A stretch of DNA of 34,444 bases from Citricoccus sp. CH26A (lineage in GTDB: Bacteria > Actinomycetota > Actinomycetes > Actinomycetales > Micrococcaceae), in NCBI RefSeq assembly GCF_000224415.1, contig NZ_AFXQ01000031.1:1-34444 (forward strand), read 5' to 3'. The notes under the pieces are model-generated. The model did not search any database and was not told the origin of the DNA. It saw only the letters and a program-made list of their open reading frames with translations. Shown here piece by piece: positions 1-34,444 of this stretch. Numbering within the stretch: position 1 is the stretch's first letter; every line of letters begins with the position of its first letter. A program made the translations under genes and the position numbers.

Positions 1-2557
1 GGCACGGGCGCCGCTGCGGGTCGTCGTCACCCAGCCACGCCGGGTGGCGGCCCGAGCGGCGGCCCGCCGGCTGGCGAGCCTCGACCGCCCGGCGGGAACC
101 GGGGGGCGGTCGGGATCCGGGGGGACCGGCCGGGCCGCCGGGGTCCGCGCCGGCCACACCGTGCGCGGGGAGCGGACCACGTCCCGGGAGACCCTGGTGG
201 AGTTCGTGACCCCGGGCATCCTGGTCAACCGGTTGCTGGCGGACCCGGAACTGGCCGGGACCGGTGCGGTGATCCTGGACGAGGTGCACGAGCGGGACCT
301 GGAGTCGGACCTGCTGTTCGGCATGCTCGGGGAGGTCGCACAGCTGCGTCCGGACCTGCTGCTCGTGGCGATGTCCGCCACCCTGGACGCCGCCCGGTTC
401 GCGGACCGGTTGGGCGAGGGGACCGGCCGGGGCGCACCGGTGCCCGTGGTCGACTGCCCCTCGGCGTTGCACCCCGTGGACGTCTCCTATCGCCCGCACC
501 CCGGCCCGCGGCAGTACACCCGCGGGGTGACGCGGGAGTTCCTGGACCACGTCGCGCGGTGCGCGGTCGAGGCCCACGCCGCGGCGCTGGCCGCCGAGCC
601 GGGGACCGACGCGCTGGTCTTCGTCCCCGGCGCCCGGGAGGTCACGCTCACCTGTGAGCGGATCGCGCAGCTGGCCCCCGGCACCGAGGTGCTGCCCCTG
701 CACGGCCAGCTCACCTCCGCCCAGCAGGATCGTGCCGTGGGCGGCCGTGAGCCCGGCGGCGCACCGCGGATCATCGTCTCCACCTCGCTGGCCGAGTCCT
801 CCCTGACCGTTCCGGGCGTGCGCCTGGTGGTGGACTCCGGACTCGCCCGCGAGCCCCGGCGGGACACCGGGCGCGGCATGACGGGACTGGTGACGGCCAC
901 CTGCGCGCAGTCCTCCGCCGAGCAGCGGGCCGGGCGGGCCGGGCGTCTCGGGCCCGGCACGGTGGTGCGCTGCTATGACCGGTCCACCCTGGGCGCCGCA
1001 CCCGCACACCCCACCCCCGCCGTCCAGGTGGCGGACCTGACCGGGGCGGCGCTCGTCCTGGCCTGCTGGGGCGCCCCCGGTGGGGAGGGGCTGGTGCTCC
1101 CGGACCCGCTGCCGCAGGACCCGCTGGCCGAGGCGCTGGCCACGCTGAGGGCACTGGACGCGATCGACGACGCCGGCCGCGCCACCGACCACGGACGGGG
1201 GCTCGCCGCGATCTCGGCCGAACCGCGGCTGGCCCGCGCACTGCTGGACGGGACGGGACTGGTCGGGGCACGTGCCGCCGCCGAGGTCGTCGCCCTGGCC
1301 TCCTCCGACGTCCGCCCGGAGGGGGCGGACCTCACCGGTGCCCTGTCCCGGCTGCGGTCCGGTGGTACGGGCCGTGGGGGAGGCGCCCGTGACGGCAGTG
1401 CCGCCCGGTGGGCCCAGGACGCGAGGCGGTTCGAGGCCCTGGCGTCCTCGGCCGCGGGCCCGGGCGCGGGCCCGGGTGCGGACACGGCAACGGGCCGGGA
1501 CCGGTCTCCCGGCGCCCGGGTGCCGGGGGAACTGGCGGTGGGGGCCGTCGTCGGGCTGGCCTGGCCCGAGCGGCTGGCCCGCCGGGTGAGCGACCCCGGG
1601 ACGGGCCGCGGCGCGGGGGCGGAGGTCTACCTGCTGGCCTCGGGCACGCGCGCGGCACTGCCACCGGGCAGCGCCCTGGCCGGGACCGAGTGGCTGGCCT
1701 GCGCGGAGGTCGCCCGCGCCGAGGGCAGGGCCGCCGCCGGGACGGGAGCCGTGATCCGTGCGGCCGCCCCCGTGGACGGCGACCTGGCCCAGCGGCTGGC
1801 CGGACCGCTCCTGGCGGAGGAACGCACCGCGCACTGGCAGGACGGCCGGGTGGTCGGCAGGCTGCGGCGCGGGATCGGGGCGATCACGCTCTCCGAGACG
1901 CCCGTCACCCCGGACCGGGAGCAGGGGCGGGCCGCCGTCGTCCGGGTGCTGCGCACCGAGGGGCTGGGACCGCTGGGGGTCTCGGAGGCGGCCGACACCC
2001 TGCGCCGGCGGCTGGGCCTGGTGCACCGGGTGCTGGGTGAGCCGTGGCCGGACGTCTCGGACGCCGCCCTGGCCGAGGACTGGGAGGCGTGGCTGGCGCC
2101 CGAGGTGGAGAGACTGGCCGGCGGGGCGAGGACCGGCTCCGTGCACCTGGCCGAGGCCCTGCGGCGTCTGCTGCCGTGGCCCGATGCCGTCCGCTTCGAC
2201 GAGCTCGTCCCCGAGCGGCTCCCGGTGCCCAGCGGCCGGACCGCCGCCGTGCGGTACCCGGCCGTGGGCGCCGGCGGGGAGGACGGCGATGCCGGCGCGC
2301 CCGTGGTGGCGGTCAAGCTGCAGGAGTGCTTCGGGCTGGCCGAGACCCCGCGGCTCGTGGACGGGCGGGTGCCGGTGGTGTTCCACCTGCTCTCACCGGC
2401 GGGCCGGCCGCTGGCCGTGACCGGCGACCTGGCCTCGTTCTGGTCCGGACCCTACGCGCAGGTCAGGGCCGAGATGCGCGGACGGTACCCGAAGCATCCC
2501 TGGCCCGAGGACCCGTGGACGGCGCCGGCCACCGCCAGGACGCGCAACCGCGGTTGA
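1..2557 (+). CDS. hrpB: ATP-dependent helicase HrpB (5' truncated by window edge)
   Basis: DEAH-box superfamily 2 helicase of the HrpB type. The reading frame is open from base 2 and already contains motif Ia (VVVTQPRRVAAR), so motif I and the true start lie upstream of the window. Motif II is DEVH (278-289), followed by MSATL (motif III) and QRAGRAGRLGPG (motif VI). The end, with RYPKHPWPEDPW, matches the HrpB C-terminal domain and separates it from HrpA. HrpB proteins are predicted RNA-dependent ATPases; their cellular role is poorly defined. Two Gly/Ala/Arg-rich low-complexity stretches, near bases 1360-1410 and 1450-1530, look like lineage-specific insertions in linkers. Family call is firm; the RNA substrate is unknown. 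It is followed after 29 bp by an unrelated oxidoreductase with its own promoter. Confidence 0.93.
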   Translation, partial: ARAPLRVVVTQPRRVAARAAARRLASLDRPAGTGGRSGSGGTGRAAGVRAGHTVRGERTTSRETLVEFVTPGILVNRLLADPELAGTGAVILDEVHERDLESDLLFGMLGEVAQLRPDLLLVAMSATLDAARFADRLGEGTGRGAPVPVVDCPSALHPVDVSYRPHPGPRQYTRGVTREFLDHVARCAVEAHAAALAAEPGTDALVFVPGAREVTLTCERIAQLAPGTEVLPLHGQLTSAQQDRAVGGREPGGAPRIIVSTSLAESSLTVPGVRLVVDSGLAREPRRDTGRGMTGLVTATCAQSSAEQRAGRAGRLGPGTVVRCYDRSTLGAAPAHPTPAVQVADLTGAALVLACWGAPGGEGLVLPDPLPQDPLAEALATLRALDAIDDAGRATDHGRGLAAISAEPRLARALLDGTGLVGARAAAEVVALASSDVRPEGADLTGALSRLRSGGTGRGGGARDGSAARWAQDARRFEALASSAAGPGAGPGADTATGRDRSPGARVPGELAVGAVVGLAWPERLARRVSDPGTGRGAGAEVYLLASGTRAALPPGSALAGTEWLACAEVARAEGRAAAGTGAVIRAAAPVDGDLAQRLAGPLLAEERTAHWQDGRVVGRLRRGIGAITLSETPVTPDREQGRAAVVRVLRTEGLGPLGVSEAADTLRRRLGLVHRVLGEPWPDVSDAALAEDWEAWLAPEVERLAGGARTGSVHLAEALRRLLPWPDAVRFDELVPERLPVPSGRTAAVRYPAVGAGGEDGDAGAPVVAVKLQECFGLAETPRLVDGRVPVVFHLLSPAGRPLAVTGDLASFWSGPYAQVRAEMRGRYPKHPWPEDPWTAPATARTRNRG

Positions 2558-2572
2558 GGGACCCCCGTGCAG

Positions 2573-2578
2573 TACCCT
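2573..2578 (+). promoter_or_regulatory. -10 element, probable leaderless promoter of the TrxR-like gene
   Basis: TACCCT sits 8 nt before the ATG at 2587 and no purine-rich ribosome binding site is present. Transcription would start at or next to the start codon. Inference from spacing only; no convincing -35 is seen. Confidence 0.5.
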
Positions 2579-2586
2579 GTGGACCG

Positions 2587-3558
2587 ATGAGTTCCGAACT
2601 CCCCTCCTCCGTGGACGTCCTCGTGGTGGGCGGCGGCCCCGCCGGGCTGTCCGCGGCCCTGTGGCTGGGCCGCTACCAGCGCTCCACCCTCGTGGTGGAC
2701 GCGGGCCGGCCCCGGAACCGCCATGCCGACCTGGCCCACGGCATCCCGGGCCGGGACCCGGTGGCGCCGGAGGGGCTGCTGGCCGGCATGCGCGCCGAGG
2801 TGGACCGGTACCCGGAGGTGTGCCTGCGATCCGGCACCGTCACCGACCTGCGGGGGAGCGCGGAGACCGGGTTCACCGCCGTGATCGACGGGGTCCACCG
2901 CGTGCGGGCCTCCCGCGTGGTGCTGGCCGCCGGGGTGAGCGACCGGTTCCCCCGGGTGGAGGGGTTCGAGGAGCACTACGGGATCGACGTCCACCACTGC
3001 CCGGCCTGTGACGGGTTCGAGATCCGGGGCCAGGACGTCGTCGTGCTCGGCGCCGGAGACCAGGTGCCGGCCTTCGCCTCCGAGCTGCTGGACTGGGCCG
3101 CCACCGTGCGGATCGTCACCGACACCACCGCTGAGTCCTTCGGCACCGACCAGCGCCGCAGCCTGGCGGCGCACGGCATCGAGGTGTTCGACGGGCCGGC
3201 CACCGCTCTCGTCGGCGAGCCCGGCGAACTGGCCGGCGTGCTGCTGGAGGACGGGACGTGCGTGCCCGGAGCGTCAGTGTTCTTCTCCTACGCCCACCGC
3301 CCGCACCACGACCTCGCCGTGGGGCTGGGATGCGAACTGGACGACGAGGGCCAGCTGGTCGTCAATGGCTTCCAGCTCACGAGCGTGGACGGCGTCTACG
3401 CCGCCGGTGACCTCACTCCGGGACTGCAGCTGGTGGTCATCGCCATGGGCCAGGGTGTCTCCGCCGGCATCGCGTGCGCCACCTCGCTGAGAGGCATCGC
3501 CACCGAGGCCGGGCCGAGTCCGGCACCCCCCACGCGTCGATTCGCCCCCTTGCCCTAG
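2587..3558 (+). CDS. Thioredoxin-reductase-like FAD-dependent oxidoreductase
   Basis: A 323-residue flavoprotein with an N-terminal FAD-binding VVGGGPAGLSAAL motif, a redox-active CPACDG (CxxC) motif in the middle domain, and a C-terminal VYAAGDL FAD-contact motif, as in low-molecular-weight thioredoxin reductases. The second Rossmann motif is present (VLGAGDQVP). The HRRxxxRA motif that binds the NADPH phosphate in true TrxB is not visible; TDTTAESFGTDQRR stands in that region. No thioredoxin gene is adjacent. It may be a disulfide reductase with another electron donor, or a dithiol oxidase like GliT/HlmI, which share a CPxC motif. The ATG at 2587 is chosen because TACCCT lies 8 nt upstream and the FAD motif begins soon after. 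Family assignment is strong; substrate is unknown. Confidence 0.85.
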   Translation: MSSELPSSVDVLVVGGGPAGLSAALWLGRYQRSTLVVDAGRPRNRHADLAHGIPGRDPVAPEGLLAGMRAEVDRYPEVCLRSGTVTDLRGSAETGFTAVIDGVHRVRASRVVLAAGVSDRFPRVEGFEEHYGIDVHHCPACDGFEIRGQDVVVLGAGDQVPAFASELLDWAATVRIVTDTTAESFGTDQRRSLAAHGIEVFDGPATALVGEPGELAGVLLEDGTCVPGASVFFSYAHRPHHDLAVGLGCELDDEGQLVVNGFQLTSVDGVYAAGDLTPGLQLVVIAMGQGVSAGIACATSLRGIATEAGPSPAPPTRRFAPLP

Positions 3559-3580
3559 CCGAGGACGGCAGCCACGCACA

Positions 3581-3596
3581 GCCCCCCGCAGGGGGC
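3581..3596. terminator. Short hairpin between convergent genes
   Basis: GCCCCC-CGCA-GGGGGC forms a 6-bp all-GC stem with a 4-nt loop in the 73-bp gap between the TrxR-like gene and the convergent acetyltransferase. There is no T tract on either side, so this is a modest terminator candidate. Confidence 0.45.
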
Positions 3597-3631
3597 CGCG
3601 GCCTCACCGGTGCCCGGTGCGTGGAACCGTG

Positions 3632-4180
3632 TCAGTCCCGCCCCGGGCCTGGGGCGGGCCTCCGGGCCCGGGGGTCCCGGGCGCCCGAGTCGATCCAGTA
3701 CCGCCGGACCCGGCGCTCGCCGACCGTCCGGACGTCCTCGAGCACCCCGCCGTTGACCTCGATCACGGCCGCCGACCCGGCGTTGTCCTCGTCGCAGGTC
3801 ACCAGGACCCGCTCCACCCCGAGCCCGGCCAGCCGCCGCACGGACTGGCGCAGGATCTCCGTGGCGTGTCCGCGGCGCCGGTGCTCCGGAGCGACCGCGT
3901 AGCCCACGTGGCCGTTGATCTCGAGCAGCTGCTCGTTCAGCTCGTGCCGGATGGACACCCGGCCCACCGGCACCCCGTCCACCTCGGCCACGAGGAAGTC
4001 CGAGCGCACCCACCCGGGCCTCAGGTCCTCCCCGGCGGCCTCCTTGCGCAGCGTCTCCAGCACCTCGTCCCAGGTGCCCTCCACCAGCAGGATCTCGAAG
4101 CCGTCCGGCAGCAGTTGCCCGTGCATCCGGCGCAGGGCCGCCTCGTCGTCGTGCCGCGGGGGCCGGAGGATCAGTGGCAT
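3632..4180 (-). CDS. GNAT family N-acetyltransferase
   Basis: A 182-residue acetyl-CoA-dependent acyltransferase of the GNAT fold. The acetyl-CoA pyrophosphate-binding signature is VGYAVAPEHRRRGHATEIL, with the expected beta-4/alpha-3 R/Q-x-x-G-x-A pattern (RRRGHA). Further along, VTCDEDNAGSAAVIEVNGG is the usual beta-5/alpha-4 region, where Asn-x-x-S/A supports catalysis or CoA contact. The last ~15 residues are Arg/Pro-rich. The ATG at 4180 starts the conserved fold directly (MPLILRPPRHDDEA). A weak GAGAAT hexamer ends 7 nt before it, so it may be leaderless. It is divergent from the PhzF-family gene. The acceptor substrate (amino acid, antibiotic or peptide N-terminus) cannot be deduced. 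Confidence 0.87.
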   Translation of the reverse strand: MPLILRPPRHDDEAALRRMHGQLLPDGFEILLVEGTWDEVLETLRKEAAGEDLRPGWVRSDFLVAEVDGVPVGRVSIRHELNEQLLEINGHVGYAVAPEHRRRGHATEILRQSVRRLAGLGVERVLVTCDEDNAGSAAVIEVNGGVLEDVRTVGERRVRRYWIDSGARDPRARRPAPGPGRD

Positions 4181-4187
4181 GGCACCG

Positions 4188-4193
4188 ATTCTC
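4188..4193 (-). promoter_or_regulatory. Weak -10-like element before the acetyltransferase
   Basis: GAGAAT on the minus strand, 7 nt before the ATG at 4180. It keeps the A at position 2 and T at position 6 of the -10 consensus but lacks the leading T. The spacing matches the other leaderless starts here. Confidence 0.35.
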
Positions 4194-4260
4194 CCACCCG
4201 GGCCCGAACCTCGTGCCGCGCGTCCGGTCCTGGTCACGTGGTGCGGGCGGGACACCCGGA

Positions 4261-4290
4261 TTGAAGCGGGATACGGGCGATGGCTACGCT
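4261..4290 (+). promoter_or_regulatory. Promoter of the PhzF-family gene (leaderless)
   Basis: TTGAAG (4261-4266), an 18-nt spacer and TACGCT (4285-4290) make a good sigma-70-type promoter. The -10 ends 6 nt before the ATG at 4297, so the transcript should begin at the start codon. This is the best -35/-10 pair among the leaderless genes in the window. Confidence 0.65.
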
Positions 4291-4296
4291 CACCCC

Positions 4297-5139
4297 ATGA
4301 CCCGCTCCCGCGCCTTCGCCCAGGTCGACGTCTTCTCCGCCACGCCCTATGGGGGCAACCCCGTGGCCGTGATCCTCGAGGCCGAGGGCCTGGGCGAGGA
4401 GGAGATGGCGCGGATCGCCCGCTGGACCAACCTGTCCGAGACCACCTTCGTCCTGCCGCCGACCGCACCGGGTGCCGACTACCGCCTCCGGATCTTCACT
4501 CCCGGCGGGGAGCTGCCCTTCGCCGGACACCCCACGCTGGGGTCGGCCCACGCCTGGCTGGAGCACGGCGGCACGCCGCAGGACCCCGGCCGAATCGTTC
4601 AGGAGTGCGCCGCCGGCCTGGTCACCCTGAGGCACGACGGCGGCACGCTCGCCTTCCAGGCACCGCCCACCCTCCGCTCCGGAGATCTCGACCCGGCGGA
4701 CCTGCAGCGCGCCACCGCGGCCCTCGGGGTCGGCCCGGACCAGGTGCTCGCCCACCAGTGGGTGGACAACGGACCGGGCTGGGCCGTCGTCGTGCTCCGG
4801 GACGCGCAGGCCGTGCTGGGGATCGAACCGGACCTGAGCCTGATCCCGGACCTCAAGCTCGGGGTCATCGGCGCGTACCCGGCCGGGTCCCGGTCCGCCT
4901 TCGAGATCCGGGCGTTCGTCCCGGACATCGGGGTGAGCGAGGACCCGGTGACCGGCAGCCTCAACGCCTCGGTGGCCCAGTGGATGCTCCGCACCGGGGC
5001 GGTCAGCGGGCGCTACCGGGTCTCGCAGGGCACCGTGCTGGGACGCACGGGCGAGGTGGAGATCACCTGCACCGAGGACGGCGAGGTCTGGGTCGGCGGG
5101 GCGACCGCCACGTGCTTCGCCGGCACCGCGCTCGCCTGA
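4297..5139 (+). CDS. PhzF family isomerase/epimerase-like protein
   Basis: A 280-residue protein with the two-lobed diaminopimelate-epimerase-like fold of the PhzF family. The sequence shows the N-terminal QVDVFSATPYGGNPVAVI motif, the catalytic glutamate of NLSETTF (Glu48), the central FTPGGELPFAGHPTLGSAH motif, and EDPVTGSLNA in the second lobe. PhzF itself isomerises trans-2,3-dihydro-3-hydroxyanthranilate in phenazine synthesis, but no other phenazine gene is nearby. This is therefore a housekeeping paralogue of unknown substrate. Length is normal for the family. The start is set by the promoter TTGAAG-18-TACGCT, whose -10 ends 6 nt upstream. It converges on the glutamate-cysteine ligase-like gene with a 35-bp gap. 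Confidence 0.92.
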   Translation: MTRSRAFAQVDVFSATPYGGNPVAVILEAEGLGEEEMARIARWTNLSETTFVLPPTAPGADYRLRIFTPGGELPFAGHPTLGSAHAWLEHGGTPQDPGRIVQECAAGLVTLRHDGGTLAFQAPPTLRSGDLDPADLQRATAALGVGPDQVLAHQWVDNGPGWAVVVLRDAQAVLGIEPDLSLIPDLKLGVIGAYPAGSRSAFEIRAFVPDIGVSEDPVTGSLNASVAQWMLRTGAVSGRYRVSQGTVLGRTGEVEITCTEDGEVWVGGATATCFAGTALA

Positions 5140-5174
5140 GGCTCGCGGACGCCGGGGGACCGTCGGGCCGCCGG

Positions 5175-6683
5175 CTAGCCCTCCGGCAGCGCCCAGGTGT
5201 GCACCGGACGGCCGGTCCGCATGTGCTTGCCGTACTCCTCCACCAGCCGCGCCAGGGCCTTGCCCCGGGACAGCCCTGACTCCTCGAACCGTCCCAGCGA
5301 GCGGGTCATCCAGGTGGCGCCGTTCTGGCCGGTGCGGATCCGCCCGGTCAGCACCTCCAGGTACCGGTCCGCCACCGTGGGGTCCACGTCCAGCATCTCC
5401 AGGCCCCGACGGGCGGAGGGCAGCAGGTACCGGTCCAGCAGCTCGGTCACCGGCACGTCCCCGTAGCCGGGCCAGTAGACCGAGGCGTTGAGCCCGTGCC
5501 GCGCGCAGTCGTAGAAGTTGGTCCGCGCCACCGCGAAGGACATCCGCTCCCAGGGGCACTCCTCGGTGTCCACGAGGTACTTGACCAGGCCGAAGAAGAA
5601 CGCCGCATTGGCCACCATGTCCACCACGGTGGGACCGGCCGGCAGCAACCGGTTCTCCACCCGCAGGTTGGCCGGCCGCGCGGGCACGGTGCCGGCCTCC
5701 GTGGTCGACTCGTCGCGCCCCGGGTCGTAGATGGGGCGGTTCCAGCGGTACACGGTGCCGTTGTGCAGCAGCATCTCCGGCAGGGCCGGCGCCCCCGAGC
5801 CCAACGGGCCGGTGTCGGACGCCCGCTCCGGCAGCAGGGCGGGGAAGAAGGCGATGTTCTCCTCGAAGAGGTCCTCGATCCCGTCGATCCACCGCTCCCC
5901 GAACCAGACCCGGGGGCGCACACCTTGCCGGGCCAGTTCCGGTGCCCGGGTGTCCACCGCCTGCTGGAACACCGGGATCCGGCTCTCCGTCCACAGCTTG
6001 GCACCCAGGAACAGCGGGGAGTTCGCGGAGAGCGCCACCTGCGGACCGGCCATGGCCTGGGCGGCGTTCCACACCGGCCCGAACTTCTCCCGGGTTACCT
6101 CCAGGTGCAGCTGCATGGAGGTGCAGGTCGACTCGGCGGCGATGTCCTTGGCGTAGTAGGAGAGGTGCTCGGGACCGTCGATGTCGATCAGGATGTCCTC
6201 GCCGCGGGCCTCGAGCACCGCGGTGTTCAGCGCCGCGTAGCGGTTGCCCTCGCTGATCCAGCGCTCACCGGAGAGGTCCTCGCCGTCGATGGTCGGCAGG
6301 ATCCCGACGGCGTACAGGTGCGCCCCGGCGCGCACGGCGCGGTCGTCCGCCCGGACCAGCTCCGCCCGCAGGGACTCCTCCAGGTCCGTGAGTCCGTGGC
6401 CGTGGATGGTCAGGGACGGGTGGTTCAGCTCGATGTTGTAGCGGCCCAGCTCGGTCTGGAAGGCCGGGTCGTCGATGGCGGCGAGCACCTCGTGGTTGAG
6501 CGGCGCCGGCTGGAACTCCTCGTCCACGAGGTTCAGCTCCAGTTCCAGGCCGATGCGCCCGGCCCCCGCGAAGTCCTCCGTGGCCAGGTAGGCCTTCAGC
6601 TCCTCGAGGGACGCCTCCAGGCGCTCCCGGTAGCGCGTCCGATCGGAACGGGTGTACGTACTCGACTCGACCTCGGTGCCCAT
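5175..6683 (-). CDS. Glutamate-cysteine ligase-like protein (GCS2 family)
   Basis: A 502-residue carboxylate-amine ligase of the GCS2 type. Visible family features are GRIGLELELNLVD near the N terminus (metal/ATP-binding Glu cluster), YNIELNHPSL, the STCTSMQLHLEV strand, SANSPLFLGAKL, and RVENRLLPAGPTVVDMVAN near the C-terminal third. These enzymes join an amino acid to the gamma-carboxyl of glutamate using ATP. In Micrococcales, which use mycothiol rather than glutathione, the product is unsettled: gamma-glutamylcysteine (as for EgtA in ergothioneine synthesis) or another gamma-glutamyl amide. No egtBCD genes are in the window. It is longer than YbdK-type (~370 aa) and EgtA-type (~430 aa) members. 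The ATG at 6683 is supported by TACGCT ending 7 nt upstream. Confidence 0.85.
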   Translation of the reverse strand: MGTEVESSTYTRSDRTRYRERLEASLEELKAYLATEDFAGAGRIGLELELNLVDEEFQPAPLNHEVLAAIDDPAFQTELGRYNIELNHPSLTIHGHGLTDLEESLRAELVRADDRAVRAGAHLYAVGILPTIDGEDLSGERWISEGNRYAALNTAVLEARGEDILIDIDGPEHLSYYAKDIAAESTCTSMQLHLEVTREKFGPVWNAAQAMAGPQVALSANSPLFLGAKLWTESRIPVFQQAVDTRAPELARQGVRPRVWFGERWIDGIEDLFEENIAFFPALLPERASDTGPLGSGAPALPEMLLHNGTVYRWNRPIYDPGRDESTTEAGTVPARPANLRVENRLLPAGPTVVDMVANAAFFFGLVKYLVDTEECPWERMSFAVARTNFYDCARHGLNASVYWPGYGDVPVTELLDRYLLPSARRGLEMLDVDPTVADRYLEVLTGRIRTGQNGATWMTRSLGRFEESGLSRGKALARLVEEYGKHMRTGRPVHTWALPEG

Positions 6684-6690
6684 GCCCTGA

Positions 6691-6696
6691 AGCGTA
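6691..6696 (-). promoter_or_regulatory. -10 element, leaderless promoter of the GCS2-family gene
   Basis: TACGCT on the minus strand, separated by 7 nt from the ATG at 6683. It is the same hexamer as before the PhzF-family gene. There is no ribosome binding site between it and the start codon. Confidence 0.6.
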
Positions 6697-6734
6697 GGGC
6701 ATCGGGCCCCGCGCCAGCACCGTCACCACTCCAC

Positions 6735-6782
6735 CGGCACGGCCCGCTCCTGCCCCGGCCCGGGCGGGAGCCGGCCGTGCCG
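6735..6782. repeat. Long imperfect inverted repeat in a divergent intergenic region
   Basis: Two 21-nt arms (6735-6755 and 6762-6782) flank a 6-nt loop. CGGCACGGCC pairs with GGCCGTGCCG, then a C:C mismatch, then GCTCCTGCCC pairs with GGGCGGGAGC with one G:T. The structure looks like a terminator but lies between two divergently transcribed genes, where no known transcript should end. It is part of the 318-bp gene-free stretch 6684-7001. Confidence 0.7.
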
Positions 6783-6806
6783 CGGGGCCGGGGCGCACCC
6801 GTGCGG

Positions 6807-6841
6807 CCACGGACATGCCATGTGGGACGGGGGGTCCGTGG
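6807..6841. repeat. Inverted repeat upstream of the sugar importer promoter
   Basis: CCACGGAC (6807-6814) and GTCCGTGG (6834-6841) are perfectly complementary across 19 nt. It lies just upstream of the predicted -35 of the importer operon. Function unknown; it could be a regulator site or a chance GC-rich pairing. Confidence 0.5.
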
Positions 6842-6863
6842 GCAGGTGCTCGCGGAGCATGTC

Positions 6864-6893
6864 TTGGGAAAACTCCCAGTTCATGCATAGGCT
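6864..6893 (+). promoter_or_regulatory. Probable promoter of the lpqY-sugABC-like operon
   Basis: TTGGGA (6864-6869), an 18-nt spacer and TAGGCT (6888-6893) are the best sigma-70-like pair upstream of the importer. Transcription would start near 6900, giving a leader of about 100 nt. The leader contains the palindrome at 6923-6934. Confidence 0.5.
6865..6878. promoter_or_regulatory. Candidate LacI-type operator overlapping the -35
   Basis: TGGGAAAACTCCCA has perfect TGGGA/TCCCA arms and overlaps the predicted -35. The arms equal those of the CebR operator TGGGAGCGCTCCCA known from actinomycete sugar operons, but the centre differs. No regulator gene is present in the window. Confidence 0.45.
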
Positions 6894-6922
6894 TCCCTCC
6901 AGACGGTCCCCCGTGGCACGGT

Positions 6923-6934
6923 GGAACCGGTTCC
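6923..6934. promoter_or_regulatory. Candidate LacI-family operator in the importer leader
   Basis: GGAACCGGTTCC is a perfect 12-bp palindrome with a central CpG, the usual LacI-family operator pattern, placed about 25-35 nt into the predicted transcript. The half-site with its flank, GTGGAACCGG (6921-6930), recurs at 6974-6983 just before the ribosome binding site, suggesting two regulator contacts. Confidence 0.55.
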
Positions 6935-7001
6935 CCCTGGGAGCCCTTCCGCCCAGCCGGGTGAGCCGTAGAGGTGGAACCGGACCGGAGGTGCGCGACT
7001 G

Positions 7002-8312
7002 ATGAGGCAGGCCCGAGGGAATGGCGGTGCCGCCCGCCGAACGGCAGGGATGGCGATGATGGCCTCGGCGGCGCTGCTGCTCGCCGGGTGCGGCCCGGCG
7101 GAGGACACCCCGGTCCTGACCTGGTACACGAACCCGGACGACGGTGGCCAGGCCGCGATCGCGCAGAAGTGCTCCGATGCGGCCGGAGGCGCCTACCGGA
7201 TCGAGACCTCCATCCTGCCCAACGACGCCGCCTCCCAGCGTGAGCAGTTGACCCGCCGCCTGGCGGCCGGCGACACCTCGATGGACATCATGTCCCTGGA
7301 CCCGCCGTTCATCCCGGAACTGGCCGAGCCCGGTTTCCTGGCGGTTCCGCCGTCGGAGGTGGCCGAGGCGACCACGCGGGACACCCTCGAGGGGGCCCTG
7401 GCCGGGGCCACGTGGCGTGACACCCTGGTGACCGTCCCGTTCTGGGCCAACACCCAGTTGCTCTGGTACCGCAAGTCGGTGGTCGAGGAGGCCGGGCTGG
7501 ACATGGACGGCCCCGTGACCTGGGACCAGATGATCCAGGTCGCTCGGGACCAGGACAAGGAACTGGGCGTGCAGGGCGCCCGGGCCGAGGCCATGACGGT
7601 CTGGCTCAACGCCCTGATCGAGTCCGGCGGCGGGCAGATCATCGAGAACCCGGAGGCGCCGGCTGACGAGGTCGAGATCGGCCTGGACAGCGACGCCGGC
7701 CGGAAGGCCGCCGAGATCATCTCCACCATCGGCACGGAGGGCCTGGGCGGCCCGGGCCTGGCCACCCAGCAGGAGAACGAGGCCATGCTGCTGTTCCAGG
7801 GGGACAGCGGCTCGTTCATGGTGAACTGGCCGTTCGTCTGGCCCGCCACCAACGCCTCGGCGGAGGACGGGGCGGTCCCCGCGGACCTGCCCGAGGACAT
7901 CGGCTGGTCCGTCTACCCGAGGACGTCCGGGGACACGGAGCCCGCCCCGCCGCTGGGCGGCATCAACCTGGGCGTGGGCGCCGCCTCGGAGCAGCAGGAC
8001 CTGGCCTGGGACGCGGTCGAGTGCATCGTCTCACCGGAGAACCAGACCGAGTACTTCGTCACCAATGGCAACCCGCCCTCCAGCGCGAGCGCGTTCGACG
8101 ATCCCTCCGTGCGGGAGCGGTTCCCCATGGCGGAGACCATCCGTGAGTCACTGGAACTGGCCGCGCCCCGGCCGCAGACGCCGTACTACAACGAGGTCTC
8201 CACCGCGATCCAGCAGCGCTACACGCCGCCGGCCAGCGTGGACCCGGAGACCACCCCGGCCGAGACCGGCCAATTCATCCAGGAAGTGCTGCGAGGGGAG
8301 TCGCTGCTGTGA
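7002..8312 (+). CDS. Sugar ABC transporter substrate-binding lipoprotein, LpqY-like
   Basis: A 436-residue solute-binding lipoprotein. A positively charged N terminus and hydrophobic stretch lead to the lipobox LLAGC, with Cys30 as the lipidated residue. The mature protein opens with VLTWYTNPDDGGQ. It carries SLDPPFIPELAEPGFL, NTQLLWYRKSVV, MVNWPFVWP and a late GGINLGVG, in the same order as mycobacterial LpqY, the trehalose-binding component of LpqY-SugABC. It should capture an alpha-glucoside outside the membrane and hand it to the two permeases. Trehalose is the most likely ligand by homology, but other disaccharides are possible. The ATG at 7002 follows a GGAGG ribosome binding site 10 nt upstream. 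The stop overlaps the next gene's GTG by four bases (GTGA). Confidence 0.85.
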   Translation: MRQARGNGGAARRTAGMAMMASAALLLAGCGPAEDTPVLTWYTNPDDGGQAAIAQKCSDAAGGAYRIETSILPNDAASQREQLTRRLAAGDTSMDIMSLDPPFIPELAEPGFLAVPPSEVAEATTRDTLEGALAGATWRDTLVTVPFWANTQLLWYRKSVVEEAGLDMDGPVTWDQMIQVARDQDKELGVQGARAEAMTVWLNALIESGGGQIIENPEAPADEVEIGLDSDAGRKAAEIISTIGTEGLGGPGLATQQENEAMLLFQGDSGSFMVNWPFVWPATNASAEDGAVPADLPEDIGWSVYPRTSGDTEPAPPLGGINLGVGAASEQQDLAWDAVECIVSPENQTEYFVTNGNPPSSASAFDDPSVRERFPMAETIRESLELAAPRPQTPYYNEVSTAIQQRYTPPASVDPETTPAETGQFIQEVLRGESLL

Positions 8313-9298
8313 GCTCTATTCCCACGACCGTGCCCGCCGTCGACGCCGAGGCGCCCGACGACCCGTCCGGCGGCCGGGGGCGGCGGAAGGCCCCCCGGTC
8401 GGAACGGGCCCGGGCCGAGGCCCGGTTGGGCTGGTGGCTGGCCGGACCCGCGTTCTTCATCATGGTCGCCGTCATCTTCTACCCGGTCCTCCAGGCCTTC
8501 TGGGACTCGTTGTTCAGCTACCGCCTCACGGCGCCCGAGGAACGCGAGTTCGTGGGCCTGTCCAACTACGGCGTCATCTTCAGCGACCCGGTGTTCTGGA
8601 GCGCCCTGGGCGTCACGACGCTAATCACCGTGGTCACCGTGTTCGTCGAGCTGATCCTGGGCTTCATGCTGGCCATGGTCATGCACAAGGCCATCAAGTC
8701 CACCCGTGGCCTGGTCCGCACCGTGATCCTGGTGCCCTACGGCATCATCACCGTGGTCTCGGCCTTCGCCTGGTACTACATGTTCAGCATCGACTCCGGT
8801 TACATCAACAACTGGTTCAGCTGGGTGCCCGGCTTCGACGGCCAGCTCAACTGGTTCGCCCAGGGCGGCTCGGCGCTGTTCGTCATCATGTTCTCGGAGA
8901 TCTGGAAGACCACCCCGTTCATCTCGCTGCTGCTGCTGGCCGGCCTGGCCCAGGTCCCCGACGACCTGTCCGAGGCGGCCGCGGTGGACGGGGCCAGCTG
9001 GTGGCAGCGGCTGTGGCGGGTCATCCTGCCGAACATGAAGGCGGCCATCATGGTGGCCGTGCTCTTCCGGGCGCTGGACGCGTTCCGGGTCTTCGACTCG
9101 ATCTTCATCATGACCAATGGCGCCTATGGCACCGAGGTCCTCTCCCTGCTCGCCTATCGCACCTCGATCGGACGACTCGAGATCGGCCTCGGTTCGGCCA
9201 TCTCGGTCGTGCTGTTCCTCCTGGTGGGACTACTGGCACTGATCGCGGTGAAGGGCTTCAACGTTGACCTGGCAGGCGGACGGGGAGGACGCAAGTGA
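8309..9298 (+). CDS. Sugar ABC transporter permease, SugA/MalF-like
   Basis: A 329-residue inner-membrane permease with about six transmembrane helices, after a charged cytoplasmic N terminus of roughly 45 residues. The cytoplasmic EAA loop that contacts the ATPase reads EAAAVDGASWWQRLWRVILP, matching binding-protein-dependent permeases of the MalF/UgpA (SugA) branch. Its GTG start overlaps the stop of the lipoprotein gene and its stop overlaps the GTG of the next permease, so the three genes are translationally coupled. It would pair with the second permease to form the channel of a trehalose/alpha-glucoside importer. Confidence 0.88.
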   Translation: MSSIPTTVPAVDAEAPDDPSGGRGRRKAPRSERARAEARLGWWLAGPAFFIMVAVIFYPVLQAFWDSLFSYRLTAPEEREFVGLSNYGVIFSDPVFWSALGVTTLITVVTVFVELILGFMLAMVMHKAIKSTRGLVRTVILVPYGIITVVSAFAWYYMFSIDSGYINNWFSWVPGFDGQLNWFAQGGSALFVIMFSEIWKTTPFISLLLLAGLAQVPDDLSEAAAVDGASWWQRLWRVILPNMKAAIMVAVLFRALDAFRVFDSIFIMTNGAYGTEVLSLLAYRTSIGRLEIGLGSAISVVLFLLVGLLALIAVKGFNVDLAGGRGGRK

Positions 9299-10185
9299 GC
9301 ACCGAGACACTCACCCCGGAAGAGGCCGAGGGGCAGAGGCGAGCCCGGCGGGCCAAGCGCAACACCTCCATCGGCTGGTGGGTCATCACCATCGTCGTGG
9401 CCGTGTGGTGCCTGTTCCCCGTGGCCTCCATCCTGGCGACCAGCTTCAAGACCCCGGGGGAGTTGTCCAACGGGAAGTTCCTGCCGGACAACCCCTCGAC
9501 CAGCAACTACGAGGAGATCCTGGTCGGCGACTCGCAGGAGTTGTTCCTGAGCGCCCTGTGGAACTCGATCGGCATCTCGATCATCGCCACCCTGATCGCC
9601 GTGGTCCTGGCCACCCTGTGCGCCTACGCGATCGCCCGGCTCGACTTCCCCGGCAAGAAGATCGTCCTGACGGTCTCCCTGATGGTGTCCATGTTCCCGG
9701 TGATCTCGCTGGTCACCCCGCTGTTCAACCTGTGGCGCAGCATCGGGCTGTACGACACCTGGCCCGGCCTGATCATCCCCTACCTGTCCCTGACGCTGCC
9801 GATCGCCATCTGGACCCTGGCGGCGTTCTTCCAGCAGATCCCCTGGGAACTGGAGCAGGCGGCCCAGGTGGACGGGGCCACCCCGTTGCAGGCGTTCCGC
9901 AAGGTGATCGTGCCGCTGGCGGCGCCGGGGGTGTTCACGACCGCGATCATCGCGTTCTTCATCGCCTGGAACGACTTCGTCTACGGCATCTCGCTGACCT
10001 CCACGGAAGCGGCCCGTCCGGTTCCGGCGGCACTGGCGTTCTTCACCGGTGCCTCGCAGTTCGAATCGCCCACCGGTGCGATCTCGGCTGCGGCAATCAT
10101 CGTCACCATTCCCGTGGTGCTGCTGGTCATGCTCTTCCAGAAGCAGATCGTCGCAGGCCTGACCTCGGGCGCGGTCAAGGGCTGA
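9295..10185 (+). CDS. Sugar ABC transporter permease, SugB/MalG-like
   Basis: A 296-residue permease with six predicted helices. The EAA-type loop reads [20 protein letters not shown], and the preceding [15 protein letters not shown] segment is typical of the MalG/UgpE (SugB) branch. It forms a heterodimer with the upstream permease. It starts with GTG inside the preceding stop (GTGA overlap at 9295-9298). A 25-bp gap with its own ribosome binding site separates it from the ATPase gene. Confidence 0.88.
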
Positions 10186-10210
10186 GCGCAGGAAACGAAA
10201 GGGAATCCAC

Positions 10211-11479
<1,269 letters not shown>

Positions 11480-11483
11480 CCGG

Positions 11484-11516
11484 CCTGCCGGGGCTGCGGA
11501 TCGCGTCCCCGGCAGG
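11484..11516 (+). terminator. Hairpin terminator of the sugar importer operon
   Basis: CCTGCCGGGG (11484-11493) and CCCCGGCAGG (11507-11516) are perfectly complementary, a 10-bp stem with a 13-nt loop, five bases after the stop codon. There is no T run, as is common in high-GC actinobacteria. Confidence 0.65.
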
Positions 11517-11545
11517 TCCCTGGCCCCGAGGGCCTGGGCCGGCCA

Positions 11546-11587
11546 GGACCGGTTCGATGGGACCGGTTCGGTGGGATCGGTTCGGTG
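11546..11587. repeat. Three tandem copies of a 14-bp unit
   Basis: GGACCGGTTCGATG, GGACCGGTTCGGTG and GGATCGGTTCGGTG follow each other without gaps, just before the end of the convergent carbonic-anhydrase-like gene. Each contains CGGTTCG. Looks like a short minisatellite; no function is evident. Confidence 0.8.
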
Positions 11588-11595
11588 GGGCCCCG

Positions 11596-12114
11596 TCAGG
11601 CGGTGGCGTCGCGGTGCTTCGCCGCCAGTTCCACGTAGGTGGCGGAGTTGGTGCCCAGGGAGGCGACCTCCTCGTCCGTCAGCTCGCGGCGGACCTTGGC
11701 GGGCACTCCGGCCACGAGTGAGCGCGGGGGGACCACGGTCCCCTCGAGCACCAGGGCGCCGGCGGCCACCAGCGACTGGGTGCCGATGACCGACCCGTTC
11801 ATGATGGTGGCGGACATGCCCACCAGGCAGCCGTCCTCGACCGTGGCCCCGTGGACGACGGCGGAGTGGCCCACCGAGATGTCGTGGCCCAGCGTGCAGG
11901 GGAAGCCGGCGTCGGCGTGCAGGACCACGTTGTCCTGCAGGTTCGTCCTCTCGCCCACACGGATCGGGGCGCTGTCCCCGCGGGCGGACACGCCGTAGAA
12001 GGCGGAGGACTGCGGACCCATCGCCACGTCCCCGGAGAGGGTGGCGGTGGGGGCCAGGAAGACGGACTCGTGGATGGACGGCGTGGCGCCGGCGATCGTG
12101 ATCAGGTGTGCCAT
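11596..12114 (-). CDS. Gamma-carbonic-anhydrase family hexapeptide-repeat protein
   Basis: A 172-residue left-handed beta-helix protein built of hexapeptide repeats, ending in a C-terminal alpha helix. The three expected metal-binding histidines are visible: His66 in VVLHAD, His83 in VGHSAV and His88 in VVHGA. Members of this group (YrdA/CaiE/PaaY-like) are trimeric metalloproteins. Some are carbonic anhydrases or thioesterases, but many have no measured activity. The catalytic Glu residues of Cam-type enzymes are not recognisable, so the activity is uncertain. The ATG at 12114 is preceded, 6 nt away, by TACTCT, indicating its own leaderless promoter despite lying 85 bp downstream of purU on the same strand. 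Confidence 0.86.
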   Translation of the reverse strand: MAHLITIAGATPSIHESVFLAPTATLSGDVAMGPQSSAFYGVSARGDSAPIRVGERTNLQDNVVLHADAGFPCTLGHDISVGHSAVVHGATVEDGCLVGMSATIMNGSVIGTQSLVAAGALVLEGTVVPPRSLVAGVPAKVRRELTDEEVASLGTNSATYVELAAKHRDATA

Positions 12115-12120
12115 GTCACC

Positions 12121-12126
12121 AGAGTA
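12121..12126 (-). promoter_or_regulatory. -10 element, leaderless promoter of the gamma-CA-like gene
   Basis: TACTCT on the minus strand ends 6 nt before the ATG at 12114. The intervening GGTGAC has no proper ribosome-binding distance. Confidence 0.6.
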
Positions 12127-12199
12127 ACCATGTCGTCCCCACCGGAGCGCCGAGGGTCCACGCCCCCCAGCGCCCCACGGACCGGGTCATGGTCTCTGG

Positions 12200-13084
12200 T
12201 CAGTCGAAGACGACGGTGCGGTTGCCGTCGAGCAGCACGCGGTGCTCGGCGTGCCAGCGCACGGCCCGGCACAGTGTGGAGCCCTCGACCTCGCGGCCGA
12301 GGTTGACGAAGTCGCGGGCGGACTGGGCGTGGGTGACGCGCTGGACGGTCTGGTCGATGATCGGGCCCTCGTCCAGGTCCGGGGTGACGTAGTGGGCGGT
12401 GGCGCCGATGAGCTTGACGCCGCGTTCGTGGGCCTGGTGGTAGGGCCGGGCGCCCTTGAAGGAGGGCAGGAAGGAGTGGTGGATGTTGATGGCCTTGCCG
12501 CCGAGCTGGCGGCACAGGTCGTCGGAGAGCACCTGCATGTAGCGGGCCAGCACCACGAGCTCGATGTCGTAGATGCGCACGAGTTCCATGAGCTTGCGCT
12601 CAGCCTCGGCCTTGTTGTCCGTCCCGTCCTCGTTCTTCACCAGCGGGATGTGCACGTAGGGGATGCCGTAGAAGTACGCCATCGGCTGCAGTTCGAGGTG
12701 GTTGGAGACGATCACCGGGATGTCGATCGGCAGCGTGCCGGTCCGGTGCTGGAACAGCAGGTCGTTGAGGGTGCGCCCGTCCTTGGAGCACATCACCAGG
12801 GTGCGGGTCTTCCGGGAGGCCTCCCACAGGCCGAGCTCCATGTCGAACTGTTCCTCCACGGGCGCCAGGGCCTCGCGGACCCGCTCCAGCGGCTCGCCGG
12901 TGTTGAACTCCACCCGCATGAAGAAGCTGCCGGACTCGGGGGAGTCGAACTGCTTGGACTCGGTGATGTCGGCATCCACCGACAACAGGGCGCCCGAGAC
13001 GGCGTGGACGATGCCTCGGGTGTTGGTGCAGGACAGCGTCAACACCATCTTGCTCGGGGACGCAGTCGACTGAGAAGCGCTCAT
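12200..13084 (-). CDS. purU: Formyltetrahydrofolate deformylase
   Basis: A 294-residue cytosolic enzyme hydrolysing 10-formyl-tetrahydrofolate to formate and tetrahydrofolate, balancing one-carbon units between purine synthesis and glycine metabolism. An N-terminal ACT domain (about residues 12-95, VLTLSCTNTRGIVHAVSG) is followed by the formyltransferase-fold domain. The catalytic triad is visible as Asn200 and His202 in INIHHSFLPSF and Asp238 in TPDLDEGPII, corresponding to Asn106/His108/Asp144 of PurN. Length is standard. The ATG at 13084 has TAGGAT 6 nt upstream and no ribosome binding site. A 14-bp palindrome covers the -35 region, so transcription is probably controlled by a dedicated regulator not encoded here. 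Confidence 0.95.
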   Translation of the reverse strand: MSASQSTASPSKMVLTLSCTNTRGIVHAVSGALLSVDADITESKQFDSPESGSFFMRVEFNTGEPLERVREALAPVEEQFDMELGLWEASRKTRTLVMCSKDGRTLNDLLFQHRTGTLPIDIPVIVSNHLELQPMAYFYGIPYVHIPLVKNEDGTDNKAEAERKLMELVRIYDIELVVLARYMQVLSDDLCRQLGGKAINIHHSFLPSFKGARPYHQAHERGVKLIGATAHYVTPDLDEGPIIDQTVQRVTHAQSARDFVNLGREVEGSTLCRAVRWHAEHRVLLDGNRTVVFD

Positions 13085-13090
13085 GCTCGG

Positions 13091-13096
13091 ATCCTA
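13091..13096 (-). promoter_or_regulatory. -10 element, leaderless promoter of purU
   Basis: TAGGAT, within TATAGGAT on the minus strand, ends 6 nt before the purU ATG. A TGTACA at the centre of the palindrome at 13111-13124 is 18 nt further up and could act as a -35 (4 of 6 matches). Confidence 0.62.
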
Positions 13097-13110
13097 TACC
13101 TATCGTCATA

Positions 13111-13124
13111 GTGGTGTACACCAC
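13111..13124. promoter_or_regulatory. Perfect 14-bp palindrome over the purU -35, candidate GntR-type operator
   Basis: GTGGTGTACACCAC is exactly self-complementary. Its TGGTNNNNACCA form resembles GntR/FadR-subfamily operators. Binding here would block the purU promoter. The 267-bp gap 13085-13351 otherwise holds only a possible short reading frame at 13264. Confidence 0.6.
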
Positions 13125-13250
13125 ATGTCGGCGTGTAGGGGAAGGGTACTCCGGACGGGGAGGGCGCGGAGGCAACGCCTGAGTAGGGACGGGTCCGTGG
13201 TGGGAGGGGAGGGGGAGCGCTCAGGCATGGGGCTGGGCTGCCGCCTGTGG

Positions 13251-13293
13251 CACAGTGGGCCGCATGAGGTCACCGACGGCCCCGCCGCGGTGA
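13251..13293 (+). promoter_or_regulatory. Possible leaderless 9-codon upstream reading frame
   Basis: CACAGT (13251-13256) ends 7 nt before an ATG at 13264, which opens a nine-codon frame (MRSPTAPPR) ending at 13293. The spacing matches the leaderless starts elsewhere here. It might be a leader peptide for the membrane protein starting at 13352, or the CACAGT may simply be that gene's promoter, giving a leader of about 90 nt. Confidence 0.25.
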
Positions 13294-13351
13294 CGGACGC
13301 CGGGCGGAGGCCTGGCCCGGCGTCGCCCCGGCCCCTGCAGAAGGACACGTC

Positions 13352-14323
13352 ATGAACGACCAGCAGATCCTCTGGCTCATCATCGCCCTGGTGGTGCTCA
13401 TCCTGATCGTGGTGATCGTCGTCATCGCGGGCAACCGCCGGCGTGCCCGCAAGCGCCAGGCCGACCGGCAGGAGGCGGAGCGGATCCGCGAGCAGGCCGT
13501 GCGCCAACAGGAACTGGCGGCAGCGGAGGCGCGCGCGGCGGAGTCCGTGCAGCAGGAGGCCGAGACCGCCGAGGAACGCGCGCGCGAGTTGCGCGCCGAG
13601 GCCGAGGAGCGGCAGCAGGAGGCCGACTCCGCGGCCAGCGCGCTGGAGGCCCAGTTGCGGGAGGCGGACCGGAAGGACCCGTCCGTGGACACCGATCGGG
13701 AGGGCCGGCGCCGGGACGGATCGGACCCGCTCGAGGAACTGGGGGAGCGGGATCGGCCCGGTTCGCACGTCGCCGCCCTGCCGGCGGAGCGCGACGACGG
13801 CCGCGCGCCGGACGCGGACGGCGAGCCCGCGGTGAGGCGGGACGCCGACGAGGCGGGAGACTCCGCGGCCGCGCAGCCGCAGGGTCGCCATGCAGCGCCC
13901 GTCCCGGCGGATCGCCCCACCCAGTCGCAGCCCGACGTCGTCCAGGACGTGGCCAACTGGTCGGCGGGGGACGGGGAGACGGTGGTCGACCGCCCGGCCG
14001 AGGAACAGCGATCGGTCGAGGACGTCCGTCCGGAGGCGGACACCCGCCCGGCCGAGGAGCCGCGATCGGTCGAGGACGTCCGTCCGGAGGCGGACACCCG
14101 CCCGGTCGAGGACACCCGCCCGGTCGAGGACACCCGCCCGGAGACGGACACGCGCCCGGGCGAGGAGGCTCACCCGGTCGGGGAGACGCGCCCGAGGGGT
14201 GGGGCAGGCCGCGCCGACGAACCCTTGAGCGGCGAGGAGGGCCAGGCCGGTGACGCGCCCGGAGCGGACGAGGCCGACGCGCGCGACGAGGGTCGCGGCG
14301 GGAGCCACGCCGCCGGACGGTGA
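13352..14323 (+). CDS. Membrane-anchored coiled-coil protein with hexapeptide repeats, unknown function
   Basis: A 323-residue protein I do not recognise. Residues 7-27 are a single strongly hydrophobic helix (LIIALVVLILIVVIVVIAG), followed by an Arg/Lys-rich stop-transfer patch, so the rest should be cytoplasmic. Residues ~30-105 are rich in Glu, Gln, Arg and Ala with coiled-coil character. The remainder is disordered and acidic. About residues 214-280 contain imperfect hexapeptides of the form RP-V/A-ED-T/V, encoded by 18-bp repeats. The start ATG at 13352 follows AGAAGGA at the correct distance. A hydrophobic anchor with a long charged tail suggests a scaffolding or envelope role, but this is inference only. 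Confidence 0.75.
   Translation: MNDQQILWLIIALVVLILIVVIVVIAGNRRRARKRQADRQEAERIREQAVRQQELAAAEARAAESVQQEAETAEERARELRAEAEERQQEADSAASALEAQLREADRKDPSVDTDREGRRRDGSDPLEELGERDRPGSHVAALPAERDDGRAPDADGEPAVRRDADEAGDSAAAQPQGRHAAPVPADRPTQSQPDVVQDVANWSAGDGETVVDRPAEEQRSVEDVRPEADTRPAEEPRSVEDVRPEADTRPVEDTRPVEDTRPETDTRPGEEAHPVGETRPRGGAGRADEPLSGEEGQAGDAPGADEADARDEGRGGSHAAGR
13991..14188 (+). repeat. 18-bp minisatellite inside the coiled-coil protein gene
   Basis: About eleven 18-bp units, consensus CGCCCGGTCGAGGACACC, run head to tail in frame. Units 1-3 and 4-6 are near-identical 54-bp blocks (13991-14044, 14045-14098), and units 7 and 8 (14099-14134) are identical. This shows recent block duplication. Copy number is likely to vary between strains. 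Confidence 0.88.
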
Positions 14324-14424
14324 GCCGCTGACGGGTCATAGACCGTCCCGGGCCGCCGGGGGCCGTCAAGGAGCGGCCGTCGAGGGCCGCGGCGGGGCGT
14401 GCCACCGACCGGCGGCCCACGACG

Positions 14425-14461
14425 AAGGGCTGGTACCTGCTCACGGCAGGTACCAGCCCTT
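14425..14461. terminator. Strong bidirectional hairpin terminator
   Basis: Perfect 16-bp stem AAGGGCTGGTACCTGC / GCAGGTACCAGCCCTT with loop TCACG. Situated between the coiled-coil protein gene (plus) and katA (minus), it can end both transcripts. No other gene is seen in the 250-bp gap 14324-14573. Confidence 0.85.
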
Positions 14462-14488
14462 GTCATGTACGGGTCATGTCCGGCCCGG

Positions 14489-14506
14489 CGGGACCGTCCG
14501 GTCCCG
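14489..14506. terminator. Second hairpin at the katA 3' end
   Basis: CGGGACC-GTCC-GGTCCCG gives a 7-bp stem with a 4-nt loop, between the katA stop and the large terminator. Confidence 0.45.
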
Positions 14507-14573
14507 GTGGGTCACGCCGGCGATGCCGTCCCGGGCCGCCGCGGCGCCCCGGGGGGCAGTGGTGGCCGCGGAA

Positions 14574-16097
14574 TCAGCGCGCGGAGGCCCCGACCGTCTC
14601 GCCCGCGTCGACGCCCATGCCCGGGACGGTGGCCCCGTCCAGGTTCGACTTGACGGCGTCCTCGATGCGCTGGCCGATGGTGGCGTCCACGTTCTTCCAG
14701 TACTGGAAGGCGTTGGACAGCACGGGCTCCTGGACGCCGTCCAGGGCTCCGGCGACGGTCTGCACGAAGCGGTCGCGCTGGGCGTCGTCGAACACCTCGT
14801 TCAGCAGGGTCCGGGGCTGGCCGAAGTCGTCGTCCTCGGTGTGCAGGGCGTAGGCCGACCGGACGAGCTCGCCGTCGTTCTCCCAGCTGACGTCCACGGC
14901 ACCGGTCTCGTCCGACCACGAGCTGCCGAAGGAGTTCGGGGCGTACACCGGGCGGGCGCCGGAGTGGTCGTACCACATGTTGCCCTCGAAGTTGTAGGTG
15001 TGCACCTCGTTGACCGGCTTGTTGACCGGCAGCTGCTGGAAGTTGGTGCCGATGCGGTAGCGCTGGGCGTCCTGGTAGGCGAAGTTGCGGCCCAGCAGCA
15101 TCTTGTCCGGGCTCATGCCCATGCCCGGCACCATGTTGGCCGGGGAGAACGCCGCCTGCTCGATCTCGGCGAAGTGGTTCGTCGGATTCTCGTTCAGGGT
15201 CATGGTGCCGACCTTGATCCGCGGGTAGTCCTTCTTGGACCAGGTCTTGGTCAGGTCGAAGGGGTTGAACCGGTAGGTCTTGGCCTCCTCGTACGGCATG
15301 ACCTGGACGTACAGGTCCCACTGCGGGAACTCGCCGCGCTTGATGGCCTCGAACAGGTCCTGGCGGTGGTACTCGGCATTGGCTCCGGCCAGCCGCTCGG
15401 CCTCCTCGTTCGAGAGGGACTCCACGCCCTGGCGGGACTCGAAGTGGTACTTCACCCAGAACTTCTCGCCGGCCTCGTTGACCCACATGTAGGTGTGGGA
15501 GCCGTAGCCGTTCATGTGGCGCCAGGTGCTGGGCAGGCCGCGGTCACCCATGAGGTAGGTGACCTGGTGGGCCGACTCCGGGTTGTTGGTCCAGAAGTCC
15601 CACTGCATGGTGCCGTCGCGCAGGCCGGAGTCCGGCAGGCGCTTCTGCGAGCGGATGAAGTGCGGGAACTTCATGGGGTCGCGCACGAAGAAGACCGGGG
15701 TGTTGTTGCCGACGAGGTCGAAGTTGCCCTCCTCGGTGTAGAACTTCAGGGCGAAGCCGCGCACGTCACGCCAGGTGTCCGGGGAGCCCAGCTCGCCGGC
15801 GACGGTGGAGAAGCGGGCCAGCATGCGGACCTTGGCGCCCTTCTGGAACAGGGCGGCCTTGGTGTAGCCGCTGACGTCCTCGGTGGTCTCGAAGACACCG
15901 AAGGCACCGGAGCCCTTGGCGTGCGGGCGACGCTCGGGGACGTTCATCCGGTTGAAGTGCTGCAGCGTCTCCACGAGGTGGCTGTCGTGCAGCACGATGG
16001 GGCCGTTGCTGCCGACGGTCAGCGAGTTGCGGTCGCTGACGGCGGGGATGCCGGCCTGGGTGGTCGAACCCGTTGCATGCGGAGTGGTTTCCGTCAT
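14574..16097 (-). CDS. katA: Monofunctional haem catalase
   Basis: A 507-residue clade-3-type small-subunit catalase that converts hydrogen peroxide to water and oxygen. The distal His59 lies in [12 protein letters not shown] and the distal Asn132 in [12 protein letters not shown], 73 residues apart as in bovine catalase (His74/Asn147). The proximal haem-ligand tyrosine is in [26 protein letters not shown] and the NADPH-region residues are also present. ATG at 16097 is preferred over the in-frame GTG at 16100 because AAGGAG sits 6 nt upstream of the ATG. It is 48 bp downstream of a Fur-family regulator on the same strand, the arrangement of Streptomyces catR-catA, so peroxide induction through that regulator is likely. 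Confidence 0.96.
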
Positions 16098-16145
16098 CAC
16101 GTTCTCCTTGGTCGGGGATGGTGGGTTGGGTGGGTGAAGGTCCGG

Positions 16146-16673
16146 TCAGCCCTGGTGGGCGTCCCGGGGGCTTGGGGTGCCGGCGGCGCCGGCGTCCTGG
16201 GCGGCGCAGTCGGCGCAGAGTCCCTGGTAGACGACGTCGGCCACCCGGATGGCCATGCCGTGCGCGTCCGCGGGGGTCAGGCACGGTGCGTGCCCGACGG
16301 CGCAGGCCACGTCCTCGATGCGACCGCACCCCGTGCACACGGCATGGTGGTGGTTGTCCGCCACCCGGGTCTCGTAGCGCGCCGGGGAGTTGGCCAGGTC
16401 CAGCTGGCGCAGCAGTCCCGCGTCCGTCAGGGAGTGCAGCACGGTGTAGACCGACTGCACGGTGATCTCCGGCAGGGACTGCCGCACGGCCGCCAGCACC
16501 TGGTCCGCCGTGGCGTGCGGGGTGCGCTCCAGGGCGTCCAGGACGGCCAGTCGCTGCTTGGTGACCCGCAGGCCGGACGAGCGCACCCGCGCAGCCCAGG
16601 GCAGGGAGGCGGCACCGTGTGCGGTGCTCTCCTCCGGTGCCCGGACAGGCTCTCGCCGGCTCGCTGAACTCAT
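16146..16673 (-). CDS. Fur-family peroxide-responsive repressor (CatR/PerR-like)
   Basis: A 175-residue metal-dependent winged-helix repressor. After a ~30-residue N-terminal extension, the DNA-binding domain contains LRVTKQRLAVLDAL and ITVQSVYTVLHSLTDAGLL. The dimer/metal domain has NHHHAVCTGCGRIEDV and a C-terminal CADC, giving the two CxxC pairs of the structural zinc site. Its position just before katA, and the paralogous Streptomyces CatR-CatA pair, suggest that it represses katA and itself until oxidised by peroxide. The ATG at 16673 follows a CATAGT -10 by 7 nt (leaderless). A PerR-type inverted repeat lies immediately upstream, consistent with autoregulation. Iron-responsive Fur is the alternative. 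Confidence 0.88.
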   Translation of the reverse strand: MSSASRREPVRAPEESTAHGAASLPWAARVRSSGLRVTKQRLAVLDALERTPHATADQVLAAVRQSLPEITVQSVYTVLHSLTDAGLLRQLDLANSPARYETRVADNHHHAVCTGCGRIEDVACAVGHAPCLTPADAHGMAIRVADVVYQGLCADCAAQDAGAAGTPSPRDAHQG

Positions 16674-16680
16674 GGCCCCC

Positions 16681-16686
16681 ACTATG
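16681..16686 (-). promoter_or_regulatory. -10 element of the fur-katA operon
   Basis: CATAGT on the minus strand ends 7 nt before the regulator's ATG at 16673, predicting a leaderless transcript for the operon. Confidence 0.5.
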
Positions 16687-16691
16687 CCATA

Positions 16692-16708
16692 TTCTGAGTT
16701 ACTCATAA
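16692..16708. promoter_or_regulatory. PerR/Fur-type box at the catalase operon promoter
   Basis: A 17-bp 8-1-8 inverted repeat, TTCTGAGTTACTCATAA, with 7 of 8 pairs matching and a perfect TGAGTTACTCA core (16695-16705). It lies between the -10 and -35 positions of the regulator-katA promoter, in a locally AT-rich patch unlike the surroundings, as expected for an autoregulatory Fur-family site. Confidence 0.6.
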
Positions 16709-16750
16709 ATAGGACCATCGGTGAACCGGGGATGAACGGTCGGGACGCCC

Positions 16751-17965
16751 TCAGAGACAGGCCGCGGCCTGGACCGCCGCACGGCGGCCGGCCCGGGTGG
16801 CGCCGATCGTGGAGGCCGACGCGCCGTAACCGACCAGGAACAGCCCGGGCATCTTCGCCACCGTCACGCCGTCCCGTTCCATCCGCACGCCTCCGCCGCG
16901 TTCACGGACATGCAGCGGGGACAGGTGATCCAGGGAGGCGCGGAACCCCGTGGCCCACAGGATCGTGTCCACCGGCGTCTCCCACGTGGTGAGCGGGTCC
17001 TCCGAGGACACGGCCGTGCAGGCCCGGCCGGTCAGTGCGGGCACCCGGTCCAACCCACCGGAGGCCGCGCCCCCGGGTGCCAGCAGGCGGTCGGCGACGT
17101 CGCCCTGGGAGGGGACCCGGCCACCGTCGGGTCCCGGCCCGTCCAGCACGGCGCCGCCGGGGGTGATGCGGCGCAGCGGCCCGCGACTGACGAGCACGCC
17201 CGCGGCGATCCCCGCCAGGTACTGCCCGGTGACGGGCAGGCCGGTGGCGGCGACCACGGACAGCGGCGGCAGGCCCATCGTGGTGCGGGCGGACACGGAG
17301 GACTCCACGTCCACGCCCCAGGAGGCGTCGAAGAACCGGTCCGTCCAGTCCGGGGCACGGCGCGTGGTCCAGACCGTGGTGGCGCCGGCCTCGTGCAGCT
17401 GCAGCAGGAACTGCAGGGCCGAGGTGCCACCGCCGACCACCAGCACGCTCCGGCCGGTGAAGTCCTCCGCCGCCGTGAAACCGCGCGTGTGCAGTTGACG
17501 GCCGGTGAACTCGGCGATGCCCGGGTAGTAGGGCACGTACGGGCTGTCCCAGGTGCCGGTCGCGTTGATCACGGTCCGGGCCCGCCATGTCCGGCCGTCG
17601 GCCGCGGTGACGGTGAAGACCCCCTGGAGGTGATCCACGCTCCGCACGTCCACCGGCCGGATCACGGGCAGCTCCAGCCGTTCCTCGTAGGCGCCGTAGT
17701 ACCGGGACACCACGTGACTGGCCGGTTCCCGGGGATCGGGCGTGCCCAGCGGCATCCCGGGCAGGTCGTGGATCCCGTGTGCGGCGTCGAAGGTCAGTGC
17801 GTCCCAGCGGTGCCGCCATGCCCCGCCCGGGCCGTCGTTGGCGTCCAGCACCACGAACCCGGTGCCGGGCTCCACCCGCTTGCGGAGCAGCTGCCCGGCC
17901 GCGCTCAGGCCGGCCTGGCCGGCTCCGATCACGACGACGTCGAGCAGCTCTTCGGTGGAGGTCAC
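16751..17965 (-). CDS. Flavin-containing monooxygenase-like NAD(P)-binding oxidoreductase
   Basis: A 404-residue flavoprotein of the CzcO/FMO-like group. The N-terminal FAD motif is [26 protein letters not shown] matches the conserved GG-x-W-x-x-R-W segment of such monooxygenases. The second dinucleotide motif is [14 protein letters not shown], and a TILWATGFR motif near the end resembles the FMO ATG signature. These proteins hydroxylate or oxidise soft nucleophiles or ketones using NADPH and O2; the substrate cannot be told from sequence. It starts with GTG at 17965, preceded 7 nt away by AATACT with GTGACG as a fair -35 (16-nt spacer). It is divergent from glyA, and the next gene downstream on this strand is the fur-like regulator. 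Confidence 0.85.
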
Positions 17966-17972
17966 GTCCCGC

Positions 17973-17978
17973 AGTATT
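17973..17978 (-). promoter_or_regulatory. -10 element, leaderless promoter of the monooxygenase-like gene
   Basis: AATACT on the minus strand ends 7 nt before the GTG start at 17965; GTGACG is a possible -35 with a 16-nt spacer. Confidence 0.55.
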
Positions 17979-18005
17979 GCAGGCGGTCAGCGCCCGTCAC
18001 CACGC

Positions 18006-18011
18006 TACGAT
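18006..18011 (+). promoter_or_regulatory. -10 element of glyA
   Basis: TACGAT predicts a transcription start at about 18018, immediately before the first stem of the glyA leader aptamer. The leader would be about 145 nt long. Confidence 0.6.
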
Positions 18012-18017
18012 GGGGCG

Positions 18018-18122
18018 CAGGCCGCGACTGGCGCAGGTGGACCACCACCGGGAAGCGGCGCTGCGTGGTGCCGACGCCGTCGGCCCCGACCGACGCCCGG
18101 ACCGCCCGCCTGGGTCCGGGCG
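18018..18122 (+). ncRNA. ZTP (pfl) riboswitch in the glyA leader
   Basis: The leader matches the ZTP/ZMP aptamer class known upstream of purine and one-carbon genes. P1 is GCCGC (18021-18025) with GCGGC (18055-18059). The conserved joining GACTGGCG follows P1. P2 is GGTGG (18036-18040) with CCACC (18045-18049), then GGGAAGC. After a variable hairpin (CCGAC-GCC-GTCGG, 18071-18083) comes the terminal CCGCCTGGG-like block (18106-18114). GGCG (18030-18033) can form the class-defining pseudoknot with CGCC (18107-18110). CGCCCGGAC (18094-18102) and GTCCGGGCG (18114-18122) form a 9-bp hairpin enclosing the pseudoknot strand, so ligand binding and this hairpin should be mutually exclusive. ZTP normally switches such genes on. 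The pattern was recognised by eye, not by a covariance search. Confidence 0.85.
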
Positions 18123-18162
18123 CCAGACCAGAAACCCCAGACCATGCCAGCAGGAGCTTCTC

Positions 18163-19458
18163 GTGACCCAGCCGAACACCACGACGTCCGCGTCCCTCAG
18201 CAACCGTCCCCTGACCGACGTCGACCCCGAGATCGCCGCCGTCCTGGACCAGGAGCTGGGCCGCCAGCGGGACACCCTGGAGATGATCGCGTCCGAGAAC
18301 TTCGTGCCGCGCGCCATCCTCGAGACCCAGGGCTCGGTGCTGACGAACAAGTACGCCGAGGGGTACCCCGGACGGCGGTACTACGGCGGTTGTGAGTACG
18401 TGGACGTGGCCGAGAACCTGGCGATCGAGCGCGCCAAGGCCCTCTTCGGCGCAGAGCACGTCAACGTCCAGCCGCACGCCGGCGCCCAGGCCAACGTGGC
18501 CCTGATGACCGCCCTCATGCAGCCCGGGGACACCCTGATGGGCCTGTCGCTGGCCCACGGCGGCCACCTGACCCACGGGATGAAGCTGAACTTCTCCGGC
18601 AAGAACTACACCATCGCGGCCTACGAGGTGGATCCGGACACCTACCGGATCGACATGGACAAGGTCCGCGAGAAGGCGGTCGAGGCCAAGCCGGCCGTCA
18701 TCGTGGCGGGCTGGTCCGCCTACTCCCGCCAGCTGGACTTCGAGGCGTTCCGCTCCATCGCGGACGAGGTGGGGGCCAAGCTCTGGGTGGACATGGCCCA
18801 CTTCGCCGGGCTGGTCGCCGCGGGACTGCACCCGAACCCGGTGCCCCACGCCGACGTCGTGACCTCCACCGCGCACAAGACGCTCGCCGGGCCCCGCTCG
18901 GGCTTCATCCTCTCCAAGGAGGAGTACCGCAAGAAGATCGACTCGGCGGTGTTCCCGGGCCAGCAGGGCGGCCCGCTGATGCACGCGATCGCCGGCAAGG
19001 CCGTGGCCTTCAAGATCGCCGCCTCCGAGGAGTTCGCCGAACGCCAGCGCCGCACCATCGAGGGCGCCCAGATCCTTGCCGAGCGCCTGATGGGGGCCGA
19101 CGTCGCCGAGCACGGGGTCTCCGTGCTGACCGGTGGCACCGACGTGCACCTGATCCTGGTGGACCTGCGCCACGCCGAGCTCGACGGCCGTCAGGCCGAG
19201 GACCTGCTCCACGAGGTCGGCATCACCGTCAACCGCAACTCCGTCCCGTGGGACCCACGCCCGCCGATGACCACCTCCGGCCTGCGCATCGGTACCCCGG
19301 CCCTGGCCACCCGCGGCTTCGGGGCCGAGGAGTTCGCCGAGGTGGCGGACATCGTCGCCCAGGCCCTCAAGCCGGGCCCGGACCTGGAGGCCCTGAAGGC
19401 CCGCGTGCAGAAGCTCGCCGCCGACTTCCCCCTGTACGAAGGCCTCGAGGGCTGGTGA
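18163..19458 (+). CDS. glyA: Serine hydroxymethyltransferase
   Basis: A 431-residue PLP enzyme interconverting serine and glycine with transfer of a one-carbon unit to tetrahydrofolate, the main source of 5,10-methylene-THF. Visible motifs are [10 protein letters not shown], the tight [20 protein letters not shown] segment, [12 protein letters not shown], and the PLP-lysine motif [36 protein letters not shown] is near the C terminus. Length fits the family. GTG at 18163 follows AGGAG 7 nt upstream. Expression is probably set by the ZTP riboswitch in the leader. folD follows 72 bp downstream on the same strand; both products work on the same folate pool and may be co-regulated. Confidence 0.97.
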
Positions 19459-19530
19459 CACGTCCCGCTCGCATCACTATGGTGATAGATAGATTGTCGG
19501 CCGACCCCCGCAAGGAAGCGTGATCCAGCC

Positions 19531-20439
19531 ATGACCGCACAGAAGCTCGACGGCCGCGCCACGGCCGCCGCCATCAAGGAGGACCTCACCCGGCGCGTGG
19601 AGGTCCTGCGCGGACAGGGCATCGTGCCCGGTCTGGGCACCATCCTGGTCGGTGAGGACCCGGGGTCCCAGTCCTACGTGGGGGGCAAGCACCGCGACTG
19701 CGCCGAGGTGGGGGTGGCCTCCATCCGGAAGGACCTGCCCGCCTCGACCACCGAGGAGGAGCTCCTGGCCGTGGTCGAGGAACTCAACGCGGACGAGGCC
19801 TGCACCGGGTACATCGTGCAGTTGCCGCTGCCCAAGCACATCGACACCGACCGCATCCTCGAGGCGATCGACCCGGCCAAGGACGCCGACGGGCTGCATC
19901 CGATGAACCTGGGGCGCCTGGTGGCCTCGGTCGGCGGGGAGCTGGACTCGCCGCTGCCGTGCACGCCCAAGGGGTGCGTGGAGCTGCTGAAGCACTACGG
20001 CATCGACCTCAGCGGCAAGGTGGTCCTGGTGATCGGCCGTGGCGTGACCATCGGCCGTCCCGCCGGGCTCGTGCTGACCCGCCGGGACGTCAACGCCACC
20101 GTGGTGCTGGCCCACACCGGCACGAAGGACCTCAAGGCCGAACTGGCCCGCGCGGACGTCATCATCGCCGCGGCCGGGGTGGCCCACATGGTCAGGCCGG
20201 AGGACGTCAAGGACGGGGTGATCGTGCTGGACGTGGGTGTCTCCCGCGTCGAGGGCGAGGACGGCAAGGCCAGGATCACCGGTGACGTGGATCCCGGCGT
20301 GGCCGAGAAGGCGTCCTGGATGGCCCCCAACCCGGGCGGTGTCGGCCCGATGACCCGGGTGATGCTGCTGGCCAACGTGGTCGAGGCCGCCGAGCGCGCC
20401 GCGGCCGCCGACGGCTGGACGGAGCCCGAGCGGGGCTGA
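19531..20439 (+). CDS. folD: Bifunctional methylenetetrahydrofolate dehydrogenase/cyclohydrolase
   Basis: A 302-residue enzyme oxidising 5,10-methylene-THF to methenyl-THF with NADP and hydrolysing it to 10-formyl-THF. The substrate/catalytic motif is [12 protein letters not shown] with Tyr49 and catalytic Lys53. [35 protein letters not shown] (the actinobacterial form of the dinucleotide motif) and PGGVGPMT are all present. It uses the methylene-THF produced by GlyA just upstream, and its product is the substrate of PurU encoded 6 kb away. The 72-bp gap contains TAGATT around 19490, so a second promoter is possible. ATG at 19531 has a distant AAGGAAG. Confidence 0.97.
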
Positions 20440-20453
20440 CAGGGGCCCCGGCG

Positions 20454-20518
20454 GGAGCATTCTTCATGCTCCGATGGACTGATCATCCCGGCAGGACATG
20501 GTGATGCGTCCATCCTGC
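20454..20518 (+). other. Cluster of small inverted repeats downstream of folD
   Basis: GGAGCAT-TCTTC-ATGCTCC (20454-20472) is a perfect 7-bp hairpin, directly followed by GATGGAC (20473-20479) paired with GTCCATC (20508-20514). The overlapping alternative is GCAGGA (20491-20496) with TCCTGC (20513-20518). The segment is less GC-rich than its surroundings and lies before the main terminator. It may be a processed 3' end or a small structured RNA. Confidence 0.45.
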
Positions 20519-20541
20519 GATGAATCCGGGCGAACACGCCG

Positions 20542-20577
20542 AAGGCCGGTCCACCCCCCGAGGGGCGGACCGGCCTT
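20542..20577. terminator. Bidirectional terminator between folD and the MHS transporter
   Basis: AAGGCCGGTCC (20542-20552) and GGACCGGCCTT (20567-20577) form a perfect 11-bp stem with an inner CCCC/GGGG pairing, followed by TTT on the plus strand and flanked by A/T-ended arms on both sides. Confidence 0.85.
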
Positions 20578-20608
20578 TGCCGTCGCGCCGGCCGGGCCGG
20601 GGGCGGGT

Positions 20609-21988
20609 TCAGGCGGAGACCTTCTGCGGCGCCGGAGCCGGGCCGAAGACCGTGGCGCCGGTCTCCTGCTCGGCCTGGTTGTGGATGGACAGGTCGATGC
20701 CCCGGCGGTCGCGCACGAGGCTCACGGCCGCCAGCGCCACGAGGACCGTCACCAGGAGGTAGACGGAGATCGCCGTGGAGCCGCCCGTCCGTTCCAGGAG
20801 GGCCTGGGCGATCATCGGGGCGAAGGCGCCACCGAGGATCGCGCCGATCGCATACGAGATGGACACCCCGGAGAAGCGCACCGAGGCCGGGAACAGCTCG
20901 GAGTACAGTGCCGCCTGGGGGCCGTAGGTCAGGCCGGTGCCGATGCAGACCAGGAACAGGGCCAGGTACAGCAGGCCCAGCTCGCCGGTGTTGATCAGCC
21001 AGAACAACGGGAAGACGCACAGGGCCAGCCACGCGTAGCCGATCTGGTAGGTCAGCTTCCGGCCGATCCGGTCCGAGAGCAGGCCGGCTGCCAGGGTCGA
21101 GCAGAACCACACGGCGGCGGCGAACGTCATCGCCACCAGCACGTCGGTGGAGTCCAGGCCGACGCTCTCATCCGTCGCGTAGGACGGGATGAACCCGCCC
21201 GTCGACATGTAGCCGACGGCGTTGTTGCCGACGAAGACCAGGGCCGCGATGACCACCAGGTGCCAGTGCTTGCGGAACAGCTCGACGACGGGCACGGACT
21301 CGCGCTGCTTGGCCTCGGCGATCTCCTGGAACACGGGGGACTCGTCCACGGCGACCCGCACCAGGTAGCCGACGGCGATGAGGATGATCGAGGCGATGAA
21401 CGGCCAGCGCCAGCCCCATTCCACGAAGGCCGCACCGGGGGAGACCACACCGGTCATCAGCGCCGTCACGCCGGTGGCCAGGAGCAGGCCCAGGGGCACG
21501 CCGAGCTGCGGGACGGCCCCGGCCAGGCCGCGACGCTCGGCGGGGGCGTGCTCCACGGCCATGAGGACCGCACCGCCCCATTCGCCACCGGCGGAGATGC
21601 CCTGCAGGACGCGCAGCAACAGGAGCAGCAGCGGTGCGGCGATGCCGATCGCCTCGAAGGTGGGCAGCAGGCCGATCAGCGTGGTGGCTCCGCCCATCAT
21701 GACCAGGGTGACCACGAGGATCACCTTCCGGCCGAGCTTGTCCCCGTAGTGGCCCGCCAGGAACGCACCGAGGGGACGGAAGAGGAAGGAGATGCCGACC
21801 GAGGCGAAGGTGATGATCTGGCTGAAGCCCGCGCCCGCAGGGGCGAAGAACAGGTCACCGAACACCAGCGCGGCGATGGTGGCGTAGATGAAGAAGTCGT
21901 ACCACTCGACGGTGGTGCCGACCAGGGTGGCCGCGGCGACTCGCCGCTGATTGGCGCGAGGCCTGGTCATGGTGCTGGAAGCTGTCAC
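20609..21988 (-). CDS. MFS transporter, metabolite:H+ symporter (MHS) family
   Basis: A 459-residue, 12-helix major facilitator of the MHS branch (ShiA/ProP/KgtP relatives). TTVEWYDFFIYATIAALVFG in helix 1 is the MHS signature. GHYGDKLGRKVILV is the first MFS motif, RVLQGISAGGEWGGAVLM the helix-5 motif, and GLLSDRIGRKLTYQ the second-half repeat. Substrates in this family are mostly carboxylates (shikimate, dicarboxylates, aromatic acids) or betaine, taken up with protons. The GTG at 21988, with GAGG 9 nt upstream, is preferred; the ATG at 21970 is an alternative. The promoter probably lies near 22076 with a leader of about 80 nt. No catabolic genes are adjacent to fix the substrate. Confidence 0.88.
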   Translation of the reverse strand: MTASSTMTRPRANQRRVAAATLVGTTVEWYDFFIYATIAALVFGDLFFAPAGAGFSQIITFASVGISFLFRPLGAFLAGHYGDKLGRKVILVVTLVMMGGATTLIGLLPTFEAIGIAAPLLLLLLRVLQGISAGGEWGGAVLMAVEHAPAERRGLAGAVPQLGVPLGLLLATGVTALMTGVVSPGAAFVEWGWRWPFIASIILIAVGYLVRVAVDESPVFQEIAEAKQRESVPVVELFRKHWHLVVIAALVFVGNNAVGYMSTGGFIPSYATDESVGLDSTDVLVAMTFAAAVWFCSTLAAGLLSDRIGRKLTYQIGYAWLALCVFPLFWLINTGELGLLYLALFLVCIGTGLTYGPQAALYSELFPASVRFSGVSISYAIGAILGGAFAPMIAQALLERTGGSTAISVYLLVTVLVALAAVSLVRDRRGIDLSIHNQAEQETGATVFGPAPAPQKVSA

Positions 21989-22075
21989 GTCTGGAAACCT
22001 CGGTGGTGGATGTTCGGGTGGCCGGCCTCGTGGGCCGGTGGCGGGGGCCGTGAGGCCCGTCACGCCGATCCCAAG

Positions 22076-22087
22076 ATCGTATATGAT
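22076..22087. promoter_or_regulatory. -10 and overlapping palindrome upstream of the MHS transporter
   Basis: ATCGTATATGAT is a near-perfect 12-bp palindrome (5 of 6 pairs) of the ATNGTATAYNAT type bound by GntR/FCD regulators. Its minus-strand TACGAT is the best -10 for the transporter gene. AT-rich in otherwise GC-rich DNA. Confidence 0.5.
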
Positions 22088-22208
22088 TCTGGTCTCGTGT
22101 GCGTGAGACTCCCGTCACTGCCGTGTCATGAGGGCGCGATGCCGGACCGCGGCGTGTCGGGCCGCCGCCCCGGCGCCCGGGGCGATGCCGACCGGCCACC
22201 CGCTGGTC

Positions 22209-22214
22209 TAGGAT
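22209..22214 (+). promoter_or_regulatory. -10 element, leaderless promoter of the ABC-2 exporter
   Basis: TAGGAT ends 7 nt before the GTG at 22222. It is the same hexamer as at purU. Confidence 0.6.
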
Positions 22215-22221
22215 CGCGCGG

Positions 22222-23250
22222 GTGAGACGTGAGTCCCGTGATGCCCGTCACGCGGGGCCGGTGACGGTGACCGGCGTGCCCGCGGGGCCTCCTGCCGCCG
22301 TGATCGAGGCCCGGGGGCTGGTCAAGCGCTACGGGGACTTCACCGCCGTGGACGGCATCGACTTCGCCGTGCGCCCGGGGGAGTCCTTCGGACTGCTCGG
22401 CCCCAACGGGGCGGGCAAGTCCACGGTCATGCGGATGATCGGCGGCGTCTCCCAGCGCACGGCCGGGACCCTGTCCATCATGGGCCTGGACCCGGAGCGC
22501 AAGGGCCCGGAGGTGCGGGCGCACCTGGGCGTGGTGCCGCAGCGGGACAACCTGGACGAGGAGCTCACGGTCCGGGACAACCTGATCGTCTACGGTCGGT
22601 ACTTCGGCCTGCCGTACTCCTACCTGCGGCCCAAGGCCATGGAGCTGCTGGAGTTCGCCCAGCTCACGGACCGTGCGGACACGAAGGTCGACGACCTCTC
22701 CGGTGGCATGAAGCGCCGCCTGGTGATCGCCCGCGGACTGGTCAACGAGCCGCGGATCCTGCTGCTGGACGAACCCACCACCGGACTGGACCCGCAGGCA
22801 CGGCACATCCTCTGGGACCGGCTGTTCCGGCTCAAGGAGCAGGGCACCACGCTGGTGCTCACCACGCACTACATGGACGAGGCCGAGCAGTTGTGCGACC
22901 GGCTGATCGTGGTGGACCGGGGGCGGATCATGGCCGAGGGGTCCCCGGCCCAGCTCATCCGCCGGCACTCCAGCCGGGAGGTGCTCGAGGTGCGGTTCGG
23001 CACGGACCGCAACGCCGCGGTCGCGGCCCGGCTGGAGCGCGAACTGCCCGGCCGTCCCACCGTGACGGGTGCCCCGTTGGCGGACCGGATCGAGTCCCTG
23101 CCGGACCGGGTCCTGGTCTACGCCCGCGATGGCGAGGCGGCGCTGGAGGCGGTCACCGGCCTGGACCTGGAACCGGTCACCTCCCTGGTGCGCCGGTCCT
23201 CCCTGGAGGACGTGTTCCTCACCCTGACGGGTCGGAGCCTCGTTGACTGA
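22222..23250 (+). CDS. ABC-2 exporter ATP-binding protein, NodI/DrrA-like
   Basis: A 342-residue ATPase. Walker A is GPNGAGKST (about residues 60-68), Q-loop VVPQRDNLD, signature LSGGMKRR, Walker B ILLLDEPTTGLDPQAR, and switch TTHYMDEAEQLCDRL. LVNEPRILLLDEPTTGLDPQ and HYMDEAE are characteristic of the NodI/drug-exporter branch. It is expected to power export of a lipid-like, drug or oligosaccharide substrate through the permease encoded next. It starts with GTG at 22222 without a ribosome binding site, directly after a TAGGAT -10. The first ~25 residues precede the conserved fold, so a later GTG (22258 region) cannot be excluded. The stop overlaps the following gene's start by 8 bp. Confidence 0.9.
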   Translation: MRRESRDARHAGPVTVTGVPAGPPAAVIEARGLVKRYGDFTAVDGIDFAVRPGESFGLLGPNGAGKSTVMRMIGGVSQRTAGTLSIMGLDPERKGPEVRAHLGVVPQRDNLDEELTVRDNLIVYGRYFGLPYSYLRPKAMELLEFAQLTDRADTKVDDLSGGMKRRLVIARGLVNEPRILLLDEPTTGLDPQARHILWDRLFRLKEQGTTLVLTTHYMDEAEQLCDRLIVVDRGRIMAEGSPAQLIRRHSSREVLEVRFGTDRNAAVAARLERELPGRPTVTGAPLADRIESLPDRVLVYARDGEAALEAVTGLDLEPVTSLVRRSSLEDVFLTLTGRSLVD

Positions 23251-25090
23251 GCCGCCCGTCCCGGTCCGGCAGTCCGGGGGGACGGCGGACCCCGAGGCCG
23301 TCCTCGTGGAACGGGTCCATCGCAGCGGGAGGCTGCCCCTGACACCGGCTGAGTCCGCCGCCCGGGCGCGCCGGATCGGGCCCTGGTACTACGCCGAGCA
23401 CTACCTGCGGACCATGCGCAAGTACGGCGCGGTGATCGTGTTCGAGTCGCTGGGTGAGCCGCTGGTCTACCTGCTCGCCATGGGCGTGGGCCTGGCCTCG
23501 CTGATCGACGGGGGCGAGCAGGTCCTGGACGGCGTCGGCTACGCCGCATTCATCGCCCCGGCCCTGCTGGCCGCGGGCACCCTGATGGCCGCGGCGGTCG
23601 AGTTCACCTACCCGGTCATGGACGGCTTCACGTGGCACCGGCTCTACTACGCCCCGCAGGCCTCGCCGCTGCAGCCCTGGCAGATCGCGGCCGGCCACGT
23701 CCTCGCCGTGCTGCTGCGCTTCGTGGTCCAGTCGGTGCTGTTCCTGGTGATCATGCTCGCCTTCGGGGTGGTGAGCAGTCCCTGGGGCTGGGTCCAGGTC
23801 GTCACGGGCACGCTCGGTGGACTGGCCATCGGCCTGCCCATCATGGCCTTCTCCGCCTCCCTCAAGCGGGACGCTGGCCAGTACGCCCTGCTCCAGCGGT
23901 TCCTGATCATGCCGCTGTTCCTGTTCTCCGGGACGTTCTATCCCCTGGCCACGCTGCCGCCGGTGCTGCAGTGGATCGGCTGGCTCTCCCCGCAGTGGCA
24001 CGCCGCCCAGCTGGGCCGGGTGGCCTCGTACGGCATGGACGAACCCCGCTGGCTGACCGTGCTGCACGTGGCCTACCTGATCGGGCTCGCGGCCACCGGA
24101 TGGGCGCTCGTGCACAGGATCTACACCCGCCGGCTGGGGTGGGTGCCGGGCCGGGAGGATCCCGATGCCGTCCCCGCCGGCCGGCGCGGGATGGCCCACC
24201 TGCGTGCCGGGTGGGCCCGGGGCCGGACCGCGGACCGCACCGCCCCGGCGGAGGACGCGGGCCCGGACCGGACCGTCCCGGCGATGCCCCCGATCCGGGT
24301 GCGCTCCGGACCCGGGGCCGGGATGTACGGCGGCAACGTCCGGGCCGTGCTGGAGCGCGGCTTCCGCGCGCTGAAGACCTCCAACTGGGCGATCTTCGCC
24401 TCCGGCTTCTTCGAGCCGGTGCTGTACCTGCTCAGCCTGGGCCTGGGACTCGGCGGGCTGGTCGGGCAGGTCGAGGGGCCGAGCGGACCGGTCGGCTACG
24501 GGCAGTACATCGCCCCGGCACTGCTGGCCGTCTCCGCCATGAACGGCGCGATCTACGACTCCACCTGGAACGTGTTCTTCCGGATGCGGATGTCCAAGCT
24601 CTACCAGACCATGCTCAACACCTCCCTCGGCCCGGTGGACGTGGCGCTGGGGGAGATCACCATGGCGCTGATCCGGGGTGGGCTGTACTCGGTGGCGTTC
24701 CTGGTGGTGATGGCCGGCCTGGGGCTGGTGGCCAGCTGGTGGGCGGTGCTGCTGATCCCGGCCGCGGTGCTGATCGCCTTCGCGTTCGCGGCCGTCGGCA
24801 TGGCCGTGACCAGCTACCTGACGACCTTCCAGCAGATGGACTGGATCATGCTGGTGCTGATGCCGATGTTCCTGTTCTCGGCCACGTTCTTCCCGTTGTC
24901 CGTCTACCCGGAGGCGGTGCAATGGCTGATCCAGGCCCTTCCCCTGTGGCACGGCGTGGAGTTGATGCGCCAGCTCAGCGTGGGGGTGCTCACCCCGTTC
25001 ACGGCCGTGCACGTGCTGTACTTCGCGGTCATGATCGTCCTGGGCCTGCTGTTCACCGCGCACCGGCTGCGTGCGCTGTTCCTGCGCTGA
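23243..25090 (+). CDS. Fused tandem ABC-2 (NodJ-like) permease
   Basis: A 615-residue membrane protein made of two homologous ABC-2 permease domains, residues ~50-300 and ~365-615, joined by a ~60-residue charged Pro/Arg/Ala linker. Paired motifs show the duplication: EPLVYLLAMGVGLASL and EPVLYLLSLGLGLGGL; YAAFIAPALLA and YGQYIAPALLA; MPLFLFSGTFYPL and MPMFLFSATFFPL. Each domain has about six helices, so the chain is a covalently linked version of the usual permease dimer, while NodJ-type permeases are usually ~260 residues. The TTG at 23243 overlaps the ATPase gene's stop and implies coupling; an in-frame GTG at 23308 is an alternative start. Exported substrate unknown. Confidence 0.85.
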   Translation: MTEPPVPVRQSGGTADPEAVLVERVHRSGRLPLTPAESAARARRIGPWYYAEHYLRTMRKYGAVIVFESLGEPLVYLLAMGVGLASLIDGGEQVLDGVGYAAFIAPALLAAGTLMAAAVEFTYPVMDGFTWHRLYYAPQASPLQPWQIAAGHVLAVLLRFVVQSVLFLVIMLAFGVVSSPWGWVQVVTGTLGGLAIGLPIMAFSASLKRDAGQYALLQRFLIMPLFLFSGTFYPLATLPPVLQWIGWLSPQWHAAQLGRVASYGMDEPRWLTVLHVAYLIGLAATGWALVHRIYTRRLGWVPGREDPDAVPAGRRGMAHLRAGWARGRTADRTAPAEDAGPDRTVPAMPPIRVRSGPGAGMYGGNVRAVLERGFRALKTSNWAIFASGFFEPVLYLLSLGLGLGGLVGQVEGPSGPVGYGQYIAPALLAVSAMNGAIYDSTWNVFFRMRMSKLYQTMLNTSLGPVDVALGEITMALIRGGLYSVAFLVVMAGLGLVASWWAVLLIPAAVLIAFAFAAVGMAVTSYLTTFQQMDWIMLVLMPMFLFSATFFPLSVYPEAVQWLIQALPLWHGVELMRQLSVGVLTPFTAVHVLYFAVMIVLGLLFTAHRLRALFLR

Positions 25091-25095
25091 GCCGG

Positions 25096-26619
25096 TCAGC
25101 CGGCGGGGGAGTCGTCCTGCAGGGACAGGGTCCCGTCGCGCCGGCGCCGGAGCAGGTCGACGACGCCCGCGAGCAGCGTGACGGACAGGAAGCCGGCCAC
25201 CACCGCCACGGCGGCCACGGCGGCCTCCCCGTAGACCAGCTGGCCCGGTTCGGCCCCGTCGCCCCGGACGCCGAGCGCGGCGTAGAAGGCCGCGGTCACG
25301 GCGGCCAGGCCGATGGCCGTCATCACGCGCTGTGCGGTCTGGGAGACCCCACCGGCCGCACCGGCCGCGCGCAGCGGGACGTCGTGCATGGTCAGCACCT
25401 GGGTACTGGTCATCACCAGCGCCTGGGCGGGGCCCAGCAGCGCCAGGGCGGCAGCAAGGGTCCAGTACGGCCACTCGCCGGCGGCGATCCGCTGGAAGGC
25501 CGTCCCGCCCAGGGCCATGGCCACCAGGGACAGGAGCGCACCGGCCACCACGAACACCGGACCGAAGCGGTGGACGAATCCGCCGATGGTGGGGGAGAGG
25601 ACCATGATCAGCAGGGACGCGGGCAGGCTGGTCAGGCCCGCGGCCAGGGCCGGCAGTCCCAGGCCCTGCTGGGTGACGATGGCCTGGACGGCCCAGAGTC
25701 CGGGGGTGGCGGCCAGGAAGGCCGCCGTGGCCACCGTGCCGATCGTGAACGAGGGGATACGGAACAGCGAGGGGTCCACCATGGGAGCGCGGCCCGTGGC
25801 CGCCTGACGGGACTTCATCCGCGCCTCCCACCACCACCAGAGCCCGGCGAAGGCGGCCGAGGCGGCCAGCAGGAACCAGGTGCCCGGCAGGATGAACGGC
25901 ACCATGATCCCGACGACGGCCGCGGCCAGCAGCAGCGCGCCCACCGGGTCGAGGGCGGCCAGGGAACGGTCCGCCTCCGCCGACCGCGGCCGCGCCGGCG
26001 GGTGCAGCCAGTACGCCGTCAGGGCCGCCGCGAGCAACCCGATGGGCACGTTGACCAGGAACGTGGCGCGCCAGCCCCACTCCGGGCCGAGCACGTCGAC
26101 GAAGACCCCGCCCAGCGTGGGACCGATGCTCACCCCGAGCCCCACGATGGTGCCGAGCATCCCGTAGGCCCGGCCGCGCGCGCGGCCGTGGAAGACGTTC
26201 TGGATGATCCCGATGATCTGGGGGTTGAGCAACCCCGATCCCAGGCCCATCAGGATCCGGGCGAGGTTCAGCACCAGTGGGTCACCGGCCAGTCCCGAGG
26301 CCAGGGAGCCGGTGACGAAGACGAGGATCCCGGTGATGAAGAGCGGCTTGCGCCCCCAGAGGTCGCCCGCCCGGCCGGCGGGCACCATGGACACCCCGAA
26401 GGCCAGCGAGTATCCGGCCAGCACCCACTGCAGGTCGGCGGCGCTCGCGCCCAGGTCCTGCTCGATCGCCGGCAGGGCGACGTTGACGATGCTCACGCTC
26501 ATCAGGGACATGAACAGCGGCACCAGCAGCACCGTGAGGATCCGTGCCCCGCCCGGGGGCAGGGCGGCGCCGGCGCCGTGGCCGCGGGCGGGTGGCGGGC
26601 CGGCGGGCGGTGTGGTCAC
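25096..26619 (-). CDS. MFS drug-efflux transporter, DHA2 (EmrB/QacA) family
   Basis: A 507-residue, 14-helix drug:H+ antiporter. SMVPAGRAGDLWGRKPLF is the loop 2-3 motif, and GLGSGLLNPQIIGIIQNVF with GPTLGGVFVDVLGPEW matches helix 5 and antiporter motif C of DHA2 proteins. It should extrude hydrophobic drugs or metabolites; the substrate is unknown. It starts with GTG at 26619 inside the stop of the upstream MFS gene (GTGA overlap), so the two are co-translated. Its stop is only 5 bp from the convergent ABC-2 permease stop, leaving no room for a separate terminator. Confidence 0.9.
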   Translation of the reverse strand: MTTPPAGPPPARGHGAGAALPPGGARILTVLLVPLFMSLMSVSIVNVALPAIEQDLGASAADLQWVLAGYSLAFGVSMVPAGRAGDLWGRKPLFITGILVFVTGSLASGLAGDPLVLNLARILMGLGSGLLNPQIIGIIQNVFHGRARGRAYGMLGTIVGLGVSIGPTLGGVFVDVLGPEWGWRATFLVNVPIGLLAAALTAYWLHPPARPRSAEADRSLAALDPVGALLLAAAVVGIMVPFILPGTWFLLAASAAFAGLWWWWEARMKSRQAATGRAPMVDPSLFRIPSFTIGTVATAAFLAATPGLWAVQAIVTQQGLGLPALAAGLTSLPASLLIMVLSPTIGGFVHRFGPVFVVAGALLSLVAMALGGTAFQRIAAGEWPYWTLAAALALLGPAQALVMTSTQVLTMHDVPLRAAGAAGGVSQTAQRVMTAIGLAAVTAAFYAALGVRGDGAEPGQLVYGEAAVAAVAVVAGFLSVTLLAGVVDLLRRRRDGTLSLQDDSPAG

Positions 26620-27971
26620 GGATTCTCCTCGGACGGTGCAGGTGGGGGTGCGGTGGCCGAGGCGGGTGCCGGCGGCGGGGGCGGCTCAGCGGGGGCGGCG
26701 GGGCGGCGCAGGCGGCGGCCCTGGACGAGCCAGTACACCGGGACCAGGACCAGCAGGAAGGCCGCGAGGGTCCAGTACAGCCCGGCGGTTCCCTGCCCCT
26801 GGACGAGGATACCGGCCAGTAGCGGGCCCAGGCCCATGCCGGCGTCGATCCCCAGGAAGAAGGTGGAGGCGCCCATGCCGGCCCTCTCGCGGGGCACCTG
26901 GGTGACGCAGATGACCTGGCCCGCGGACAGCAGCTGGCCGTAGCCCAGCCCCACGAGCACGGCGGCCAGCAGCAGCACCGCGACGTTCGGGGCGACGGCG
27001 ATGACGGCCAGGCCCGCGGCGAACAGCACGAACGCCGGCAGCATCACCACGTTGGCGCCCCGGCGGTCCATGAGCGTTCCGGTGAACAGGCGCGAGGTCA
27101 GCACCGTCACCGCGTACACGCCGAAGAACAGGCTGGCAGAGGCCCCGAAACCGCGCTCCTGGGTGAGGGTGGCCAGGAAGGTGACGATCCCGGCATAGCC
27201 CAGGGAGTACAGGGCGCCGATGAGCGCGGCGGGCAGCGCGCCGGGCTCCACGAACCGCGCCCAGCCGGGCCGGGGGCGGCCACCCTCCGCAGCGGCCCGG
27301 TCCTCGGTGCCGCCAGGGCGGTTCGTGCCGGAGGCCTCCCGCGCGTCGGCACGGGCGTCCCGCGGGCCGTAGTCCATGGCCAACGCGATGAGCAGCCCGA
27401 TCAGGGACACCGCGGAGGCGGTGACGGCCATGACGCCGAAATCGGCCCCGGACAGCGCTAGGCCGATCATCGGGCCGGCGGCGACACCGATCAGGGTGGA
27501 GGAGGAATAGTGGCTGGTGCCCTCGGACAGCCGCGTCCCGGGGATCCGGTTGACGGCGGTGGCCGCGATCACGGAGGAGCCCACGCCGAAGGTCACGCCG
27601 TGGACCGTGCGCACCACTAGCAACAGTCCGACGGTGGGCGAGGCCCAGTACAGCAGGGGAGCGGCCACGAACGCCGCGAAGGAGAGCAGGAGCAGCGGCC
27701 GGGCGCCGAACCTCTCGATGAGGGGGCCCGCGAAGAACCGGGAGACGAGCGTGCCCACGATGAACACGGACGCCACGGCCCCGCCGACCGAGTCGCCCAC
27801 CAGGAACCGGCCGACCACGAATCCGGCCACCGTGGAGAGCAGGAAGTGGATGTTGAAGAACATCATCACGTTGGCCAGGCAGGCCAGCACGAACCCCCGG
27901 TTCCAGAGGCGCGTCCCCTGTGGCGGGGCCGGGGCGGGCCCGGCACAGGGCGTCGGGGGGATGCGGGACAT
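26616..27971 (-). CDS. MFS transporter, 12-helix DHA1-like
   Basis: A 451-residue major facilitator. Helix 1 begins LWNRGFVLACLANVMMFFN, the loop 2-3 motif is RFFAGPLIERFGARPLLLL, and the second half has SRLFTGTLMDRRGANVVML. A charged Arg/Asp/Ala-rich cytoplasmic loop of ~45 residues links the halves. A Pro/Ala-rich tail of ~30 residues ends the protein. It resembles small-molecule or sugar efflux members of the arabinose-efflux-like group; the substrate is not deducible. ATG at 27971 is preceded by TATCCT with a 7-nt spacer (leaderless). It overlaps the downstream DHA2 gene by 4 bp, forming a two-pump operon. Confidence 0.88.
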   Translation of the reverse strand: MSRIPPTPCAGPAPAPPQGTRLWNRGFVLACLANVMMFFNIHFLLSTVAGFVVGRFLVGDSVGGAVASVFIVGTLVSRFFAGPLIERFGARPLLLLSFAAFVAAPLLYWASPTVGLLLVVRTVHGVTFGVGSSVIAATAVNRIPGTRLSEGTSHYSSSTLIGVAAGPMIGLALSGADFGVMAVTASAVSLIGLLIALAMDYGPRDARADAREASGTNRPGGTEDRAAAEGGRPRPGWARFVEPGALPAALIGALYSLGYAGIVTFLATLTQERGFGASASLFFGVYAVTVLTSRLFTGTLMDRRGANVVMLPAFVLFAAGLAVIAVAPNVAVLLLAAVLVGLGYGQLLSAGQVICVTQVPRERAGMGASTFFLGIDAGMGLGPLLAGILVQGQGTAGLYWTLAAFLLVLVPVYWLVQGRRLRRPAAPAEPPPPPAPASATAPPPAPSEENP

Positions 27972-27978
27972 ACCTCAC

Positions 27979-27984
27979 AGGATA
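27979..27984 (-). promoter_or_regulatory. -10 element, leaderless promoter of the two-pump MFS operon
   Basis: TATCCT on the minus strand ends 7 nt before the ATG at 27971. Confidence 0.6.
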
Positions 27985-28047
27985 GGCATTGGGGCGCCGG
28001 GCCGGGACGGTCGGCCGCGGGATGCGACGGCGGTGCCGCGGGTGCGG

Positions 28048-28053
28048 GATAAT
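28048..28053 (+). promoter_or_regulatory. -10 element, leaderless promoter of the small membrane protein
   Basis: GATAAT ends 7 nt before the ATG at 28061 and differs from the TATAAT consensus at one base. It is the strongest -10 of this set. Confidence 0.65.
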
Positions 28054-28060
28054 CGAGGGC

Positions 28061-28678
28061 ATGCAAGCAGTGGAGAGTGGATCCCCCCGTCATGACAGCA
28101 GGCCGGGCAGCCGGACCCGGAACTGGGCCTCGAAGGGCAGCGGCATCACGTTCGCCGTGATGGTGGGCGTCCTGCTCGTGGCGTTGCTGTTCGCGGCCAA
28201 CCAGAACGACGTCATCGGCTGGCTGCTCGTGGTCATCTCCGCCGGCTGGCTGCTGCTGGCGGTCCTGGTGGTGCTGGGCGTGCGCCGCGGTGCGAAGTCC
28301 GTGGACCGGCGGATGAAGGACATGTCCGCGTCCCTGGCCCCGCGGATCCCCGAGGCTCCCACCACCCGGGTGGATGCCGACCGGGCCGCCGCGGACCCGA
28401 TGCGGGACACCAAGCTGGACCACTCCTTCAAGATCGTCCAGGTGCAGGTGCGCGTGGTCACCGAGGAGATGGACAAGGGCGAGGCCGCCGACACGGACAT
28501 GGTCGCCCGCGCCCTGGAGACCATCCACATCACCGCCTCCAACGCCCGCGACATGCTCAAGGAGTCCGGTGTCGGCACCGCCGGACCCGGGCGGCCGGCG
28601 TCGAGCTCCGGCTTCGGCTCCGGACGCGGTTCCGGAGCGGGGCCCGAGGCCCCGATTTCCGGCGAGGTCATCAACTGA
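28061..28678 (+). CDS. Two-helix membrane protein of unknown function
   Basis: A 205-residue protein I cannot name. A short polar N terminus is followed by two hydrophobic helices (residues ~28-47 and ~52-74) in a hairpin. A basic patch (RRGAKSVDRRMKDM) follows, then a cytoplasmic domain with LDHSFKIVQVQVRVVTEEM and ALETIHITASNARDMLKE, both probably amphipathic helices. The C terminus is Gly/Ser-rich. Codon use fits the neighbours, and the leaderless GATAAT promoter supports the start at 28061. Position next to xthA-trpS suggests conserved housekeeping synteny rather than a functional link. Confidence 0.75.
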   Translation: MQAVESGSPRHDSRPGSRTRNWASKGSGITFAVMVGVLLVALLFAANQNDVIGWLLVVISAGWLLLAVLVVLGVRRGAKSVDRRMKDMSASLAPRIPEAPTTRVDADRAAADPMRDTKLDHSFKIVQVQVRVVTEEMDKGEAADTDMVARALETIHITASNARDMLKESGVGTAGPGRPASSSGFGSGRGSGAGPEAPISGEVIN

Positions 28679-28687
28679 GCCGGCACC

Positions 28688-28720
28688 GCCGACCCGCGGC
28701 CTTGCCGCTGCGCGGTCGGC
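28688..28720 (+). terminator. Hairpin between the membrane protein gene and xthA
   Basis: GCCGACCCGCG (28688-28698) pairs with CGCGGTCGGC (28711-28720) with one bulged C and a 12-nt loop. It starts ten bases after the stop codon and ends two bases before the xthA -10, so it may both terminate and influence the xthA promoter. Confidence 0.55.
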
Positions 28721-28722
28721 GA

Positions 28723-28728
28723 TAGGCT
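28723..28728 (+). promoter_or_regulatory. -10 element, leaderless promoter of xthA
   Basis: TAGGCT ends 7 nt before the GTG at 28736. TTGCCG at 28702-28707 could be a -35, though the 15-nt spacer is short and it lies in the hairpin loop. Confidence 0.58.
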
Positions 28729-28735
28729 GGAACGC

Positions 28736-29653
28736 GTGACTTCCTCCGCTGCCCAACCGAGCCAGACCGCACCCACCGGGACCGAGGCGACCGACGCCGT
28801 GCCCGTGGTCCACGCCAACGCCAACGCCCCCAAGGCGCCCGGTGCGCTGCGCGTGGCCACCGTGAACGTCAACGGCATCCGCGCCGCCCACCGCAAGGGG
28901 ATGGGCGCGTGGTTCGCCGGACGCGGCGTCGACGTGCTGACCCTGCAGGAGGTCCGCGCCCCGCGCCAGATCGTGGAGGACCTGCTGGAGGACATCACCG
29001 GCCAGGACTGGCACGTGGTGGAGACCGAGGCCGCCGCCAAGGGCCGGGCCGGAGTCGCCATCGCCTCCGTCCTGGAACCGCAGGAGGTGCGCGTCGGGAT
29101 CGGGGACCCGTACTTCCACGATGCCGGCCGGTGGATCGAGGCCGACTTGACGGCCCCGGACGGCAAGGTCCTCACCGTGGTCTCCGCCTACGTGCACTCC
29201 GGTGACGTGGGCACGCCCAAGCAGGTGGACAAGTACCGGTTCCTCGAGGAGATGATCCGGCACCTGCCCGAATTGCGCGCCGAGAAGGACTACGCCCTCA
29301 TCACCGGTGACCTGAACGTCGGCCACACCGAGCGGGACATCAAGAACTGGAAGGGCAACGTCAAGAAGGCCGGTTTCCTCCCGGAGGAGCGCGCCTATTT
29401 CGACCGTTTCCTCGGCGAGGAGATCGGCTACCGGGACGTGCACCGCGACCTCGCCGGGGACGTGGACGGGCCCTACACGTGGTGGTCCATGCGCGGCCAG
29501 GCCTTCGACAACGACGCCGGCTGGCGCATCGACTATCACATGGCCACCCCCGAGCTGGCCGCCAGGGCGACCACCGCGGTCGTGGACCGCGCCCCCAGCT
29601 GGGACACCCGCTTCTCCGACCACGCCCCGCTCGTGGTCGACTACCAGTTCTGA
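28736..29653 (+). CDS. xthA: Exodeoxyribonuclease III / AP endonuclease
   Basis: A 305-residue Mg-dependent endonuclease/exonuclease/phosphatase-fold DNA repair enzyme. Motifs in order: [12 protein letters not shown] (Asn46), LTLQEVRA (metal-binding Glu72), [20 protein letters not shown] (catalytic Asp/Asn), [21 protein letters not shown] and [11 protein letters not shown] (catalytic His). It cuts at abasic sites and trims 3' ends in base excision repair. The first ~36 residues are a disordered extension, so translation may alternatively begin later, but the TAGGCT -10 with 7-nt spacing supports GTG at 28736. trpS follows after 16 bp and is probably co-transcribed. Confidence 0.94.
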
Positions 29654-29669
29654 GCCCTCAGGAGCCGAG

Positions 29670-30773
29670 ATGACCGAGACGACCACTCCCCGTACCCCCG
29701 CCCGTCCGACGCCCGCCGACGTCCTGGCCCGGGACACCGCCTCCACGGCCCACCTCGCCGGCGCCGGCACCCGGCACCGCGTGCTCTCCGGCATGCAGCC
29801 GTCCGCTGACTCGCTGCACCTGGGCAACTACCTGGGCGCCCTGGTCAACTGGGTCAAGGTCCAGGACGACTTCGACGCCTACTTCTTCATCCCGGACCTG
29901 CACGCCATCACGGTGCCCCAGGATCCCGAGGCCCTGGTGAAGCGCACCCGGGTGGCCGCCGCCCAGTACATCGCCGCCGGCATCGACCCCGAGCGCTCCA
30001 CCCTGTTCGTCCAGTCCCAGGTGCCCGAGCACGCCCAGCTGGCCTGGGTGCTGATGTGCATGACCGGCATGGGCGAGGCCCAGCGGATGACCCAGTTCAA
30101 GGACAAGGCCTCCAAGCAGGGCGCCGAGGCGGCCGGCGTCGGGCTGCTGGCCTACCCCATGCTCATGGCCGCGGACATCCTGCTGTACCAGCCGCACGGC
30201 GTGCCCGTGGGGGACGACCAGCGCCAGCACGTGGAACTGACCCGCGACCTGGCCCAGCGGTTCAACTCCCGCTACGGGGAGACCTTCGTGGTGCCGGAGG
30301 GCTTCTACCCGGTCAACGGCGCCCGGATCTACGACCTGCAGAACCCGCTGGCGAAGATGTCCAAGTCCGCGGAGTCCCAGAACGGGCTGATCAACATCCT
30401 CGACGAGCCCAAGGTCATCGCCAAGCGGATCAAGTCCGCCGTCACCGACGACGGCACGGAGATCCGCTTCGACCGCGAGGCCAAGCCCGGGGTGTCCAAC
30501 CTGCTGTCCATCCTGGCGGCGGTGTCCGAACGGTCCGTGCCGGAACTGGAGGAGGCCTACGCCGGCAGGATGTACGGCCACCTGAAGGTCGACCTGGCCG
30601 AGGCCGTCGTGGAGCGACTGGCCCCCATCCGCACCCGGGCCCTGGCCCTGATGGACGACCCGGCCGAGCTGGACCGGTTGCTGGACCGTGGGGCCGCCAA
30701 GGCCCGCGAGGTGGCCTCCCCGGTGCTGGCCGACGTCTACGCCAAGGTGGGTTTCCTGCCCCCGGCCCACTGA
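29670..30773 (+). CDS. trpS: Tryptophanyl-tRNA synthetase
   Basis: A 367-residue class I aminoacyl-tRNA synthetase charging tRNA-Trp. The HIGH-type motif lies in [18 protein letters not shown], the tryptophan-pocket segment includes [12 protein letters not shown], and the KMSKS loop is intact ([13 protein letters not shown]). [19 protein letters not shown] is the conserved central motif. A ~35-residue N-terminal extension precedes the catalytic domain. ATG at 29670 has GGAG 5 nt upstream. Only 16 bp separate it from xthA, leaving no room for a T-box leader, so it is transcribed from the xthA promoter. Confidence 0.97.
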
Positions 30774-30791
30774 GGCTTCACAGGACGTTCA

Positions 30792-30817
30792 CCCGGACCG
30801 GCCCGACGCCGGCCGGG
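30792..30817 (+). terminator. Hairpin after trpS
   Basis: CCCGG-a-CCGGC and GCCGGCCGGG pair to a 10-bp stem with one bulged A and a CCGAC loop, 18 bases after the trpS stop. No T tract. Confidence 0.55.
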
Positions 30818-30835
30818 AGCCGGGTTCCGCCCGTG

Positions 30836-30841
30836 GATAAT
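30836..30841 (+). promoter_or_regulatory. -10 element of the MacB-like exporter operon
   Basis: GATAAT predicts a start near 30848, giving a leader of about 32 nt with AAGGGA as the ribosome binding site. Unlike the nearby genes this one is not leaderless. Confidence 0.5.
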
Positions 30842-30879
30842 GAGAACGGCAAGGTGCCGGAAACCACGAAGGGAATCCC

Positions 30880-31800
30880 ATGTCAGCTGCCGTTCTCGAG
30901 ACCGAGAACCTGGTCAAGGTCTACGGTCGGGGGGAGTCCCGCTTCGATGCGCTCAAGGGGTTGACCTTCGAGATCCAGCAGGGCGAGTCGGTGGCGATCG
31001 TCGGCAAGTCCGGTTCGGGCAAGTCCACCCTGATGCACCTGCTGGCCCTGCTGGACGAGCCGACGGCCGGAGTCGTGGCCATGAACGGCCGCCCGGTCAG
31101 CCAGCTCAAGTCGGCGCAGGTCTCGGAACTGCGCAACGAGACCTTCGGCTTCGTGTTCCAGCAGTTCTTCCTCAACGCCAACCAGACCGTGCTGGAGAAC
31201 GTCATCCTGCCGCTGAAGATCGCCGGCGTGGGCCCGGCCGAGCGCAGGCGGCGCGGCATGGAGGTCCTGGAACAGCTGGACATGGCGGACAAGGCCCGGA
31301 ACAGGGCCACGGACCTCTCCGGTGGCCAGAAGCAGCGCGCGTGCATCGCCCGCGCCCTGGTCAACAACCCGTCCGTGCTCTTCGCGGACGAGCCCACCGG
31401 CAACCTGGACACCGCTACGGGCGAGGTCGTGGAAGACATCCTCTTCGGGCTGCACCGGGACCGGGGCATCACCCTCGTGATCGTCACCCACGACGACGAC
31501 CTCGCCGCGCGCTGCCAGCGTCGCCTGCTGATGCAGGACGGGATGATCGTGGCCGATGACTCGGGCGAGGCCGTGCGCTCCGCCGGGGCCGGCGTCGGGC
31601 AGTCGTCCCGGGAGGGCTCCCGCCGGGCGGGCGGGCACGGGAAGCACGCGGCCCCGGTCGTCGTGGACGGGCCGGGACTGGACGGACCGGGACCGGACAG
31701 ATCGGGACCGGACGGACCGGATGCCGGGCCGACGGCACCGGGCGCCGCGACGGCCGACACGGTCGGACAGGACGAGAACGCCGGGGAGGAGCGGGCATGA
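30880..31800 (+). CDS. ABC exporter ATP-binding protein, MacB/LolD-like
   Basis: A 306-residue ATPase. Walker A is GKSGSGKST (residues 42-50), Q-loop VFQQFFLNAN, signature LSGGQKQR, Walker B VLFADEPTGNLD, and switch VTHDDDL. ADEPTGNLDTATG is diagnostic of the MacB/LolD/FtsE group, which drives mechanotransmission rather than ordinary substrate transport. The catalytic domain ends near residue 225. The remaining ~80 residues are a low-complexity tail with DGPG/GPD repeats that is not part of the family. ATG at 30880 follows AAGGGA. It ends in an ATGA overlap with the permease gene. Confidence 0.9.
   Translation: MSAAVLETENLVKVYGRGESRFDALKGLTFEIQQGESVAIVGKSGSGKSTLMHLLALLDEPTAGVVAMNGRPVSQLKSAQVSELRNETFGFVFQQFFLNANQTVLENVILPLKIAGVGPAERRRRGMEVLEQLDMADKARNRATDLSGGQKQRACIARALVNNPSVLFADEPTGNLDTATGEVVEDILFGLHRDRGITLVIVTHDDDLAARCQRRLLMQDGMIVADDSGEAVRSAGAGVGQSSREGSRRAGGHGKHAAPVVVDGPGLDGPGPDRSGPDGPDAGPTAPGAATADTVGQDENAGEERA
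31670..31740 (+). repeat. Short degenerate repeats encoding the ATPase tail
   Basis: GGACCGG(G) and GGACGGACCGG-type units recur several times, encoding DGPG/GPD peptide repeats in the tail of the MacB-like ATPase. Confidence 0.6.
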
Positions 31801-33080
31801 GGGCCGTCGACATCGCGGGGACCGCGCTCGGCAACACGATGCGGTCCAAGACCCGGACCTTCCTGACGGTCATCGCGATCGTCATCGGCGCCTTCACCCT
31901 CACCCTGACCTCGGGTCTCGGGGCGGGCATCAACAAGTACGTGGACACCATGGTGTCCGGGTTCGGCGAGATCGACCAGATCTCCATCATGCCGGGGGCC
32001 GACGCCACGGCCCAGATGCCCGGCAGTTCCGGGCCGGTGGCCTACGACCCCGCGGAGGCGCAGGCCACCGGGGAGTTCGGGATGGCGATGCTGACCGATG
32101 AGGACATCGAGGCGATCGCCCGGGTCGAGCACCTCTCCAACGTGGAGCCGGTCGTGTTCGTGGCCGCCGAGTACCTGGAGACGGCCGACGGGGACCGGTT
32201 CACGCTGCAGTCGATGGACCTGCCGGCCAACGCCGCCGCCCTCGAGCTGGCCGCCGGGGCGAAACCGGCCCGGGACGCCATGGAGATCACCATCCCGGAG
32301 ACCTGGCTCGAGATCTACGGCACCGAGGACCCCGAGGCCGTGCTCGGGGAGACCGTGACCGTCGGGATCAAGGACCTGACCCAGCAGGTGCAGACCGTGG
32401 ACGCGCAGATCGTGGGCGTCTCCCAGGCCGCGATCTCCGGCGTGGGCGCCAGCCCCATGCCCTCCAGCGCCCTCAACGAGGAACTCCACGGACTGCAGAC
32501 CTCCGGGCTCGAGGTCGAGCAGCCGCAGGCCTACGTGCAGGCCGTGGCCGATGTCGAGGACATGGCGGCCAACGAACAGTCCGTCAAGGCCGCGCTGAGC
32601 GAGGAGGGCTTCATGGCGATGACCGTGGAGGACCAGCTCGGCGTCATCACGGGCATCATCGACACCGTCACCTGGGTGCTCAACGGCTTCGCGCTGATCG
32701 CCCTGCTGGCGGCCAGCTTCGGCATCGTCAACACCCTGCTGATGTCCGTGCAGGAACGCACCCGGGAGATCGGCCTGATGAAGGCCCTGGGCATGAGCGG
32801 CGGCAAGGTGTTCGGGCTGTTCTCCATGGAGGCCGTCATGCTCGGGATCATGGGCTCGGTGATCGGCGTGGGGCTGGGGGTCGTGGTCGGCCTGGCCGGC
32901 AACGCCGCCCTCGTCAGCGGCCCGCTGAGCGGGGTGGCCGGGCTGTCCCTGTTCGCCGTGGACCCGATGGCCCTCGTGCTGATCGTGCTCCTGATCCTGG
33001 CGATCGCCTTCCTGGCCGGCACCATGCCCGCGGCCCGGGCCGCGAAGAAGGATCCGATCGAGGCACTGCGGTACGAGTGA
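31797..33080 (+). CDS. ABC exporter permease, MacB/FtsX-like
   Basis: A 427-residue permease with four helices: one near the N terminus (TFLTVIAIVIGAFTLTLTSG) and three near the C terminus. They flank a ~230-residue extracytoplasmic MacB-PCD-like domain, about residues 45-275. QERTREIGLMKALGMSGGKV is the signature coupling segment that contacts the ATPase in FtsX/MacB permeases, and the end reads MPAARAAKKDPIEALRYE. It starts ATGA-overlapped with the ATPase gene. In Gram-positives such pairs export or sense antimicrobial peptides or move lipids and lipoproteins; no two-component system adjoins this pair, which argues for export. Confidence 0.92.
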   Translation: MRAVDIAGTALGNTMRSKTRTFLTVIAIVIGAFTLTLTSGLGAGINKYVDTMVSGFGEIDQISIMPGADATAQMPGSSGPVAYDPAEAQATGEFGMAMLTDEDIEAIARVEHLSNVEPVVFVAAEYLETADGDRFTLQSMDLPANAAALELAAGAKPARDAMEITIPETWLEIYGTEDPEAVLGETVTVGIKDLTQQVQTVDAQIVGVSQAAISGVGASPMPSSALNEELHGLQTSGLEVEQPQAYVQAVADVEDMAANEQSVKAALSEEGFMAMTVEDQLGVITGIIDTVTWVLNGFALIALLAASFGIVNTLLMSVQERTREIGLMKALGMSGGKVFGLFSMEAVMLGIMGSVIGVGLGVVVGLAGNAALVSGPLSGVAGLSLFAVDPMALVLIVLLILAIAFLAGTMPAARAAKKDPIEALRYE

Positions 33081-33091
33081 CGATCGGGTAC

Positions 33092-33108
33092 GGCCCGGCG
33101 TCCGGGCC
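33092..33108 (+). terminator. Hairpin after the MacB-like permease
   Basis: GGCCCGG-CGT-CCGGGCC is a perfect 7-bp stem with a 3-nt loop, 11 bases after the stop. It may partly terminate or separate the next gene. Confidence 0.5.
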
Positions 33109-33146
33109 ACAGCACGCATCCATCATCACGTGAGAGGGGAACACCC

Positions 33147-33791
33147 ATGACCGAGAACCCACCCCAGCACCCCGGTGCGCCGCAGGACCCCTACGGCGCG
33201 GCCCAGCAGCAGCCGAACCCCGCTGCACCCGGTGTTCCGGGATCCCGGTACGGTACGGCGGCCTACGACCCCGGGGCGGTGGGCCAGGAGATGGCCGAGC
33301 CCAAGGGCTGGGCCCGGTTGAGGACGCTGACCCTGGTGTCCTTCGGGATCCATCTGGTCTCCGGTGTCCTCGGCTTCGCGGGCCTCAACGAGGACCTGAT
33401 CCGGGAGACTGCTGCAGCGCAGATGGAGTCCCAGGGGATGGCGGCGTCCGAGGAGATCATCGAGCAGTCCGTCCAGCTGGGCATGGCCTTCGGCCTGGCC
33501 ACGATGATCGTGAGCATCGTGCTGGGGATCATCCTGTACCTGCTGGTGTTCTTCGGCCTGCGCGGCGGCAAGAACTGGGCACGGATCCTGGGCACGGTGC
33601 TGGCCGCGGTCGGCACGCTGTACACGCTAGTCGGCCTGGCCGGGATCGGCGTCACCCTGGCGATCTCCCCGGTCATCGGGACCCTGACACTGATCCTCAG
33701 CGTCCTGTTCGTCATCGTGAACATCTGGTGGATCGTCACGGCGTTCTCCAAGGACGTCAACGCCTACGTGCGGGCGCGCTCCGGCCGCTGA
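33147..33791 (+). CDS. Four-helix membrane protein of unknown function
   Basis: A 214-residue protein. The first ~45 residues are Pro/Gln/Tyr-rich (PQDPYGAAQQQPNP), a common cytoplasmic tail of actinobacterial membrane proteins. Four hydrophobic helices follow: LVSFGIHLVSGVLGFAGL, a longer one including IVSIVLGIILYLLVFFGL, ILGTVLAAVGTLYTLVGL, and LTLILSVLFVIVNIWWIV. ATG at 33147 has GAGAGGGG upstream. It lies 66 bp after the MacB-like permease and may be an accessory of that exporter, or independent. I cannot assign a function. Confidence 0.78.
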   Translation: MTENPPQHPGAPQDPYGAAQQQPNPAAPGVPGSRYGTAAYDPGAVGQEMAEPKGWARLRTLTLVSFGIHLVSGVLGFAGLNEDLIRETAAAQMESQGMAASEEIIEQSVQLGMAFGLATMIVSIVLGIILYLLVFFGLRGGKNWARILGTVLAAVGTLYTLVGLAGIGVTLAISPVIGTLTLILSVLFVIVNIWWIVTAFSKDVNAYVRARSGR

Positions 33792-33801
33792 CGGCACGGT
33801 A

Positions 33802-33840
33802 CGCGAAAGCCCCCCGGGAGAATCCCGGGGGGCTTTCGCG
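33802..33840. terminator. Very strong bidirectional terminator
   Basis: A perfect 18-bp stem, CGCGAAAGCCCCCCGGGA against TCCCGGGGGGCTTTCGCG, with a GAA loop. AAAG/CTTT in the arms supplies the weak pairs needed in both directions. It lies between the convergent membrane protein gene and sdhB. Confidence 0.92.
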
Positions 33841-33890
33841 TGGTGGGGGAGCGGGGTCCCCGGCCCTGTACCGCTAAGGGTTCAGGACGG

Positions 33891-34444
33891 TCAGAACGAA
33901 CCGGCCAGGACGGCCTGCTTGACCTCGGCGATCGCCTTGGTCACCTGGATGCCGCGCGGGCACGCCTCGGTGCAGTTGAAGGTGGTGCGGCAGCGCCACA
34001 CGCCCTCCTTGTCGTTGAGGATCTCCAGGCGCAGGTCCCCGGCATCATCGCGCGAGTCGAAGATGAACCGGTGGGCGTTGACGATGGCCGCCGGGCCGAA
34101 GTACTGGCCGTCGGTCCAGAACACCGGGCAGGAGGACGTGCACGCGGCGCACAGGATGCACTTGGTGGTGTCGTCGAACCGCTCGCGGTCCTCGGCGGAC
34201 TGCAGGCGCTCCTTCGTCGGCTCTGGGCCCTTGTTGATCAGGAACGGCATGATCTCGCGGTAGGACTGGAAGAACGGGTCCATGTCCACGATCAGGTCCT
34301 TCTCGACCGGCAGGCCCTTGATGGGCTCCACGAGGATCGGCTTGGACAGGTCCAGGTCCTTCAGCAGGGTCTTGCAGGCCAGGCGGTTGCGGCCGTTGAT
34401 GCGCATGGCATCGGAACCGCAGATGCCGTGTGCGCAGGAGCGGC
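33891..34444 (-). CDS. sdhB: Succinate dehydrogenase iron-sulfur subunit (5' end outside window)
   Basis: The C-terminal ~184 residues of SdhB, reading off the right edge. The part seen opens with RSCAHGICGSDAMRINGRNRLACKTL, the end of the plant-type 2Fe-2S domain. CILCAACTSSCP then binds the 4Fe-4S cluster, and CRTTFNCTEACPRGIQ contributes the 3Fe-4S and remaining ligands. All expected cysteines are present. It passes electrons from the flavoprotein SdhA to menaquinone in the membrane. sdhA and the anchor subunits should lie beyond the right edge. Confidence 0.97.
   Translation of the reverse strand, partial: RSCAHGICGSDAMRINGRNRLACKTLLKDLDLSKPILVEPIKGLPVEKDLIVDMDPFFQSYREIMPFLINKGPEPTKERLQSAEDRERFDDTTKCILCAACTSSCPVFWTDGQYFGPAAIVNAHRFIFDSRDDAGDLRLEILNDKEGVWRCRTTFNCTEACPRGIQVTKAIAEVKQAVLAGSF

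Follow-up and report, generated by a model that had tools for sequence, protein, structure and literature searches.

A predicted ZTP riboswitch with a long linker upstream of glyA-folD in Citricoccus sp. CH26A

The 5′ leader of glyA-folD in Citricoccus sp. CH26A is very probably (probability about 0.93) a ZTP (ZMP/ZTP, pfl) riboswitch with the P1-linker-P3 layout set out below. It was found in the stretch of 34,444 nucleotides that was analysed as a whole and is called the window here. Judged by sequence, a complete ZTP (pfl) aptamer is located at window positions 18016-18122 and adjoins glyA-folD on the upstream side; its identity is firm on these grounds, the class being a known one, found here in its usual genomic place. 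The anatomy, conservation and gene context of the element were established in the present analysis. The ligand and the ON direction are those expected of the riboswitch class, whose validation is recounted in passages of PMC7266159, and the window RNA would bind ZMP/ZTP as a member of this class.

The downstream gene glyA, coding for serine hydroxymethyltransferase, starts with a GTG codon and occupies 18163-19458 of the + strand (NF000586, 594.4 bits vs a cut-off of 335); folD follows at 19531-20439 of the same strand (NF010789, 456.9 bits vs 401). The aptamer thus stands in front of purine/one-carbon folate genes, and a glyA/folD/purH-type gene set is known for pfl RNAs from the part of PMC2864571 that treats them. 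Among the 80 loci compared, from which near records may be absent, the closest GlyA is that of Kocuria rosea (81%).

All aptamer elements lie on the + strand. The 5′ strand of P1 (18016-18025) consists of a core, GCCGC (18021-18025), and an outer part, CGCAG (18016-18020), whose pairs, by eye, are not kept in every member of the genus. The joint J1/2 (18026-18033) reads GACUGGCG (entered as GACTGGCG in the element list), and its GGCG (18030-18033) is the 5′ strand of the pseudoknot. The alignment places the P2 hairpin GUGG/CCAC at 18037-18048 (GTGG 18037-18040, CCAC 18045-18048), and the Rfam alignment and our alignment A1 place GGGAAGC (18050-18056) and the 3′ strand of P1 (core 18055-18059, outer part 18061-18065) at 18050-18065, so that P1-J1/2-P2, with the GACUGGCG joint and the GGGAAGC element, is present in full. 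A long linker (18066-18093) with an extra hairpin (18070-18075/18079-18084) leads to the 3′ stem-loop P3 (18094-18122), a stem of 10 bp (18094-18103/18113-18122) attested by the predicted fold, by a covariance model of ours (R1) and by covariation. The nine-nucleotide P3 loop (18104-18112) contains CGCC (18107-18110), the 3′ strand of the pseudoknot, which sits within CGCCTGGG (18107-18114); the CGCCUGGG of the window occupies these same positions, at the loop/stem edge of P3. A Shine-Dalgarno sequence, AGGAG, is found at 18152-18156. Every element listed in the earlier note on this DNA (TACGAT, P1, the joint, P2, GGGAAGC and CGCC) is in place, and its proposal of a ZTP aptamer ahead of glyA is borne out by the 42.4-bit R1 match described below and by the glyA start at 18163.

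From the closing element to NCGCCTGG, the linker measures 49 nucleotides in the window and 19-90 over 140 distinct leaders. The linker hairpin GCCGACGCCGUCGGC (18070-18084) itself includes CGCC; it is the same in genome G006 and differs in G003 only at the last base (C to U, which still pairs with G), while the sequence flanking it varies among the three. PMC7484762 describes significant variation among natural ZTP riboswitches in the region between P1 and P3, often with additional helices there, and the linker hairpin is accounted for as one of these.

The predicted -10 element, TACGAT (18006-18011, of the form TANNNT), was read directly from the letters and is locked to the aptamer. In all 140 distinct leaders, which share ancestry, so that the counts measure conservation and do not represent 140 independent events, a TANNNT ends 6-14 nucleotides before the P1 core (mean number in shuffled leaders 7.8, maximum 17). 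The gap is 6 nucleotides in 87 leaders, 7 in 35 and 9 in the window, and the element precedes P1 in 48/48 of the genome-contig subset. Within the genus, seven of the eight members have TACGAT and the eighth has TAGGAT. From TACGAT the earlier note had derived a start of transcription at the first base of the aptamer, and a -10 that puts the start close to the foot of P1 is supported.

The stem-loop at 18094-18122 had been read differently in the earlier note, as a 9-bp competing hairpin that traps the pseudoknot strand in its loop, so that hairpin and aptamer would exclude each other. The hairpin around the pseudoknot strand is real and appears in the predicted fold, with 10 bp in place of 9; the mutual exclusion fails, and the "competing hairpin" is the normal P3 of the aptamer. 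PMC10085676 describes P3 as a short 3′ stem-loop that is connected with P1-J1/2-P2 in two ways, through a variable linker and through an H-type pseudoknot between the P3-loop CGCC and J1/2; the Rfam consensus likewise has a P3 stem with a nine-base loop carrying CGCC. The window sequence GGACC[GCCCGCCUG]GGUCC matches this published layout, hence the equation of the hairpin with P3. Since the P3 stem and the pseudoknot use separate bases, base use imposes no exclusion. A competitor would explain why a stable hairpin holds the pseudoknot strand within its loop, but this hairpin occupies the P3 position both in the published architecture and in the Rfam consensus and covaries across 42 aptamers, which makes a trapping role extremely unlikely.

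Covariance searches with the ZTP (pfl) model, which the earlier note had proposed as a check, gave a divided answer. A scan of the full window with Rfam returned nothing above cut-off, and in a permissive scan of 17900-18300 RF01750 was the sole match at E values up to 10, with 30.6 bits (E 0.0024) vs a gathering cut-off of 39, a score that serves detection and describes no structural feature. In the RF01750 alignment P1, J1/2, P2 and GGGAAGC fit, but P3 is put on 18070-18084 and the consensus CGCCUGGG is for the most part missing; the true CGCCUGGG is located further 3′, at 18107-18114. The score thus falls under the cut-off because the linker hairpin is mistaken for P3. The independent model R1, made from alignment A2 of 35 aptamers of other genera with a hand-set structure, matched 18012-18128 of the window with 42.4 bits (E 2e-7; E 2.0e-5 genome-wide) and placed P3 pairs on 18099-18103/18113-18117; the next-best place in the 34-kb window reached 10.1 bits, and genome G000 has a single match.

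R1 gave a single match in every one of the eight genus members, with E values between 7.4e-8 and 4.0e-5, covering the full model in three, positions 10-85 in four and positions 10-50 only in G007, where the match is without P3 and P3 was read from a pattern search (locus L027). RF01750 reached E 0.001 in two of these eight genomes and its cut-off in one. In the family, R1 matched 98 of 149 genomes, part of the family having helped to train it, and RF01750 reached E 0.001 in 83/149 and its cut-off in 74/149; both family searches were run with stricter filters, at which some weak matches are lost. Long-linker aptamers are among those that score below the Rfam cut-off and are matched by R1.

Relatives of the aptamer were extracted by a pattern that set no condition on P1 or on the 5′ half of the P3 stem but required J1/2, both strands of P2, the closing element and also NCGCCTGG[GA]. 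In 119 loci it retrieved 75 aptamers, 72 of them distinct; it misses at least L006 and L014, both found by Rfam, and in the full set of loci also L169 and L203, found by model. Alignment A1 comprises 42 of the 72 distinct aptamers, a few rows having one misaligned P2 stretch, and none of the 35 in A2 is from the genus of the window. In A1, changes on both sides were seen in four of the five pairs of the P1 core (100% of cells paired), in one of four P2 pairs (96.4%) and in three of the five inner P3 pairs (88.6%). Two P3 pairs are unpaired in 10 and 12 of the 42 rows, and rows of the Arthrobacter type seem to have a bulge at these weakly paired positions. J1/2 is GACUGGCG or AACUGGCG in the 42 rows, as the pattern demanded, and P2 occurs as both GTGG/CCAC and ATGG/CCAT, its strands also being part of the pattern.

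Taken together, the 18 pairs have 96.0% of cells paired vs 91.5% in shuffles, and both-side changes in 8/18 pairs vs 3.4; neither value was reached in any of 500 shuffles, and the observed number of further pair types was reached in 3/500. When partners were slid, pairing fell from 96% to 35-43%; these controls keep the relatedness of the rows, which the shuffles lose. The J1/2 GGCG and the P3-loop CGCC are complementary in 42/42 rows; as the pseudoknot never varies it yields no covariation signal, and as it was moreover demanded by the pattern it gives no independent proof of its formation. Of the comparison across Micrococcales suggested in the earlier note, the part concerning P1 and P3 thus came out as covariation and the part concerning the pseudoknot as invariance.

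Over all loci, glyA is preceded by a pattern aptamer in 150 (with 140 distinct leaders among them) and lacks one in 45, and 10 have no glyA match. The 45 comprise second copies of glyA and relatives without ZTP aptamers, and also at least L006, L169 and L203, whose aptamers were found by model. In L002, L005 and L014, from other families of the order, the ZTP aptamer precedes purH (NF002049 over cut-off). In L153 (genus g37) it lies directly before a folD start (231 bits on a partial protein vs a cut-off of 401), and the same folD start follows the aptamer, by eye, in L154-L159 of this genus. An ArsO-like flavin monooxygenase is encoded divergently upstream in L153, as in the window, both below the model cut-off. 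L061, L063, L092 and L109 have 30-41 nucleotides between J1/2 and P2 vs 2-10 elsewhere, their aptamers being otherwise normal. Leaders of the Arthrobacter type (for example L052, L175, L189) were inspected by eye: some show a short U run 3′ of P3, and a recurrent GGTAGCCTGACC, perhaps another promoter or one arm of a hairpin, is found some 20-40 nucleotides before the Shine-Dalgarno sequence.

The fold energy of the window leader is ordinary vs shuffles (z -0.75, for a single sequence). Nine leaders, those of the eight genus members and of G008 from another genus, were folded without ligand or pseudoknot energy. The inner five pairs of P3 have probabilities of 0.96-1.0 in the window leader; P3 reaches at least 0.94 in five of the nine leaders, the window among them, and 0.09-0.14 in the other four (G001, G002, G004, G005). 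P1 has a probability of at most 0.04 in six of the nine (0.01 in the window).

The window aptamer shares with the ZMP/ZTP riboswitch (pfl, RF01750) P1, the GACUGGCG joint, P2, GGGAAGC, a variable linker, P3 with CGCCUGGG, the GGCG/CGCC pseudoknot and the position upstream of glyA-folD, and differs in its long linker with an extra hairpin, its 10-bp P3 and its Rfam score below cut-off. The same aptamer architecture is seen in the terminator-type pfl ZTP riboswitch of Clostridium beijerinckii, in which, according to PMC10085676, an invading strand opens P3 to form an intrinsic terminator. The window, in contrast, has no U tract there, as the earlier note had observed correctly: in 17900-18400 the + strand contains no terminator-like site, overlapping P3 or elsewhere, and the one such site is on the - strand, inside glyA. 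We therefore rejected an intrinsic terminator as the expression platform. With a stable P3 and no U tract, a terminator that forms when P3 is invaded is improbable, and control at the translation start or by Rho is more likely. Among the titles listed in searches of an open-access library, none dealt with the way in which ZTP riboswitches of Actinobacteria act on expression.

How the switch might act was considered in three forms. One tentative candidate, which we hold to be possible and well short of probable, is Rho-dependent attenuation, in which a C-rich, G-poor stretch after P3 and at the glyA start would be open to Rho in the ligand-free state. It is suggested by base composition, the 78-nucleotide stretches starting at 18130-18170 being in the top 1.4-2.7% of the window (both strands) for C minus G, and agrees with the + strand of 17900-18400 being free of terminator-like sites and with the fluoride riboswitches, another class, of which Actinomycetota have nearly no intrinsic-terminator variants according to PMC13273304; yet the richest C-over-G part falls within the start of the glyA coding region, and 40-nucleotide stretches of the leader after P3 are unremarkable (14-25%). 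A platform shared throughout the family, in which a CCAGGAG ribosome site would pair with the CCUGGG conserved in the P3 loop, is very improbable. CC does precede AGGAG in 46 of 88 distinct ZTP glyA contexts vs 20 of 109 other starts, a background that takes in open frames, some of them possibly not genes, but the same context was seen by eye in 12 of 40 ZTP-less glyA leaders of the family from genomes without an R1 match (L212-L214, L216, L217, L219, L231, L233, L236, L240, L244, L245). Complement scores were 13.48 for 137 ZTP leaders vs 12.62 shuffled and 12.73 vs 12.92 for ZTP-less leaders. We rejected the CCUGGG:CCAGG platform, the context being shared by ZTP-less leaders and the scores barely exceeding shuffles. 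With 22 genomic copies vs 20 of its reversed control, GCCAGCAGGAG is by itself no rare motif.

The most interesting lead, on mixed evidence, is a stretch complementary to J1/2 that adjoins the Shine-Dalgarno sequence (UGCCAGC-AGGAG, 18145-18156). On the ligand-free RNA, YGCCAG (18145-18150) would pair with J1/2 CUGGCG (18028-18033), break the pseudoknot and cover the ribosome site, which ligand binding would free; such a platform within the genus is rather unlikely. YGCCAG-C-AGGAG is found in seven of eight genus members (not in G004) and in G008, as UGCCAG in the window and G006 and as CGCCAG in five, with varying bases just 5′ of it; these leaders are, however, few and related. A strong J1/2 complement is present in the last 45 nucleotides before the start in 8/9 leaders vs 0.13 of shuffles, 3/37 ZTP-less glyA leaders (0.08) and 0.18 of 137 ZTP leaders, although a second CGCCAG directly 3′ of P3 adds to the score in L021, L022, L023 and L027. 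ZTP-less genus g14, near by GlyA identity, has a different ribosome site. The helix has a predicted probability of 0.63-0.96 in four of the nine leaders but at most 0.07 in four others, including the window, in whose predicted fold it is absent. Similarly, pairing between the ribosome site and the first 23 nucleotides beats at least 39 of 40 shuffled tails in G001, G002, G005 and G007 but is not clearly above them in the other five (window 11/40, G004 32/40).

Accessibility was compared in the nine leaders between the ensemble without ligand or pseudoknot and that with P1, P2 and P3 enforced. Against the YGCCAG platform, the Shine-Dalgarno sequence becomes less accessible in six of nine with the aptamer enforced (from 0.65 to 0.50 in the window). 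Accessibility of the spacer and start codon rises in seven of nine (window 0.07 to 0.37, most others by little), falls in G004 (0.54 to 0.36) and is unchanged in G008. The fold predicted for the window leader also pairs GGGAAGC (18050-18056) with GCUUCUC (18156-18162); seven contiguous pairs of this kind are found in L021, L022 and L023, and at most five in the other six leaders compared. It is doubtful that the ZTP aptamer of the genus controls translation by means of a duplicate of its own pseudoknot strand one base before the Shine-Dalgarno sequence; if it does, the same bases of J1/2 are contested between the ribosome site and the ligand pocket.

Whatever its platform, a ZTP riboswitch in this leader would work as follows. 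The transcript would begin near the foot of P1; the first part to fold would be P1-J1/2-P2, then the long linker with its spare hairpin, then P3, whose loop would pair with J1/2 and close the ligand pocket. A shortage of 10-formyl-THF would raise ZMP/ZTP, which would stabilise the pseudoknotted aptamer and lead to higher glyA-folD expression. The analysis removes a mistaken mechanism, the competing hairpin, and draws attention to the route by which a ZTP riboswitch of an actinobacterium may control expression when it has no intrinsic terminator. To a known riboswitch class it adds a long-linker form, which the Rfam model under-calls in this genus.
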